This document shows, one piece after another, positions 1-64,000 of a DNA stretch of 64,000 nt. Positions within the stretch are counted from its first letter, which is position 1, and every line of letters begins with the position of its first letter. A program made the position numbers and the translations under genes. The DNA comes from Halosolutus amylolyticus (GTDB taxonomy: Archaea; Halobacteriota; Halobacteria; Halobacteriales; Natrialbaceae), in contig NZ_JALIQP010000004.1 in the NCBI RefSeq assembly GCF_023566055.1, positions 310,001 through 374,000 of the forward strand. The letters are read 5' to 3'. The notes under the pieces are model-generated. The model worked only from the letters and a program-made list of their open reading frames with translations. It was not told where the DNA came from and did not search any database.

Positions 1-105
1 GACGTCCCCGTTCACGGTCGAACCCTCGTGTAGAAGCGACAAAAATCCCGATGTGCGAAGACGAGGAGGACGCTCGACGATCCGGGGCCCGCGCGAGACG
101 CGCCG
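1..105. other. left edge of window, no complete gene
   Basis: Frame 1 on the plus strand reads ten codons to a TAG at 31-33, so the tail of a plus-strand gene may enter from the left. It is too short to identify. The rest, up to the stop codon of the minus-strand cyclohydrolase gene, shows nothing recognisable. Confidence 0.3.
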
Positions 106-1038
106 TTACAGTTCGAACGAGTCGGCCAGCAATTCCTCGTCGGTCTCGCCGTGGACGTACGTCGGGCCGCCGAGGACGTCGATCGTCACCATCCCGGGCG
201 CGAACAGGTCCGCGGGGACCTCGCCGAACTCCCAGTCGAGATCGTCGAAGATCTCGCCGAACGGACGGCCGTGGTCGTCGGCGACCGTCGACGGGACGTC
301 GTCAAAGACGTCCGCATCCTCGCGAACCGTCAGGTGGGCCCGCCCGCCGTAGGCGATCGCGTCGTTCGTCCGGGCGATCGCCGTCTGCTCGTCTTCCGCG
401 ACCGGTGCCACCGGCGCGCGCCCCGTCGCGGAGACGATATCGAGCGGGTCGTAGCCCAGTTCCGAGAGCCGGAAGGTGGCGAGTTCGGCCGCCCGCGCGG
501 CGTTCGTGATCGACCCGACGAGGCTCGCGCTCCGGTAGGCCAGCAAGAAGACGCTACTGGGCTCGACCTCGGCGAGGTCGGCGACCTGTTCGGCGGCGGA
601 TTCGGGGGGTAACTCGTCCGTTTCGACGGCGAGTGCGGTGAGGTCGAACGCGTCCGTATAGCCTACCCGCCGGAACTCCTCCTCCTCGGCGACCAGCGCG
701 CGGGCCGGACCGCTCCCCAGCCCCTCGAAATCCTCCGTCACCATCTCCCAGCCGGCCTTCTGAGAGCACAACAGCGATAGCGCCGGCTGGTCGGTCGTCA
801 GTTCGACGAACGGGATCGGGGTCCCGTCGATCTCGCCGAGGTCGTGGCTCGGCGTCGCCATCCCGGCCGTCTGGATCTCGGTCAGCAGGAGCCCCGCCTC
901 GACGCCGCCGTCGAACTCGACCCCGAAGTCGAGCACCGTCGCCTCGTTCTCGAGATCGTACCCCCCGACGTTCAACTCCTCGGCGTACTCGAGGGCCTCG
1001 TCGACCAACTCGATCGCCATCCGGTTGAGACTCTCCAT
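106..1038 (-). CDS. mch: methenyltetrahydromethanopterin cyclohydrolase
   Basis: 310 residues, a full-length Mch of the archaeal C1 pathway. The family interconverts methenyl- and formyl-tetrahydromethanopterin; in haloarchaea, which are not methanogens, the carrier is probably a folate or pterin C1 pool. Recognised from the whole-protein pattern: MESLNRMAIELVDEAL at the N-terminus, a central DQPALSLLCSQKAGW segment and ATGRAPVAPVAEDE near residue 205. The start ATG at 1038 matches the usual family start. It is soluble, without signal peptide or membrane segment. It is first in a run of four minus-strand genes separated by 100-130 bp, so an operon is not evident. Confidence 0.93.
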   Translation of the reverse strand: MESLNRMAIELVDEALEYAEELNVGGYDLENEATVLDFGVEFDGGVEAGLLLTEIQTAGMATPSHDLGEIDGTPIPFVELTTDQPALSLLCSQKAGWEMVTEDFEGLGSGPARALVAEEEEFRRVGYTDAFDLTALAVETDELPPESAAEQVADLAEVEPSSVFLLAYRSASLVGSITNAARAAELATFRLSELGYDPLDIVSATGRAPVAPVAEDEQTAIARTNDAIAYGGRAHLTVREDADVFDDVPSTVADDHGRPFGEIFDDLDWEFGEVPADLFAPGMVTIDVLGGPTYVHGETDEELLADSFEL

Positions 1039-1170
1039 GTCCCAGCCTTCAGCGGCCGTCCTAAAACAGTTTGTCAGTTCGTCGTGGTTCGACGACCGCT
1101 CGACCGGGCGGCCGAACGGCCCCGACGCCGACGACGTCCCGGTTCGTCGTCCAATGCCGGCCGTCGATCG

Positions 1171-1380
1171 CTACGCGGAGACCTCGTACCCCGCGTCCTC
1201 GATCGTCGTGGCGATCGTCTCCTCGTCGACGGCAGTCTCGTCGTGTTCGACGCGCACCTGGTCGGCTTCGTGGTTCGCCGTGACCGACGAGATCCCCTCG
1301 AGCGCTTCGAGCGCGTCGGTGACGTTCTGTTCGCAGCCGTCACAGGCCATGCCGGTAACGTCGAGCGTGGTCTGCTCCAT
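1171..1380 (-). CDS. heavy-metal-associated (CopZ-like) copper chaperone
   Basis: 69-residue stand-alone HMA domain. It starts MEQTTLDVTGMACDGCEQ, carrying the M-x-C-x-x-C metal-binding motif at residues 11-16, and ends with the GYEVSA strand typical of the ferredoxin-like fold. Such proteins bind Cu(I) and hand it to P-type ATPases or regulators. No copper ATPase lies next to it, so the partner is elsewhere in the genome. No other domain fits the length. Confidence 0.92.
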   Translation of the reverse strand: MEQTTLDVTGMACDGCEQNVTDALEALEGISSVTANHEADQVRVEHDETAVDEETIATTIEDAGYEVSA

Positions 1381-1482
1381 GGGGGACGCTACTCACTGGT
1401 CCGGGTTGAGCGTTCCGTTCTCGGAAAACGCCCCCGTCGGGCGGAACTAGCGGCGTCGTCCAACCGCTGATCGCCCTGGACG

Positions 1483-1794
1483 TCACTCGCTGCTGGTCGG
1501 CTGGCGACCGAGTTCATCGGCGACCGCGTCGACCTTCGCCTGGGCGGACGTCTCGCGAGATCGCTTGTCGTCGACCTTGAGCACGGTGCTCACCCGATCG
1601 CCGTCGACGGCGTCGTGTGCGGCCTGTGCGGCCGCGAACAGTTCGTCCGTGCTGTCGGCCTCGATCACGGTTCCCATCGGATTCGTCTCGTACTCGACGT
1701 CGTACTCCTCGAGTGCCGCCACGGCTTTCGCGACCTCGCTAGCCATACTGTCCTCGATCACCGGTGCGACGCTCAGCAGTGCAACGACGGTCAT
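1483..1794 (-). CDS. MTH1187-family (thiamine-binding-like) protein
   Basis: 103 residues starting MTVVALLSVAPVIED at the ATG at 1794. A longer open frame exists upstream but its sequence is arginine/serine-rich and does not look coding. The pattern (MxVxALLSVxP, then LEEYDVEYETNPMGTVIE and VSTVLKVDDKR) is that of the small MTH1187/YkoF-like ferredoxin-fold family, some of whose members bind thiamine. The role in haloarchaea is unknown. It is soluble, with no linked pathway genes. Confidence 0.85.
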   Translation of the reverse strand: MTVVALLSVAPVIEDSMASEVAKAVAALEEYDVEYETNPMGTVIEADSTDELFAAAQAAHDAVDGDRVSTVLKVDDKRSRETSAQAKVDAVADELGRQPTSSE

Positions 1795-1897
1795 AGGGGT
1801 ACGTGAGGGCTCCGTGGCCCTAAATCCGCCCCTTGCCGGCGCTTCGCTCCCGTCGCTATTCGTCGATCGACGCGCGAAAACAGAACTAGATGGGCCG

Positions 1898-2233
1898 TTA
1901 GCGCCGCGACCCGGACGGCGGATAGATGATGACGTCGCCGTTCGCGTAGACGAACACCTCGTGTTCGAGGGCCGTGAACGCGACGTGACCGCCGGAGCGC
2001 TCGGTGCCGTCGGCTTTCTTGCTGAAGATCCGGTCCAGGGCGTCCGGATCGACGCTGTCGTAGAGCGAGAACTCACCCTGGGAGACGTCGGTCTCCGCGA
2101 TCGACGCGAGCGCGTGGACGATCGTCGCGGTGATCGTCGCAGTGCCCTCACTGTCGTGGTGGAAGACGTAGCGGTCGTTAGTCTGGTCGTACTGGTAGTC
2201 GCCCGTGTCGTCGTCTGTCAGTTCTGTTTGCAT
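1898..2233 (-). CDS. HalOD1 output-domain protein
   Basis: 111 residues. The body (FHHDSEGTATITATIVHALA near residues 24-43, then VSQGEFSLYDSVDPDALDRIF and a C-terminal HEVFVYANGDVIIYPP) matches the halobacterial output domain HalOD1, a small haloarchaea-only domain found alone or after response-regulator receivers. Its biochemical role is not established; a signalling output is assumed. A TATA-like CTTTTATA lies about 50 bp upstream on the minus strand (2279-2288). Confidence 0.85.
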   Translation of the reverse strand: MQTELTDDDTGDYQYDQTNDRYVFHHDSEGTATITATIVHALASIAETDVSQGEFSLYDSVDPDALDRIFSKKADGTERSGGHVAFTALEHEVFVYANGDVIIYPPSGSRR

Positions 2234-2403
2234 AGGAGGAAATGCGGTTCAATCGTCGATTGCATCGTAGTCTCTCGGAGTATAAAAGTCGATCGCAGGG
2301 GGAAATAACTAAACGAACGTGAGTGAATGGCTCTCCGAATCGTTCGAACGCACAAACAGTCTCGACCCGTTCGTCACTGCGCGGTCTCCTGGTCGCCGAC
2401 GGG

Positions 2404-2489
2404 TCATACCGTCTGCGGTACCGAGTTACCGGCGCAACCGCGATCGTCCTGCGGTTGCATCGGGACTAACGCACAGCAGTACGTATCAG
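2404..2489. repeat. dispersed hairpin element, family 2, copy 1
   Basis: Palindromic element beginning TCATACCGTCTG and ending GTATCAG. The core is a perfect 8-bp stem GCAACCGC (2434-2441) / GCGGTTGC (2451-2458) around the loop GATCGTCCT. The left arm contains GTACCGAGTTACCGG. Related copies lie at 33702-33742 and 38413-38479. Confidence 0.75.
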
Positions 2490-2710
2490 CCCTCCGGTGT
2501 CGTAAGCACACGTTGTCCCCGTGAACGACGCCGATCGACACGACACGGGCCACCGATCGGTCGACTCACGGTCGATCGACACTGGTCGACCCAATGAGGC
2601 CTTACTGCGGCAACTGGCCCGTGTTCGGATCGACGCGGCCACGGCAACGCGGTGCTCGAACTCGACCGGAATCGAGCCGAAGCCGCGCTCGTCCGTCCGG
2701 TCACTGTCCG

Positions 2711-2816
2711 TAGCCACTGAAACGGTTTACACATCGATCGCACTGTCCGCGATTCTCGGTCGCCCCGAATCGCGCTCCCGTCCTGCGATCGAGTGTGCAC
2801 TGACGTTCAGTGGCTC
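2711..2816. repeat. palindromic MITE-like element, family 1, copy A
   Basis: Ends TAGCCACTGAA... and ...GTTCAGTGGCT are inverted repeats. The interior TCCTGCGATCGAGTGTGCAC recurs in copy C (29365-29447) and, inverted, in copy B (21261-21344). No coding capacity. It is about 20 bp longer than the other copies. Its right end lies 22 bp before the TATA-like box of the gene at 2871. Confidence 0.8.
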
Positions 2817-2837
2817 CCAGACTTGCGACTGCCATAA

Positions 2838-2845
2838 CGTATACA
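2838..2845 (+). promoter_or_regulatory. TATA-like promoter element for the PQQ-propeller gene
   Basis: ACGTATAC about 28 bp before the ATG at 2871. This spacing implies a leaderless or nearly leaderless transcript, common in haloarchaea. Confidence 0.45.
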
Positions 2846-2870
2846 GCACCTGATTGGTTACGTCAGTGAT

Positions 2871-4247
2871 ATGGGTGACAGACCGAGCGACGATCGGACG
2901 GACGGCCAGTCCGCTTCTCGACGGCGCGTCTTGTACGGCATCGCAGGGATGGGCGTCGCGTCGGGCGCAGGGGGGATGCTCCCGTCCGTCGCGGCACAGG
3001 AGTCCGCCGGGGGCGACGAACGCTGGCACTTCGATACCGACGGTGACGTGGCGAGTGCGACGCTGGCGAACGGATTCGTTTTCGCCGGGACCCCGACCGG
3101 AACCGTCCACGCGGTGGATGCCGAGACGGGTGAGGAACGGTGGCGCACCGACGTGGATGCGGCCGACAGGGTGTGGGTGTCGGTCGTGGCGAACGGCACC
3201 CTCTACGCCGGAGGGACCAGTGGATACCTGTACGCACTGGATGCCAGGACCGGCGAGGAGACGTGGCGCTTCGGTCCCCACCAGCTGATGTTCATCCCGA
3301 CCGTGGTCGACGGGACCGTCTTCGCGGGATCCAGGGATGGGACCCTGTACGCGGTAGATGCGGAAACCGGAACCGAGACGTGGCGCTTCGACACGGACGG
3401 TGGTGCGACCGCACCGGTGGTGGCACACGACACGGTATTCGTGGGAAGCGGGGATAGCACCCTCTACGCCGTGGACGCGATCACGGGTGAGGAAACGTGG
3501 CACGTCGAACTGGGCCACGAGGTCGGCTTCCCGACGGTGGCCCGGGGAACCGTCTTCGTTGCCTCCGGCGCCGCCGTCCACGCAGTCGATGCGATGACTG
3601 GTGATCCGGAGTGGCGATTCGACACCGCCGATCGCGCCGGTTCGCCGACGGTCGCCGATGGGACCGTCTTCGTCGCCGCCGGCAACGCCGTCCACGCGAT
3701 AGACGCGGCAACCGGGAGCGACGGGTGGCGCTTTGACGCCGGCGGCCGAGTCACGCTCCCGACGGTGGCCGACGGGACCGCTTTCGTCCCCGCCGGGAAC
3801 ACCGTCCACGCAGTGGATACGGAGACGGGCGACGAAGCGTGGCGGACGGACATACGGGGCACCGCGACCACGGCGACAGTCGTCGACGGCGTGCTGTTCA
3901 CCGGAGCGGGAGCCCTGCAGGCGATCGACGCCGGTGTCCGGGGGACGAGCGAGGATTCGATCGCTCGGCTGGGCAGGTTGCGATACCACGACGGCGTGGA
4001 GCGTCCCGACACCGATGATGCGTCCAACGCGAACGGCGACGAGGGGGCGGAATCCGATGACGACGCGTCCGAAGACGGTGGCGACGACGTGACCGACTCT
4101 GGTGAGGTGACTGCCGCCGATCGTGACGACGAGGCGGCTGCCGACATCGACGACGTGCCCGGATTCGGGATCGTCGGGACGCTTTCCGCGATCGGCGGCG
4201 CTCGCTATCTGCTCGCTCGCCGACTGACCGATCCCGGCGAGGAGTAG
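2871..4247 (+). CDS. Tat-exported PQQ-repeat beta-propeller surface protein with PGF-CTERM
   Basis: 458 residues. Residues 16-22 (SRRRVLY) form a twin-arginine motif followed by a hydrophobic stretch ending near residue 44, so export by Tat is predicted. Residues 50-370 are about eight repeats of the type (V/L)YAVDAxTGxExWRFxT, the PQQ-type (BamB-like) propeller blade; the catalytic residues of quinone dehydrogenases are not evident. A spacer rich in D, E, S and T follows (about 378-427), then PGFGIVGTLSAI at 430-441, a hydrophobic helix and LLARRL: the tripartite PGF-CTERM signal that archaeosortase ArtA processes for lipid anchoring to the cell surface. Ligand unknown. Confidence 0.88.
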   Translation: MGDRPSDDRTDGQSASRRRVLYGIAGMGVASGAGGMLPSVAAQESAGGDERWHFDTDGDVASATLANGFVFAGTPTGTVHAVDAETGEERWRTDVDAADRVWVSVVANGTLYAGGTSGYLYALDARTGEETWRFGPHQLMFIPTVVDGTVFAGSRDGTLYAVDAETGTETWRFDTDGGATAPVVAHDTVFVGSGDSTLYAVDAITGEETWHVELGHEVGFPTVARGTVFVASGAAVHAVDAMTGDPEWRFDTADRAGSPTVADGTVFVAAGNAVHAIDAATGSDGWRFDAGGRVTLPTVADGTAFVPAGNTVHAVDTETGDEAWRTDIRGTATTATVVDGVLFTGAGALQAIDAGVRGTSEDSIARLGRLRYHDGVERPDTDDASNANGDEGAESDDDASEDGGDDVTDSGEVTAADRDDEAAADIDDVPGFGIVGTLSAIGGARYLLARRLTDPGEE

Positions 4248-4280
4248 CGCTCCGATCGTCGGTGTCGTTCGATGTAACAG

Positions 4281-4297
4281 TGCGCTGGCCGGGATTT
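4281..4297. repeat. diverged remnant of the tRNA-Gly 3' end (att scar 1)
   Basis: TGCGCTGGCCGGGATTT differs at one position from the tRNA-Gly 3' segment at 4549-4565. It is the outermost and most decayed of three copies. Confidence 0.5.
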
Positions 4298-4414
4298 CGG
4301 TCGCTCACGGGTTCGCTTCTCGGACAGGGACTCGGCTAGTTCGAATTCAGGGCGTCTTCACGGCTCACGGATATTCACACTGCTACGCAGTGCTCGTGGA
4401 GTCGTTCGCCGTAG

Positions 4415-4439
4415 AAATGCGCTGGCTGGGATTTGAACC
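4415..4439. repeat. 25-bp direct copy of the tRNA-Gly 3' end (att scar 2)
   Basis: Identical over 25 bp to 4546-4570, which covers the T-arm and acceptor 3' strand of tRNA-Gly; the match stops abruptly at both ends. This is the footprint left when an element integrates at a tRNA 3' end and is later lost. The 106 bp between the copies carry no gene. Confidence 0.7.
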
Positions 4440-4497
4440 ACGTCCAGACGTGCTCGCTACGCTGCGCGCAACTGGTCTGATTCGAATCCGAGAACGA

Positions 4498-4548
4498 TTT
4501 TCACTGAACAGACGGCTCGCTTCGCTCGTCGTTGTAGTTCAGTGAAAA
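4498..4548. terminator. 12-bp perfect inverted repeat abutting the tRNA-Gly 3' end
   Basis: TTTTCACTGAAC (4498-4509) pairs perfectly with GTTCAGTGAAAA (4537-4548) around a 27-nt loop. Read on the minus strand, it directly follows the tRNA 3' end. It may act in 3'-end formation, or be an inner arm-type site of a lost integrative element. Confidence 0.45.
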
Positions 4549-4619
4549 TGCGCTGGCTGGGATTTGAACCCAGGTTGTGACCATGGCAAGGTCACGTGAT
4601 ACCACTACACTACCAGCGC
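4549..4619 (-). tRNA. tRNA-Gly (anticodon GCC)
   Basis: 71 nt on the minus strand. Acceptor stem GCGCTGG/CCAGCGC (4613-4619 with 4550-4556), discriminator A at 4549, anticodon arm GTGAC-C-TTGCCAT-GGTCAC with GCC in the loop, and T-arm CTGGG-TTCAAAT-CCCAG. CCA is not encoded and there is no intron. The 3' end is used as an integration target, as the partial copies on its 3' side show. Confidence 0.95.
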
Positions 4620-4652
4620 CCTGCTTCGCACTTACACCTACACTGGGATGGA

Positions 4653-4660
4653 TGTATAAG
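4653..4660 (-). promoter_or_regulatory. TATA box for tRNA-Gly
   Basis: On the minus strand CCTTATACATCC precedes the mature tRNA 5' end by about 35-40 nt, the usual distance for an archaeal tRNA promoter with a short leader. Confidence 0.55.
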
Positions 4661-4662
4661 GG

Positions 4663-5233
4663 TTGCGAATCGTATCGGGCGTGGGGGTGCAGGGCGTACC
4701 ACACGATCGATTCAGACGATGCTTTCGTATCCTGCGTTTCTGGGCACCAGGATCGTTCGAAATGTGATCATAACGCCGATCGGGTCCCGATCTTTCGAGT
4801 CGATCGCTCCTCGTTCGTTCCACCTGGGAGACGAGTGTGGCCAGTTTGACGCTAGGACAGATCGATCGCACCCGGCCCACTCCTAATATATCTGATACAA
4901 AACGGCTAGACAATCCCTGCGATCGTCTTCTCGGTGCCTTTCCCCGGTTTTAGACGTATCAGAGATTTCGATCGAACACACGTCTAACCAAGTGTGCTCG
5001 GGCGAGACAGCCTACGGTTTCTCGGGGGTTGAGCTACTGGTAGCGGCTTCGACTCGAGTGAGACACCTTCCAGAAACAATCACAATTTCTACATTATATG
5101 GCGGACGCTAAACGCACGCGATAGGACGCGTTTTCCAGTTAGCGACGATTTAGAACGAGTACACGCTGTCTACGATCTAGTTAGTGTAATTCTTACTATA
5201 TTTCTTCTCGATTAGATCCGGGTACAGTCTGGT
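4663..5233. other. 571-bp AT-richer intergenic region
   Basis: No gene can be supported on either strand. Base composition is clearly less GC-rich than the flanking house-keeping DNA. At 5192-5203 TTACTATATTT sits about 35 bp before the lysyl oxidase start and is its likely TATA box. Confidence 0.5.
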
Positions 5234-6208
5234 ATGAAGAGAACAGATGGCAGGACGCGAGCGGCGGTGCTGGTGGCGTTTCTCCTCATCGCAGTAGTGG
5301 GGATAGGTATGATCACGCTGGCGGGCGTTACGGCTGACGTCCCGTTCACAGAGAGCGTATCTGACAGTAACACGGACTCCTCCACGGCCTCCGAAAGCGA
5401 AGGTACCGCGGACGAAGAGGCTACCTCGGCGAACGAAGAAAACTCGACGACGCCACCACTTACGCCAACTGAGTCCGACTCTGGTGCCTCCGAGACCGAC
5501 CCTGATGCTACCGAGACCGACCCTGATGCCATCGAGACCGACTCTGATGCCTCCGAGACCGACCCTGAAGTCTCGGACGATCAAATCGAGAACGGGTCAG
5601 GGGTCAACTTCGTCCCAGCCGTTAGGGATCTTAGCATCTCAACAGAAGTGTTTGATGAGTCCAGCCCCGACGTCGAAGACGGGTACGTAACCCCAGGCGA
5701 ACATAGACTACTTCGATTCGATATACTCACGTACAATGTGGGGGACGCAGACGCCGAATTGGGTAATCCTGAGGACAACCCTGATCAGTTCGTCCACTCT
5801 GACTCTCACGATCACGCGCATCTGGATGGGTTCAACAATTATACTCTGTTCGATGAATCGGGCAACGAGATGGGCGTGGGAAAGAAACAGCCATTTTGTT
5901 TGATGGATATCCAGCGAATGCCGTCCCGCCCAAACGCCAGTAGTAGTCCCCAGTTCGATTGCGACAATCAAGGGATCAGTGCCGGGTGGGCTGACGTGTA
6001 CGACTCGTCTCTCCCCGGTCAGTATCTCGTTATTGACTCACTCCCTGACGGAAATTATACGCTTCAAGCCACGACGAACGCGGAAGGCACGATCGACGAG
6101 AATTGCTACGATGATAACTCCGTTCGGGTCGGCCTTCGTATCAGCGAGGATTCTGTTACGGTGACCGATGCCCCGGAAAGCCACTTAGTTAGAGCGTCCG
6201 ATTGCTGA
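5234..6208 (+). CDS. secreted lysyl oxidase homologue
   Basis: 324 residues. A basic start and a hydrophobic helix (residues 9-31) give a Sec signal or N-terminal anchor. Residues 40-118 form an S/T/E/D-rich linker with four 7-residue repeats of the type AxETDPD. Residues 126-310 resemble the copper amine oxidase LOX domain: HSDSHDHAHLDGF corresponds to the copper-binding HxxHxHxH segment, GKKQPFCLMD to GHKASFCLED of animal LOX (the lysine that becomes the quinone cofactor), and QGISAGWADVY to QGLSPGCYDTY (its partner tyrosine). Cysteines at the expected places support a folded exported domain. Haloarchaeal LOX proteins are known (Haloterrigena turkmenica). Physiological amine substrate unknown. 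Codon use is less GC-biased than in its neighbours, suggesting transfer. Confidence 0.85.
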   Translation: MKRTDGRTRAAVLVAFLLIAVVGIGMITLAGVTADVPFTESVSDSNTDSSTASESEGTADEEATSANEENSTTPPLTPTESDSGASETDPDATETDPDAIETDSDASETDPEVSDDQIENGSGVNFVPAVRDLSISTEVFDESSPDVEDGYVTPGEHRLLRFDILTYNVGDADAELGNPEDNPDQFVHSDSHDHAHLDGFNNYTLFDESGNEMGVGKKQPFCLMDIQRMPSRPNASSSPQFDCDNQGISAGWADVYDSSLPGQYLVIDSLPDGNYTLQATTNAEGTIDENCYDDNSVRVGLRISEDSVTVTDAPESHLVRASDC

Positions 6209-6549
6209 AAACGGCACTTCCCTTGTCGCTCTTGCGTGGTGTAGCGGAACCAGCCGAGTGTCGAACACGTCTCGGAGGACGGCATCCACACGAACCACGT
6301 AGAACGTCTTATTTCCAAATCAGGACGAGACTGACGACGTCCTGGACTGCACACGGGTTCGATCGATCGGATGAACGATGATCCGTTGTCCAGCAATTCG
6401 AAATGCTACTTGATCGACACGTCGACGGTTCGCGTTACCGACTCTCTATGTCCCATATTACCACGATTTCTGAAGCGAGAGGCGGTCACGTACTCGATCT
6501 AATTCGCTACCCTTTTACGACCCTATCGGCAACACATCGCTACAGTCTA
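6209..6549. other. 341-bp region ahead of the ribosomal superoperon
   Basis: No gene supported. It must hold the promoter of the 14.5-kb ribosomal operon; the CTACCCTTTTACGACC segment at about 6507-6522 is the best TATA-like candidate. Apart from this I see nothing defined. Confidence 0.4.
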
Positions 6550-6572
6550 GTGACGCGGCGCCGAAGCGTCAC
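6550..6572 (+). promoter_or_regulatory. hairpin directly before the first start codon of the ribosomal operon
   Basis: GTGACGC (6550-6556) and GCGTCAC (6566-6572) form a perfect 7-bp stem around a 9-nt loop. The stem ends three bases before the ATG at 6576, where it would cover the initiation region of the mRNA. It could be a leader control site for a ribosomal protein; this is inference from position only. Confidence 0.4.
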
Positions 6573-6575
6573 GGC

Positions 6576-7448
6576 ATGACCGTCAGCGTACTCGTGCCGT
6601 CGTCGCTCACCCGGGAGGCCGAGGACAAACGCGAGGCCACTCGCAAACTCGGATACGTCGCCCGCGCGGCGACGATCTACCGGGCCGATCGCCTGATCGT
6701 CTTCCCCGATCGGGAGGGCGAAACCGGGCGGTTCGACGGCGGGTTCGTAAGCACAGTGTTGCGGTACGCCGCAACGCCCCCGTACCTCCGCAACGAGGTC
6801 TGGGGGATGCGGGACGAACTGGAGTACGCGGGCGTACTGCCGCCGCTCCGCGCGGTGTCACAGACCGGCTCCGAATCGAACGGTTCGGGGTCGTCAAGAC
6901 AAGGGATCGTGACCGAGGTCGGACCTGAAGGGCGCGTCCGGGTCAATTGCGGCTTGCAACACCCGATCTCCCTCAACACGCCTCCGAAAATGGAGGTCGA
7001 GGAGGGGGAGCGCGTGACCGTCAGGATCTCTTCGCGACGACCGGTCCGGGCGAAACTCGTCGACGAGCCCCTCCCGGGGCTGTCGGTCGAGCGGACGGAC
7101 CTTTCGACAGCTCTCGGCCGTGAGGACGCCGGCGTTCGCATCGCGTCGTCCCGGTACGGTGAGGAACTCACCGTGGGACGGCTCGCGACGCTGGCCGGAC
7201 GGGTCGAACGGGACGGGATGACCGTCGCGTTCGGCGCGCCCGAGAGAGGGCTGCCGGATATCCTCGGAATCGAGGCATCCGCGATCGACTCGTCGTCTCG
7301 CGACGACGGGGCGGATGACGGAGTCGAACCCACAGCCGATCCGGGGTTCGACCTCTGGCTGAACACGGTTCCGGATCAGGGAAGCGAGGTCGTGCGAACG
7401 GAAGAAGCACTGTTCGCCACCCTCGCGCCCCTCTCACTGAGAGAGTGA
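6576..7448 (+). CDS. SPOUT-fold RNA methyltransferase (MTH1/C9orf114 family)
   Basis: 290 residues. N-terminal VSVLVPSSLTREAEDKREATRKLGYVARAATIYRADRLIVFPD and FVSTVLRYAATPPYLRNEVW are hallmarks of the archaeal/eukaryotic SPOUT family (Pfam Methyltrn_RNA_3). An inserted OB-like segment (RQGIVTEVGPEGRVRVNCG, near 108-126) and the C-terminal LNTVPDQGSEVVRTEEALFATLAPL complete it; the latter holds the cofactor-binding knot. It probably methylates rRNA (the human relative modifies uridine). The location just before rpl3 is a widely conserved archaeal arrangement and suggests co-expression with the ribosome. Confidence 0.88.
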   Translation: MTVSVLVPSSLTREAEDKREATRKLGYVARAATIYRADRLIVFPDREGETGRFDGGFVSTVLRYAATPPYLRNEVWGMRDELEYAGVLPPLRAVSQTGSESNGSGSSRQGIVTEVGPEGRVRVNCGLQHPISLNTPPKMEVEEGERVTVRISSRRPVRAKLVDEPLPGLSVERTDLSTALGREDAGVRIASSRYGEELTVGRLATLAGRVERDGMTVAFGAPERGLPDILGIEASAIDSSSRDDGADDGVEPTADPGFDLWLNTVPDQGSEVVRTEEALFATLAPLSLRE

Positions 7449-7452
7449 TAGA

Positions 7453-8475
7453 ATGCCACAAGCAAATACACCACGCAAAGGCTCACTCGGGTTCGGCCCA
7501 CGAAAGCGTGCGACCAGCGAGGTCCCGCGCTTCAACTCGTGGCCGGACGACGACGGACAGCCGACGCTCCAGGGCTTCGCGGGCTACAAGGCCGGCATGA
7601 CCCACGTCGTCATGGTCGACGATAAAGCGAACTCGCCGACCGAGGGGATGGAACAGACCGTCCCCGTGACGATCGTGGAGACGCCGCCGATGCGCGCCGT
7701 CGCGCTGCGAGCGTACGAAGACACGCCGTACGGCAAGAAGCCGGTCACCGAGGTCTGGACCGACGAGTTCGTTCCCGAACTCGATCGCGTCCTCGATCTC
7801 CCCGGTGACGACTACGACACCGACGCAGCCGCGGACGAACTCCGCGGGCTCCTCGAGGAGGGGCGCGTCGACGACGTGCGCGTCATCACGCACACGGTTC
7901 CCGGGGACGTTCCCTCGGTTCCCAAGAAGAAGCCGGACGTGATGGAGACGCGCGTCGGCGGCGGCTCCGTCCAGGAGCGCGTCGACTACGCCCTCGAACT
8001 GCTCGAGGACGGCGGCGGCGAACACGTCATGAACGACGTGTTCCGCGCCGGCGAGTACGTCGACGCAAGCGGCGTCACGAAAGGGAAAGGAACCCAGGGT
8101 CCCGTCAAGCGATGGGGCGTCCAGAAACGCAAGGGCAAACACGCCCGGCAGGGCTGGCGCCGCCGCATCGGGAACCTCGGTCCCTGGAATCCGTCCCGCG
8201 TCCGGTCGACGGTCCCACAGCAGGGCCAGACCGGCTACCACCAGCGGACGGAACTGAACAAGCGCCTCGTCGACATCGGCGACGGGGCCGACGCGACGGT
8301 CGACGGCGGCTTCGTCAACTACGGCGAAGTCGACGGCCCGCACGCGTTGATCAAGGGCTCGCTCCCCGGGCCGGAACAGCGTCTCGTGCGCTTCCGCCCG
8401 GCGATCCGACCCGGAGACCAGCCGCGCCTCGACCCCGAGGTGCGCTACGTCTCCACCGCATCCAATCAGGGGTAG
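7453..8475 (+). CDS. rpl3: 50S ribosomal protein uL3
   Basis: 340 residues, the usual archaeal L3 length. MPQANTPRKGSLGFGPRKRA at the start and KGKGTQGPVKRWGVQKRKGKHARQGWRRRIGNLGPWNPSRV in the middle (the loop that reaches the peptidyl-transferase centre) are diagnostic. It binds 23S rRNA early in assembly. It starts 4 nt after the SPOUT gene. Confidence 0.98.
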   Translation: MPQANTPRKGSLGFGPRKRATSEVPRFNSWPDDDGQPTLQGFAGYKAGMTHVVMVDDKANSPTEGMEQTVPVTIVETPPMRAVALRAYEDTPYGKKPVTEVWTDEFVPELDRVLDLPGDDYDTDAAADELRGLLEEGRVDDVRVITHTVPGDVPSVPKKKPDVMETRVGGGSVQERVDYALELLEDGGGEHVMNDVFRAGEYVDASGVTKGKGTQGPVKRWGVQKRKGKHARQGWRRRIGNLGPWNPSRVRSTVPQQGQTGYHQRTELNKRLVDIGDGADATVDGGFVNYGEVDGPHALIKGSLPGPEQRLVRFRPAIRPGDQPRLDPEVRYVSTASNQG

Positions 8476-8482
8476 ATAGCAC

Positions 8483-9235
8483 ATGGACGCAACAGTACGA
8501 GACCTGGACGGCTCGGACGCGGGGGAGGTCGAGCTCCCGGCGGTCTTCGAGACCCAGTACCGCCCGGACCTGATCGCCCGCGCGGTCCGCGTCGCCCAGG
8601 CAAACCGGAAACAGGACTACGGCGCCGACGAGTTCGCCGGCCTTCGAACGCCGGCCGAGTCGTTCGGTAGCGGCCGAGGGATGGCCCACGTCCCGCGACA
8701 GGACGGACGCGGTCGCCGCGTTCCCCAGACGGTCAAGGGGCGCAAGGCCCACCCGCCGAAAGCCGAGAAGGACTGGTCTGAATCGATCAACACGAAAGAG
8801 AAGAAACTGGCCGTCCGCAGCGCGATCGCTGCGACGACCGACGCCGACCTCGTCGCCGAGCGCGGCCACGAGTTCGACGACGACGCCGAGATTCCGGTCG
8901 TCGTCTCCGACGAGTTCGAGGACCTCCAGAAGACGAAGGACGTCGTCGAGTTCCTCGAGGCCGCCGGCCTCGATGCGGACATCGAACGCGCCGACGAGGG
9001 TCGGGGCGTCCGATCGGGTCGCGGGAAGACCCGTGGACGCAAGTACAAGGAGCCGTCGTCGATCCTGTTCGTGACCTCGAGCGAGACCGGCCCGTCCCGT
9101 GCGGCCCGGAACCTCGCCGGCGCGGACGTCGCGACGGCCGCGGAGGTCAACGCGGAGGATCTGGCGCCGGGCGCACAGCCCGGTCGCCTGACCGTCTGGA
9201 CCGAGAGCGCGCTCGAGGAGGTGGCGGACCGATGA
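8483..9235 (+). CDS. rpl4: 50S ribosomal protein uL4
   Basis: 250 residues. RQDYGADEFAGLRTPAESFGSGRG and RRVPQTVKGRKAHPPKAEK are the archaeal L4 exit-tunnel loop; the C-terminal helix-strand region follows. It lines the polypeptide exit tunnel. Bacterial L4 also represses its own operon; whether this one does is not known. Its stop overlaps the rpl23 start by 4 nt. Confidence 0.98.
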   Translation: MDATVRDLDGSDAGEVELPAVFETQYRPDLIARAVRVAQANRKQDYGADEFAGLRTPAESFGSGRGMAHVPRQDGRGRRVPQTVKGRKAHPPKAEKDWSESINTKEKKLAVRSAIAATTDADLVAERGHEFDDDAEIPVVVSDEFEDLQKTKDVVEFLEAAGLDADIERADEGRGVRSGRGKTRGRKYKEPSSILFVTSSETGPSRAARNLAGADVATAAEVNAEDLAPGAQPGRLTVWTESALEEVADR

Positions 9236-9486
9236 GTTCGATCATCGAGCACCCGCTGGTCACGGAGAAGGCGATGAACGACATGGACTTCGAGAACAAG
9301 CTCCAGTTCGTCGTCAACCCGGACGCGACCAAGCCGGAAATCCGTGACGAGGTCGAAGACCGCTTCGACATCACGGTCGACAACGTCAACACGCAAGTGA
9401 CGATGAAAGGCAAGAAAAAAGCAACCGTCAAACTCTCCGAGGACGACGACGCGCAGGAAGTCGCCTCGCGAATCGGGGTGTTCTGA
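9232..9486 (+). CDS. rpl23: 50S ribosomal protein uL23
   Basis: 84 residues starting MSSIIEHPLVTEKAMN, the conserved start of archaeal L23, with NTQVTMKGKKKATVKLSE near the end. It sits at the exit-tunnel mouth, where SRP and Sec dock. ATGA overlap with rpl4 indicates translational coupling. Confidence 0.98.
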   Translation: MSSIIEHPLVTEKAMNDMDFENKLQFVVNPDATKPEIRDEVEDRFDITVDNVNTQVTMKGKKKATVKLSEDDDAQEVASRIGVF

Positions 9487-9488
9487 GG

Positions 9489-10211
9489 ATGGGACGACGC
9501 ATTCTCGGACAACGGCGCGGACGCGGGACGCCGACGTTCCGTGCCCCGTCGCATCGCTACAAGGCGAAACTCGACCACAAGAAGGAAGAAGACGACGACG
9601 TGGTCCGCGGGACGGTCGTGGACATCGAACACGACCCGGCCCGATCGGCGCCCGTCGCGGCCGTCGAGTTCGAGGACGGCGATCAGCGCCTCGTCCTCGC
9701 GCCCGAAGGCGTCGCCGTCGGCGAGGAGATCCAGGTCGGGGTCTCGGCGGAGATCAAGCCCGGCAATACGCTTCCGCTCGCGGAGATTCCGGAGGGCGTG
9801 CCGGTCTGTAACGTCGAGGCGAACCCGGGCGACGGCGGCAAGTTCGCCCGCTCCTCGGGTGTCAACGCGGACCTGATCACGCACGACCGCAACGCGGCGG
9901 TCGTCCAGCTGCCCAGCGGCGAGGTCAAGCGCCTCGATCCGCAGTGTCGAGCCACCATCGGCGTCGTCGCCGGTGGCGGTCGCACGGAGAAGCCGATGGT
10001 CAAGGCAGGGAACAAGTACCACAAGATGAAAGCCCGGGGCACGAAGTGGCCCCGCGTCCGCGGTGTCGCGATGAACGCCGTCGACCACCCGTTCGGTGGC
10101 GGCGGCCGACAGCACCCCGGCAAGCCCAAGTCCATCTCGCGGGACGCCCCGCCGGGACGGAAAGTGGGTGACATCTCCTCGCGCCGTACCGGTCGAGGTG
10201 GAGACAAATGA
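9489..10211 (+). CDS. rpl2: 50S ribosomal protein uL2
   Basis: 240 residues. [20 protein letters not shown] and the C-terminal [20 protein letters not shown], containing the histidine near the peptidyl-transferase centre, identify L2. ATGA overlap with rps19. Confidence 0.98.
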
Positions 10212-10630
10212 GTCAGGAGTACAGAACCGGCCGCGAAGGTGAGTTCACCTACCGTGGCCACACGCTCGAGGAGCTGCAGGACATGGAGCTCGACGAGGTC
10301 GCGGAACTGCTGCCCGCTCGCAAGCGGCGAAGTATCCAGCGCGGACTCTCCGTCGAGAAGGAGAAGCTTCTCGAGGAGGCCCGCGGGAAAGACGAGGAAG
10401 AGACCGCGAACGCGCCGATCCGGACCCACCTGCGCGACATGCCGGTGCTACCGGAGTTCGTCGGACTGACCTTCGAGGTCTACAACGGCCAGTCCTTCGA
10501 GCGCGTCCGCATCGAACCCGAGATGATCGGACACTATCTCGGCGAGTTCCAGCTGACCCGCACGTCCGTCGAACACGGACAGGCCGGGATCGGCGCGACT
10601 CGATCCTCGAAGTTCGTCCCACTGAAGTGA
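10208..10630 (+). CDS. rps19: 30S ribosomal protein uS19
   Basis: 140 residues. [29 protein letters not shown] is the archaeal N-terminal extension. [34 protein letters not shown] is the conserved S19 C-terminus that contacts the 30S head and inter-subunit bridges. Confidence 0.98.
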
Positions 10631-10637
10631 TCATCGT

Positions 10638-11120
10638 ATGGGAATCAACTACTCAGTCGACGCGGATCCGGACGCGACCGCGAAAGCGATGCTCCGGGAG
10701 CGTCACATGAGCCACAAGCACAGCAAGGAGGTCGCCCGCGAGATCAAGGGCCGAACCGTCGAAGACGCCCAGGCGTACCTGCAGGACGTGATCGACGAAG
10801 TGCAGTCGGTCCCGTTCCGCTCGCACAACAGCGGCGTCGGCCACCGATCGGATATCGAGGGCTGGGACGCCGGTCGCTACCCCGAGAAGGTCTCGAAGGC
10901 GTTCCTCGACCTCCTCGAGAACGTCGAATCCAACGCGGACCACCAGGGCTTCGACGGCGCGTCGATGGAGATCGTCCACGTCGCCGCCCACAAGGTCGGC
11001 GAGTCCGTGGGCCGCAAGCCCCGCGCGATGGGGCGGGCGAGTTCCTGGAACACGCCGGAAGTGGACGTCGAGATCGTCGTGAGCGAGGAAGACGCCGAGG
11101 ACGAAGAAGGTGATAGCTAA
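10638..11120 (+). CDS. rpl22: 50S ribosomal protein uL22
   Basis: 160 residues. [38 protein letters not shown] is typical of archaeal L22. The long beta-hairpin region ([24 protein letters not shown]) reaches the exit tunnel. It ends in a short acidic tail. Stop and next start overlap (TAATG). Confidence 0.98.
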
Positions 11121-12052
11121 TGGCTGACGAACACCAGTTCATCGAAAACGGCCTGCAGCGGTCCCAGATCGACGAGTTCTTCGCGGAAGAACTCGGCCGC
11201 GCGGGCTACGGTGGCATGGACGTCGCCAAGACGCCGATGGGAACCCAGATCGTCCTCAAGGCCGAGAAGCCGGGGATGGTCATCGGCAAAGGCGGCGAGA
11301 ACATCCGGAAGGTCACGACGGCTCTCGAGGAGAAGTTCAACCTCGACGACCCGCAGATCGACGTGCAGGAGGTCGAAGAACCGGACCTCAACGCACGGAT
11401 CGTCGCGGACCGACTGGCCAACGCCCTGGAGCGTGGCTGGTACTTCCGGAAGGCCGGTCACACGACGATCGATCGGATCATGGAAGCCGGCGCCCTCGGC
11501 GCCGAGATCGTCCTCTCCGGGAAGGTCACGGGCGCACGATCGCGCGTCGAGAAGTTCAACCGCGGCTACATCAAGCACAACGGCGAACCCGCCGAAGAGG
11601 TCGTCGACCACGGTCAGGGCGTCGCGGTCATGAAGCTCGGCACGATCGGTGTCGACGTCAAGATCATCCCGCCGGGAGCCGAACTGCCCGACGACTTCCA
11701 GATCCACGAGGATCTCGACCCCGAGGAAGTCGTTCCGGACGCCGTCGAGGCCAACGAGGCCGAGGGCGTCGAGGAACTGCTCGAGGGTGAACCCGAGGCG
11801 GCCGACGAAGCCGAAGCCGAGGCCGATGTCGAGGAACCGGCCGACGAGGCCGAACCCGAACTCGAGGACGACGTCGAAGAAGTCATCGAGGAAGAAGTCG
11901 AGGCCGGCGAAGACGAGGAGGTCGAAGTTCCCGACGAGTCGCCGGTCGAGGAGGAACTCGACGAACTCGAGGAAGACGTCGAAGCGGAAGCCGAGGAACT
12001 CGTCGCCGAGATGGAAGGCGACGAATCCGACGACGAGGGAGGTGACGCCTGA
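11120..12052 (+). CDS. rps3: 30S ribosomal protein uS3 with long acidic tail
   Basis: 310 residues. Residues 1-205 are S3: the KH domain [22 protein letters not shown] near 52-73 and the C-terminal S3 domain with [28 protein letters not shown]. Residues from about 206 to the end are almost only E, D, A and V, an acidic extension of about 100 residues that roughly adds half to the core. It shares one base with rpl29. Confidence 0.97.
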
Positions 12053-12264
12053 TGGCGATCCTCCACGTCGAAGAGATCCGCGACATGACGGCCGCAGAGC
12101 GCGAGGAAGAGCTCGAAGAGCTCGAGACGGAACTGCTGAACCAGAAGTCCGTCCTCGCGGCCGGTGGGGCCCCGGAGAACCCGGGCCGGATCGGCGAACT
12201 GCGTCGCACGATCGCTCGGATCAAGACGATCCAGAGCGAGGAAGGCGATTTCGACGAGGAATAA
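12052..12264 (+). CDS. rpl29: 50S ribosomal protein uL29
   Basis: 70 residues, helical. [57 protein letters not shown] is the two-helix L29 pattern. It sits near the exit tunnel. Confidence 0.97.
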
Positions 12265-12268
12265 ACGA

Positions 12269-12733
12269 ATGCCACTGACACCCGAGACGCTGCCGCGACA
12301 CGAACTCAACGGCCTCCCCGTGCGGATCGTCGAGAGCGACGATCCCTCGCGGGTCGGCATAGCGGGGCGTGTCGTCATCGAGACGACGAACACCCTGTCG
12401 ATCGAAGTTCGTGATAACGGCGAGTCTCGGGTCGTCATGGTCCCGAAATCGGGCTCGACGTTCGAGTTCGCGATCACAGATGACGCCGCCGACTCCGCGA
12501 AGGGGTCGGGGACCGCGTCCAAACTGGCCGACACTCAACCCGCCTCGTCCGAAGACCCGGACGAGGCGGACCGAGCTGGCGGCGATGCCGCCAGCTGTCG
12601 TGGTGACGGTCCCTCGCGGGACCGCCCCCACGCTGCCGGCGAGGACGTGGCCTACGTTACGGTCGATGGCTCGCGACTGCTCTCACGACCCGCCCGACGC
12701 ACGGAAACGAATGGTGATTCACCATGGCAATAG
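12269..12733 (+). CDS. rnp1: ribonuclease P protein component 1 (Rpp29/Pop4)
   Basis: 154 residues from the ATG at 12269. The Sm-like core is split: [40 protein letters not shown] and [12 protein letters not shown] on one side, [18 protein letters not shown] on the other. Between them lies a low-complexity insertion of about 60 residues rich in S, D, A and G, likely a disordered haloarchaeal loop. Rpp29 supports pre-tRNA 5' processing by RNase P. The gene lies between rpl29 and rps17 as in many archaea and overlaps rps17 by 10 nt. Confidence 0.92.
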
Positions 12734-13161
12734 GATTAGACGTTGAAACCCCTCCGGAACCGGAAAACCCGGAGGAATACGACTACGAGAAGTGTCCGTT
12801 CTACGGCGAGCTTCCCGTTCGAGGGCAGATCCTCGAAGGGCAGGTCGTCTCGACGGACATGGAGAAGACCGTAGTCGTCGAACGAGAGTACGACGTGGCG
12901 GTCCCGAAGTACGACCGCTACATGAAGCGACGCTCGCGCATCCCGGCCCACGTACCGGGCGTGCTCGAGCCGCTCTCGGTCGGTGACACGGTCAAGATCG
13001 CAGAGACCCGACCACTGTCGAAGACCAAATCGCACGTGGTCGTCGAAGTAACCCAGGAAGCGACCGCCGAGGACATCGCCGAACTCACGAGCCAGGCCGA
13101 GCCTGAGCCGGAGCTCTCGGACGAGGACCTCGCCGCGGGCGAAGACGAGGGTGATCAGTGA
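12724..13161 (+). CDS. rps17: 30S ribosomal protein uS17
   Basis: 145 residues. [35 protein letters not shown] and [19 protein letters not shown] are diagnostic of archaeal S17. The last 30 residues are an acidic tail. Confidence 0.97.
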
Positions 13162-13559
13162 TGGAGGCGATGAAAGCCGACGTCACCCAGGGCCTGAAGA
13201 AGGGGTCGCTGGTCACGTGTGCCGACAACACCGGTGCGCGCGAACTGAAGGTCATCAGCGTCTCGGGCTACCACGGCACCAAGAACCGCCAGCCGAAGGC
13301 GGGACTCGGTGACAAGGTGACCGTCTCGGTCACGAAGGGGACCCCCGAGATGCGCCGCCAGGTCCTCGAGGCCGTCATCGTACGCCAGCGGAAATCGATC
13401 CGCCGGCCCGACGGCACGCGATTGAAGTTCGAGGACAACGCGGCCGTCATCATCGACGAGAACGAAGAGCCCCGCGGCACGGAGATCAAGGGACCGATCG
13501 CCCGCGAAGTCGCAGAGCGCTTCGGAGCAATCGCGTCCACCGCGACGATGATCGTATAG
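13161..13559 (+). CDS. rpl14: 50S ribosomal protein uL14
   Basis: 132 residues from the ATG at 13161, which overlaps the rps17 stop by one base; a GTG one codon upstream is less likely. [20 protein letters not shown] and [24 protein letters not shown] are the conserved L14 blocks. Confidence 0.97.
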
Positions 13560-13561
13560 CT

Positions 13562-13918
13562 ATGACCGAGCAACCACACAAACAGCGAACCCAGACGGAG
13601 CGTGCCCCGCTGCACGAGCGAGGGAAGCAGCTTCACGCGACGCTGTCCGACGAACTCCGCGAGGAGTACGACACCCGACGCACCCGCGTCAACGCGGGCG
13701 ACACCGTCGAGGTCATGCGCGGCGACCACGCCGGCGAGACCGGCGAGGTCATTCGTGCGATCCTCGAAGACGGGACGATCCACGTCGAGGACGTCACGGT
13801 CGAGACGGCCGACGGCGAAGAAGTGCCGCGCCCGCTCGACCCCTCGAACGTCCGCATCACGGACCTCGACCTCGAGGACGAGCGTCGCGAAGCACGGCTC
13901 GAAGGTGATACCGAATGA
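13562..13918 (+). CDS. rpl24: 50S ribosomal protein uL24
   Basis: 118 residues. [49 protein letters not shown] contains the KOW motif. It is an assembly initiator that binds 23S rRNA. ATGA overlap with rps4e. Confidence 0.97.
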
Positions 13919-14613
13919 CGAACCACCAGAAACGACTGTCAGTACCGAAGTCCTGGCCGGTCGAGCGAAAGACCGACGTCTTCACGGTCAAGGCCGGTGC
14001 CGGCCCGCACGGTGAGGACGGCGTCCCGCTCGTCGTCCTGCTGCGGGACGTGCTCGGCTACGTCGACTCGAAGAAGGAAGCACGATACGCCCTGAGCGAG
14101 GACGCGATCCTCGTCAACGGGGACCCGATCAACGACGAACAGCGCCCGATCGGCATGTTCGACATCGTCGCGTTCCCCGGACGCGAGGAGTACTACCGCG
14201 TCTTCCCCGACGAGGGCGGTCGGCTCGCGCTGACCGAGATCGACGCCGAGGCCGCCGGAAGCCGCCTCGGCAAGATCGAGGGCAAACAGCAGGTCCCGGG
14301 TGGCGACACCCAGTTGACACTGCACGACGGGACGAACGTCATCGTCGACGACGACGAGTACTCCCCGAACGACTCGATCGTCGTCGACAACGACGACAAG
14401 TCGATCGTCGCCCACTTCCCCTACGAGGAGGGAGCCCTGGTGACGGCCGTCCGTGGCAACCACGGCGGCAAGATCGGCGAGATCGACGCGATCGACGTCA
14501 CGCCGGGCAGCGGTCCGAACACCGTCGGCGTCTCGACGGACGATGGCGGCTTCGAGACCATCGAGGAGTACGTCGTCGTGATCGACGAGAACTTCACGGA
14601 GGGTGACGACTGA
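13915..14613 (+). CDS. rps4e: 30S ribosomal protein eS4
   Basis: 232 residues. [30 protein letters not shown], an S4-like domain ([18 protein letters not shown]) and a C-terminal KOW segment ([15 protein letters not shown]) give the archaeal/eukaryotic eS4. The archaeal position between rpl24 and rpl5 is kept. Confidence 0.97.
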
Positions 14614-15149
14614 TGTCGGAAGCAGAAACCGACTTCCACGAGATGCGCGAACCGCGCGTCGAGAAGGTCGTCGTCCACATGGGCGTCGGTCGCGGTGGCC
14701 GCGAACTCGGGAAGGCCGAGGACATCATCGAGGAGATCACGGGCCAGCAGAGCGTCCGCACCCAGGCGAAAAAGACCGAACCCGATTTCGGCATTCGCCA
14801 GGGCGACCCGATCGGCACGAAGGTCACCCTTCGTGACGAGGACGCCACGGACTTCCTCGAAACGTCGCTGCCGCTCGCGGACCTCTCCGCGACGCAGTTC
14901 GACGATACCGGGAACTTCAGCTTCGGTGTCGAGGAGCACACCGAGTTCCCGAGCCAGGAGTACGACCCGAACGTCGGGATCTACGGGCTGGACGTCACCG
15001 TCAACCTGGTGCGTCCGGGCTACCGCGTGGCCAAGCGCGACAAGGCCACCCGACCGATTCCGTCGAGTCACCGCCTGACGCCCGAGGACGCGATCGCGTT
15101 CGTCGAGGCGACTTTCGACGCCACCGTGGAGGAGTCCGCAGATGAGTGA
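14613..15149 (+). CDS. rpl5: 50S ribosomal protein uL5
   Basis: 178 residues. [35 protein letters not shown] and [34 protein letters not shown] are conserved L5 blocks. It contacts 5S rRNA and the P-site tRNA. It overlaps rps14 by 8 nt. Confidence 0.97.
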
Positions 15150-15324
15150 AAGCGAAACTGAAAACGATCACACGGGCGAGCACGCCGCAAAGCGCACCGG
15201 CCAGATCGAAGAGTGCCAGCGCTGTGGCCGCAAACAGGGACTCGTCGGCAAGTACGACATCAACCTGTGCCGGCAGTGCTTCCGCGAGATCGCCCGCGAC
15301 ATGGGATTCAAGAAGTACCGATAA
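15142..15324 (+). CDS. rps14: 30S ribosomal protein uS14, zinc-binding type
   Basis: 60 residues with [22 protein letters not shown], a four-cysteine zinc site, and the conserved end [14 protein letters not shown]. Its N-terminus is an acidic and polar haloarchaeal extension. Confidence 0.97.
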
Positions 15325-15325
15325 C

Positions 15326-15718
15326 ATGACCGGAAACGATCCACTCAGCAACGCGCTCTCCGGACTCGACAACGCGGAGAGCGTCGGTCATCTGACCCAC
15401 GAGGTAACGCCCGCCTCGAACGAGATCGGCAGCGTACTCGAGGTCTTCTACGACCGCGGGTACATCGACGGCTTCGAGTACGTCGACGACGGTAAAGCCG
15501 GTCAGTTCGAGGTCGAACTGAAAGGAGCGATCAACGAGTGTGGCCCCGTCAAGCCCCGCTACGCCGCAGGCGCCGACGACTTCGAGAAGTGGGAGAAGCG
15601 CTATCTCCCCGCTCGAGACTTCGGTGCGCTCGTCGTGACGACGAGCAGCGGCATCATGAGCCACTACGAGGCTCGTGAGCAGGGGATCGGCGGCCAGGTG
15701 ATCGCATACGTCTACTAA
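15326..15718 (+). CDS. rps8: 30S ribosomal protein uS8
   Basis: 130 residues from the ATG at 15326; a longer open frame upstream overlaps rps14 and is not S8-like. [15 protein letters not shown] and the C-terminal [31 protein letters not shown] are conserved. S8 binds 16S rRNA helix 21. Confidence 0.97.
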
Positions 15719-15720
15719 CC

Positions 15721-16254
15721 ATGCGAGTCGAACTGGAAATCCCCGAAAACGTATCCGTCGAGATCGACCATCTCGACGTGACCGTCGATGGACCGGAAGG
15801 CACCGTGTCGCGGCGTCTCTGGTACCCCGACGTGACCGTCGAGCTCGAGGACGACACCGTGGTGATCGAAAGCGAGGCCGAGGACGCAAAGACCAACGCG
15901 ACCGTCGGCACGTTCGAGAGCCACATCACCAACGCCTTCCACGGCGTGACCGAGGGCTGGGAGTACAAGATGGAAGTCTTCTACTCTCACTTCCCGATGC
16001 AGGTCCGCTCGGAGGGCGACGAGGTCGTCATCGAGAACTTCCTCGGCGAGAAGGCAGCGCGACGAACGACTATCCACGGTGAGACCGAGGTTGCCGTCGA
16101 CGACGAGAAACTCGTCCTGTCCGGCCCCGACAAGGAGGACGTCGGACAGACGGCGGCGGACATCGAGCAGCTGACGCGCGTCAGCGGCAAGGACACCCGC
16201 GTCTTCCAGGACGGGGTCTACATCACCGAGAAACCCGCCAAAGGAGGTGCCTGA
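15721..16254 (+). CDS. rpl6: 50S ribosomal protein uL6
   Basis: 177 residues. VSVEIDHLDVTVDGPEGTVSRRLWYPDV and VENFLGEKAARRTTIHGETEV fit the two tandem L6 domains. It lies near the GTPase centre. Confidence 0.97.
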   Translation: MRVELEIPENVSVEIDHLDVTVDGPEGTVSRRLWYPDVTVELEDDTVVIESEAEDAKTNATVGTFESHITNAFHGVTEGWEYKMEVFYSHFPMQVRSEGDEVVIENFLGEKAARRTTIHGETEVAVDDEKLVLSGPDKEDVGQTAADIEQLTRVSGKDTRVFQDGVYITEKPAKGGA

Positions 16255-16257
16255 TAG

Positions 16258-16989
16258 ATGGCTGACGACGAACAGGAATCGGCTGCAGACGAACCGCAGG
16301 AACTCGAAGACATCAGCGGCGTCGGCGCGAGCAAAGCGGACGCGCTTCGCGACGCCGGCTTCGAGTCCATCGAGGACGTCAAGGAAGCCGACCAGGACGA
16401 CCTGGCGGAGGCCGACGGCGTCGGCAACGCACTCGCGGCCCGTATCAAGGCCGACGTGGGCGACCTCGAGGTCTCGGAGGAGACCGAAGCCGAGATCGAG
16501 GACGAGGCCGCCGAAGAGGAGGAACCCGAGGAAGACGTCGAGACCGAACTGCAGCCGCGCGGCCTGACCGAGAAGACGCCCGACCTCTCCGAGGACGAAC
16601 AGCGTCTGCTCGATCGCCGTCGCAACGTGAGCAAGCCGCAGTTCAATCGACAGGACTACCACAAGAAAAAGCGGACGCCGGAATCCTGGCGTCGGCCGCG
16701 CGGACAGCTCTCGAAGCAGCGCAAGGGCGTCAAGGGCAAGGGCCAGAAGGTCCAGGCCGGATACCGCACGCCCGAGGCTGTCCGGGGGAAACACCCCAGC
16801 GGCTTCGAGGAGGTCTACGTCGAGAACACGGACGACCTCGAGGGCGTCGACGGCGATCGCGAGGCGGTGCGAATCGCCTCCGCCGTCGGTGCGCGCAAGC
16901 GCGAACGGATCGAAGAGGAGGCCGAGGCCCAGGGCGTCCGCGTCCTGAACCCGACCTACGAAGAAGTCGAGGTGGAATCCAATGACTGA
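16258..16989 (+). CDS. rpl32e: 50S ribosomal protein eL32 with N-terminal helix-hairpin-helix domain
   Basis: 243 residues. The L32e core is residues 115-243 ([37 protein letters not shown], then [19 protein letters not shown]). Residues 12-75 form a helix-hairpin-helix unit ([20 protein letters not shown], then [19 protein letters not shown]) of the kind that binds nucleic acid non-specifically, joined by an acidic linker. It overlaps rpl19e by 8 nt. Confidence 0.96.
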
Positions 16990-17431
16990 TCTCTCCGCAC
17001 AGAAACGACTGGCGGCCGACGTCCTCGACGTCGGCGAGAATCGGGTCTGGCTCGATCCCGACGCCCAGGCGGACATCGCCGAGGCGATCACTCGCGACGA
17101 GATCCGCGAACTCGTCGACGAGGGCCGCATCCAGGCCGAAGCGGCCGGCGGCAACTCCCGCGGTCGTGCCCGCGAGCGCAACGCGAAACGCGCCTACGGC
17201 CACCAGAAGGGGCCGGGCAAGCGCCGCGGCAAGAAGGGTGCACGCCAGAACGAGAAAGAGGAGTGGCAGGACAAGATTCGTGCACAGCGACGGAAACTCC
17301 GCGAACTCCGCGACAAGGGCGAGATCACGCCCACGCAGTACCGCCAGCTCTACAAGAAGGCCGGCGGTGGCGAGTTCCGGAGCGTCCGATACCTGTTGAA
17401 CTACATCGACGACAACTACGGTGACCAGTAA
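16982..17431 (+). CDS. rpl19e: 50S ribosomal protein eL19
   Basis: 149 residues. [24 protein letters not shown] and the very basic [25 protein letters not shown] helix identify L19e. Stop and next start overlap (TAATG). Confidence 0.97.
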
Positions 17432-17979
17432 TGGCGACAGGACCACGATACAACGTTCCGATGCGACGTCGCCGTGAGGTCCGGACGGACTACCACCAGA
17501 GGTTGCGCCTGCTGAAATCGGGCAAACCACGCCTCGTGGCTCGCAAGAGCAACAAGCACACTACGGCGCAGCTGATCACTCCCGGACCTCAGGGAGACGA
17601 GACACTTGCAAGCGCACACTCCGGCGATCTCGAAGAGTACGGCTGGGAGGCCCCGACGAGTAACATCTCGGCGGCCTACCTGACCGGCCTGCTGGCCGGC
17701 AAACGAGCCGTCGACGCCGGCCTCGAGGAAGCGGTCCTCGACATCGGCCTCAACACGGCGACGCCCGGCAACAAGGTGTTCGCCGTCCAGGAAGGGGCGA
17801 TCGACGCCGGACTCGAGATCCCGCACAACGACAGCGTACTCGCGGACTGGTCGCGTACCCGCGGCGAACACGTCGCCGAGTACGCCGAGCAGCTCGACGA
17901 ACCGCTGTACAGCGGTGAGTTCGACGCGACCGAACTCCCAGAACACTTCGACGACGTACGAGAGGCGATTCTCGAATGA
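17431..17979 (+). CDS. rpl18: 50S ribosomal protein uL18
   Basis: 182 residues. [43 protein letters not shown] is the archaeal L18 start; it binds 5S rRNA. ATGA overlap with rps5. Confidence 0.97.
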
Positions 17980-18632
17980 GTGGAAACAACTACAACGACG
18001 ACGGATGGGAGCCCGTCACCCGCCTCGGGCGGAAGGTCCAGGAGGGTGACATCGACACGATGGAGGCCGCTCTCAACTCGGGACTCCCGCTGAAGGAACC
18101 CGAGATCGTCGATCAGCTCCTCCCCGGACTGGACGACGAAGTGCTGGACATCAACATGGTCCAGCGAATGACCGACTCCGGACGCCGCGTGAAGTTCCGC
18201 TGCGTCGTCGCCGTCGGCAACCGCGACGGCTTCGTCGGCTACGCGGAAGGCCGGGACGACCAGGTCGGCTCCGCCATCCAGAAGGCGATCGGCATCGCGA
18301 AACTGAACATCATCCAGGTCCCGCGCGGCTCGGGCTCGTGGGAGGACCGATCGGATCGGCCCCACTCGCTGACCCGACGCACGACGGGCAAAGCCGGCTC
18401 CGTCGAGGTCGAACTCATCCCCGCCCCCGAAGGGCTGGGACTGGCCGCGAGCGACACCGTTCGCGCGGTCATCGAACTCGCGGGCATCGAGAACGCCTGG
18501 ACCAAGAGCCACGGCAACACCCGAACGACGGTCAACCTCGCGAAGGCGACGTTCAACGCGCTCGAGAACGCCTCGCAGTCGCGCCACCCGCAGCGGCGAC
18601 CGAACCGGGAAGAACCGGAGGTGGCTGAGTGA
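17976..18632 (+). CDS. rps5: 30S ribosomal protein uS5
   Basis: 218 residues. [23 protein letters not shown] and [21 protein letters not shown] (S5 double-stranded RNA-binding domain) followed by the S5 C-terminal domain. It has a role in decoding fidelity. Confidence 0.97.
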
Positions 18633-19099
18633 TGAAGGCGATCGTGCAGGTTCGCGGCGAAGTGAACCGCCAGCAGGACGTCCAGGACACGCTCGAGATG
18701 CTCAACATCCACAGCGTGAACCACTGCGCGCTGGTCCCCGAGACGGACGCCTACGAGGGGATGATCGCGAAGGTCAACGACTACGTCGCCGTCGGCGAAC
18801 CCGACGCGGACGTCCTCGAGACGGTGCTCGAAAAGCGCGCCGAACCCCTCGAGGGCGACCAGTCCGACGTCGACGAGGAGTGGCTCGCCGAACACACCGA
18901 GTACGACGACTTCGGCGCGCTCGCCGGAGCACTGCTCGACGAGGAGACCACGCTTCGCGACGAGGGACTGTCCCCGACGCTGCGTCTCCACCCGCCGCGT
19001 GGCGGCCACGACGGCATCAAGAAGCCGACCGTCGAGGGCGGCCAACTCGGAAAACATACAACGGAGCAGATTAACGACCTGCTAGAATCGATGCGATAA
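18632..19099 (+). CDS. rpl30: 50S ribosomal protein uL30
   Basis: 155 residues from the ATG at 18632, overlapping the rps5 stop by one base. [41 protein letters not shown] and the C-terminal RLHPPRGGHDGIKKPTVEGGQLG are conserved in archaeal L30. Confidence 0.97.
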   Translation: MKAIVQVRGEVNRQQDVQDTLEMLNIHSVNHCALVPETDAYEGMIAKVNDYVAVGEPDADVLETVLEKRAEPLEGDQSDVDEEWLAEHTEYDDFGALAGALLDEETTLRDEGLSPTLRLHPPRGGHDGIKKPTVEGGQLGKHTTEQINDLLESMR

Positions 19100-19101
19100 C
19101 C

Positions 19102-19599
19102 ATGACGAGCAAAAAACGACGCCAGCGTGGATCGCGCACGCACAGCGGTGGCTCCCACAAGAATCGACGTGGTGCAGGTCACCGCGGTGGCCGCGGTCGC
19201 GCCGGGCGGAGCAAACACGAGTTCCACAACTACGAACCGAAAGGCAAGCACGGGTTCAAGCGACCACACGACATCCGGGACGAGGTCAAAGAGATCGACG
19301 TCCAGAAGCTAGACGAGGACGCGATCCTCTACGTCGCCGACGACCTCGCCGAGGAGACCGACGACGGCTACAGCCTCGACGCTCGCGACATCGTCGAGGA
19401 CGGCCACGAGGCCGACGTCGTCAAGGTGCTCGGCTCCGGTCAGGTCCGCAACAGCCTCGAGGTAACGGCGGATGCGTTCTCCGACGCGGCTCGCGAGAAA
19501 CTCGAGGACGCCGGCGGTGAGGCAGTCGTCTCGGAGCGAGCCCAGGAAGACGAGGACGCCGAGGACGACGACGCCGAACCCGAACAGGACGAGGACTAA
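19102..19599 (+). CDS. rpl15: 50S ribosomal protein uL15
   Basis: 165 residues. TSKKRRQRGSRTHSGGSHKNRRGAGHRGGRGRAGRSKHEFHNYEPKGKHGFKRP is the glycine- and arginine-rich L15 start. It ends in an acidic tail rich in E and D. Confidence 0.97.
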   Translation: MTSKKRRQRGSRTHSGGSHKNRRGAGHRGGRGRAGRSKHEFHNYEPKGKHGFKRPHDIRDEVKEIDVQKLDEDAILYVADDLAEETDDGYSLDARDIVEDGHEADVVKVLGSGQVRNSLEVTADAFSDAAREKLEDAGGEAVVSERAQEDEDAEDDDAEPEQDED

Positions 19600-19602
19600 C
19601 AT

Positions 19603-21060
19603 ATGGGATGGAAGGAAGCCGCTGAACCGGTCCTGACACGGATGCCCGCAGTCCGCCGTCCGGAGGGGCACGTCCCCTTCAAGCGAAAGCTGGCGTGGAC
19701 GGCCGGCATCCTGATGTTGTACTTTTTCCTGACCAACATCTCCCTGCTCGGGCTCTCCGGCCAGGGGACTGACCTCTTCGGCGAATTCCGTGCGATTCTC
19801 GCCGGCGAGTTCGGGTCGATACTGCAGGTCGGCATCGGACCGATCGTCACCGCCAGCATCGTCTTGCAGCTGCTGGGTGGGGCGAACCTGCTCGGACTCG
19901 ACACGGACGATCCGCGCGATCAGGTCCTCTATCAGGGCCTCCAGAAGTTGCTCGTCATCATCATGACCGCGCTGACCGCGCTCCCGATGGTGTTCGCCGG
20001 CGGCTTCCTGCCTGCCCAGACGTCACTGTCCCTCGGCGGGTTCACCTTCGACCAGACGCAGGTCCAGATCCTGATGTTCGCCCAGATCTTCGTGGGCGGG
20101 ATCCTCATCCTCTACATGGACGAGGTCGTCAGCAAGTGGGGCGTCGGCAGCGGGATCGGCCTGTTCATCATCGCCGGCGTCAGCCAGCGACTCGTCACCG
20201 GGTTGATCCAGCCGGCAGAAGGCGGGTTCTTCTACGACTGGTACCGGATCCTGACCGGCCAGGTCGAGGTCGGATCGATCGTGGCCGGTGACGGACTGTA
20301 CACGATCCTGCTCCAGGACGGCCACATCATCGCGTTACTGACGACGCTGCTGATCTTCGGGATCGTCGTCTACGCGGAGTCCGTCCGTGTCGAGATCCCG
20401 CTCAGTCACGCCCGCGTCAAGGGTGCTCGCGGACGCTTCCCCGTGAAGCTCATCTACGCGAGCGTCCTGCCGATGATCCTCGTCCGGGCGCTCCAGGCCA
20501 ACATCCAGTTCATGGGCCAGATCATCAACAGCCAGTGGGGCATGCCCGCGTGGCTGGGGACGTACAACAACCAGGGCCAACCTGTCGACGGGTTCTTCTA
20601 CTACCTCGCACCCATCTACTCGCCGAGCGACTGGATGTGGTTTACCGGAGAACTCAGTCAGGAAGCGTGGCAGGTCATGATCCGCGTCGGCATCGACATG
20701 ACGTTCATGGTCATCGGCGGCGCGATCTTCGCCATCTTCTGGGTCGAAACCACGGACATGGGTCCGGAGGCGACGGCCAAGCAGATCCAGAACTCCGGGA
20801 TGCAGATCCCCGGCTTCCGACAGAACGTCGGCGTCATCGAGAAGGTCATGGAGCGGTACATCCCGCAGGTGACCGTCATCGGCGGCGCGCTCGTCGGCCT
20901 GCTCGCCGTCTGGGCGAACATGCTCGGCACGATCGGTGCCGTCTCCGGGACCGGGCTGCTCCTCGCCGTCTCCATCACGTACAAGCTGTACGAGGAGATC
21001 GCAGAGGAACAGCTCATGGAGATGCATCCGATGATGCGCCAGATGTTCGGCAAGGAGTAG
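19603..21060 (+). CDS. secY: protein translocase subunit SecY
   Basis: 485 residues with ten predicted membrane helices. It starts MGWKEAAEPVLTRMPAVRRPEGHVPFKRKLAWTAG, the archaeal SecY amphipathic N-terminus. VSKWGVGSGIGLFIIAGVSQ (transmembrane helix 4) and SHARVKGARGRFPVKLIYASVLPMILVRALQAN (the loop-8/9 ribosome-docking region) are conserved. It forms the SecYE protein-conducting channel with SecE. It is last in the ribosomal operon; a T-run CTTTTCTGT follows at about 21070 and may end transcription. Confidence 0.97.
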   Translation: MGWKEAAEPVLTRMPAVRRPEGHVPFKRKLAWTAGILMLYFFLTNISLLGLSGQGTDLFGEFRAILAGEFGSILQVGIGPIVTASIVLQLLGGANLLGLDTDDPRDQVLYQGLQKLLVIIMTALTALPMVFAGGFLPAQTSLSLGGFTFDQTQVQILMFAQIFVGGILILYMDEVVSKWGVGSGIGLFIIAGVSQRLVTGLIQPAEGGFFYDWYRILTGQVEVGSIVAGDGLYTILLQDGHIIALLTTLLIFGIVVYAESVRVEIPLSHARVKGARGRFPVKLIYASVLPMILVRALQANIQFMGQIINSQWGMPAWLGTYNNQGQPVDGFFYYLAPIYSPSDWMWFTGELSQEAWQVMIRVGIDMTFMVIGGAIFAIFWVETTDMGPEATAKQIQNSGMQIPGFRQNVGVIEKVMERYIPQVTVIGGALVGLLAVWANMLGTIGAVSGTGLLLAVSITYKLYEEIAEEQLMEMHPMMRQMFGKE

Positions 21061-21260
21061 CGACTCCCGCTTTTCTGTCGTCGATTCGTTGCCGATCGCG
21101 TCGGTAGCCCATTGCGTAGAGACCAGCCGATCGAGGCCGCAGCTGGCTCACTGCGAGAAAGGCGCTGGACGCGAACGCGCACCTCGTAGTGACGGGCGTG
21201 ACTTCTGATACGGAGCGTTCGTCGTTCGGTCAGTGCCGTCCGAATCGTCGCCAGCGATGA

Positions 21261-21344
21261 TATAGTAGCCACTGAAAGTCAATGCACACCTGATCGCAGG
21301 ACAGCTTTGCGATCAGTGTGTAAATCGTTTCAGTGGCTACTATA
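21261..21344. repeat. palindromic MITE-like element, family 1, copy B
   Basis: 84 bp with perfect 17-bp terminal inverted repeats, TATAGTAGCCACTGAAA and TTTCAGTGGCTACTATA. The interior carries GTGCATTGACTTT-like and GATCGCAGGACAG segments that match copies A and C in inverted orientation. Nothing coded inside. The rest of the 21061-21429 interval shows no gene. Confidence 0.88.
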
Positions 21345-21374
21345 GCTACCCGATCGCCGAGTCGGATGTAAGTA

Positions 21375-21388
21375 ACAACACCTGTTGT
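21375..21388. promoter_or_regulatory. palindrome upstream of levansucrase, possible operator
   Basis: ACAACA-CC-TGTTGT, a perfect 6-bp inverted repeat, 42 bp before the start codon and next to a short AT-rich stretch (AACAATTTTTC, from 21397) that may be the core promoter. Confidence 0.35.
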
Positions 21389-21429
21389 AAACCGGAACAA
21401 TTTTTCTCCGATCGACCGAGTGTCGACGT

Positions 21430-22764
21430 ATGACACACCGGATGGAACGCGACGGACGGACGCGGTCTCCGCCGCGGTGGACGCGATCGCAGGCCGCAGG
21501 GATCGAACGCAGCGACGAGACTGTGGCGCCGATCGTCTATCCCCCCGAGGAAGACGTCGCTCCCGATCTGCACTGCTGGGACACGTGGTTGCTCCGGTCC
21601 CGCGACGGTTCGATCGCCGAAATCGACGGCTATCGCGTCGTCTTCTCGCTGACGGCACCCGCAGATCTGTTGCCGGGGACGCGTCACGACGTGGCGACGA
21701 TCCGGTACTTCTACTCGGCGGACGGGCGCAACTGGACCTGCGGCGGACGGGTCTTCCCGGAGGGGACCGCCTTCGGCTCCCGCCAGTGGGCCGGTTCGGC
21801 GCTCTACGACGACGATCGGCTCTACCTGTTCTACACGGCGGCCGGGTCGCGTGGCGAGACCGAACTGAGCTACACGCAACGCATCGCGGTCGGTACCGGC
21901 GGCACGATCACTGCCGACGAGGACGGCGTCTCGATCGCGGGCCCGTTCGAGCACGAGATCTTGCTCGAACCGGACGGCGAGCACTACGAGCGCGAGGACC
22001 AGTCCCGGGGGATGATCTACACCTTCCGGGATCCGTGGTTCTTCGAGGACCCGGCGAGCGGCGAGACGTGCCTGCTGTTCGAGGCCAACACGCCGATTCC
22101 GGACCCCGAGGACGAGGACCGCTTCGACGCCGACCCGGCCGCGCTCGCGTACAACGGCAGCGTCGGCATCGCCGTCTCCCGGTCCGGCGATCCGACCGAG
22201 TGGACGCTGGAACCGCCGATACTCGAGGGCGTGGGCACGAACCAGGAACTCGAACGGCCACACGTGGTCGTCCGGGACGACGGCTACCACCTGTTCGTCT
22301 CGAGCCACGAACACACGTTCGCACCCGGGATCGCGGGATACGACGCGCTGTACGGGTTCGTCGCCGACTCGCTTCGCGGCGAGTACGCGCCCCTGAACGA
22401 GTCGGGGCTCGTCGTCACCAATCCGGCGAGTGCGCCGTTCCAGACCTACTCGTGGCTCGCGTATCCACATCGCGAGGAGATACTCGTCAGCAGTTTCTTC
22501 AACTACTACGACCTGCAGGGGCTCTCGCTGGACGACGTGGCCCACCTCCCGCCGGCGGAACAGCAGCGGCGCTTCGGCGGGACGCTGGCACCGACCCTTC
22601 GACTGACGGCCGAGAACGCGTCGACGCGGATCCTCGGGACGCTCGAGCACGGCCACCTGCCGATCGCCGACGAGGAGTTGCCGCCGCTGCTCTCGGCGTT
22701 CGCGGACGACGGCTCCGGGGCCGAATCGGGAGCCCGCTACGGCGACGGGCCGGTAAGTCGCTGA
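21430..22764 (+). CDS. GH68 levansucrase/inulosucrase
   Basis: 444 residues. GH68 enzymes cleave sucrose and polymerise its fructose into fructan. The catalytic triad of the family is visible: CWDTW with nucleophile D51, FRDPW with stabiliser D201, and ELERPH with acid/base E275. The IRYFYSADGRNWTCGG and QWAGSALYDDDRLYLFYTAAG stretches fit the five-bladed propeller. No Sec or Tat signal is visible at the N-terminus, unusual for a levansucrase, which normally works outside the cell. It is convergent with the GH32 gene 27 bp away, so synthesis and breakdown of fructan are paired. Confidence 0.9.
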   Translation: MTHRMERDGRTRSPPRWTRSQAAGIERSDETVAPIVYPPEEDVAPDLHCWDTWLLRSRDGSIAEIDGYRVVFSLTAPADLLPGTRHDVATIRYFYSADGRNWTCGGRVFPEGTAFGSRQWAGSALYDDDRLYLFYTAAGSRGETELSYTQRIAVGTGGTITADEDGVSIAGPFEHEILLEPDGEHYEREDQSRGMIYTFRDPWFFEDPASGETCLLFEANTPIPDPEDEDRFDADPAALAYNGSVGIAVSRSGDPTEWTLEPPILEGVGTNQELERPHVVVRDDGYHLFVSSHEHTFAPGIAGYDALYGFVADSLRGEYAPLNESGLVVTNPASAPFQTYSWLAYPHREEILVSSFFNYYDLQGLSLDDVAHLPPAEQQRRFGGTLAPTLRLTAENASTRILGTLEHGHLPIADEELPPLLSAFADDGSGAESGARYGDGPVSR

Positions 22765-22791
22765 CTCCACGCCGGGACGTTCCGGCGCACG

Positions 22792-24948
<2,157 letters not shown>

Positions 24949-25168
24949 TACGCAGTCCAACGCCGGATCGTAATAGAACTGCCGCAGTTGCTGCCAGTGG
25001 CCACTGGCCGGACGACGACTGCCGCCGACGGCCGTCGGAGACGCCGTCCGACTCGATCGGGGAGGCACGTCTCGGGAAGCCGGTCGGCTGGCGAGTTCGA
25101 ACGCTGGAGGGCGAGAATCCGCAGACGATCGGCCGCGATTGGGGTGAAAACCGGTTACCGGGTGCCGA

Positions 25169-25435
25169 TTACTGGATGGAGTAGCCCGCCGCGAGCGTCA
25201 GCAGGAAGACCATGAACAGGGCCGTCGCCATCAGGTAGGTGATCGAACGGGGCTCCTCGATGAGGTGCTGGTAGTAGCCCGCGATCAGGCCCGACTTGAT
25301 GATGGCGAGGACGACCGTCCCGGCGATCGCCATCTGATACGTGAAGATCTGGTCGAGTTCGAAGAAGACGAACTTCCCCGTAGCCAACACCACCAGTGCG
25401 ACGTAGATGAGTGCGTACGTGCGAAGGCCAGCCAT
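25169..25435 (-). CDS. cytochrome c oxidase subunit IV-like membrane protein
   Basis: 88 residues from the ATG at 25435 (upstream codons of the open frame are not conserved-looking). Three membrane helices: YALIYVALVVLATGKFVFF, a second helix from MAIAGTVVLAIIKSGLIAGYYQHL, and ITYLMATALFMVFLLTLAAG. This is the prokaryotic COX4 pattern. It probably accompanies the CoxB/CoxAC oxidase encoded 4 kb away on the same strand. Confidence 0.78.
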   Translation of the reverse strand: MAGLRTYALIYVALVVLATGKFVFFELDQIFTYQMAIAGTVVLAIIKSGLIAGYYQHLIEEPRSITYLMATALFMVFLLTLAAGYSIQ

Positions 25436-25538
25436 TGGTACGCTATCAGACTGACGGCCACTTATAGCTTCCTCATGCGATCGAGTCCGGGCCGACGAAA
25501 ACGACACGTAGATGGGGCCACGGACGAACCATCGGACA

Positions 25539-26954
25539 ATGAGTGGACGGTCGGTTCTCGGTCGCCGGACCGCGATCGCGCTCCTGATCGGTCTCGCGAC
25601 GCTCACGGTGTCCGTCGGCGTCGTCGCCGCGAGTAACGTCGCCGCTGGCCTCTCTCAGGAGAGCGGTGACGTCACCATTCCGACGTGGCTCTACCTCGCG
25701 ACCGGCGGCGGCGTCATCGGCGCGTCAGCCCTCATGACGATGCTCGTCACCGATCGGGCAGTCATCGACGACTACCACGACCGAGCTGTCGGACTCGGGA
25801 CCGAGCAGGTCGTCGCCGCTGGCTCGCTCCTGCTCGGCACCCTCGGGCTGTTCGGGCTGGCGCTCGTGATCGTCGTCGCCGGACTCGGCCCCGACGTCGC
25901 CGGCTTCGCCAGCGCGGCGGTGCTCCTGACGTTCGTCGGGGGTCGCGCACTGCTGACGACGATCGCCTACGTCGTCGGAAACCCATGGCCCGCCCTGAAC
26001 CCGTGGCGACGGATCGCCGAGGTGCTCCCCCACGGGTTCGTCGCCGAGGAATACCCCCGACGACTGGGGTCGTGGCCCGCAGTGGTCGCGCTCCTCGCGC
26101 TCGTCTGGCTCGAGATCGTCGCCCCGCTGAGTTCCTCGCCGGGGGCGTTGCTCCTCGCGGTGCTCGGCTACTCCGCGTTCACGATCGGCGGTGCCGTCGC
26201 GTTCTCGCCGGCGACGTGGTTCGACCGCGGCGGCGATCCCCTCTCGACGTGGTTCCGTATGTACGGGGCCGTCGCCCCGGTCCAGCGGACCGACGACGGC
26301 CTCGCGGTGCGGTTCCCGGGGGCGCGTCTCGGCGACGACGACGTGGTCACCGACGTCTCGGCAATCGCGTTCGTCCTCGTGCTCGTCTGGGAACTGACCT
26401 ACAGCGGCTTCATCGTCACCGCTCCCGGCGTGGCGACGATCGAGTTCCTCGTCGGCCTCGGACTCCCGCCGGCGTTCGTCTACCTCGCCCTCCTGCTCGC
26501 CGGCTTCTGGCTGTTCTGGAAGGTCTACTGGCTCGCGGCCGAGCGGACGCGCGATCGCGCCGAGACGTACATCTCGACGCGCTATCTCGCGCTCCGGTTC
26601 GCGCCGGCGTTGCTGGCGATCGCGGCCGGCTATCACTTCGCCCACTACGCCGGGTTCGCGATCACCCTGTGGCCGTCGCTACTGGAGACGCTCGCGGCAC
26701 CGCTTTCACCCCCCGCGAACCCGACCCAGTACCGGCTCGCGTCGTGGTTCGGCTACGTCGAGATCGCCGGCATCCTGATCGGGCACATCCTCGCAGTCTG
26801 GGTCTCGCACACGATCGCGTTCGAACTCTTCCCGGGCAAACTGCAAGCGATCCGCAGCCAGTACCCTTTCATCGTCGTGATGATCTTCTTCACGATGGTC
26901 AGTCTCTATCTCGTCTCCTTGCCGACGATGAGCCCACCGTTCGTGGCTGCGTGA
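25539..26954 (+). CDS. polytopic membrane protein of unknown function
   Basis: 471 residues from the ATG at 25539; an ATG nine codons upstream (25512) is also possible. About eleven hydrophobic helices. Between helices 4 and 5 is NPWPALNPWRRIAEVL, followed by PRRLGSWPAVVALLALVWLEI and GDPLSTWFRMYGAVAPVQ. This NPW...W layout resembles a bacterial integral-membrane family sometimes labelled fenitrothion hydrolase, though no hydrolase residues can be named here. Its location between oxidase subunit genes suggests, but does not show, a link to the terminal oxidase. Confidence 0.6.
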   Translation: MSGRSVLGRRTAIALLIGLATLTVSVGVVAASNVAAGLSQESGDVTIPTWLYLATGGGVIGASALMTMLVTDRAVIDDYHDRAVGLGTEQVVAAGSLLLGTLGLFGLALVIVVAGLGPDVAGFASAAVLLTFVGGRALLTTIAYVVGNPWPALNPWRRIAEVLPHGFVAEEYPRRLGSWPAVVALLALVWLEIVAPLSSSPGALLLAVLGYSAFTIGGAVAFSPATWFDRGGDPLSTWFRMYGAVAPVQRTDDGLAVRFPGARLGDDDVVTDVSAIAFVLVLVWELTYSGFIVTAPGVATIEFLVGLGLPPAFVYLALLLAGFWLFWKVYWLAAERTRDRAETYISTRYLALRFAPALLAIAAGYHFAHYAGFAITLWPSLLETLAAPLSPPANPTQYRLASWFGYVEIAGILIGHILAVWVSHTIAFELFPGKLQAIRSQYPFIVVMIFFTMVSLYLVSLPTMSPPFVAA

Positions 26955-27101
26955 GCGGTCGACGACTCGGACTGGTCTCCTGGTAGTCGGGATCCCATCC
27001 GACTCGACGCCGGGACCCCGTTCGACTCGATGGATGAGACCGTATCCGATCCGACACCGGTACACACTTGACCGGAAGGCGACAAGGAACTGCTACTGGC
27101 A

Positions 27102-27425
27102 ATGAACGCGTCACAGGTCACTGACGTCGAATCGGTGGCCGCGGTCGATCGGGTGACCGACGTCGAGTACGACGTCCCGACGGACGAGACGCCCGAACAC
27201 ACCTGTCCCTACTGCGATCGCCCCTTCCGATCGGAACGGTACCTGACCTTCCACGTCGGGAGCGCCCACGCCGAGGCGTGCTCCGACTCGGAACGGGAAC
27301 TGTTCGACGAGGCCCGCGACGACGAGCAGTACGATCTGTTCACCTTCCACGTCAAGGCGGCCGTGAGCGTCTTCATGCTGTACTTCATGTTCACGTTCAT
27401 CTACGCGCTCGTGTGGGCCGGCTGA
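27102..27425 (+). CDS. C2H2 zinc-finger, single-helix membrane protein (DUF7410-like)
   Basis: 107 residues. HTCPYCDRPFRSERYLTFHVGSAH at about 32-55 is a C2H2 finger (C-x2-C-x12-H-x4-H). A C-terminal helix AAVSVFMLYFMFTFIYALVWAG anchors it in the membrane with the finger in the cytoplasm. In haloarchaea such proteins recur near oxidase genes; the role is unknown. It starts 147 bp after the polytopic membrane gene. Confidence 0.75.
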   Translation: MNASQVTDVESVAAVDRVTDVEYDVPTDETPEHTCPYCDRPFRSERYLTFHVGSAHAEACSDSERELFDEARDDEQYDLFTFHVKAAVSVFMLYFMFTFIYALVWAG

Positions 27426-27588
27426 CGGTACGAATAGCGACGTCGGCGATCGGTTCGATCGATTGGGTGTGTCCGGTCCGATACCCGACGACTGCCGAGT
27501 CGCGCCCCGACAGAACTTCCGTCCGTTCGACCGCGTAGCCCCGCCGGGACGTGACTGCCGTGACCCGACCGGTCAGCCGATCGCCGAA

Positions 27589-27619
27589 ACTGGTTTCCAG
27601 TACGGAACTGGTTTCCAGT
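27589..27619 (+). promoter_or_regulatory. tandem palindromic operator upstream of the protease gene
   Basis: The 13-bp palindrome ACTGG-TTT-CCAGT occurs twice (27589-27601 and 27607-27619) inside an exact 18-bp tandem repeat. A TATA-like TCTTAAC follows at 27628-27634, about 28 bp before the ATG at 27660. Two dimer sites in this place would suit an activator of a leaderless promoter. Confidence 0.6.
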
Positions 27620-27659
27620 ACGGAATCTCTTAACTTCGTGACTCACCAGTGTACGTACC

Positions 27660-29330
27660 ATGACCGCGCGTGCCCCGCTATCTGATCCTCTCCCCGACTC
27701 TCGAAACCGGGGTCGTGTCGTCCTCGTGGTCTCGCTCCTGCTGGCAACGGCGCTCGCGGGACTCCCGATCGCTGGCGGCGTTGCGATCGACGACGCTGCC
27801 GGTCCCAGTACCGACGCGTCGATCCAGACCGGCGATGGGACGGGCGGCGTCGTCGACGAGGGCCTGTCGGACGACGGATCGATCGAGGTCGTCGTTCGGC
27901 TCGAGGACCCCGACATTCCGGCGTCGTTGTCTGGATCCGAGGCCGAATCGAAACTCGAGAGTCACGCGAACGAGACCCAGGGTCCGCTGCTGGCACACGC
28001 AGAAACGACCGCCGGGGTCACTGTCGAGGAGGAACTCTGGCTCACCAACGCGGTCGTGCTCACGGTCGATACCGACCGTGCCGATCTCGAACCGATCGCG
28101 GCTCTCGACGCCGTCGAACGCGTCCACGAGAACTTCGCGGTGTCGATCCCGGAACGGCAGTCGGCGACGAACGCGAGTCCGGCCGGCGGACCCGGGTCCG
28201 GGACGACCACCGGGCGAACGTGGGGACTCGACTATCTGAACGTGCCCGCCGTCTGGGAGACGTACGAGACCCGGGGCGAGGGCGTTCGCGTCGCAGTCCT
28301 CGATACGGGCGTCGACGCCACCCACCCCGACATCGACCTCTACACCGAGGACCCGTCGGACCCGACCTATCCGGGTGGGTGGGCCGAGTTCGACGAAACG
28401 GGCGTCCGCGTTCCGGGTTCGACGCCGTACGATTCCGATTCCCACGGAACCCACGTGAGCGGCACCGTCGCTGGCGGGAACGCGAGCGGAACCCGGATCG
28501 GCGTCGCACCCGGAGTCGACCTGCTTCACGGACTCGTCCTGCCCGATACCGGCGGCTCGTTCGCACAGGTCGTCGCCGGCATGGAGTGGGCGGTGGCGAA
28601 CGACGCCGACGTCGCCAGCATGAGTCTGGGGACGGCGGGGAAACACCCCGCCTTCATCGAGCCGGTGCAGAACGCCCGCGACAGCGGGACGATCGTCGTC
28701 GGTGCGATCGGCAACGATGGCCACGGCACGTCCAGTTCGCCAGGGAACGTCGACGAAACGCTCGCCGTTGGGGCAGTTGCGCCCGACGGGACGGTCCCCG
28801 CGTTCTCCGGTGGCGAACGGATCGATCGGTCCGACTGGGCGGTCACACCGGCCACGTGGCCGGCTACCTACGTCGCCCCCGACGTCGTCGCGCCCGGTGT
28901 GGCGGTCACGAGCGCCGTTCCCGGTGGCGAGTACGCGCGCCTGCCGGGTACGTCGATGGCGACGCCGCACGTCACCGGCACGGTCGCCCTGCTCCTGTCG
29001 GTCGAACCCGGGGCGACCCTCGCCGAGATCGAGTCTGCACTGACCGACTCCGCTTCGATCCCCGCGGTGGCGAGTGACCTCGAAACTACCGTCGATCCGG
29101 AGACACGGTACGGACTCGGGGTCGTCGACGCCAGGGATGCGACGGACGCGCTGGTCGAGGCCCGGGGTGGAACCGACCCGGTACCGCTCGGCGAGCGAAG
29201 CGACGCGGACCACCCGAGTGAACCGAACGGCACCGGTCCGAACACGGCCGGACCGATCGTCCTCGTCGCGGCGATTGGTTTCGTCGCATTCCTCGTCACA
29301 CTCGCCCTCGCACGGGCCCGGAACCGGTAA
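27660..29330 (+). CDS. membrane-anchored subtilisin-like serine protease (S8)
   Basis: 556 residues. Sec-type signal helix at 19-43; an I9-type propeptide at about 75-162; S8 catalytic domain at 185-495 with D215 in VAVLDTGVDATHPD, H262 in SHGTHVSG, oxyanion N352 in GAIGND and S432 in GTSMATPHVTG. A D/G/S/E-rich spacer leads to a C-terminal helix PIVLVAAIGFVAFLVTLALA with basic end ARARNR, so the enzyme is tethered to the outer face of the membrane rather than freed like halolysins. It has its own promoter with twin palindromes. Substrates unknown. Confidence 0.92.
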   Translation: MTARAPLSDPLPDSRNRGRVVLVVSLLLATALAGLPIAGGVAIDDAAGPSTDASIQTGDGTGGVVDEGLSDDGSIEVVVRLEDPDIPASLSGSEAESKLESHANETQGPLLAHAETTAGVTVEEELWLTNAVVLTVDTDRADLEPIAALDAVERVHENFAVSIPERQSATNASPAGGPGSGTTTGRTWGLDYLNVPAVWETYETRGEGVRVAVLDTGVDATHPDIDLYTEDPSDPTYPGGWAEFDETGVRVPGSTPYDSDSHGTHVSGTVAGGNASGTRIGVAPGVDLLHGLVLPDTGGSFAQVVAGMEWAVANDADVASMSLGTAGKHPAFIEPVQNARDSGTIVVGAIGNDGHGTSSSPGNVDETLAVGAVAPDGTVPAFSGGERIDRSDWAVTPATWPATYVAPDVVAPGVAVTSAVPGGEYARLPGTSMATPHVTGTVALLLSVEPGATLAEIESALTDSASIPAVASDLETTVDPETRYGLGVVDARDATDALVEARGGTDPVPLGERSDADHPSEPNGTGPNTAGPIVLVAAIGFVAFLVTLALARARNR

Positions 29331-29364
29331 CGACGCTTCGAGCCCGTTCGATCGACCGCCGATT

Positions 29365-29447
29365 TATAGTAACCACTGAAACGATTTCCGCGTCGATCAC
29401 ATCGTTGTCCTGCGACCGAGTGTGCATCGACGTTCAGTGGCTACTAT
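29365..29447. repeat. palindromic MITE-like element, family 1, copy C
   Basis: 83 bp, TATAGTAACCACTGAAACG ... CGTTCAGTGGCTACTAT. Its interior TCCTGCGACCGAGTGTGCA matches copy A in the same orientation. It lies between the protease and oxidase genes in a 319-bp interval that otherwise shows no gene. Confidence 0.85.
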
Positions 29448-29649
29448 CGGTTCGACGTCGTCGATCGCGAGGCCGGCGGGGGAGCCGGCGATCCGATTCT
29501 CGTTATGGCGAGCGCCTCGGCCGGCGCTGTAGATCCGGATCGACTGGGTCAGGACCCCGGTCGATCGGCTCGCAGTGAAAACGTGCGTCGAGAACAGCGG
29601 TGCAGTCGAAATCGCAGTCCGTCACGAAGCCAGAAGAGCGGGGTCCCCG

Positions 29650-32106
29650 CTACATCAGGTAGAACAGCGGGAACAGGAACACCCACACGATGTCGACGAA
29701 GTGCCAGTAGAGCCCGAAGTACTCGACTGGCCGGTGATCCTCGAGATACGCGTCGATGGACACGATCCGGAATATCATGAAGCCGGCGACCAGCAGTCCG
29801 AGGATCACGTGGAGCGCGTGCATCCCGGTGGTCACGAAGTACAGCGAGTACTTCAGCTCCGTGAACCAGTAGATGCCGTGGGCGAACTCCTGTGACCACT
29901 CCCAGGCCTTCACACCGAGGAACGTCAGGCCGAGCAGGAGCGTCGCGACCATCGTCCCGAGCAGCCCCTTCCGATTCTTGCGTTCGGCCATCACCAGCGC
30001 GAGGATGACCGTGAAGCTGGAGGTCAACAGGATGTACGTGTTGATCAGCCCGGCCTCCGTCGACGGCGGCACGGGCTCCCAGGTACCCCAGCCCGCGTGG
30101 AGGCGCGCGAAGATGTACGCACCGATCGCGGCACCGAAGACGACGACGTCCGACGCCAGGAAGACCCAGATGCCGAACTTGGTGTTTCCGACGCCGCCGA
30201 ACGGCCAGCGTTCGGCGACGGCCATCTCGGGAACGTTGAACTCCTCTTTGCCGAAGTTAAAGAGGGTGACCGCCAGGATGGCAAGTCCCGCGACCAGAAT
30301 AATCGGATAGATCACGTTGGGCTCGCCCATGTCCGTGATTCCCTCTGCACCGCGTGCGGCGGCGAACTGGGCCATGTACGGGGTCATACCGCTCAGGCCG
30401 AGGAAGAACACGCCCATCCCGAGCCCGATTCCGAGGGGCCAGATGCTGGCGTGGTCAGCGTGTTCCTCCTCGTGGAGTTCCGTCTCGGCCGTCGCGACGC
30501 CACCGTCCGTGGCGGCCTGCGAGTCGTCGACGAACTCGAGTCGACCGCTCGCGTAGCTCGGCCGATCGTGCCAGTTCTCGAGCGGCGGCGGCGAGGGGAT
30601 CGCCCATTCGGCAGTTCGCGAGAACTCCCACGGGTTGTCGGGCGCTTTCGGCCCCCGGAGCCAGCTGTGGGCGAACGTCGCGAACATGATCAGGAACGAC
30701 GCGCCGAAGACGAACGCCCCGACCGTCGACAGCTGGTGGTAAATCTGCACTCCCTCACCGTAGTGGAAGACGCGGCGGGGCGTCTCCCACGCGAGGAACT
30801 GCGGGAAGTACAGCAGGTTGAACCCGATGAAGTAGACCGCGAAGTTGAGTTTCCCCAGCGCCTCGGAGTACATCTTCCCGGAAATCTTCGGCCACCAGTA
30901 GTAGAGGCCACCGACGAGCGCGGTGACGCCCGAGACCATCACGTAGTGGAAGTGAGCCACGACCCAGTAGGTGCCACGGAACTCGTAGTCGAGCACGACG
31001 GCACCCAGGAAGACCCCGGTGATCCCGCCCAGGATGAACAGGACGAGTGCGCCGAGGCTAAAGAGGAACGGGGTCGTGAACCGAACCCGACCCTTGACCA
31101 TCGTGTAGATCAGCGCGAAGACCATCAGGTCGAACGGGAGCGAGATCCCGATCGTCGTCGCCATGAACAGGGTCTTGATCTCGAGGTTGATCGTCGTCAG
31201 GAACATGTGGTGCATCCAGACGAGGAACGACTGGACGGCCACGAGGACCATCGCGATGATGACCCACTTCCGACCGACGAGACGTCGACCACAGAAGGTC
31301 TGGAACGTCTCGAACATGATCCCCAGTGCGGGGAAGAAGACGATGTACACCTCTGGGTGACCGAAGAACCAGAACAGGTGCGCCCACAGCAGGCTCGACC
31401 CCTGGTCGGTCGCGAAGTACTGCGTGAGGAAGACGCGGTCGATCGAGAGCAACAGCAACGCGGCGAGCAGTGCCGCGAACGCGAACAGCATCATCCAGAC
31501 GGTCAGCAGCCACGACCAGGTGAACATCGGGAGGTTCCACAGGCCGAGGCCCTCCGCGCGCGATCGGTGGATCGTCACGAGGAAGTTGACCGTCCCGACC
31601 GTGATCGACATGACGAACAGCGTCAGCGCGAGAACCGCCGCGGTGCCGCCGGTCATCGCCTCCATCGCCGGCGTGTACGTCGGCACGTTCAGCGGCGCGT
31701 ACATCGTCCAGCCGCCGGCCCAGGTCCCGCCCTGGAAGAACGAGACCCCGAACAGCAAGCCCGAGAAGAGGTAGAACCAGTAACTCAGGGCGTTCAGCCG
31801 GGGGAACGCGAGGTCTTTCGCCCCGATCTGGAGCGGGACGAAGTAGTTCGCGAACCCGGTCGCGATCGGTGAGAGGAACCAGAAGACCATCAGGAGGCCG
31901 TGTGTCGACACGGCCTGGTTGTACTCGCGGTTCGTCAGCAGGTCGATGCCGCCCGCTTCCCACAGGTGTGCGCGGAACACGAGCGCCATGACGCCGCCGA
32001 AGACGAGGAAGAACAGGGCCGTCGAGAGATAGAGGAGACCGACGTCCTTGTGATTCGTCGTCACGAGCCACCGCTTGACGGACGTCATCGGTGGAAGATC
32101 ACTCAT
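29650..32106 (-). CDS. coxAC: cytochrome c oxidase, fused subunits I and III
   Basis: 818 residues. Residues 1-560 are heme-copper oxidase subunit I with twelve helices: HGLLMVFWF (low-spin heme ligand), FWFFGHPEVYIVFFPALGI (Cu-B histidine and cross-linked tyrosine), VWMHHMFLTT (Cu-B pair) and GTYWVVAHFHYVMVSG (both heme ligands). Residues 585-818 are subunit III: seven helices, ending FGLYWHFVDIVWVFLFPLFYLM. It reduces oxygen at the inner face and pumps protons. The gene's start overlaps the stop of coxB by one base, so the two are coupled. Confidence 0.97.
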   Translation of the reverse strand: MSDLPPMTSVKRWLVTTNHKDVGLLYLSTALFFLVFGGVMALVFRAHLWEAGGIDLLTNREYNQAVSTHGLLMVFWFLSPIATGFANYFVPLQIGAKDLAFPRLNALSYWFYLFSGLLFGVSFFQGGTWAGGWTMYAPLNVPTYTPAMEAMTGGTAAVLALTLFVMSITVGTVNFLVTIHRSRAEGLGLWNLPMFTWSWLLTVWMMLFAFAALLAALLLLSIDRVFLTQYFATDQGSSLLWAHLFWFFGHPEVYIVFFPALGIMFETFQTFCGRRLVGRKWVIIAMVLVAVQSFLVWMHHMFLTTINLEIKTLFMATTIGISLPFDLMVFALIYTMVKGRVRFTTPFLFSLGALVLFILGGITGVFLGAVVLDYEFRGTYWVVAHFHYVMVSGVTALVGGLYYWWPKISGKMYSEALGKLNFAVYFIGFNLLYFPQFLAWETPRRVFHYGEGVQIYHQLSTVGAFVFGASFLIMFATFAHSWLRGPKAPDNPWEFSRTAEWAIPSPPPLENWHDRPSYASGRLEFVDDSQAATDGGVATAETELHEEEHADHASIWPLGIGLGMGVFFLGLSGMTPYMAQFAAARGAEGITDMGEPNVIYPIILVAGLAILAVTLFNFGKEEFNVPEMAVAERWPFGGVGNTKFGIWVFLASDVVVFGAAIGAYIFARLHAGWGTWEPVPPSTEAGLINTYILLTSSFTVILALVMAERKNRKGLLGTMVATLLLGLTFLGVKAWEWSQEFAHGIYWFTELKYSLYFVTTGMHALHVILGLLVAGFMIFRIVSIDAYLEDHRPVEYFGLYWHFVDIVWVFLFPLFYLM

Positions 32107-32930
32107 CAGTTCTCACCTCCACTCTCGTTGTCAGCGTCGTCGTTGGTCGTTTCATTTCCAGTTTCGGTCTCGTTGCCGTTCTCTTCGTCACCGTCTTCGT
32201 CGCCTCCGTTTTCACCGCCGTTCTCTTCGTCGCCGTCCTCGTCGTCTTCGGAGACTTCCTCTTCGAGCCACTGGTCGAACTCCTCTTCTTCCATGACGTT
32301 GACCTGACCGGTCATCTGGGTGTGACCGTCGCCACAGAGTTCGAAGCACTTGATCTCGTACGTCTCGCCCGGCTCGTCTGCCATGAACCAGGTCTGGTCC
32401 TCCTCGCCGGGGATGGCGTCGGATTTGACCTTTAACTCGGGTATGCCGAACGTGTGCCACACGTCACCGCCGGTCGTCGTGATCCAGATCGGCGTGTTCG
32501 CCGGCACGTTCATCGTACTGATCGACTCAGCGCCGTTCTCGTACTCGAAGAACCACGCGAACCCTTCCCCGGTCACATCAATCTCGACCGCGTCCTCGCC
32601 GGGTCCTTCGCCTGGACCATCCTCGACGTACAGTAGCATGCCGTACGTCCAGATGACCAGCGAAATGACGATGATGGCACTCAGGCCGAACGAGAGGAAC
32701 AGTTTCTTGCCGCCCTTTCCACCAGTCGGTAACTCTCCGAGTGTCGGCACGTCCTCGTCGCTCGCCGAGCCTGTATCGCGGTACTTGTACGCGTTGTACA
32801 GGGTATACGCGACGACGATGACGCCGACGAGCGTCCCGAGTCCGAGGAAGACGAGGAAAATCTCCTGGAACACGTCGACGCGCGTCTGGGCCTGTATCGG
32901 AGTCGTAACTGCGTTGAAGATCGTATTCAC
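32106..32930 (-). CDS. coxB: cytochrome c oxidase subunit II
   Basis: 274 residues from the GTG at 32930. Two membrane helices (about residues 22-44 and 78-100) and a periplasmic cupredoxin domain. Cu-A ligands: H in VWHTFGIPELKVKSDAIPG, and C-F-E-L-C-G-D-G-H-x-x-M in YEIKCFELCGDGHTQM. The last 45 residues are an E/D/G/N-rich tail. The electron donor is probably a halocyanin. On the minus strand CATATAAGAGG at about 32943-32953 is the TATA box, and GAGG just before the start would suit ribosome binding. Confidence 0.95.
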   Translation of the reverse strand: MNTIFNAVTTPIQAQTRVDVFQEIFLVFLGLGTLVGVIVVAYTLYNAYKYRDTGSASDEDVPTLGELPTGGKGGKKLFLSFGLSAIIVISLVIWTYGMLLYVEDGPGEGPGEDAVEIDVTGEGFAWFFEYENGAESISTMNVPANTPIWITTTGGDVWHTFGIPELKVKSDAIPGEEDQTWFMADEPGETYEIKCFELCGDGHTQMTGQVNVMEEEEFDQWLEEEVSEDDEDGDEENGGENGGDEDGDEENGNETETGNETTNDDADNESGGEN

Positions 32931-33402
32931 CTCTTTTGAAGACCTCTTATATGTCGGAGGTTGTTTCCCGAGAGCACTTATCTATTTGGAAAGCGGCCCG
33001 TCGGTGGCCGTCGTATGGCGGGTATCGCCGATCGGGTCCGGGAACGATCGATCCGGGTTCGGAAACGATCGACCGGCGATCAGCGGTTCCGACTCGGTTC
33101 ATCACAAACGCGTTGGACCGGCAGGTCTTTTGTCTGTCGTTCGTCTCGTCGCCGAGTCGCGGTCAATTCCGGATTACCGCCGCCCGCTGCTCCGCTTCCG
33201 AACACGTTCGCCGCTCAACCACTTGCTAACATCGACGGTTACGACGGCAGATTGCGCGGGCACCTCCCAGAACCCACGACAATTCCTGACTACCGTCCGA
33301 TCGGATCCTCAGTACCGGTCGATCAGTGAGTAGCGCCTGCCCGTCGACGGTATCGCTCGATTCGGCGCCAGGTTCTATACCCTGGAGACCCTTTGTTCCG
33401 GT
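32931..33402. other. 472-bp divergent intergenic region
   Basis: It contains the coxB promoter (TATA at about 32943-32953, minus strand). No gene supported; direct or inverted repeats of note are not seen. Confidence 0.5.
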
Positions 33403-33693
33403 ATGCCGGAAGAAGTACTCTTCAAATTCGAACGGTCGATGGCAACGGCAGAGATCGCCGACTACCTGCGGACAGTCGCGGACAAACTCGACGAGGGGGG
33501 CGATCTGACTCTCGACGCGGGCGGGGAGTCGGTGACGATGTCCCCACCCGATCGACCGACGTTCGAGATCAAGGCCGAACGCGAGACCCCGAGTACCGGC
33601 GGTCCCGGCGAGTTGAGCGTCGAGTTCGAACTCGAATGGGACGAGGGCGGGGACGGCCAGGACGACGGATCGGGCGAACTGACGATCGAGTAG
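33403..33693 (+). CDS. amphi-Trp domain protein
   Basis: 96 residues. MPEEVLFKFERSMATAEIADYLRTVADKLDEGGDLTLDAGGESVTMSPPDRPTFEIKAE and ELSVEFELEWDE are the strand-helix-strand pattern of the amphi-Trp domain, common and often multiplied in haloarchaea. Function unknown. It ends in a glycine/aspartate linker and a short strand. Confidence 0.85.
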   Translation: MPEEVLFKFERSMATAEIADYLRTVADKLDEGGDLTLDAGGESVTMSPPDRPTFEIKAERETPSTGGPGELSVEFELEWDEGGDGQDDGSGELTIE

Positions 33694-33701
33694 TCGGCGC
33701 G

Positions 33702-33742
33702 TCATACGGTCTGTTGTGATTCGTTACAACGATCCGTATCAG
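33702..33742. repeat. dispersed hairpin element, family 2, short copy
   Basis: TCATACGGTCTGTTGT pairs with ACAACGATCCGTATCAG across a loop of 8 bases (15-bp imperfect stem). It retains the family ends but lacks the GATCGTCCT core. It fills the gap between two convergent genes, and its terminal GTATCAG contains the TGA stop (33739-33741, minus strand) of the gene to the right, so it can serve as a shared terminator. Confidence 0.65.
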
Positions 33743-34164
33743 AGTTCGACGACCCAGATCCGGAACTCGGGGGGCAGATCGTACACCCGCTGGAACGCGG
33801 CGTCGATGAACTGGGCGATCCGGTTCGGGTCGGCCTTGGCGCTGATCCGGGCGTTGACCCCCGCGGCCTCCTCGGGTCGGTGGAGATCGTCGATCTTGAA
33901 CGCCGGGTACTCACCGAGAAGCGACTTCAGTTCCTCGAGTTCGTCGTCCGTGCAGTCGAGGTTGATCGTCCCGTCGCCGAACTGGATCCAGGGGACGCCG
34001 AGGTCGGGATCGGGGCCAGCGCCGGCGTCGTCCGTCTCCCCGGCGAACAGTTCGTCGTCGACTTCCAGCGTGAGAAAACCGCTCCCTCGATCGCGGTGGG
34101 CCGTGATCGCGTCGACGTACAGTTTCCGTCGGTCGGTCGGGTCGGCCGCGTCGAATCTGGTCAT
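33739..34164 (-). CDS. conserved haloarchaeal protein of unknown function
   Basis: 141 residues, acidic, soluble. I recognise no family. [55 protein letters not shown] and [30 protein letters not shown] suggest a compact alpha/beta domain. It is divergent from adenylate kinase with 59 bp between starts, so the promoters abut. The DNA repeat at its 3' end provides its stop codon. Confidence 0.8.
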
Positions 34165-34223
34165 ACCCGTACGGATGTGACCAATTCTTTAAGCCTTTAT
34201 GCGGTGGCGCTGAACGAGCGCAT

Positions 34224-34859
34224 ATGGCACAGCCACGAATCCTCATCCTGGGTGCACCCGGGGCGGGCAAAGGGACACAGAGCCAGAAGATCACCGAGGA
34301 GTTCGGCGTCGATCACGTCACCACCGGCGACGCGCTCCGCGCGAACAAGGACATGGACATCTCCGACATGGACACGGAGTACGACACCCCACGCGAGTAC
34401 ATGGACCAGGGCGAACTGGTCCCCGACGCGGTCGTCAACGCGATCGTCGACGAGGCGCTCTCGCAGGCGGACGGCTTCGTCCTGGACGGCTATCCGCGGA
34501 ACTTAGAGCAGGCCGAGGAACTCGACGACATGACCGATCTGGACGTCGTTCTCTACCTCGACGTGAGCGAGGAAGAACTCGTCCACCGACTCACGGGGCG
34601 CCGGATGGACCCCGAGACGGGCGACATCTACCACGTCGAGTACAACCCGCCCGAGGACCCCGAGGTCGAAGCGCGACTGGAACAGCGGGACGACGACACC
34701 GAAGAGACCGTCAAAGAGCGCCTGCGCGTGTACCGCGAGAACACCGAACCCGTCATCGAACACTACGAGGAACAGGGCGATCTGGAGCGCGTGGACGGCG
34801 AGCAGGCGCCCGACGAGGTCTGGGAAGACGTGAAGGCGACGATCGAGGACGCGGCGTAA
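34224..34859 (+). CDS. adk: adenylate kinase
   Basis: 211 residues. P-loop [10 protein letters not shown] (residues 8-17), [27 protein letters not shown], the LID start [17 protein letters not shown] and the C-terminal nucleotide contacts identify it. It interconverts 2 ADP with ATP and AMP. The bacterial-type LID lacks zinc cysteines. TATA-like TTCTTTAAG at about 34186-34193 gives a very short leader. In archaea adk commonly precedes the DUF106 gene; here 6.2 kb separate them. Confidence 0.97.
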
Positions 34860-34868
34860 GCTCCGCCG

Positions 34869-36362
34869 TTAGCTGTTTTTGACGTCGATCTCGTGGTGGG
34901 CGACGTTGAGGTAGGTTAGCTGTGGCGGCAGGTCGTACTCGTCCGGATAGAGCTCGACCGGTTCGTCTGCGAGATCCTCGTCGTGCGTAAAGTCGATACT
35001 TCCCCACCCACCCTGGAAGTGGGCCGATGATGCGACGACCGACCCCGTCAAATCGGGATTCGAAAGGAGACAGACCTGTTCGTCGCTACACTTGCCTTTC
35101 CCACCGAGCGGATTGGTTCCAGTCCAGTCGTCACTGGGGGCGTAGATCGTCCCGGTAAACGAGCCACCGTCGAACGCCACGGCCGTCTCGGACGTGCCGT
35201 ACACTTCCGTGTACGTCGCCGAGGTGCCACCCATATCGCCAGAGGAACTGAGATTCCCCGTGACGTAAATTTTCAGCGAGTGGTTCGTCCCCGTTGCGTT
35301 CTCGACGGACAGGCTGGACTGGGGATGGGCGAGTTCGACGTCGCCGTCGACCATGAGCGTCGCGTTTCCGTCTTCGAGATCGAACGTTACGTCTGTGGTA
35401 TCCTCGAGGAGTACCTCGTCAGCGAGGTAGGTCCCGTTCGTGTAGGTTTCGTTGCCATCGATCGAATCGACCTCCTCGACGTCGTCCGAGTACTCGCCGT
35501 TCTTCATCTCTTCGAGCATCGCTTCGATCACGTCGTCGAGTTCCGGCATCCGATCGTTCCGGACCTCTTCCTCGCCGAAATCGACGTTCCCCTGTTCGCC
35601 GGCCGGTTCCGAGAGCGTCACACCCGAGTCGAAGGCGTCGTCGATGTCGAGATAGCCGACTCTAATCGAAACCGTTCGATTCTCGTGATCGATGTCACGG
35701 ACGATAGTGTCGCCCGCTTCGCGCGTGAAGAAGCGTTCCCAGCCGCGGTAGTACTCGCTCTTGATCGTGATCCGGATATCGGCGTCTTCGACGACGTTCG
35801 AGTCCGCGTACACCGTCGTCCCGTCGTGATTGAACGAGATGTCGCCCGAGTCGAGTTCCGAGTCGCCGCTGACGGTCGTCACCGGCAAAGTGAGTGTTTC
35901 GGTCGTCGCATCGTAGTACATCGGCGGAACGGAGACGACGCGAGTCTCGTTACCCGTCTCGCTGAACACGGCCCCGGCCTCGTAGGCGATCGTGCTTCCG
36001 CCGTCTCCCTCCCACTCGATCGTGCCGACCGTCTCGTTTATCGGTTCGTCGAACCCCTCCGAGGAGACGTTGATCCACCCGGTTTCCGCTCTTGCGACCG
36101 CCCCGCGTTCACCGGCATCGAGATCCATCGAGTGACTCACGTCGTTGTCGGTCCACGCCGAACCCATCTTCTGGCTCAGTTCGACGAACACCTGTTCGAC
36201 TCGCTCTTCTTCCGTCTGGGCTTCCGTGCTCGTCAGCACGTCGCCCGCCACGAGAAAGAGGGCAGCACTGGTAACCGCGACCATCCCGACCAACAGGACG
36301 ATCCCGATCATCGCCGACTGGCCCCGATCGGCGGATCCCGCTCCTCGTCGATCCCTGCTCAT
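34869..36362 (-). CDS. large pilin-like surface protein (DUF7289 type), first paralogue
   Basis: 497 residues from the ATG at 36362; an upstream in-frame start adds nine residues but would place the pilin motif further in. DRGQSAMIGIVLLVGMVAVTSAALFLVAG is a class III signal: the expected prepilin peptidase (PibD) cut is after RG, leaving an N-terminal hydrophobic helix. The long ectodomain is rich in D, E, T and S and shares three blocks with the next two genes: GTIEWEGDGG...AYEAGAVFSE, IKSEYYRGWERFF, and a C-terminal GTIYAPSDDW...GSVVASSAHFQGGWGSIDFTHDEDL followed by LTYLNVAHHEI. The third block resembles the C-terminal repeat of bacterial PilX-like proteins (DUF7305). A minor pilin or adhesin is likely. 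Confidence 0.75.
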   Translation of the reverse strand: MSRDRRGAGSADRGQSAMIGIVLLVGMVAVTSAALFLVAGDVLTSTEAQTEEERVEQVFVELSQKMGSAWTDNDVSHSMDLDAGERGAVARAETGWINVSSEGFDEPINETVGTIEWEGDGGSTIAYEAGAVFSETGNETRVVSVPPMYYDATTETLTLPVTTVSGDSELDSGDISFNHDGTTVYADSNVVEDADIRITIKSEYYRGWERFFTREAGDTIVRDIDHENRTVSIRVGYLDIDDAFDSGVTLSEPAGEQGNVDFGEEEVRNDRMPELDDVIEAMLEEMKNGEYSDDVEEVDSIDGNETYTNGTYLADEVLLEDTTDVTFDLEDGNATLMVDGDVELAHPQSSLSVENATGTNHSLKIYVTGNLSSSGDMGGTSATYTEVYGTSETAVAFDGGSFTGTIYAPSDDWTGTNPLGGKGKCSDEQVCLLSNPDLTGSVVASSAHFQGGWGSIDFTHDEDLADEPVELYPDEYDLPPQLTYLNVAHHEIDVKNS

Positions 36363-36373
36363 ACACTCCAACG

Positions 36374-36388
36374 TGATAGTTACTATCA
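36374..36388. promoter_or_regulatory. 15-bp palindrome before the first pilin-like gene
   Basis: TGATAGT-T-ACTATCA, 12 bp before the start codon and overlapping a TATA-like TATTATG on the minus strand. A stronger-looking TATATAAATAAA lies further upstream at about 36424-36436. If the nearer box is used, the palindrome would be a repressor site. Confidence 0.4.
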
Positions 36389-36654
36389 TAATACAGTCGA
36401 TCGATCACGTAGTTTTGAACAGTTTATTTATATAGCGAATGGGAAGATTATTACATATCGGGGAAGTGGAATCTGGATAACTGGTTGGACATTCAACCCG
36501 ACTTTTCGTCCGGTGAGATACCGGAACGCGTTCCGTCCGCGAGCCGGCCTCTCGATCGGCTGGTGGGAACGACTACTGAAGAGTGACGACGAACGAAAAG
36601 CCGAACACGAGATCACGCCTCGAGTGCGAGACGCCAATTCCGTCGCGAACCGCC

Positions 36655-38148
36655 TCAGTTGTCGATTTCGAGCCCGTACTTCACCACGTTGAGGTACGTA
36701 ATCCGGGGTGGGAGGTGACCGCCGTCTTCCATTCTCGGTTCGAAAGAGTCGTCGAGACTGTCGTCGTGCCAGATCTTACTGTTCCCACCGCTGATGTCCA
36801 CGTCCGAGACGACGACCGAGCCATAGATGTCTGCAGTCCCTCCGATGGATTCCACCGATCCGCCCGGGGCATAAACAATCCCCTCGTAGTAATCGTTATC
36901 ACTCAGCGTCATTTTGAAGTCCGATGTTCCGTACACTTGCAGGTATCTGGAATTGATATTATCCGTCTCTGGTTCGTTACCGACTCCTGGCTTGTAAGCA
37001 GATTCGGCTACATACAGGTGACTGTCCAAATCCAGATCGCCATTGGTGTATATCTGCACCTCGTTTCCGTCGTCTTCCCATCCATTGACCCAGACGTCTT
37101 CGGTTACGTCGATTGATCCGTTGACGACGATTGTCACGTTTCCATTCGACACGTTGATCGTCTGCATATCGTATTTGTCCGTATCGAGGTCGCCGTCCAC
37201 GTAGTATTTCCCCGCGGAGAGCTCCGATTCGTCCTCGGGAAGTTTGTCGTAGTTCGCTGCCGCCTCGTCAATCGTCGCTTCGATCTTTTCGTCGATCGGT
37301 TCGATAGAGACGTCCTCGCCGTACACGACGTCACCCTCGATGCCAGCGTTTTTGTTGCTCGGTTCCTTCGGTTCCGTTTCGGAGACCACGGCGTTCTCGA
37401 ATACGGCCTCGACATCGATACGGCCGAGTTCGACTTCGACGTAGCCGTGGGTCTCGTTCAGTTTGCCGTACTCCCGGATCGGATCGCCTTCGTCTCCGAC
37501 TGCCTGCTCGAAGTACTGCTTCCAGCCGATGTAGTACTGGCTCGTCACGTTGATCTTGACCGTCTCGCTTTCGATCGTGTTCGGACTGTTGATCCGCTCG
37601 GTGTCCGTCCGGCGAAGGGTGACGTCGCCGGAGCCGAGTTCTCCCTCCTCATCGACTTCGACGACCGGGAACGAGAGCGTCTGGTCCTCGTAGTGGATTG
37701 GCGGTGCCGATTTGACCTGCGTCTGGTCCATCGTCTCGCGGAAGACGCCGCCCGCCTGATACGCAATTTTGGTTCCGTCTTCCGCCTCGTACTCGATCGC
37801 ACCGATCGAGATGTTTTCGTCGAAGTCGTCGCCCCGGATGTGGATGTTCCCGGTGTTGGTCATCACGATGGCGCCACTGTCCCCGACGTCCAGGTCCATC
37901 GAACGAGAGACGTTTTCGTTCGTGGCCGTCGTCGTCGCCATCTGATGGCTCAATTCGACGAATCCCTGTTCGACGCGCTCTTTCTCGGATTGCTGTTCCG
38001 CACTGGTGATCGCCTCGCCCCCGACGAGAAAGATCCCGACACTGACGACCGCGACCATCCCGATCAACAACACGATCCCCAGCAGTGCTGCCTGCCCCCG
38101 ATCGGGTGTCGCCGAACCGGTGTCGTCGCCCTTGCAACGGGACTCCAT
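36655..38148 (-). CDS. large pilin-like surface protein (DUF7289 type), second paralogue
   Basis: 497 residues. DRGQAALLGIVLLIGMVAVVSVGIFLVGGE, with the RG processing site at residues 17-18, is the class III signal. The next segment (VEQGFVELSHQMATTTATNENVSRSMDLDVGDSG) aligns closely with the first paralogue (VEQVFVELSQKMGSAWTDNDVSHSMDLDAGERG), so the two arose by tandem duplication. The C-terminal GIVYAPGGSVESIGGTADIYGSVVVSDVDISGGNSKIWHDDSL and ITYLNVVKYGLEIDN repeat the shared end block. Base composition is less GC-rich than flanking genes. It would be exported and left in, or assembled from, the membrane as a pilin-like subunit. Confidence 0.75.
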   Translation of the reverse strand: MESRCKGDDTGSATPDRGQAALLGIVLLIGMVAVVSVGIFLVGGEAITSAEQQSEKERVEQGFVELSHQMATTTATNENVSRSMDLDVGDSGAIVMTNTGNIHIRGDDFDENISIGAIEYEAEDGTKIAYQAGGVFRETMDQTQVKSAPPIHYEDQTLSFPVVEVDEEGELGSGDVTLRRTDTERINSPNTIESETVKINVTSQYYIGWKQYFEQAVGDEGDPIREYGKLNETHGYVEVELGRIDVEAVFENAVVSETEPKEPSNKNAGIEGDVVYGEDVSIEPIDEKIEATIDEAAANYDKLPEDESELSAGKYYVDGDLDTDKYDMQTINVSNGNVTIVVNGSIDVTEDVWVNGWEDDGNEVQIYTNGDLDLDSHLYVAESAYKPGVGNEPETDNINSRYLQVYGTSDFKMTLSDNDYYEGIVYAPGGSVESIGGTADIYGSVVVSDVDISGGNSKIWHDDSLDDSFEPRMEDGGHLPPRITYLNVVKYGLEIDN

Positions 38149-38412
38149 ACCCGCCTCACAGATACTATCCCTATTAAGACGGTCGACCTATCAAACAATT
38201 CAGGATAGTTTATATTTCGGCTCCGGATCGAGATAATTGGGGGACGGCAACCGGTTCGTCCCGTAAACAGTTGCTACGAGTGACATAGTTTGTCCGACCG
38301 CTGAAACCGGTTGCCGCGCAAGCGGGACCGTGGGGGAAGCAAACCGGGACACGCCGCGAACTATCGTTCGAGAGAGCCGTGTCGATCGCCGATTCATCCG
38401 GACTACTCTAAA

Positions 38413-38479
38413 TCAGTGCCGGTGTAACCGCGATCGTCCTGCGGTTCCACCGGTAACTCGGTACACCAGACCGTATCAG
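38413..38479. repeat. dispersed hairpin element, family 2, copy with inverted loop
   Basis: AACCGC (38426-38431) / GCGGTT (38441-38446) around GATCGTCCT, then the arm ACCGGTAACTCGGTACACCAGACCGTATCAG. Aligned by its arm to copy 1 at 2404-2489, it runs on the opposite strand, while the loop keeps the same plus-strand orientation: the loop is flipped relative to the arm. The end GTATCAG holds the TGA stop (38476-38478) of the vWA gene. Confidence 0.7.
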
Positions 38480-40887
38480 TCCTCGATCACGACGTTCTGT
38501 TCGTCGATGTCGATCACGTAGTCGCTCGACGTGTTCGAGGAATCGGGTGCCGATCCGACGTCGAAACTGACGTCGGAGTCCGCAGTTACGTCTTCCGCGA
38601 TGTCTTCGAAGACGTCGTCGAGTTCGTCAGCGTTGTCGACGTTGACGTTTTCGCCACCGGTCTCGTCAGCCACGTACTCGAGGAGTTCTTCGTCGAGATC
38701 GTCGAACCCGAGCCCGATCGTGTAGATCGTCACGTCGAGATCGTTGGCATCGTGTTTTGCCAGATTCCTGGTTTTGGCGTCGTAGCTGGGATGACTGTTT
38801 TTCCCGTCGCTCAGGAGGATCATGACGCGATCGTTGCCCTCGTCGGATTTGTCTCGGTAATCGTCCAGTGCGAGTTCCATTCCCGAAGCGATGTTTGTTC
38901 CTCCGTATTCGTTTGCGGTTACGTTGTCCTCAACGCTGACAAGATCGCTACTTAGTTCGTGCAAGGTTTGCGTCGGGCCCAAGAGATCGGGCGCTGCAAA
39001 CTCATAAACGCCGGCACGATCGCCATCCGATTCGTTTAGCATCCCGATGAAGTCCGTTGTCGCGTCGACGCGTTCGTGGTGGGGATCGTTCCACTCCATC
39101 GATCCCGATCGATCCAGGACGAACGTCACGTCCAGCGCGTTGCGGGAGCGTTCCTCGACGAGTTCGATCTCCCTGTTTGCCTCGGGGATCGGAACCGCCG
39201 TCCGGAGCGATCGATCGAACTGGACGTCGACGTCTCCGTCGAAGGTGGTTTCGCCGCCGATGGCCGCACCGGTGATTTCGACGTTATCGCCGACTTCGAG
39301 TTCACTCCCGGGAGCGTAGATCACGCCGTCGAAGTTGACTTCGTCTTCGTCCTCGATCGTGACCTTGGCATCGCTTCCTGCATAGATCCAGAGCGCATTG
39401 GCCCGATCGCCGTCCTCGATCGTCACGTTGCCGTCGATCGTGACGTCGTCGTTGGCGTAGATGTACGCGGAATCGTTTCCGTCGATTTCGAGGTCCGATA
39501 GCTCTACTGTTCCGTTGACGCCGGCGTGGACGTCGCCGCCGCTGGTATCGATCGCGTCGAGATCGGTCAGTTCGTCTCCGTAGTATAACCCGGCGTCGAT
39601 GTTGCTCTGAGACTCGACGTCCTCGGCGTCACCGTTGCTCTCGAGGTACTCGAGATCCCCGACCGCCGCGTCGAGTTCGTCGTCGATCGCGTCGACCGAC
39701 TCGAACGGGTCCGACATATTCGCGACGAGCACCTCTTCCTCGTCGCTCAGCCAGTAGACCGCCGTCTCACCGTCCTCGGTCGTGTTGATATACTCGTATC
39801 CACTGGGGGTATCGCCCTGTTCGAGGTCCGCAGCGTACGCGATCTGCGAGACGATCGGGTTCGCATCGTCGTCCACCCTGGTGAGTTCGTCGTTGATAAC
39901 GGGAATGCCACTGATATCGGCGTCGTCGCCGAGCGAGAGGTCGTCGTCGACGACGAACAGGTCGTCGCTGATATTGGGATCGCCGTTGCGATCGTAGGCC
40001 GTCACGTTCGTGGTGACGTCGTGGTCGCCATCGACCCCCTCCGTGTGGAGGCCGCCGTACACCACCGGATCGATCCCGACGTGATCCGCGAACGCGTTGT
40101 CGCTGTCGATCGTCGCCACGACGGTAACGGACTCGGTTGCCGGATCGTGACAGACCTCGTTCTCGTCAGGGGCAGGGTTCTCGTCGCAGTCGACTGCGTC
40201 GAACTCCTCCTGCAGGAAGTCGTACCAGGCGTCGTGGTAACGCGTGTTCTCGACCGTCAGTTCGATCTCGTCGACGAAGCCGACTTCGTCGATCACGTCG
40301 CTGACGTTCGCCGAGTCCTCCACCGGCCGGTTGGTGACGGTGTGTTCGCCGCTCCCGGTAGTGCCCTGGAGGTTCGTCACCGAGAGGTCGATTCGTCCGA
40401 CCGGTTCGCCGTCGTCGTTCGTTTCGGTGTAGTACCGGATGTCCGGCTTCGAGACGAGCGTCGTTCCGCTGTCCCCTTCGCGCCAGATGCCGCCGGCCTG
40501 GTGACCGAATCGGTTGCCTGCGCTGTCCTCGTACCGGAGCGTCCCCATCGTGATGTCGTCCAGCGTTTTCGGCTCGCTGTACCCGTTGGAGACGCTGATC
40601 GTGATCGTGCTGTTGTTCGATAGTTCGTACTCACCGTCCTCCTCGAGATACACTGACCCGCTCGAGTCGCTGTCCACCAGCGCCGTCCGCAGATCGTGAT
40701 CGAACTGATGCATCAACTGTTCGCTTTGCTCGGCCGACGCCTGCGATTCGACCGAGTCGAGCGCCACCATGCCCGTAATTGCGATCAACGCGATCCCGAC
40801 GAAGACCATGCCGAACAACAGTACGAGCCCCACCTGTGGACTGAACCCGCGATCGTGACCGGACGGCTGGATCTCTATCCTCCCCAT
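38476..40887 (-). CDS. pilin-like surface protein with C-terminal von Willebrand A domain
   Basis: 803 residues from the ATG at 40887; an upstream start would place 18 polar and aromatic residues before the signal. DRGFSPQVGLVLLFGMVFVGIALIAITGMVAL is a class III prepilin-like N-terminus (cut after RG). The shared blocks are present: GTLRYEDSAGNRFGHQAGGIWRE, NTRYHDAWYDFLQ, and FDGVIYAPGSELEVGDNVEITGAAIGGETTFDGDVDVQFDRSL. Residues 584-770 form a vWA domain with a complete MIDAS: DRSGS (592-596), GGTN with T664 and LLSDGK with D694, so divalent-metal-dependent ligand binding is expected. A pilus-tip or cell-surface adhesin is the best reading. TATA-like GGATAAATTT lies about 35 bp upstream (minus strand). 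Confidence 0.8.
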   Translation of the reverse strand: MGRIEIQPSGHDRGFSPQVGLVLLFGMVFVGIALIAITGMVALDSVESQASAEQSEQLMHQFDHDLRTALVDSDSSGSVYLEEDGEYELSNNSTITISVSNGYSEPKTLDDITMGTLRYEDSAGNRFGHQAGGIWREGDSGTTLVSKPDIRYYTETNDDGEPVGRIDLSVTNLQGTTGSGEHTVTNRPVEDSANVSDVIDEVGFVDEIELTVENTRYHDAWYDFLQEEFDAVDCDENPAPDENEVCHDPATESVTVVATIDSDNAFADHVGIDPVVYGGLHTEGVDGDHDVTTNVTAYDRNGDPNISDDLFVVDDDLSLGDDADISGIPVINDELTRVDDDANPIVSQIAYAADLEQGDTPSGYEYINTTEDGETAVYWLSDEEEVLVANMSDPFESVDAIDDELDAAVGDLEYLESNGDAEDVESQSNIDAGLYYGDELTDLDAIDTSGGDVHAGVNGTVELSDLEIDGNDSAYIYANDDVTIDGNVTIEDGDRANALWIYAGSDAKVTIEDEDEVNFDGVIYAPGSELEVGDNVEITGAAIGGETTFDGDVDVQFDRSLRTAVPIPEANREIELVEERSRNALDVTFVLDRSGSMEWNDPHHERVDATTDFIGMLNESDGDRAGVYEFAAPDLLGPTQTLHELSSDLVSVEDNVTANEYGGTNIASGMELALDDYRDKSDEGNDRVMILLSDGKNSHPSYDAKTRNLAKHDANDLDVTIYTIGLGFDDLDEELLEYVADETGGENVNVDNADELDDVFEDIAEDVTADSDVSFDVGSAPDSSNTSSDYVIDIDEQNVVIED

Positions 40888-41009
40888 TGAATGACTAAGA
40901 TATAGATATTTGAAACACAAAAATTTATCCGAACTCGTCACACTTTTAGCAACTGGCGTTCGACGAGGACGTCGGGACGGTCGAGCCTGGCCCGCCGAAG
41001 AAAAACACT

Positions 41010-41019
41010 TGTATATCGG
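41010..41019 (+). promoter_or_regulatory. TATA box of the DUF106-cmk-truB operon
   Basis: TTGTATATCG, about 25 bp before the ATG at 41041, consistent with a leaderless transcript. Its presence shows that this gene set has its own promoter now that it is separated from adk. Confidence 0.55.
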
Positions 41020-41040
41020 ACGAGCCTAGCCATCGACTAG

Positions 41041-41985
41041 ATGACGCGTACAGCCGAGAAGATCAACGCCCTCGTCAGCGAGGATTCCTCGATGGCAGCG
41101 GCCCTGGAGGCCATCCGCGATGAGGCCGACGAAAACGGCGGTGAGGTCGAGTGGGCCGACGTCCGCGACGACCTGACGAGCGGTCAGTGGGGCCGCCTGA
41201 TCGAGAAGGGAGTACTGGTCGACGGGGACGAGGGATTCGAGATCGCCGATCGCGAGGCCTTCGACGAGGCGCTCGACGGCGACGGCGACGGCGGTGCCGG
41301 CGTTCCCGACGTCGAGGTCGACGAAGACACGAGCTGGTCGCAGTGGGACAAGACCGCCGCCCTGGGCTCGGTGCTGCTGATGGTCGGCTACTGGCTCGAG
41401 TCCGTCCGGGACACGGTCGGGAGTACGATCGATCTGGTGCTCGGACCGCTGGATACGGCGCTACCGTTTTACGCCGTTATTCTCTCCGTCGCGTTGCTGA
41501 CGGGCCTGTACTCGACGTTGCTCCAGGCGAACCTGATGAACCCCGAGGTCATCGGCAAGTACCAGGAGCGCATGAAGGCGATGCAGGACAAGCAAAGCGA
41601 TATCAAGGAACGCAAAGAGGAGGCCGAAGAGCGCGGCGCGAGCGACGCCGAGATCGAACGCCTCGAAAGCGAACTCGAGAAAGCACGCGAAGAGCAGATG
41701 GAGGCGATGGCGGAGAACCTCGGGATGTTCAAAGAGCAGTTCCGGCCGATGGTCTGGATCATGCTGTTTACCATCCCGCTGTTCCTCTGGATGTACTGGA
41801 AAATCAACGTCGGCGGGGTCGGTAACTCGACGGTCGTCATGCCGATCGTCGGCGAGACGACCTGGCGGTCCGGGCTGGTCGGTCCGATGCAGGCGTGGAT
41901 CGTCTGGTACTTCCTCTGTTCGATGGGCTTTACCCAGCTGTTGCGCAAATCGCTGAACATCGACATGTCGCCGACCGGGGCGTAG
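41041..41985 (+). CDS. DUF106 membrane insertase-like protein (Oxa1/EMC3 superfamily)
   Basis: 314 residues. The C-terminal two thirds are the archaeal DUF106 fold: helix [28 protein letters not shown], a charged coiled coil [27 protein letters not shown]...[16 protein letters not shown], then [27 protein letters not shown] and a final helix [25 protein letters not shown]106 proteins are archaeal relatives of YidC/EMC3/Get1 and are thought to help membrane-protein insertion. The first 110 residues are an acidic cytosolic extension with a winged-helix-like feel. The usual position after secY and adk is conserved apart from the insertion. Confidence 0.9.
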
Positions 41986-42128
41986 CGCCTACGGACGCCG
42001 GCGACTCGGAATCCCGCGATCGTCGCCGTTCGCTCGACCTGTCCTCGCCCGCGGCCGTTCGCGGCGACTCGCCGAGGGAAACGTCACCCGATCAAAACCC
42101 ATTTTACCCACCGCATCGGAGCAGGAAT

Positions 42129-42707
42129 ATGTTACTCACCGTCTCCGGCCCGCCGGGAAGCGGGAAGAGCACGACCGCGGAGTTGCTCGCCGACGCCTTC
42201 GATCTCGACCACGTCAGCGGCGGCGACATCTTCCGCGAACTGGCCGACGAACGCGGCTACACGCCGCTCGAGTTCAACAAACTCGCCGAGGAGAACGACG
42301 AGATCGATCGGGACCTCGATCTCCGACTGCGCGAGATCGCGATCGAGGAGGAGGACCTGGTGCTCGAGTCGCGACTCGCCGGCTGGCTGGCGGGCGAGCA
42401 CGCCGACTTCCGGTTCTGGCTCGACGCGCCGGCGAACGTCCGCGGCGAGCGGATCGCCGAACGCGAGGAAAAGGATCCTGCGCGCGCGACCGAGGAGACG
42501 AAAGCGCGGGAGGCGAGCGAGGCCCAGCGATACCAGGAGTACTACGGCATCGACATCAGGGACCTGACGATCTACGATCTCTCGATCAATACGGCTCGCT
42601 GGGAGCCGGACGCGGTGCTCGACATGCTCGTCACGGCCGTCGGAGAGTACGAGGCCGCCGGTGACGAGGGGAAAGCACCCGTGACCGGCGTCGACTACCA
42701 GTTCTGA
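42129..42707 (+). CDS. cmk: cytidylate kinase
   Basis: 192 residues from the ATG at 42129. [23 protein letters not shown] (P-loop at 7-14), [56 protein letters not shown] and the [21 protein letters not shown] lid are the archaeal Cmk pattern. It phosphorylates CMP/dCMP. Longer in-frame upstream sequence lacks similarity. It shares one base with truB. Confidence 0.95.
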
Positions 42708-43615
42708 TGACGTTGCGTGGCCCACCCGAGGAGCGATCGCCCGCGGAACTGCTCACCTTCGGCGTCGTCAACCTCGACAAACCGCCCGGTCCCTCCTCTC
42801 ACCAGGTGAGCGGCTGGCTCCGGGACGCCGTCGCCGACACCCTCGCCGAACGCGACGTCGACGCGACGATCGACCAGGCGGCCCACGCCGGGACGCTCGA
42901 CCCGAAGGTCACCGGCTGTCTCCCGGTCATGCTCGGCGACGCGACGCGGCTCGCGCAGGTCTTCCTCGAGGGGGCGAAGGAGTACGTTGCAGTGCTCGAG
43001 TGTCACGGCCCCGTGCCGGCCGACGCCGAATCCGTCATCGCGGCGTTCGAGGCCCCGATCTACCAGAAGCCGCCGCGCAAGAGCGCGGTCGCGCGTCGCT
43101 TGCGCGTGCGCGAGATTTACGATATCGACGTGCTCGAGACCGGCGATCGCCAGGTTCTCCTGCGAATCCGGTGTGAGAGCGGGACCTACGTCCGCAAACT
43201 CTGTCACGACCTCGGACTGGCGCTCGGGACCGGTGGCCACATGGGCCACCTGCGACGGACGATGACGGAACCGTTCGACGACACCGACCTCCACACGGCG
43301 GCCGAGTTCCTCGACGCGCTCGCCTTCTGGGTCGAGGACGACGATCCCGAACCGCTTCGGGAGGTCGTCTCGCCCGCCGAACGCATCCTCGAACCGATCC
43401 CCTCGATCGTGATCGCCGAAAGTGCCGCTCGCGAGGTCGCCACGGGTGCGCCCGTCTACGCCCCCGGCGTGCTCGACGTCGAGGAGCGGGCCGATCGCGG
43501 CGACCTCGTGGCCTGTTACACGCCCGACGGCGCGGCGGTCTGTCTCGGCGACCTGGTCGGCGATCCCGCCGACGAGAGCGGAACTGTGGTCGACCTCGAG
43601 CGGGTGCTGGTCTGA
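42707..43615 (+). CDS. truB: tRNA/rRNA pseudouridine synthase Cbf5 (TruB family)
   Basis: 302 residues. FGVVNLDKPPGPSSHQVSGWLRD, HAGTLDPKVTGCLPVMLG (catalytic aspartate in GTLDPKVTG), the EAPIYQKPPRKSAVARRLRVREIY thumb region and RCESGTYVRKLCHDLGLALGTGGHMGHLRRT identify the archaeal Cbf5. Residues from about 225 form a PUA domain. It modifies rRNA with H/ACA guide RNAs and tRNA position 55. Overlaps cmk by one base. Confidence 0.96.
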   Translation: MTLRGPPEERSPAELLTFGVVNLDKPPGPSSHQVSGWLRDAVADTLAERDVDATIDQAAHAGTLDPKVTGCLPVMLGDATRLAQVFLEGAKEYVAVLECHGPVPADAESVIAAFEAPIYQKPPRKSAVARRLRVREIYDIDVLETGDRQVLLRIRCESGTYVRKLCHDLGLALGTGGHMGHLRRTMTEPFDDTDLHTAAEFLDALAFWVEDDDPEPLREVVSPAERILEPIPSIVIAESAAREVATGAPVYAPGVLDVEERADRGDLVACYTPDGAAVCLGDLVGDPADESGTVVDLERVLV

Positions 43616-43720
43616 CCCGTCCCGATCGCCGCACGCTCTTGCCGGGCCACCCTCGTCACACTGGGCTCGAGTTGGGACTATCTCACAGCATGTTTACCTG
43701 TTAACCTCACGTTCTTTGGA

Positions 43721-43729
43721 CATATAATG
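43721..43729 (+). promoter_or_regulatory. TATA box of the liv operon
   Basis: CATATAATG centred about 22-25 bp before the ATG at 43747, preceded by a BRE-like TTTGGA. The spacing predicts a leaderless mRNA. Confidence 0.6.
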
Positions 43730-43746
43730 ATACTTTAGTAGTTAGT

Positions 43747-45114
43747 ATGGGACAGAACATCACTCGTCGAACGGTACTCGAGCGATCAGGTGGCCTCGCC
43801 GCAGTTGGAACCGCGGCACTCGCGGGTTGTGTCACGGAGGACAGTAGCGACGACGACGGCGACCCGGACGACGAAACGATCCGGATCGGCGCGTTCCAGC
43901 CGACCTCGGCCGACCTCCAGTACTACGGCCAGACGTCCTTGCAGGGGTTCTACGGTGGGCTGGCGTACAAGTACGACGACATCGATCCGATCGACGGCCT
44001 CGACGTCGGCGAGTACACCGTCGACCCCGAGGCGGGGCCGACGTACGAAATCATCGTCGAGGACACGGCGTTCGATCCGGACACCGCACAGAGCGTCGCG
44101 CAGGACCTGGTGGTCGACGACGAGGTCGACGTGCTGTTCGGCGGCACGTCCTCGGACAGCGCGCGCCGCGTGATCGACACCGTCGTCTCGCAGTCGGACG
44201 TGCTGTACCTCTGTGGGCCGGCCGCTGACGGGGACATCACCACGTCCGACGAGTACTGTCACGAGCGGGTCTTCCGTGCGAGCGAGCACACCGCGATGGA
44301 CGCTCGATCGGGCGCGACGTACGTCGCCGAGGAGATGGACGTCGAGAACGTCGCGATGTTCGGATCGGACAACTCGTTCGGCCGCGGTGGCGTCGAGAAC
44401 TACACCGCGGTGTTCGAGGAGTACGACCACATCGAACTGCAAGAGCCCCGGTACACCGAGGCGGGGTACGCCGAGTTCGAGGGGCTCCTGGACGAGGCCG
44501 TCGCCAACGGTGCCGACGCCGTTGCCGGCGTCTATACGGCCGTGACGCTGCCGTCGTTCATCCCCACCGCGATGGACTACGACGTCGAAATCTTCGGCGG
44601 GTTCGCGGAGATGCTGACCATCAGCGCCCTCGGCGGGGCGATGCAACAGGCCCTCGGCGAGGACTTCACCGCCGAGGATATCGAAGACGCCGGACTCGGC
44701 CCGTTCACGACGCGGTATCACTGGAACCAGTTCGACAACCCGATCAACGACGCGTTCGTCGACATGACGATCGACGCCTACGACCAGGTTCCGGATCTCT
44801 TCCACTCGGGGACGTTCACCCTCGCCTCGGCGCTCGCCCAGGCGATCGACGAGTCCGGGTCGACGGCCACCGACGACCTCGTCGACGCGATGACGGGAAT
44901 GACCGTCACGGACACGCCGAAAGGGGAGAACGGGTACGAGTTCCGGGAGGCGAACAACCAGGCGGCCTCGGAGATGGCGATCGCGTACCCGGTGCCGACG
45001 AGCGACGAGTGGGCCGACACCTGGGAGGCGAACATCATGCCCGGTGAACCGGTCCAGTACGTGTCGGCCGAGGACGCGATGGTGCCGGAAGACGACGTCG
45101 GTTGTAGCCTCTGA
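43747..45114 (+). CDS. livK: branched-chain amino-acid-type ABC substrate-binding lipoprotein
   Basis: 455 residues. TRRTVLERSG (Tat motif) and AALAGC at 24-29 (lipobox, lipid-modified C29) give a Tat lipoprotein. After a D-rich linker come two Rossmann-like lobes of the periplasmic-binding type I fold: IRIGAFQPTSADLQYYGQTSLQGFYGG, DEVDVLFGGTSSDSARRVIDTVV, VAMFGSDNSFGRGGVENYTAVFEE and LHSGTFTLASALAQAIDES-like segments. It captures the solute outside the cell. The sequence does not settle the ligand (branched amino acids, amides or urea). First gene of the five-gene transporter operon. Confidence 0.9.
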   Translation: MGQNITRRTVLERSGGLAAVGTAALAGCVTEDSSDDDGDPDDETIRIGAFQPTSADLQYYGQTSLQGFYGGLAYKYDDIDPIDGLDVGEYTVDPEAGPTYEIIVEDTAFDPDTAQSVAQDLVVDDEVDVLFGGTSSDSARRVIDTVVSQSDVLYLCGPAADGDITTSDEYCHERVFRASEHTAMDARSGATYVAEEMDVENVAMFGSDNSFGRGGVENYTAVFEEYDHIELQEPRYTEAGYAEFEGLLDEAVANGADAVAGVYTAVTLPSFIPTAMDYDVEIFGGFAEMLTISALGGAMQQALGEDFTAEDIEDAGLGPFTTRYHWNQFDNPINDAFVDMTIDAYDQVPDLFHSGTFTLASALAQAIDESGSTATDDLVDAMTGMTVTDTPKGENGYEFREANNQAASEMAIAYPVPTSDEWADTWEANIMPGEPVQYVSAEDAMVPEDDVGCSL

Positions 45115-45124
45115 TACCTTACCG

Positions 45125-45943
45125 ATGTTGCTTTCGACGTCCGGACTGACGAAATCCTTCGGTGGCATCACCGCTGTCGACGGGGTCGAGTTCACGCTCG
45201 AGGAGGGCGAACTCTGCTCCGTGATCGGCCCGAACGGTGCGGGCAAGACCACGTTCTTCAACCTGATCACGGGCGAACTCGAACCCACGAGCGGCACGAT
45301 CGAGTTCGACTCCACCAACGCGGAGGGAGTCGCCGACATCACGACGGCGGACCCGGCAACGACCGCGCGCCTGGGACTGCATCGATCGTACCAGATTACG
45401 AATATCTTCCCGACGCTCTCGGTCCTCGAGAACGTCAGGATCGCGGCCCAGGCACACCGCGGATCCGATTCGTGGCGGTTCTGGCGGAACGTCAACAGCT
45501 TCGACGACCACTTCGAGGAGGCACGCACGATCCTGGAACGGATCGGCCTCGCCGATGACGCCGACGTCGAGGCCCAGAACCTCAGTCACGGGGAAAAGCG
45601 GAGCCTCGAGATCGGGATCGCACTCGCCGGCGATCCGGATCTACTCTTGCTGGACGAACCGACCGCAGGCGTCTCCAGCGAGGACATCGGCCGTCTCACC
45701 GACCTCATCGAGAACATCGCGGCGGACCACTCGATCATGCTGATCGAACACAACATGGACATCGTGATGGACATCAGTGATCGGGTCGTCGTCCTCGACA
45801 ACGGATCGCTAATCGCCGACGGCGAACCTGCGGCGATTCGCGACAGTGAGCGGGTCCAGCGGGCCTACCTCGGCGGCTACGAGGGCGACGATCGGAACGA
45901 AACGGCATCCGACGATAGCGAACCGGGGGTGGCGACCGGATGA
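45125..45943 (+). CDS. livG: ABC transporter ATP-binding protein, LivG type
   Basis: 272 residues from the ATG at 45125. Walker A GPNGAGKTT (about 37-45), signature LSHGEKRSLEIGIALA, Walker B LLLLDEPTAG and switch H in LIEHNMDIV. The LivG hallmark LGLHRSYQITNIFPTLSVLENVRIAAQ is clear. It powers uptake together with LivF. ATGA overlap with livF. Confidence 0.95.
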   Translation: MLLSTSGLTKSFGGITAVDGVEFTLEEGELCSVIGPNGAGKTTFFNLITGELEPTSGTIEFDSTNAEGVADITTADPATTARLGLHRSYQITNIFPTLSVLENVRIAAQAHRGSDSWRFWRNVNSFDDHFEEARTILERIGLADDADVEAQNLSHGEKRSLEIGIALAGDPDLLLLDEPTAGVSSEDIGRLTDLIENIAADHSIMLIEHNMDIVMDISDRVVVLDNGSLIADGEPAAIRDSERVQRAYLGGYEGDDRNETASDDSEPGVATG

Positions 45944-46638
45944 GCTTCCTCGAACTCGAGGACGTCCACGCCTACTACGGGGAGAGTCACGTCCTCCAGG
46001 GGGTGACCCTCGACGTCGAGGAGAACGAAATCGTCGCGCTCATCGGCCGCAACGGGGTCGGCAAGACGACGACGCTGCGATCGATTCTCCAGCTCAACCC
46101 GCCCCGCGAGGGGACGGTTCGGTACCGGGGCGAGGACATCACCGGCAAGCACACGCACGAGGTCGCCGCCGACGGCATCGGCTGGGTCCCTGAGGAACGG
46201 CGGATGTTCGGCTACCTCACCGTCGAGGAGAACATCCGGGTGGCGGTTCCGTCCGACGGTGACTTCGAGGCCCAGCGCGACTACGTCTACTCGCTGTTTC
46301 CGGCGCTAGAGGAGTTCCGGGAGAACGAAGCCAGGAACTTGAGCGGCGGCCAACAGCAGATGCTGGCGATCGCACGCGGCATGGTCGGCAGGAACGACCT
46401 CCTGCTGGTCGACGAACCGAGCGAGGGGCTCGCCCCGATGATCGTCGACCAGGTCGTCGACGCCCTCGAGACGGCCTCCGAAGAAACGACGATGATCCTC
46501 GTCGAGCAGAACTTCCCGCTCGCCATGGACCTCGCGGACAGGTTCTACCTCATCGACCACGGAACGGTGGTCGAGTCGGGATCGACCGCGGGCGTCACAG
46601 CCGACGACGAACGGATACGGAGGTATCTGAGCGCATGA
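45940..46638 (+). CDS. livF: ABC transporter ATP-binding protein, LivF type
   Basis: 232 residues. LELEDVHAYYGESHVLQGVTLDVEENEIVALIGRNGVGKTT with Walker A, the LivF hallmark GIGWVPEERRMFGYLTVEENI, signature LSGGQQQMLAIARGM, Walker B LLLVDEPSEGLAP and LVEQNFPLAM. Second ATPase of the transporter. Confidence 0.95.
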   Translation: MSFLELEDVHAYYGESHVLQGVTLDVEENEIVALIGRNGVGKTTTLRSILQLNPPREGTVRYRGEDITGKHTHEVAADGIGWVPEERRMFGYLTVEENIRVAVPSDGDFEAQRDYVYSLFPALEEFRENEARNLSGGQQQMLAIARGMVGRNDLLLVDEPSEGLAPMIVDQVVDALETASEETTMILVEQNFPLAMDLADRFYLIDHGTVVESGSTAGVTADDERIRRYLSA

Positions 46639-46712
46639 ACTGGTCCAGTCCACGTCTTGCCGATCGAACCGACGCGACGAACACGGCTCTCGGCGGGGTG
46701 ATGGGTCGATGA
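46635..46712 (+). CDS. possible 25-residue bridging ORF between livF and livH
   Basis: ATG at 46635 overlaps the livF stop (ATGA) and its TGA at 46710-46712 overlaps the livH start (ATGA), so the open frame exactly bridges the 70-bp gap. Translation MNWSSPRLADRTDATNTALG... is not hydrophobic and matches nothing I know. It could be a coupling ORF that carries ribosomes from livF to livH, or a chance frame. Confidence 0.3.
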   Translation: MNWSSPRLADRTDATNTALGGVMGR

Positions 46713-47749
46713 CGATCGAACTGGCGACCGGGCTGCCGCTGGCGACCGACCTTCCGCTGGTAGTCGACGCACTCAGTCGGCTGTTCCAGCCCGATACGCT
46801 CGCCCGGATCCTCGTCGAGGGACTCGGCAAAGCCGCGGTGTACTTCGTTCTCGCCGTCGGGCTGACGCTCGTCTTCGGATTGATGGGCGTGCTCAACTTC
46901 TCCCACGGGGCGATGGCGATGCTCGGGGCCTACGTCGGTGGACTCCTCATGGTGCTCGCCGTCTCCGACGGGACGGGGACGGTCGCGAGAATTGCGTTCT
47001 TCTTCGTGGCCGTCGTCGCGGTATTCGCCGTGCTCACCGCGTTCGGGAGCACGATCGAGTACTCACTCATCCGACCGATCTACGATCGGACGCCGATGTA
47101 CCAGATCCTCCTCACGTTCGGGATCGCGCTGATTCTGGAGGAGGTGACGCGGATCGTCGTGCTCGCCCGGGGGATCCAGCCGGATCCGCCGTGGTCCGCG
47201 GCGATGGCCACGGCACCGGCGCTGTTTACCGATCGGTACGACGTCCTGGGGGCGCCGATCCGCGGCCTCTACGCGTTCGAGATCGTCCTCGGGGTGCTCG
47301 CCGTCGCCGGCGTCTGGCTGTTCCTCAACAGGACGCTGTACGGGCTCTACATCCGGGCCGGCAGCGAGGACCCGGAGATGGTCGAAGCGCTCGGGATCGA
47401 CGTGCGCCGCGCGTTTACGATCGTGTTCGGACTCGGAACGGGTCTCGCCGGAATCGGCGGCGTGTTCCTCATGTGGGACCCGCTCTGGGGGCCGAGCGCG
47501 TTGCTCGCCATCGACGTGTTGCTGTACGCGTTCGTCGTGGTGATCATCGGCGGCCTCGGCTCGTTCGAGGGGACCGTCGCCGCGTCGCTCCTGGTGGGGA
47601 TCACCGATTCGTTCACGACCTGGTTGTTCTCGACGGGGATCGTGACGTTCACCGGGTTGCCGGCGCTCACGATATTCGGCCTGCTGGTCCTCATGCTGAT
47701 ACTCCGCCCTCAGGGACTCTACGGCGTCGAGGAGGTGGGTGGCCATTAG
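46709..47749 (+). CDS. livH: ABC transporter permease, LivH type
   Basis: 346 residues with about nine membrane helices. ILVEGLGKAAVYFVLAVGLTLVFGLMGVLNFSHGAMAMLGAYVG is the LivH signature. AGSEDPEMVEALGIDVRRAFTIVFGLGTGLAGIGGVFL is the coupling-loop region that contacts the ATPases. It ends at RPQGLYG, also typical. It pairs with LivM. The stop overlaps the livM GTG. Confidence 0.94.
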   Translation: MTIELATGLPLATDLPLVVDALSRLFQPDTLARILVEGLGKAAVYFVLAVGLTLVFGLMGVLNFSHGAMAMLGAYVGGLLMVLAVSDGTGTVARIAFFFVAVVAVFAVLTAFGSTIEYSLIRPIYDRTPMYQILLTFGIALILEEVTRIVVLARGIQPDPPWSAAMATAPALFTDRYDVLGAPIRGLYAFEIVLGVLAVAGVWLFLNRTLYGLYIRAGSEDPEMVEALGIDVRRAFTIVFGLGTGLAGIGGVFLMWDPLWGPSALLAIDVLLYAFVVVIIGGLGSFEGTVAASLLVGITDSFTTWLFSTGIVTFTGLPALTIFGLLVLMLILRPQGLYGVEEVGGH

Positions 47750-49106
47750 TCCCACTGATCCCGATCGCGACCGGGTCCCGGATGGCGGCGCCGACTCCGC
47801 GCTCGAGTCGCCGGCGGACGAAGACGACTCGATCGACGCCGGATCGACGGCACCCACGGATTCCAGCGACGAGAACTGGCTCGCGGCGTACACTCGCGAT
47901 CACGCCGCGCACCTGCTGGTCGTCGCCGCCTTCGCGCTGTATCCGGTCGTCCTCGGCGTCCTCGATCGGACGCCGCTGGCGACCGAGGCGTCGTCGTTCC
48001 TGCCGGGGCTGACGGCCATGATCGTCGTCCTCTACATGGGCCTGTTCGCCATGAGCTTCGACTTCGTCAGCGGTTACACCGGTTACCTCTCGTTCGGCCA
48101 CGCCGCGTTCTACGGGACCGGTGCCTACGTCGTCGTCCTCGCGGCGAACGGCAAGGTACCAGGGGTGCCCGCGGACACGCCGTTCATGGTGCTTCTCCTT
48201 CTGGCCGCCGTCCTGGCGTTCGTCGTCGCACTCGCGATCGGTGCCGTGTCGTTCCGGCTCAGCGGCGTCTACTTCGCGATGATCACTCTCGGGTTCGCCC
48301 AGGTGATCTACGAGTTCGTCCGGCACTGGGAGTACGTCGGTGCCAACCCCTCGGAGGGGGCGACGATCTCCCGCGTCGACGGACTCTCGATCGGCGTCCC
48401 GTACGTCGACTCGCTCAACGTCGCCGTCGGCCGTCTGGCCGGGGATAGCTTCGAGAACGTCCTCGGGATGGGCGTCGACGTCTCGGCGACGATGACGTCA
48501 TACTACGCCCTCGGCGTCGTCGTCCTCGTCTGTTACTTTGCGATGCAGCGAATCCTTCACTCCCCGTTCGGGGCGGTGATGGTCGCGATCCGGGAGAACG
48601 AGGAACGGGCGAGAGCGATCGGCTACGACGTCTTCTGGTACAAGATGGCCGCGTTCTCGGCCAGCGGGTTCTTCGCCGGCATCGCCGGGGCGGTGTTCGC
48701 CGCCTATGCGCGCGGCGCGTCGCCGGACAACTCCTTCTACTTCCTCGTCACGGCGGACGCGCTGATCATGGCGATCATCGGCGGAATCGGGACGCTCGCC
48801 GGGCCGCTGTACGGCGCGCTGTTTCACGAGTGGCTCGAGGACATCCTCACGACCGAAAACGACGGGATCGCGACCTATCTCGAACAGTTGCTCCCCCAGG
48901 ACGTCCTCACCACCGAGGTCGCCGGCATGACGCTCTCCGACTTCTTCGGAACGGTGCTCACCGGCCGCGCGCCGCTGTACCTGGGGATCATCTTCGTGCT
49001 GTTCGTCCTCTTCGTCCCCGACGGCCTGCTCGGCTCCGTCCGCAACCGGGTCGGCGGTCCAGTCGGCAAACGGCTCCCTGCCGTGCTCGATCGGTACCGC
49101 CGGTAA
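47739..49106 (+). CDS. livM: ABC transporter permease, LivM type
   Basis: 455 residues from the GTG at 47739 (11-nt overlap with livH). An acidic cytosolic N-terminus of about 60 residues precedes about ten helices. LYMGLFAMSFDFVSGYTGYLSFGHAAFYGTGAYVV is the LivM signature. AIRENEERARAIGYDVFWYKMAAFSASGFFAGIAGAVFA is the coupling region. Final gene of the operon; a T-rich CTCTCTTTTGC follows. Confidence 0.94.
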   Translation: MAISPTDPDRDRVPDGGADSALESPADEDDSIDAGSTAPTDSSDENWLAAYTRDHAAHLLVVAAFALYPVVLGVLDRTPLATEASSFLPGLTAMIVVLYMGLFAMSFDFVSGYTGYLSFGHAAFYGTGAYVVVLAANGKVPGVPADTPFMVLLLLAAVLAFVVALAIGAVSFRLSGVYFAMITLGFAQVIYEFVRHWEYVGANPSEGATISRVDGLSIGVPYVDSLNVAVGRLAGDSFENVLGMGVDVSATMTSYYALGVVVLVCYFAMQRILHSPFGAVMVAIRENEERARAIGYDVFWYKMAAFSASGFFAGIAGAVFAAYARGASPDNSFYFLVTADALIMAIIGGIGTLAGPLYGALFHEWLEDILTTENDGIATYLEQLLPQDVLTTEVAGMTLSDFFGTVLTGRAPLYLGIIFVLFVLFVPDGLLGSVRNRVGGPVGKRLPAVLDRYRR

Positions 49107-49270
49107 GCCGTTCTCTCTTTTGCGACCCGCGTTCTCTCGCCCGATCGGTCACGGCCCTGTACCGACCCGATGACGCTCGTCGCGAGCGGGTCCGGCCGTT
49201 CGGTCGACCACCCCGAAGCCCAGTCTCGAAACGACACGCTTAAACGGGAGACGACCATCGGTTCACGTGC

Positions 49271-49341
49271 GGGACCGTGGGGTAGTGGTATCCTCTGCGG
49301 ATGGGGTCCGTAGGACCCGAGTTCAATTCTCGGCGGTCCCA
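49271..49341 (+). tRNA. tRNA-Pro (anticodon GGG)
   Basis: 71 nt. Acceptor stem GGGACCG/CGGTCCC, discriminator A, anticodon arm TGCGG-ATGGGGT-CCGTA with GGG in the loop, T-arm CCGAG-TTCAATT-CTCGG. No CCA encoded, no intron. An 8.5-kb block of accessory genes begins directly at its 3' end, the usual integration side. Confidence 0.94.
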
Positions 49342-49380
49342 CTCGAAATTATCTAAGTGTTCAACTCTTAGCATCTCGTG

Positions 49381-49428
49381 CCCTCGAGACGGCCGAAAAT
49401 CCAATTCTCGGTTTCGGTATATTACCAC
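49381..49428. repeat. diverged direct repeat, left copy
   Basis: CCCTCGAGACGGCCGAAAATCC... TTCTCGGTTTCGGTAT...CCAC. It contains the small hairpin CCGAAA/TTTCGG. A related copy with about three quarters identity is at 57819-57867, so the two bracket the accessory region. Confidence 0.45.
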
Positions 49429-49495
49429 ATGGTCGATACACTTCGCAGAGGTGGTCGGCGTGACGGCCGCGCCGTGGTCTTCTGGCGATCGACCG

Positions 49496-49690
49496 ATGTG
49501 TCGTCACTGCGGAGCACACGTCACCGATCGATTCCGCCGGGTCTTCGGCGACGATCGCGATCGTGCCCACCGCTGTGGCGAGTGCGACTCCTACGCGCGA
49601 CTGAGCCGCGGTTCTGCCGCCGGCGTCGACGTCGCGGTCCCGGATCCGGAGACGAGTCCCGGCCGCCACGGAGGTGAGGCCGATGCGTGA
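49496..49690 (+). CDS. small zinc-finger protein (DUF7563-like)
   Basis: 64 residues. MCRHCGAHVTDRFRRVFGDD...HRCGECDSYARL has two CxxC pairs in the pattern seen in DUF7563 proteins, common in haloviruses, proviruses and plasmids. The start at 49496 is the first ATG before the motif; an upstream GTG is possible. It overlaps the next start by 8 nt. Confidence 0.7.
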   Translation: MCRHCGAHVTDRFRRVFGDDRDRAHRCGECDSYARLSRGSAAGVDVAVPDPETSPGRHGGEADA

Positions 49691-50183
49691 CGGGTTGTTC
49701 GTGCCGGCGAATCGGCTGTACGATGTCGACTCGCGGACGCCCATAGCCCATCCGGCCCATCAGGCAACCGACGAGCAAATTCAGCAGGCGATCGAGAATC
49801 GAGAGCGAGAGATTCGAACTGATGGCGGTTGCTCTATCGGCGGTACCGAATGGAGCAAGAAAATACCGTCCGGAATTCCGTTTTCTGCTTACAGCGGGAG
49901 CGACCATTCGTGTCCACAGCTAGCACAACGGAAGCCCGCCGTTGCTATCCCATCAGCAACGTATTTTTCGAGTAATTCCCCCAGTCCTTCATCGCACTCC
50001 GGGCAACAAGCGTTCATTGGCGCCCGGTCTAGCGTTGAGCCCGGATTAATTCTAATCCCTACTCGTATAGGTATCCAAAATAATGAACGACCTTGCGATA
50101 CTGTCCGGTCACTACACGCGGAAAATGAATATTCGTCTTCATATTCTGAGAACTCTACACGAAGCGAGGGGGTTCCCCGATGA
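49683..50183 (+). pseudogene. 5' part of a provirus-type gene running into unrelated sequence
   Basis: The first 50 codons (MRDGLFVPANRLYDVDSRTP... ATDEQIQQAIENREREI) look coding and are translationally coupled to the gene before. After about 49830 composition changes to AT-richer and the frame reads antisense through a separate zinc-ribbon gene, with a serine-rich, unlikely protein. I read it as a gene whose 3' part has been lost. Confidence 0.45.
49889..50017 (-). CDS. 42-residue zinc-ribbon microprotein
   Basis: MNACCPECDEGLGELLEK begins it and a second pair CASCGHEW follows 27 residues later, so C-P-E-C and C-A-S-C would bind one zinc. It ends SLPL-stop. Such tiny four-cysteine proteins are numerous in haloarchaea and several are real and needed for motility or biofilm; this one is unassigned. 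It lies antisense to the decayed gene above and in lower-GC DNA. The 50018-50179 gap to its right shows nothing firm. Confidence 0.65.
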   Translation of the reverse strand: MNACCPECDEGLGELLEKYVADGIATAGFRCASCGHEWSLPL

Positions 50184-50299
50184 GCCGACTCGTCGAATCC
50201 GACGAGTGCGATCGTTGCGGCGATCGCGTCGACGCGCTTCGCCGACTGTGTGCTGACTGTACGCGCGACGTCCGCGACGCGCGGGAGGGTCCGCTATGA
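50180..50299 (+). CDS. 39-residue four-cysteine zinc-finger protein
   Basis: MSRLVESDECDRCGDRVDAL continues to LCADCTRDVRD: two CxxC pairs 14 residues apart. Its TGA overlaps the ATG of the next gene (ATGA), supporting translation. No family name known to me. Confidence 0.65.
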   Translation: MSRLVESDECDRCGDRVDALRRLCADCTRDVRDAREGPL

Positions 50300-50809
50300 G
50301 TTCGCGGACGTCGGAACTCGATAGTCCGAAGGCCAGCGGCGACGCGATCGAGGTTAAGATCGTCAAAGTGGTCGCCGAACTCGAGTACGTCGGTGACCGG
50401 ACGGCTACTTGGCACGACGCGCGGACGTCGACGCTCCTCGAGCCGCAACGATCGCTGCCGTTCTACGGAATCGTCATCGTCGAGCCCGGAGTTCCAGTGG
50501 AAATCAAATGGTGCCAGATCGAGACGAGCAACGGGAATCGATCGACTCACGGTCGGTTCTACGTCAAGCAGGCCGCACACGAGCAACTGCTCGAGGCCGC
50601 TGGGATGTACCTGCTCGTGGTCTACTTACCGCGACCTGGACTCCCGCAGGTCGCGCGTGCGATCGTACACTGCAACGATCGTCGACGAACTCCTGGCCGG
50701 CCGCTGGTACGACGTCGGCGGTTCGCGTTCCGAAGAGGAGGTTGCGAAACTCGCGTGGACGCACGTAATCGATCACGAGCGGTGTCGATCCCGCGGTTAC
50801 GGTGGGTGA
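50296..50809 (+). pseudogene. frameshifted accessory gene
   Basis: Frame 1 from the ATG at 50296 codes MSSRTSELDSPKASGDAIEV... through FYVKQAAHEQLLEAAGMYLLVVYLPRPGLPQVARAIV, up to about 50660. The sensible continuation, ATIVDELLAGRWYDVGGSRSEEEVAKLAWTHVI, is in frame 2 and ends at a TGA at 50807-50809. A single one-base gain or two-base loss between about 50640 and 50675 joins them into one acidic protein of about 170 residues. Function unknown; content and neighbours look proviral. A sequencing error cannot be excluded. Confidence 0.65.
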
Positions 50810-50850
50810 TCGTCGATGAGGGTGGACGGTCACGGTCCGGACACCGCTAT

Positions 50851-51033
50851 TTACACGTACTCACGAAAGTCGGTGTTACCACACGGACAGTCGGGCCCCA
50901 CCCCGATCGGCCGGGGCGTTCCGTCGGGCCAGACTCTCGCTGCGTACACGGACGCGCAGTTCTGGCAGACGAGAACGGTCCGGTCCAGTGTGTCTCCGTT
51001 TTTCATGGATCTATCGGTGGTCTCTCGAGACAT
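50851..51033 (-). CDS. small zinc-ribbon protein
   Basis: 60 residues from the ATG at 51033. LDRTVLVCQNCASVYAARVWPDGTPRPIGVGPDCPCGNTDFREYV carries CxxC and CxC and the strand pattern of a zinc ribbon. An ATG 14 codons upstream is possible. It is on the strand opposite to its neighbours, so not part of their coupled cluster. Confidence 0.7.
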   Translation of the reverse strand: MSRETTDRSMKNGDTLDRTVLVCQNCASVYAARVWPDGTPRPIGVGPDCPCGNTDFREYV

Positions 51034-51114
51034 AGCCGTCGTCCCTACCCACCTAGGTGTGGCTGGCTCCCCCACACCACAGACCGGTGCTGGTCACGCG
51101 GACGGTGATCGGCG

Positions 51115-51642
51115 ATGACGGTCCACACGACGTACTTCGGGCGGCTTCCAAGCTACGAGTCGTTCGATCAGGATGCAGTTTTCGGGGTTGTCCGCTATCC
51201 GAAGGGTTTCGTCGAGCGGATCACCGATCGGTACATCCCGGCAGTCGCGCCGCCAGATGATCTTCTCAATGCGTACAAGACCGTCGAGGCCGCCGCCGAG
51301 GAGAACGACGAACCCAACGCCGCGGCGATCACGTGGAATTCCGTCGACTTTGAGCGACGATATCTGGAGTACCTCGATCGGGACGGCCCCCAGATCGTCC
51401 TCGAGGAGTTAACCGATCGCGCTCGCGGGCGTGACGTCTGGCTGGTCTGTTGGGAGAAGGATGCCCGCTGGTGCCACCGGCGACTGCTCTCGAACGCGAT
51501 CGTCGCCGACCTGGAGGACATCGAGATCGTCCATCACCCGGACCCGTCGACTATCCTGATCGACGACGGGAACAAGAGCGCGGACCCTGACGAGAGCGGC
51601 CCAACGCTTGCGGACTTCGCGACTGGTGAGGGTGCGCGATGA
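51115..51642 (+). CDS. DUF488-family protein
   Basis: 175 residues. MTVHTTYFGRLPSYESFDQDAVFGVVRYPKGF at the start and RGRDVWLVCWEKDARWCHRRLLSNAIV near 105-131, the C-[WA]-E-K-x-x-x-x-C-H-R motif of DUF488. The family is widespread and uncharacterised; in archaea it often occurs on viruses and plasmids. ATGA overlap with the next gene. Confidence 0.8.
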   Translation: MTVHTTYFGRLPSYESFDQDAVFGVVRYPKGFVERITDRYIPAVAPPDDLLNAYKTVEAAAEENDEPNAAAITWNSVDFERRYLEYLDRDGPQIVLEELTDRARGRDVWLVCWEKDARWCHRRLLSNAIVADLEDIEIVHHPDPSTILIDDGNKSADPDESGPTLADFATGEGAR

Positions 51643-51806
51643 TCCAGGTCGCGTCCACACCGCACGAAATCGAGGGCCGCTGGAAGTGGCCCGACTGGGA
51701 CCGCGGGCCCTACGACGCGCTCTCGTCGGTGATGCTGGGGCCGCCGTTCGAGGGCTACCTCGAACTGAGCACCGAGGTCGCTGTTCAGACGAAAGGAGAG
51801 ATGTGA
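51639..51806 (+). CDS. 55-residue hypothetical protein
   Basis: MIQVASTPHEIEGRWKWPDW starts it, with a following RGPYDALSSVMLGPPFEGYLEL. It is rich in tryptophan, acidic, without cysteines. Coupled to the DUF488 gene by ATGA. No family recognised. The 51807-51950 gap that follows shows nothing. Confidence 0.6.
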   Translation: MIQVASTPHEIEGRWKWPDWDRGPYDALSSVMLGPPFEGYLELSTEVAVQTKGEM

Positions 51807-51950
51807 TCGCCGGGGGGTTGCACTGCTAGCTCCTTAGAAATTGACAGATGGGGCTGCTGAATACAGAGGATGTATCTCTCACAGCGGCGCCAGCCCGATA
51901 CCCGCCGTCTGTACTCTATGAGAAGGACACCGGGACCTAAATCCGAGTCA

Positions 51951-52280
51951 TCAATCCTGGAGAAAGCGATTGTACAACGAAGCGACGATGTATCCGCTGG
52001 AATACCCATCCAAGAACGCCCAGATAGCACCAATTACGAGCCCCGACCAGGTCTCACTGAAGCCACGATACATGTCTGCGAGTAGCTCTTCCCATCGTTT
52101 TCCCCATCCCACTCGAGCAGTTGTCCCAATACTTGCCACTGCACCAGCCCAGAATATTCCACACGCCAATCCGAGTGCATTCGGCGCTAATTGAGATGAT
52201 TCCGAAATCGCTGTTTGGTGCGATGCTTGCATCGCCTCAGAATCCGATTTCTCCCTCGTGGTTCCTTTCCAGTTACTCAT
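51951..52280 (-). CDS. phage holin-like small membrane protein
   Basis: 109 residues. Two hydrophobic helices, NALGLACGIFWAGAVASIG and SGLVIGAIWAFLDGYSSGYIVASLYN, separated by the conserved-looking WGKRWEELLADMYRGF. This layout is that of archaeal and bacterial proteins annotated as bacteriophage holin, most of which lie in chromosomes and may have other roles. No endolysin gene is nearby. Confidence 0.6.
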   Translation of the reverse strand: MSNWKGTTREKSDSEAMQASHQTAISESSQLAPNALGLACGIFWAGAVASIGTTARVGWGKRWEELLADMYRGFSETWSGLVIGAIWAFLDGYSSGYIVASLYNRFLQD

Positions 52281-52448
52281 ACTAACACCTCTCGAGCGGG
52301 GATAGCGGGACTATTTCGATCGGCCCATACCAGCACACGGCAACCCAGTATATAATACCATGACGACACTATCACGTAAATTACTGTCACCACGACAGTG
52401 CGGACCGGTGAACGATAACCCCGACACGGGACCATCTTCGAGGCCGCG

Positions 52449-52622
52449 ATGGTCGACGCCCAGTGGGCGGCACTGCTCCTCCTCGTACTGTTCGTGTTGC
52501 TCTTGTTCGTCGCATCGACGTTCTTGCCACGGCAGATATCGGGAGACGACGAACGAACCGACCATCCCGAATCATCCAAAGGTTCAACACGTGAGACTTC
52601 TGAAACAGCCGTGAAGGACTAA
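52449..52622 (+). CDS. 57-residue single-helix membrane protein
   Basis: From ATG 52449: MVDAQWAALLLLVLFVLLLF then an S/T/E/D-rich soluble tail to TAA at 52620-52622. An N-out single-pass protein is expected. No family recognised; coding supported by the clean hydrophobic-polar pattern only. Confidence 0.5.
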   Translation: MVDAQWAALLLLVLFVLLLFVASTFLPRQISGDDERTDHPESSKGSTRETSETAVKD

Positions 52623-52715
52623 CCAAAACACCAAACCGGACACTTCGGATGCGAGCCGTCATTCTTTCGGTCGGTTCAGTGAGGTTCGAGAAACCCTATA
52701 TGAAAACAGATCCGT

Positions 52716-54452
52716 CTATGAGGACGAGCGCTCCGTTCTCCAGCGGTCGATGACGTCGCCAATTGGTTCCTCGGGTTTCACGCCGCCAGCGTTCGCCGCG
52801 AGTCCCGTCGTTTCGAACATCTGCACAACCTCGGACTCCGCCCCCGCAAAACGGAGGTCGATTCCGCGTGAATCGAGTTTTTGCTCGAGTTTCTCCAACA
52901 TTTGTGCGGCCCCGAAGTCGACCGTTGACGACGATGTGAGGTCGAAGACGACCAATTCGATAGTGGAGTCGCGTGTTGTGAGCCGTTCGAGAAGATCGGT
53001 TTGAACCGTATCTGCGTTCGCGTAGAACAGTTCAGCTTCGACGCGGTAGACGAACACGTCCGTGATAGTCGTTGCCGCCGGATACAAGTCGAGAGCGACG
53101 AAATTGTCCGCCCCGTCGATTCGACCGATTTCGTGTGTCAACGGACGGCTAACCCGAGAAATCGCGATCAGCAACGAGAGGACGACGCCGACGAAGACGC
53201 CCCAGAGCATCCCAACCGTAAGTACTCCGAGCAAGGCCGACATCGCGATGGCAAACTCACTCTTGCTCACGTGGTACAGTTGGCGGAGTGCGTTCGTATC
53301 GATAAGGCCCGTAACGGCGACGATAACGATCGCTGCGAGAATCGTTTCTGGGAGATTCGCGAATACGCCGGTGAGAAAGAGCAGGACGACGACGAGAACG
53401 AGAGCGATCACGGCGTTCGTGAGTTGCGTTTTGCCGCCGACAGCGTCGTTGAGCGCCGATCGAGACATACTTCCCCCGACGACGAATCCGCCACCGAAGC
53501 CAGCGGCGAGGTTGGCGACGCCGTCGGCCAACAGTTCCTGATTCGCATCGGTTCGGTAGTCGTGTCGTCTGGCAAACGTCTCGACTGCGCCGATGCCTTC
53601 GACGTACGAGAGAAGGAACAACGAAGCGGCGACAGGGACGAGGGTACCCAGCGTCGAGATACTGGGAATCGACGGAACCGTTAGCGATGGGAGACCGCTC
53701 GGAATTGATCCAACGATCTCGACACCGCGGGCCTGCAGATTCGTGACCGACATAAGCACGATCGAGAGAACGACGACGAGGAGTGCATTCGGGGCACGCG
53801 GCAAGTACTGTTCTCCGAGGACGAGCAACACGATGCCAGCAACACCAACGGCCAATGTCTCAGGGTTTGTCTCAGCGAGATGGGTTCCTGTGTACCATAT
53901 CCGTCCAAAGAACGTTTCCCCGAAGAAAGCACCCGACGCGCTGCTCTCAATGCCGAATAGCTTGTTAAGTTGAGTCGACATGATGTACAACGCCGCCCCG
54001 GCGGAAAACCCCGTGAGAACCGACCCCGAGATAAAGTGGACGAGAAACCCCAACCGAAACGCCCACGCGATAACTGCGAAGACACCGACGAGGATTGTCG
54101 TAATTATGACAAGTGACGCGTATGTGGCGCTGTTTCCGCCAGCGACTGCTCCAACACCACTCGCGAGCAGGATCGCCAGCGCCGAGGTCGGTCCCACGAT
54201 GACCTGCTGAGAGGTGCCAAGAAAAAGGTACGCGATAGCGGCCATCAACCCGGCGTACAAGCCAGTCTCCGGTGGCAAGTTTGCAAGCGATGCGTACGCC
54301 AACCCCTCCGGAATGACTGACGCTGCAACGGTGATTCCAGCAACGATGTCCAGACGGAGCCAGGACCTGTCGTACTGCGGAAACCACTCCAGCACCGGGA
54401 GCGTAGACGAAAACCGTCGGCTAATTCGTTCTTTTAGATGCTCTTTTGACAC
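52716..54452 (-). CDS. SulP-family anion transporter with STAS domain
   Basis: 578 residues from the GTG at 54452. LDIVAGITVAASVIPEGLAYASLANLPPETGLYAG is the SulP signature, followed by GTSQQVIVGPTSALAIL. Fourteen helices are expected to about residue 430. The cytosolic STAS domain (about 440-560) contains ELVVFDLTSSSTVDFGAAQMLEKLEQKLDSRGIDLRFAG. SulP proteins carry sulfate, bicarbonate or other anions; the substrate is not evident here. Less GC-rich than core genes, in the accessory block. Confidence 0.92.
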   Translation of the reverse strand: MSKEHLKERISRRFSSTLPVLEWFPQYDRSWLRLDIVAGITVAASVIPEGLAYASLANLPPETGLYAGLMAAIAYLFLGTSQQVIVGPTSALAILLASGVGAVAGGNSATYASLVIITTILVGVFAVIAWAFRLGFLVHFISGSVLTGFSAGAALYIMSTQLNKLFGIESSASGAFFGETFFGRIWYTGTHLAETNPETLAVGVAGIVLLVLGEQYLPRAPNALLVVVLSIVLMSVTNLQARGVEIVGSIPSGLPSLTVPSIPSISTLGTLVPVAASLFLLSYVEGIGAVETFARRHDYRTDANQELLADGVANLAAGFGGGFVVGGSMSRSALNDAVGGKTQLTNAVIALVLVVVLLFLTGVFANLPETILAAIVIVAVTGLIDTNALRQLYHVSKSEFAIAMSALLGVLTVGMLWGVFVGVVLSLLIAISRVSRPLTHEIGRIDGADNFVALDLYPAATTITDVFVYRVEAELFYANADTVQTDLLERLTTRDSTIELVVFDLTSSSTVDFGAAQMLEKLEQKLDSRGIDLRFAGAESEVVQMFETTGLAANAGGVKPEEPIGDVIDRWRTERSSS

Positions 54453-54496
54453 TAAAACTCACCTTTTGGTTTTGGTAACTCTCGTTGTTCGTAATT

Positions 54497-55648
54497 TCAC
54501 TCGAGTGGCTCGGCCTCGGGGAACTGATAGCTCCCATTGAGAACCTCCTCACGTGGTCGGTAGAGTCGGACGATATAGCGCCATCCCTCCGGGGTGTAGA
54601 GGAAGTTCGGTTGATCGGGATCACCGCCGAGGTGTACTGTGACACTCCCGTCATCGTCCCGCTCTGCGGTCACGTTGTTAACCGAGTACGCGTCGTACTC
54701 GTTCTCCTCGAGCAACCAGTCGCTGCTGTAGACGGTGACCGACCAGAACGCGTCGACGGGGACGGTGTCCGGCTCGTCGACGGTGAGTGTGTACGGCGTT
54801 TCGCCGTCGTTCTGTTCGGGATACCGCATCACAAGTAACGACTCCCACTCAGGGAGTCCACCCACCCCGAACGCCGCGGAGCCGATGTAATGCTTGACGG
54901 GGTCGACCTCGTCGACGTCGCCATAGACGCCTCCTAAATCGTCCATCGTCTCTCCGACCGTGATGAGCGCCTCCTCGATTTCTTCGAACGATTCTTGATC
55001 CCAGTTGGGAATCTCGAACGTTCCCGACGATTGTTGACGTACCGTCGTTTCGTCTTGTAGTCTATGAACTTCGTTCACATCGTCCGGATCGTTCAGGTCG
55101 ATAAACGTGCGCATGAGGGCACTGACGTACCGCGTTCCGATCTCATCCTGCGTCAACGTGTACTCGCCAGGATCGGAGAGAACCCCTTTCACGTACTGAT
55201 CTTGGTTGGTGAGAACTATCGACTGGTATCGGTCACCGGTGTCCGGTTTCGTGATGGTAACCGGCTCGGTTAGGTCGAATATTCCCCACGAGTAAAGCAC
55301 CTCATGGTTTGGTGCCTTGGGTTGGTTGACCTGCTCCTCTATGGGAGGAATATCTCGGTAGTGCTTGAACTCGCCGAACCCACCAATTTCGACATGTGAT
55401 CCAAAGTAGTCATCCGCTTGGACGCGTAGGAAGTTCTCCCACGTCACTGGGATTGGCTCGTCATCCGCTGACGTCTCGCTTCCAGCCTCGTGAGTGTTCG
55501 CCTCCGATGAATGTTGACTGGCAGTAGCGCTGCCACCACCCAGCGCGAGCATTCCGGCAAGGCCCACCCCGCGAAGTGCGCTTCGGCGCGTTGCTCGCAG
55601 CAGTTCGAAGTTCGATTCTGGCGTCGTGTGGTTTGGTTCTTTGCCCAT
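54497..55648 (-). CDS. Tat-exported DUF1254/DUF1214 protein
   Basis: 383 residues from the ATG at 55648. LRATRRSALRGVGLAGMLALGGG at about 17-39 is a Tat signal. GEFKHYRDIPPIEEQVNQPKAPNHEVLYSWGIFDLTEPVTI fits the DUF1254 part; DAFWSVTVYSSDWLLEENEYDAYSVNN and PEGWRYIVRLYRPREEVLNGSYQFPE fit the DUF1214 end. The function of the family is not established. An in-frame longer reading reaches 55753 but would bury the Tat motif. The signal and promoter are nearly repeated before the photolyase gene. Confidence 0.82.
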   Translation of the reverse strand: MGKEPNHTTPESNFELLRATRRSALRGVGLAGMLALGGGSATASQHSSEANTHEAGSETSADDEPIPVTWENFLRVQADDYFGSHVEIGGFGEFKHYRDIPPIEEQVNQPKAPNHEVLYSWGIFDLTEPVTITKPDTGDRYQSIVLTNQDQYVKGVLSDPGEYTLTQDEIGTRYVSALMRTFIDLNDPDDVNEVHRLQDETTVRQQSSGTFEIPNWDQESFEEIEEALITVGETMDDLGGVYGDVDEVDPVKHYIGSAAFGVGGLPEWESLLVMRYPEQNDGETPYTLTVDEPDTVPVDAFWSVTVYSSDWLLEENEYDAYSVNNVTAERDDDGSVTVHLGGDPDQPNFLYTPEGWRYIVRLYRPREEVLNGSYQFPEAEPLE

Positions 55649-55840
55649 GACTCGTGTCTCTCTGAGTGGCCCACAGCAGTAGTGCGACCGACTCACACGC
55701 TCGCACTCCAGCAGCCCATATAATACAGTGACGATACCAGAGAATAATTTCATGACACGATGATCATAGCAGAGGGATGACTATCTCTGAATTCCTGATC
55801 AACTATCTGTACCTGTTATATTCGGACTAACGTTGGAGTT
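55520..55840 (-). repeat. promoter plus Tat-signal segment, original copy
   Basis: This segment (the first codons of the DUF1254 gene and its upstream DNA) is repeated with strong similarity at 57370-57680. Shared stretches include CTCTCTGAGTGGCCCAC, CCATATAAT (TATA, 55718-55725, minus strand), CAGTGACGATAC and GGATGACTATCTCTGAATTC. The TATA-to-ATG distance is the same in both. Confidence 0.8.
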
Positions 55841-55922
55841 TCGTCGGTTTGGTATCTCTGCCCCACGAAAACCAGACACACCGTGGCCTCTCGCTCGACG
55901 GAGCCGTTTCTCGGGTGCCCCG

Positions 55923-57500
55923 TCAACCGTCGCCGCGCGCGGCTTCGAACGCCGCGATTGCGCGATCGCGGTACTCGCCGAGCTCGACGATGGGAGCGGG
56001 GTAGTCGGGCGCAATGGCGGCGCGTGTCTCGTCATCCAGCGTGGGCCACTCGTGGATGGCGTCGGTCGGTGCGTCCCGGAGTTCGGGGACGTGTTCCCTG
56101 ACGTACTCGCCGTCCGGGTCGTACTTCTCGGCCTGGGTCGTGGGGTCAAGGATGCGGAAATCCGGCTGGGCGTTCGCTCCCGTCGAGGCAGCCCACTGCC
56201 AGCCGCCGGCGGCGTGGGCGGTGTCGTGGTCCGCAAGCTTTCGACGGTACCAGTCGTACCCCTCGCGCCAGTCGATCAGCAGGTCCTTCGTGAGGAACGA
56301 GGCGGTCACTATCCGGACGCGATTGTGAACCCACGCGTCGGCGCGCAACTGTCGCATCCCGGCGTCGACGAGCGGATATCCCGTCTCGCCGTCCTTCCAC
56401 GCCCGGAGCCCCTCAGGATCATCGCGCCACTGGATTTCGTTCGGGTACTCGCGGTAATTCTCGGTAACTACGTCGGGACGCGCGTCGAGGATGTGCGCGT
56501 AGAATTCCCGCCAGGCGAGCCGTCGCCGAAACGCCTCGACCGACTCCCGGGCGTCCCCGTCGCTGGCGGCGGCCGCCGCGTCCTCAGTGGCTTCCCAGAC
56601 CGTCCGGACGCCGACTGTCCCGAACTTCAGGTGCGGCGAAAGGCGCGAGGTCGACTCCCGGGCGGGGTATTCGCGGTCGTCCCCGTAGCGGTAGATCGTG
56701 TCCTCGCGGAAGTCGGCGAGTAGGTCGTGGGCGACGTCGGTGCCCGCTGGTTGCACGTCGGCTTCGGGATCGTCGAAGCCCAGCTCGGCGAGTGACGGGA
56801 GCGGGCCGGCGACACCGGAGGCCTCGCCGAGCCGCTCCTCGTCGAGGCTGTCGCGGGGGTCGACAACGTCACCACGAACCGGCGCGGCGACGGGGGCGGC
56901 CTTCTCCTGGGTGCGCCACTCCTGCCAGAAATTCGAGAAGACGGAGTGGTGGCTCCCGTCGTCCGTCGTGATGGTCTCTGGTTCGTGGAGGAGAGTGCCG
57001 CCGAACCGTTCGACGTCGACGCTGATGCCGGCGTCGGCGAGTGCCGCCGCGACCGCACGGTCGCGTTCGCCCGCCAGGCCGGAGTAGTCGCGGTTCCAGG
57101 TAACCGCATCGGCGTCGCAGGCCGTGGCGAGCTCGGGAAGCACCGCCCTTGGGTCGCCGCGAGCGAGGAGCAGTTCGCCGCCGCGCTCGCGGTACTGCTC
57201 GCGCAATGAATCGAGCGCATCGAGCAGGAACGCCACCACGGGCGGCGCGCCGTAAGTGAGTATCGTGGGATCGTGGACGAACACCGGGAGTAGGCGGCCG
57301 TCGCCCGCCAGCGCCGGGTTGTCGGTCACACGCAGGTCGCGGCGGTACCAGTGGAGTCGTACACCGGAGTTTTGGCGGGCGCTGGCGCCGCCCATCGCGA
57401 GCATTCCGGCGAGACCAGCCCCACGAAGTGCGTTTCGGCGGGTTGCTCGCAGCGGTTCGGCGTCCGATTCTGGCGTCGTCTGGGGTGGCTCGTTGCTCAT
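55923..57500 (-). CDS. phr: DNA photolyase carrying a captured Tat signal sequence
   Basis: 525 residues. Residues 47-525 are a class I cyclobutane-dimer photolyase/cryptochrome: VRLHWYRRDLRVTDNPALA at the Rossmann start, and FAD-site motifs WREFYAHIL, GYPLVDAGMRQLRADAWVHNRVR, FLTKDLLIDWREG and GGWQWAASTGANAQPDFRI. Residues 1-46 (TPESDAEPLRATRRNALRG, then AGLAGMLAMGG) are a Tat signal that matches the start of the neighbouring DUF1254 protein. The photolyase proper begins at V47, encoded GTA, so the native start codon no longer exists; ATGs at residues 33 and 36 could give a shortened cytosolic form. Export would make no sense for DNA repair. Confidence 0.9.
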   Translation of the reverse strand: MSNEPPQTTPESDAEPLRATRRNALRGAGLAGMLAMGGASARQNSGVRLHWYRRDLRVTDNPALAGDGRLLPVFVHDPTILTYGAPPVVAFLLDALDSLREQYRERGGELLLARGDPRAVLPELATACDADAVTWNRDYSGLAGERDRAVAAALADAGISVDVERFGGTLLHEPETITTDDGSHHSVFSNFWQEWRTQEKAAPVAAPVRGDVVDPRDSLDEERLGEASGVAGPLPSLAELGFDDPEADVQPAGTDVAHDLLADFREDTIYRYGDDREYPARESTSRLSPHLKFGTVGVRTVWEATEDAAAAASDGDARESVEAFRRRLAWREFYAHILDARPDVVTENYREYPNEIQWRDDPEGLRAWKDGETGYPLVDAGMRQLRADAWVHNRVRIVTASFLTKDLLIDWREGYDWYRRKLADHDTAHAAGGWQWAASTGANAQPDFRILDPTTQAEKYDPDGEYVREHVPELRDAPTDAIHEWPTLDDETRAAIAPDYPAPIVELGEYRDRAIAAFEAARGDG

Positions 57501-57680
57501 GGCTCAGGCCTCTCTGAGTGGCCCACCGCAGCAGTTGCGACCCACTCACACGTTCGCACTCCACCCTTCCATATAATCCAGTGACGATACTCAAGAAGAA
57601 TTTCATGGCGCGATGATAGTGGTAGATGGATGACTATCTCTGAATTCTCGATCGACTATCTGTACCTGTATTGAGCGATC
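57370..57680 (-). repeat. promoter plus Tat-signal segment, duplicated copy
   Basis: The copy in front of the photolyase, with TATA ATATAATCC at 57571-57579 (minus strand), 71 bp before the ATG as in the original. Similarity ends inside the photolyase frame at about codon 46 and, on the other side, near 57680. Confidence 0.8.
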
Positions 57681-58021
57681 ATAAACATCAGCTCGTGCTG
57701 CATTCGCGCTCTGTATTCAGCACGGCTCTGCCAACATCACCGGTAGCTGATAGAAGTGCCAGTGTTAGATACGCACTTCTACGTAACAGTTGTTTCAGTC
57801 AACAGAAGGACTCACATACCCTCTAAGACTGCCGAAAAGCCGCTTCTCGATTTCGGTATCTCGCCACCTGACGAACAGTCTATTCGGGACGGTCCGCGTG
57901 ACGATCGCGTCGAGGCTACGGATCGATCGCCCGGCCGAGATAGCTCTGGACGGGTACGAGCGCACCACTGCCAGAAGAGTGTGATCCGTCTTTCACGACC
58001 GATCGGGACAGGAGCAGGCTG
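57681..58021. other. 341-bp interval, right end of the accessory block
   Basis: No convincing gene. It contains the right copy of the diverged direct repeat (57819-57867), after which base composition returns to that of the core genome. Confidence 0.4.
57819..57867. repeat. diverged direct repeat, right copy
   Basis: CCCTCTAAGACTGCCGAAAAGCC...TTCTCGATTTCGGTAT...GCCAC, same orientation as 49381-49428. It marks the likely right boundary of the tRNA-Pro accessory block. Confidence 0.45.
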
Positions 58022-58183
58022 TTACCGCTCCGTCGTCCCGGTATCGGGGTCCGTCTCGGATCGGAGCCGTGGTTTGAGCAGGTACGCTCCGATCCCCGTC
58101 CCGAAGACGAAAGCAATTACGGCCGAGACGACGATCCAGAGCAAGTCGGGGTGTTCGGCACCGGTGTGCAGCAGTGTCTCCAT
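58022..58183 (-). CDS. 53-residue single-helix membrane protein
   Basis: METLLHTGAEHPDLLWIVVSA begins it; the helix LLWIVVSAVIAFVFGTGIGAYL is followed by KPRLRSETDPDTG. Short acidic-basic tail. I know no function; the clean pattern of outer polar start, helix and charged end supports coding. The 58184-58465 gap to its right shows no gene. Confidence 0.6.
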   Translation of the reverse strand: METLLHTGAEHPDLLWIVVSAVIAFVFGTGIGAYLLKPRLRSETDPDTGTTER

Positions 58184-58465
58184 ACGATCGCGTTCTCGTG
58201 GACTCCTTTTATATAACCCGATTCCGCTTATCCGATCTTTCGAGACGGGGTCGGTGAGCCCCGTCCCAGATCTGACCCCGAAGCGACGATCCCGACCGCA
58301 CCGCGTGTCGTGGCCATGGACGAGGACGGTCCGATCGGCGTGGTGGCAAGCACGTAGCCCGACCCGCGGCGACGATCGACCGACGTCCCCGACAGTGCGG
58401 GATCGATCGGCGGGTCGGAATCGTCGATCGGGGCCTTTTTCGTCCCACCGATCGGACGGCCTGCC

Positions 58466-59287
58466 ATGACGGTCGTCCTCGCGGGTGTCGGCGCGGATAG
58501 CACCAACCTCGGTGCGCTGGGGCCGCTGTACGACGATGGGCGCTTCGAGTACGTGCCGATCCCGGAGAAGACCCGGCGGACGACCGAATCAGAGACCCTC
58601 GGGTCGTGGGAGCTACGGGGCCGCGACGGAACGGCCGCCGACCTGACGACCCGGATCGAGCCACAGCCAGTCCGCGGCGAGGCCGCGACCGTCAGCGGCG
58701 CGGCGCTGGCCGACTGGCCCCTGCACCACGACCCCAATTTCGAGGCGCTGACCTACGGCGAACACCGGACGAGTGGCTACGTCTCGCGCCTCTCGGCCCT
58801 CGAACCCGGCGACGCCGTCGGCTTCTACGCCGGCCTGCGACGACCGGACGGCGATCGGGCCCACCGGTACCTCGTCGGCTACATGACCGTCGCCGACGTG
58901 ACGGTGATCCGACCGGACGCTCCGGCCGCCGAGCGCCGCCGACTCCTCGACGCCCACCCCGAGAACGCGCACGCGAAACGGGCCGACGAGGGCGACCTCT
59001 ACCTCGACAAACCGATCGTCATCGTCGACGGCCGCGAACCGGGCGGCCTGTTCGAGCGCCACCCCATCAGGCTCAGCGACTATTACGTGAAAGCGGGCAA
59101 CGAGCGCCCCCAGTACTACCTCCGGGACGAAATCGCGTCGGCGTTCGCGGTCGCGGCCGGCGGCCGGAACATGATGTACAAGCCCGCCTACCGGTGTGAA
59201 CTGTCCGGTGCCGCGTTCCGGGACCTGATCGGTCTTCCCGGCGGACGGGCGAGTCCCGACCTCGATTCGCCCTCGACCTCCGCGTAA
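58466..59287 (+). CDS. Nmad3-type putative nucleotide-modification protein
   Basis: 273 residues. VVLAGVGADSTNLGALGPLYDDGRFEYVPIPE at the start, PLHHDPNFEALTYGEHRT, LSALEPGDAVGFYAGLR and the late HPIRLSDYYVKAGNERPQYYLRDEIASAF fit the Nmad3 domain (nucleotide modification associated domain 3). Nmad proteins were defined by their company with DNA base-hypermodifying enzymes in phages and bacteria. No such partner is visible here, so its substrate is open. It stands alone, 110 bp before the acyltransferase. Confidence 0.75.
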   Translation: MTVVLAGVGADSTNLGALGPLYDDGRFEYVPIPEKTRRTTESETLGSWELRGRDGTAADLTTRIEPQPVRGEAATVSGAALADWPLHHDPNFEALTYGEHRTSGYVSRLSALEPGDAVGFYAGLRRPDGDRAHRYLVGYMTVADVTVIRPDAPAAERRRLLDAHPENAHAKRADEGDLYLDKPIVIVDGREPGGLFERHPIRLSDYYVKAGNERPQYYLRDEIASAFAVAAGGRNMMYKPAYRCELSGAAFRDLIGLPGGRASPDLDSPSTSA

Positions 59288-59396
59288 GTCGGGGTGTCGT
59301 CCCTCCGCCCGACGAACAGTCCGTCTTCTCGACACGGGTCACGCCGCGATGCCGGATCGATCGAATTGATAAGGAGATGGGACGAACCACCTATCA

Positions 59397-59942
59397 GTGA
59401 CGGACGAACGGACCCGCCGGCACGATCGCGTCACGTCCCATCCGACGCCTGGTGCCGGAAACTCCCTCGCAGAGTGGACGCGTGCGCGGCATCCGCTGCG
59501 GGTCGCGATCAACTACGTGATCGTCTGGCTCGTCCGGATTTCCCCGAGTCTGCGGCTGAAACGCTGGCTCCTGCGCCGGATCGGCGTCACGGTCGGCCCG
59601 GGGGTCTCCTGGGGGCTCGAGGCGACGCCGGACGTCTTCTGGCCCGATCTGATCACCGTCGAACGCGAGGCGATCGTCGGGTACGACGCGACGATCCTCT
59701 GCCACGAGTTCCTCCAGGACGAGTACCGGACCGGCGAGGTGGTCGTCGGCGAACGGGCCATGATCGGGGCCGGCGCGATCGTCCTCCCGGGCGTCGTGAT
59801 CGGCGAGGGTGCGAGCGTCGCGGCGAACTCGCTGGTGACCCAGGACGTCGCCCCCGGGGAGACGGTCGGGGGGGTTCCGGCCCGCCCGATGAACAGCGAC
59901 GCGATCGGCGACGGCGATCCAGAGTCCGACGCCGCGGCGTGA
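59397..59942 (+). CDS. left-handed beta-helix acyltransferase
   Basis: 181 residues from the GTG at 59397. After a basic, helical start (HPLRVAINYVIVWLVRISPSLRLKRWLLRRIG) come hexapeptide repeats: VTVGPGVSWGLEATPDVFWPDLITVEREAIVGYDATILCHE, then VVVGERAMIGAGAIVLPGVVIGEGASVAANSLVTQDVAPGETVGGVPARPM. The end is typical of O-acetyltransferases using acetyl-CoA. Acceptor unknown; the amphipathic start may bind membrane, and polar-lipid or glycan acylation is possible. Confidence 0.85.
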   Translation: MTDERTRRHDRVTSHPTPGAGNSLAEWTRARHPLRVAINYVIVWLVRISPSLRLKRWLLRRIGVTVGPGVSWGLEATPDVFWPDLITVEREAIVGYDATILCHEFLQDEYRTGEVVVGERAMIGAGAIVLPGVVIGEGASVAANSLVTQDVAPGETVGGVPARPMNSDAIGDGDPESDAAA

Positions 59943-60031
59943 CGCCGGTCGCGGACCCGTCCCGGTCCGCCGATTCGATCGGCAGGCGTCGATTCAGAAC
60001 AATTATGATTTTCTGAAAGAATCACCGGTGC

Positions 60032-61156
60032 ATGGCCTACTGTCGCGACTGTGACGAGACGTTCGACCGGGGGTCGACGTACTGCCCGAGGTGTGGGTCA
60101 CCGCTGGTCGAAACGGAATCGGCTCCGGACTCGATCGACGACGGGGCGGAGTCGTCGGGGCGCTGGTTCGAGGACGATGCGACGGGCTCGACGGGTGGCT
60201 GGGCGGAAGCCGACGACGCGGACGGGTGGGGCGGAGACGACGAGTCGTCAGCGGCGGGTGGGTGGTCCGATGGCGGCACGGGATCGGCCCGCGGCCGATC
60301 CGGCGAGGACGTGCCTGAACGCCGGGGAGCCGAAGACACGACCAGCGGCGGGACCACGACCGCTGCTGCACACCACGAGACGTGTTCTCGTGATCGGAAC
60401 CGGGACCCGGCGAATCCGGAGCCAGCATCGTCGACGACGTCAGGGCCACGGTTTCACGAGTCGGGTCTGGTTTCGGTTGGCATCACGTTTCCACTCGGCA
60501 AGAGCGGCAAACCCCTGCTCATCGATACCGTGATGTCGGTGGTCTACTTCCTGATCGTGCCGCTGCTGTTCTCCTTCGGGTACTCGTTCCGGATCGGTCG
60601 GGCCGCCGCACGCGGGGATGCGGATCCGCCCTCGTTCGACGACCTGGGCGGGCTGGCCAGAGACGGTGCCGTCCTCCTGGGGATCACGCTCGCCGTGGTC
60701 GTCGCGTTCGTGTTCGCCTCCGTCGTCGCCGGTGCCGTCGGCGATGCCATCGCCGACACACCGCTGTCCGGGGCGTTCGACCTCGTGGTCGTTTTCGGCA
60801 CGTTCGCCGGACTCTATTTCGCGGGCGCGATCGTCCCGGTCCTGATCGGCACCGGTAGCCCCCGCGAGACGGTCTTCGAGTACCAGTTCGTCACGTTCGC
60901 CCTCACGCGACACTATCTGCTGGGGATCGTGGCGACGATCCTGTTCGCGATGTTCGGCTACGTCGCGTTTTTCGTCGCCGCCTTCGTCCTCTTCCTTTCG
61001 ATCTTCGGGATCGTGCTCCTGATTCCACTGCTGATCGTGTTCCCGGTCTACCTCGTGAACGCGCTGTTCGTCGTCTGGGGGTACGTCTACAACCGGGCGG
61101 CAAAAGCGGGTGACGTCGAGTCAGTCCTCCCCGGGGAATCGCTGGGGATGACCTGA
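60032..61156 (+). CDS. zinc-ribbon DUF4013 membrane protein
   Basis: 374 residues. MAYCRDCDETFDRGSTYCPRCGSPL is a zinc ribbon (two CxxC pairs). A low-complexity G/S/D/T linker follows to about 145. Residues 165-374 are the DUF4013 membrane region: LIDTVMSVVYFLIVPLLFSFGYSFRIGRAAARGDADPPSFDDLGGL and then five or six helices with an EYQFVTFALTRHYLLG turn. Role unknown. A weak TATA-like AACAATTATGATT lies at 59998-60010. Confidence 0.82.
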   Translation: MAYCRDCDETFDRGSTYCPRCGSPLVETESAPDSIDDGAESSGRWFEDDATGSTGGWAEADDADGWGGDDESSAAGGWSDGGTGSARGRSGEDVPERRGAEDTTSGGTTTAAAHHETCSRDRNRDPANPEPASSTTSGPRFHESGLVSVGITFPLGKSGKPLLIDTVMSVVYFLIVPLLFSFGYSFRIGRAAARGDADPPSFDDLGGLARDGAVLLGITLAVVVAFVFASVVAGAVGDAIADTPLSGAFDLVVVFGTFAGLYFAGAIVPVLIGTGSPRETVFEYQFVTFALTRHYLLGIVATILFAMFGYVAFFVAAFVLFLSIFGIVLLIPLLIVFPVYLVNALFVVWGYVYNRAAKAGDVESVLPGESLGMT

Positions 61157-61238
61157 CCCGATCGGGAACCGCGTCGCTGAGGCACGAAACGAAGCGGAGA
61201 ACGTCGACACGTCCGATCGTCGGTTCGGGGCCAGGTAT

Positions 61239-62408
61239 CTACAGCGACGACCAGGACTTGCGGGCCGCGTTCAGGGACGTGATGTCGGCGATCCATCGCG
61301 CGGCGATCATCTTCTTCAGGTTCTGGGCCGCGAAGCCGCCGAAGGTGTCGACGGGCAGGGAGACGCCGAAGGCCGGTTTGATCTCGTGAGCGACGGCCTT
61401 GTCGCCGACGGAGACGACCGTCCCCTTGTTCTCGTACTCCCAGGTCTTCAGCGGCCGGCCCTCGATCGCGCGGGCGATGTTCTCGCCGACGAGTTCCGCG
61501 GCCTGCCAGGCGGCCTGTGCCGTCGGCGGTGCGGGCTGGTCGCCCTGGTCGATGATCGCCGAGTCGCCGATCGCGAACACGCGCTCGTCGGAGGTCTGGA
61601 ACGTGGCGTCGGCGTGGACGCGATTGTGCTCCTTTTCGACCTCGGCGTCGTCGAGTGCGTCGCGGCCCGTGATCCCGCCGGTCCAGACGAGGACGTCGTA
61701 CTCGAGCGGGTCGCCCTCGTCGAACTCGATGGCCTCGTCGTTCGCTTCGGTGATCGGGTCGTCCGTGTGGATCTGGACGCCGGCCTCCTCCAGGAGGTCG
61801 CGAAGCGCCTGCTGGATCTCCGGATCGTTGCCCGGGAAGATCTCCTCGAGTGCCTCGACGAGGTGAATCTCGATCGGGGCACGGTTGTTGTCGCGGAACT
61901 CCGCGATTTCGCCGGCCGTCTGGATGCCGGAGAGCCCGGCACCGCCGATGACGACCTGTGCCGGATCGCCCCGCGTGGCCTCCTTGCTCGCGGCCGTGAC
62001 GGCCTCGTTGATCTCGAGGGCGTCGTCGAGGCACTTCAGCGTCAGCGAGTGCTCCTCCAGTCCGGGGATGCCGTAGTAGGCGGTCTTCGTCCCGAGTCCG
62101 ACCAGCACGTAGTCGTACTCGACGTCTTCCTCGTCGGCGAGTTCGACGACGCGTTCGTCGGTGTCGAGGCCGGCCACCTCAGCCTGAATGAACTGGGTCG
62201 ACGGATCGGCGATGTCTTCGACGGGGAACGTGATGTCCGATCGGACGTCGGGGTCGCGGATCACGCGATGGGACTCGTGGAGAACGAGGTGATAGTCGAC
62301 GTCGGCGATCCACGTTAGCCGCGCGTTGCCCCCGAGCTCCGACTGGAGCGTTTTGATCGCACCGGCACCGGCGTATCCGGCCCCGAGCACGACGACGTTT
62401 TCAGTCAT
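61239..62408 (-). CDS. type II NADH dehydrogenase (NDH-2 family)
   Basis: 389 residues. VVVLGAGYAGAGAIKTLQ binds FAD, VVIGGAGLSGIQTAGEIAEF binds NAD(P)H, and ERVFAIGDSAIIDQ is the late FAD motif; YDVLVWTGGITG and PPTAQAAWQAAELVGENIARAI are family features. The enzyme passes electrons from NADH to menaquinone without pumping protons, on the inner membrane face, and so would feed the oxidase encoded earlier in the window. The C-terminus is amphipathic (FGGFAAQNLKKMIAARWI). Confidence 0.92.
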   Translation of the reverse strand: MTENVVVLGAGYAGAGAIKTLQSELGGNARLTWIADVDYHLVLHESHRVIRDPDVRSDITFPVEDIADPSTQFIQAEVAGLDTDERVVELADEEDVEYDYVLVGLGTKTAYYGIPGLEEHSLTLKCLDDALEINEAVTAASKEATRGDPAQVVIGGAGLSGIQTAGEIAEFRDNNRAPIEIHLVEALEEIFPGNDPEIQQALRDLLEEAGVQIHTDDPITEANDEAIEFDEGDPLEYDVLVWTGGITGRDALDDAEVEKEHNRVHADATFQTSDERVFAIGDSAIIDQGDQPAPPTAQAAWQAAELVGENIARAIEGRPLKTWEYENKGTVVSVGDKAVAHEIKPAFGVSLPVDTFGGFAAQNLKKMIAARWIADITSLNAARKSWSSL

Positions 62409-62504
62409 ACCCGACAGTCAGCAACACTCCGATACAAAGGTGTTGAAACAGGAACCAGCGTGTGTCGTGTTCTCACCTGTCGAATCAGGTCGTACTTGCT
62501 CGTT

Positions 62505-63425
62505 CTAGAGGATCCGCTTGCCGAACGCGCTCGCGGTGAGTTCCGCCGCGAGCGTCGCCGTCTCGTTCGCCTCGTCGAGGATGGGGTTGACCTCGACGAC
62601 GTCCATCGATCGGAGCACGCCGTCGCGCTCGTGGCGCCTCGAAACGGTCTCGAGCGCGGAGTGTGCCTCCCGATAGGTGACTCCCCCGCGGACGGGCGTC
62701 CCGACGCCGGGGGCGGCCTTCGGATCGAGCCAGTCGAGGTCGAGGCTGACGTGGATGCCGTCGGTTCCGTCGGTCGCGACAGCGAGGGCGTCCTCGACGA
62801 CGGACGTCATGCCCCGCTGGTCGATGTCGGCCATCGTGAACGCCGTCATCTCGCTCTCGCGGACCAGTTCGCGTTCGCGCTCGTCGATGCTCCGGAGGCC
62901 GACGTAGGCGATCGATTCCTCGCGGATGCCCGGGGCCCGCGCCCAGTCCATCTCGCCGAAGACGCCACGGCCCAGCGCCGCGGCGAGTGGCATCCCGTGG
63001 ACGTTCCCGCTGGGTGACGTGCCGGGCGTGTTGAGGTCCGCGTGGGCGTCGAACCAGATCGCGCCGAGATCGCTATTGCGCGAGGAACCGTGCATCGATC
63101 CGATCGCGACGGCGTGGTCACCGCCCAGCACCAGCGGGAACGTCCCGTCGGCGATCGTGTCCGCGACCTCGTCGCCCAGTCGCCGACAGACGTCCGCTAT
63201 TTCCCGGAGGAACTTCGCGTTCCCCCGACTCGGCTGGTCGGCGTCGGGGTCGCGCTCCTCCGCCCGCGGCATCAGCAGGTCGCCGCCGTCGATCGGGTCG
63301 ACGCCTGCCTCCTCGAGTCCGTCTGCCAGCCCCGCATAGCGGATCGCGGACGGTCCCATGTCGACGCCACGTCGATTCGCGCCGTAGTCCATCGGCGCAC
63401 CGATGATTCGAACGGTCTCTCCCAT
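62505..63425 (-). CDS. rocF: arginase family hydrolase (likely arginase)
   Basis: 306 residues. Manganese ligands: H in VLGGDHAVAIGS, the D-x-H-x-D of IWFDAHADLN and the D-x-D of VSLDLDWLDP. Substrate loop TPGTSPSGNVHGMPLA and PGVGTPVRGGVTYREA are as in arginases rather than agmatinases. VRIIGAPMDYGANRRGVDMGPSAIR is the arginase N-terminus. It splits arginine to ornithine and urea. Agmatinase or formiminoglutamase activity is less likely. Confidence 0.9.
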   Translation of the reverse strand: MGETVRIIGAPMDYGANRRGVDMGPSAIRYAGLADGLEEAGVDPIDGGDLLMPRAEERDPDADQPSRGNAKFLREIADVCRRLGDEVADTIADGTFPLVLGGDHAVAIGSMHGSSRNSDLGAIWFDAHADLNTPGTSPSGNVHGMPLAAALGRGVFGEMDWARAPGIREESIAYVGLRSIDERERELVRESEMTAFTMADIDQRGMTSVVEDALAVATDGTDGIHVSLDLDWLDPKAAPGVGTPVRGGVTYREAHSALETVSRRHERDGVLRSMDVVEVNPILDEANETATLAAELTASAFGKRIL

Positions 63426-63517
63426 ACTGGTCGTACGATGGAGGGGGGTTTGATCGTGGCGATTTCCGGCATCGACGGCGACAGATTTAGGGTTAGACCG
63501 CTCTAATTCCGGGTACG

Positions 63518-64000
63518 ATGATGCTGAGCGACGTGATGGAGGACTACCTGAAAGCCATCTACCAGCTCCAGCGGTCCACCGACGACCGGATCAAGACCTC
63601 GGCGATCGCCGAGGAGTTGGACGTCACGTCGCCGACCGTCACCAGTATGATCGACAAACTCGAGGATCGGGGACTCGTCGACCGCGAGAAGTATCGCGGG
63701 GTCACGCTCACGGCGGAGGGGGAGACGGTCGCACTCGAGGTCGTTCGCCACCACCGCCTGCTCGAGGCCTACCTGACCGAACACCTGGACTACGACTGGT
63801 CGGAGGTCCACGAGGAAGCCGATCGGCTCGAACATCACATCAGCGAGGACTTCGAGGCCCGCGTCGCCGACGCCCTCGACGAACCGGAGGTCGATCCACA
63901 CGGCTCGCCGATCCCGGGGGCCGACCTCGAACCGCCCGAGCGTCCCGCCGGCGACTCGATCACGGCGTTCTCCGAGGGCGACACCGTGATCGTCGAGGAA
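63518..64000 (+). CDS. DtxR-family metal-dependent transcription regulator, cut by the window edge
   Basis: 161 codons visible from the ATG at 63518 (or 63521). MEDYLKAIYQLQ and the winged helix IAEELDVTSPTVTSMIDKLEDRGLVDREKYRGVTLTAEGE are typical of DtxR/IdeR/SirR. The dimer and metal-binding domain follows with HHRLLEAYLTEHL and HEEADRLEHHISEDFEARV. It would repress metal uptake when iron or manganese is replete. The C-terminal SH3-like domain is just starting at the window end. The adjacent manganese enzyme arginase is divergent; a regulatory link is only a guess. Confidence 0.9.
   Translation, partial: MMLSDVMEDYLKAIYQLQRSTDDRIKTSAIAEELDVTSPTVTSMIDKLEDRGLVDREKYRGVTLTAEGETVALEVVRHHRLLEAYLTEHLDYDWSEVHEEADRLEHHISEDFEARVADALDEPEVDPHGSPIPGADLEPPERPAGDSITAFSEGDTVIVEE

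Follow-up and report, generated by a model that had tools for sequence, protein, structure and literature searches.

In the analysed window, i.e. the whole stretch of 64,000 nucleotides, the interval between adk and a DUF106 gene is occupied by three intact minus-strand ORFs of 497, 497 and 803 amino acids (genes A, B and C), and we consider it probable, at about 60%, that their products are minor pilins of modular build, carrying interchangeable binding modules on a euryarchaeal type IV pilus of the PilB4-like kind. The trio are members of a widespread, uncharacterised family linked to a conserved pilus machine and are probably the archaeal counterpart of bacterial modular pilins, and, as the original prediction had it, such proteins still have no described function.

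34224..34859, plus strand: adk, flank
34869..36362, minus strand: gene A, DUF7289-DUF7305 modular pilin, 497 aa (ORF and Pfam)
36655..38148, minus strand: gene B, DUF7289-DUF7305 modular pilin, 497 aa (ORF and Pfam)
38476..40887, minus strand: gene C, DUF7289-DUF7305-vWA modular pilin, 803 aa (ORF and Pfam)
41041..41985, plus strand: EMC3/TMCO1-like DUF106 gene, flank
36427..36434, minus strand: TATATAAA, candidate archaeal TATA box of gene A (read by eye)
38209..38217, minus strand: AAATATAAA, candidate TATA box of gene B (read by eye)

The trio is flanked by adk on one side and by the EMC3/TMCO1-like (DUF106) gene, cmk and truB on the other. Gene A is convergent with adk across a gap of 9 bp and has an alternative in-frame ATG at 36389 that would yield 506 amino acids, while gene C is divergent from the DUF106 gene. 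Chance ORFs were ruled out because related intact ORFs lie at the same site in many other genera. Genes A and B show 73% likeness over their N-terminal 190 nt, as paralogues would. Read by eye, each of the three genes seems to have its own promoter; a scan for bacterial sigma-70 promoters and terminators, which is ill-suited to archaea, stayed at chance level.

Type IV pilins are recognised by a class III signal, in which a charged residue is followed by G or A and a hydrophobic helix. Immediately ahead of the hydrophobic helix, we found RG↓QS in A, RG↓QA in B and RG↓FS in C, and nearly all relatives have R[GA] at the signal site.

36321..36326, minus strand: gene A, R-G of the class III-like signal, just before QSAMIGIVLLVGMVAV
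38095..38100, minus strand: gene B, R-G of the class III-like signal
40846..40851, minus strand: gene C, R-G of the class III-like signal

AlphaFold2 models predicted a single unbroken helix at the N-terminus, H13-68 for A and H20-69 for C; its start is of low confidence, as pLDDT stays <50 until about residue 40. The genome holds one prepilin peptidase gene (Peptidase_A24). The original prediction of a cluster of three pilin-like surface proteins with prepilin signals, far larger than ordinary pilins, was thus borne out, as the ORFs, the Pfam matches, the RG motif in all three proteins and the long pilin-like helix predicted in the models of A and C agree.

The claim of ectodomain blocks common to the three proteins was supported. 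All three match DUF7289 (PF23960; E 5e-22, 2e-23 and 4e-19; 79, 83 and 70 bits in A, B and C) and DUF7305 (PF23981; E 4e-32, 1e-32 and 4e-29; 112, 114 and 102 bits), the curated Pfam cut-off being 27 bits for each family. The VWA match (E 4e-14, residues 586-761) was found in C only.

35670..36326, minus strand: gene A, DUF7289, pilin helix and beta ectodomain (E 5e-22)
34965..35573, minus strand: gene A, DUF7305, predicted beta-solenoid of ice-binding-protein type (E 4e-32 and fold match)
37489..38100, minus strand: gene B, DUF7289 (E 2e-23)
36748..37326, minus strand: gene B, DUF7305 (E 1e-32)
40114..40851, minus strand: gene C, DUF7289 (E 4e-19)
39199..39702, minus strand: gene C, DUF7305, model pLDDT mostly about 90 (E 4e-29 and model)
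38605..39132, minus strand: gene C, vWA domain (VWA E 4e-14 and fold match)
39100..39114, minus strand: gene C, MIDAS DRSGS, residues 592-596
38896-38898, minus strand: gene C, MIDAS T664
38806-38808, minus strand: gene C, MIDAS D694

Each protein therefore has an extra module (the predicted solenoid; in C also the vWA domain) on its pilin module, which is the mark of a modular pilin. The MIDAS of C, a predicted metal site, is complete (D592-S594-S596, T664 and D694) and is kept in nearly all relatives read, in line with the claim that the 803-aa protein joins a vWA domain with an intact MIDAS to a pilin. The modelled vWA domain of C matched 4fx5 (Z 20.0, 2.2 Å, 172 residues) and the modelled DUF7305 of A matched ice-binding proteins (Z 10-12), and from the model DUF7305 is predicted to be a beta-solenoid of ice-binding type. 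In the predicted fold of A, the solenoid is followed by a linker and then a lone C-terminal strand (484-495), while the last 34 residues are disordered in the model of C; the model of A is thus compatible with insertion of the solenoid ahead of the last strand, whereas that of C lends such an insertion no support. The C-terminal strand is similar in the small DUF7289 pilin, in the solenoid forms and in most vWA forms. The pilin heads were modelled with middling confidence. The composition of A, B and C is strongly acidic (20-24% D+E, 4-6% K+R), as is typical of halophiles.

A PDB sequence search with an A-type profile gave no significant match, and with gene C the vWA domain was the sole matching part. 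In the structural comparison, ComZ was the only pilin listed for A and only vWA-type chains were listed for C, although match lists filled by one domain are silent on the pilin head.

PilY1 is the vWA tip adhesin of bacterial T4aP, a non-pilin subunit, and PilX is a minor pilin. The original prediction likened the proteins to PilY1-type adhesins, with the difference that the vWA domain is fused to a pilin; the fusion was supported, but ComZ, the PilB of Streptococcus sanguinis and CpaL are closer parallels. ComZ, a competence pilin of Thermus thermophilus (PDB 6qvi), is a large solenoid pilin that binds DNA at the tip (PMC6561018); the same ice-binding proteins (FfIBP, 4nu2) are nearest in structure to its solenoid, and it matched the model of A with Z 7.4 and 4.6 Å over 177 residues. 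It differs in being bacterial and of another pilus system, whereas the archaeal solenoid is smaller and without sequence similarity found, and some archaeal members add vWA or other modules. S. sanguinis PilB (PMC8179133), an adhesin modelled at the tip, likewise carries a vWA domain with MIDAS on a type IV pilin, but it belongs to a bacterial T4aP, has no solenoid and has the vWA domain straight after a small pilin module. Caulobacter crescentus CpaL (PMC12607857), also modelled at the pilus tip, likewise joins a minor pilin-like part to a vWA domain with MIDAS, but it belongs to a Tad pilus, has a surface-sensing role and lacks a solenoid. ComZ, for the solenoid, and PilB and CpaL, for the vWA domain, thus offer a nearer structural parallel than PilX and PilY1 do.

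Haloarchaea are known to mate naturally, and this, together with the fold match and an architecture resembling that of ComZ, a DNA-binding tip pilin, might point to proteins that bind DNA or a partner cell for gene exchange, as a ComZ-like receptor or a mating factor. We regard this as very improbable, as the acidic composition given above is unlike that of a classical DNA binder and a common fold shows no function, a caution that the ComZ authors themselves voiced on the likeness to ice-binding proteins (PMC6561018).

The interruption of the adk–DUF106 junction by these genes was confirmed, and it proved to be a family-wide trait not peculiar to the source genome: related genes, one to five each, lie beside adk and/or DUF106 in 30 of 37 genomes sampled in the same family (25 of 29 genera). 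The trio as a fixed unit did not stand. The number of such genes in relatives ranges from 0 to 5 per genome, several genomes having none at the locus; within the same genus, G002 has gene A only and the middle gene of G001 is not orthologous to B. Moreover, among 36 genomes the vWA pilins lie at adk in 17 and elsewhere in 19, i.e. the three genes occur independently and scattered, and a fixed three-gene unit was rejected on the copy-number, tree and vWA-position data. Scattered occurrence is the outcome that the original prediction had itself named as refuting; it tells against the trio, while the reading as pilins is left untouched by it. Gene A is vertically inherited in the genus (clade of G000, G001 and G002, support 1.0), while the sister of gene B is the sole gene at the locus in G033 (59% identity, support 1.0). 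Paralogues at the locus are often in groups of 2-3, its ORFs reach about 1,550 aa and module variety is high. A mobile element, a virus or an invertible switch was rejected, as no relatives were found among viral contigs and phage records and no long inverted repeats were found; spread by plasmids was rejected as well, plasmid matches covering only the vWA part of C.

These counts bear on the idea that the proteins form an assembly-initiating priming complex, like that suggested for CpaL or for PilY1 with the minor pilins, in which solenoid and vWA domain would serve assembly or surface sensing and not adhesion. Deletion of the CpaL vWA pilin leads to fewer pili and altered surface sensing (PMC12607857), and the common sets of 2-3 paralogues would suit such a complex, but a copy number of 0-5, with none at the locus in several genomes, is odd for an essential primer and the module variety is high, making this account unlikely.

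The link to a pilus machine comes from gene order. In this genome, genes for a 1304-aa T2SSE ATPase and a T2SSF protein are followed by five small pilin-like genes, the last of which encodes the 249-aa founder protein of the DUF7289 family. Of 49 genomes, 47 have such a small DUF7289 gene no more than 12 kb from a T2SSE ATPase. Outside this family of archaea, a large DUF7289 pilin adjoins the small one, in nine genomes convergently and in three in tandem, and at four loci (L099-L102) the order ATPase-PilC-pilins-DUF7289 faces a large pilin. This tie of the DUF7289 family to the PilB/PilC operon across families is new here; no mention of DUF7289 by name was found in the open literature searched. 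Makarova 2016 (PMC4858521) predicts a variable-length, duplication-prone minor pilin family in the PilB4 system, and its arCOG02911 minor pilins of PilB3- and PilB4-type systems (250-550 aa, duplication-prone, FlaFind-positive, beta-rich) are, by description and not by accession, probably the same family as DUF7289, although the passages of that paper on the group describe no vWA fusion or solenoid. In Haloferax, two relatively large pilins are co-regulated with PilB4-C4 (PMC4371748).

This genome has five T2SSE ATPases, none of them beside A, B or C, so that the use of a PilB4-like machine by the trio would follow by kinship only. The lack of an ATPase at the locus, the very large ectodomains (ORFs to about 1,550 aa) and the apparently separate promoters, read by eye, would also suit proteins that prepilin peptidase cuts but that remain anchored in the membrane as surface adhesins or pseudopilins, outside any filament, as binding proteins with a class III signal do in other archaea. 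We hold this to be rather unlikely, as the small DUF7289 pilin resides in PilB/PilC operons with large forms adjoining it elsewhere, and as ComZ, a large solenoid pilin, works at the tip (PMC6561018).

If A, B and C are modular minor pilins, prepilin peptidase would cut them at RG↓Q(S/A) or RG↓FS, and an ATPase/PilC pair encoded elsewhere would pack the hydrophobic helix into the filament in trans. The DUF7289 beta domain would form the pilin head, while the DUF7305 solenoid, in C together with the vWA domain, would follow the head, ahead of the final C-terminal strand, and project as a binding module. Such modules would be too bulky to fit in the shaft, and the proteins would therefore probably cap the tip, where the target may be a surface, the glycoproteins of another cell or DNA, adhesion being our inference. 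Several kinds of module are in circulation at the adk locus, so that binding could change without a change of the machine. More tentatively, adk–DUF106 might be a family-wide cassette site that stores swappable tip modules for one pilus machine located elsewhere, in which gain, loss or replacement of single genes would re-target the pilus and C would unite a vWA/MIDAS adhesin with a ComZ-like solenoid in a single pilin, a design for which no earlier archaeal description turned up.

Haloarchaea encode dozens of orphan pilins. The DUF7289-DUF7305 pilins, with or without vWA, are here named as candidate binding pilins and tied by gene order across families to one machine, which bears on the questions of which archaeal pilins bind and what purpose the PilB4 pilus has. 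Our results suggest that modular tip pilins, a strategy of bacteria, are in broad use among archaea as well.

Three intact open reading frames lie between adk and a DUF106 (EMC3/TMCO1-like) gene, and cmk and truB beyond the latter complete the flank order originally predicted:

34869-36362, minus strand: gene A, 497-aa modular pilin
36655-38148, minus strand: gene B, 497-aa modular pilin
38476-40887, minus strand: gene C, 803-aa modular pilin with a vWA domain

Profile searches matched Pfam DUF7289 and DUF7305 in all three proteins well over the curated cut-offs, and VWA additionally in C. As the original prediction had proposed, R-G immediately precedes a markedly hydrophobic stretch in each protein, consistent with a class III-like signal, and the vWA domain of C carries a complete MIDAS. 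The intergenic gaps (A-B 292 bp, B-C 327 bp), together with a TATA-like AT-rich stretch judged by eye upstream of each gene, suggest that A, B and C are transcribed separately rather than as a single tight operon.

AlphaFold2 models of A and C, built from shallow alignments of 6 and 16 sequences (mean pLDDT 65 and 75), predict a single helix of 50-56 residues, a head rich in beta structure and a DUF7305 solenoid, followed in C by a domain (residues 585-768) that clearly has the vWA fold (Z 20.0, 2.2 A over 172 residues to 4fx5). The modelled solenoid of A resembles ice-binding proteins (Foldseek E 0.003; in a second structural comparison Z 10-12, about 3 A over 140-150 residues). Among solved pilins it matches ComZ, the Thermus solenoid tip pilin (Z 7.4, middling taken alone, 4.6 A over 177 residues), for whose solenoid the ice-binding protein FfIBP was likewise reported as nearest relative (PMC6561018). 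The ComZ solenoid sits between the penultimate and last pilin strands (PMC6561018). In A, an isolated C-terminal strand (484-495) is predicted after a linker of low confidence, and a similar amphipathic strand lies few residues from the C-terminus in a small 249-aa DUF7289 pilin, the solenoid forms and most vWA forms, which fits insertion of modules ahead of the last pilin strand.

In the source genome, this small DUF7289 protein comes at the end of a run of five small pilin-like genes (DUF7287, DUF7288, DUF7261, DUF7266, DUF7289) behind a T2SSF protein (PilC) and a 1304-aa T2SSE ATPase. The latter we infer to be PilB4-like from the additional N- and C-terminal domains peculiar to Halobacteria that Makarova et al. 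(PMC4858521) describe for Haloferax PilB4. The genome holds five T2SSE ATPases and one Peptidase_A24 gene. In 47 of 49 genomes the small DUF7289 gene and a T2SSE ATPase are no more than 12 kb apart, usually 5-8 kb. In other families a large DUF7289 pilin directly adjoins the small gene, convergently in nine genomes and in tandem in three; four loci read through gave the order ATPase, PilC, small pilins, DUF7289 and a convergent large pilin, while no ATPase was listed close by for two of the convergent genomes (G039 and G055). Of all the evidence for a role of the large pilins in the PilB4-like machine, this gene order is the strongest. DUF7289 probably corresponds to arCOG02911, a minor pilin predicted by Makarova et al. 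(PMC4858521) to be 250-550 aa long, duplication-prone and common to these systems. A CheR gene and an MCP-type transducer adjoin the PilB4-like operon (L097:503-4143), and a similar CheR-like gene lies near a Haloarchaeobius vWA pilin (L084); a possible connection between the pili and chemosensory signalling may merit attention.

Among 37 genomes of the same family (29 genera), 30 (25 genera) carry at least one DUF7289 gene beside adk and/or DUF106, adk and DUF106 being apart in three of these and divided by a contig end in one; in the remaining seven adk directly adjoins DUF106. Occupied loci carry one to five DUF7289 genes, of which the short form (about 480-610 aa) mostly adjoins adk, and long forms (ORFs of about 680-1550 aa) have a vWA domain or parts resembling CARDB, Glug or bactofilin, or lack any recognised part. 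Outside the family, a DUF7289 gene was seen in this interval in a single genome (G050). One locus (L051, G017 C22:71500-88300) holds five consecutive DUF7289 pilins, two with bactofilin-like parts, and another (L055:1755-5735) a 1326-aa DUF7289 protein oriented opposite to the neighbouring pilin, unlike the other genomes read.

The three genes had been expected to form a co-occurring, co-located set, which the relatives do not bear out. By our own match criterion, a pilin with vWA occurs in 36 of 125 genomes of the family, at adk in 17 and elsewhere in 19; among the named matches are Halovivax asiaticus, whose gene lies at adk, four Natrialba species, Natrinema zhouii and two Haloarchaeobius. 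In a tree of 40 mainly short-form proteins, A clusters with the adk-side genes of two genomes of the same genus, G001 and G002 (support 1.0). The sister of B is the sole gene at this site in G033 (59% identity, support 1.0), and the G001 gene in the middle position joins genes from G012, G013 and Halovivax (support 0.94). These differing affinities indicate that the trio is a momentary state in gene gain, loss and replacement. The source genome encodes another large paralogue (C2:337031-338575; L068:1403-4630) of 1075 aa, with DUF7289-DUF7305, about 500 unassigned C-terminal residues and an N-terminal part 39% identical to C. The same genome also holds a DUF7289 protein of 1106 aa that includes Glug/CARDB-like parts (C2:1156980; L070:4903-8223, and L098). 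Its neighbours, a small membrane protein, an AMP-ligase-like gene and a CARDB-type secreted protein, resemble those of the Natrinema zhouii and partly the Natrialba vWA pilins (L079, L081); this second site, close to a gene for an S26-like signal peptidase, may have undergone a module swap.

DUF7289 and DUF7305 stand in Pfam without function, in line with the statement that none is described for the trio. Bacterial vWA pilins and, separately, bacterial solenoid pilins are already known, and duplicated minor pilins in archaea were foreseen; the open-access literature searched yielded neither a solenoid and vWA together on one archaeal pilin, nor the gene-order tie of large pilins to the PilB4-like operon, nor adk-DUF106 as a module site. 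What the analysis shows directly is sequence, predicted fold and gene order; on the model of ComZ (PMC6561018), the Streptococcus vWA pilin PilB (PMC8179133) and the Caulobacter vWA minor pilin-like protein CpaL (PMC12607857), A, B and C would most likely be cleaved by prepilin peptidase, enter the filament through their helix and, because of their bulk, be placed at the pilus tip, where the solenoid and vWA would bind a putative ligand.
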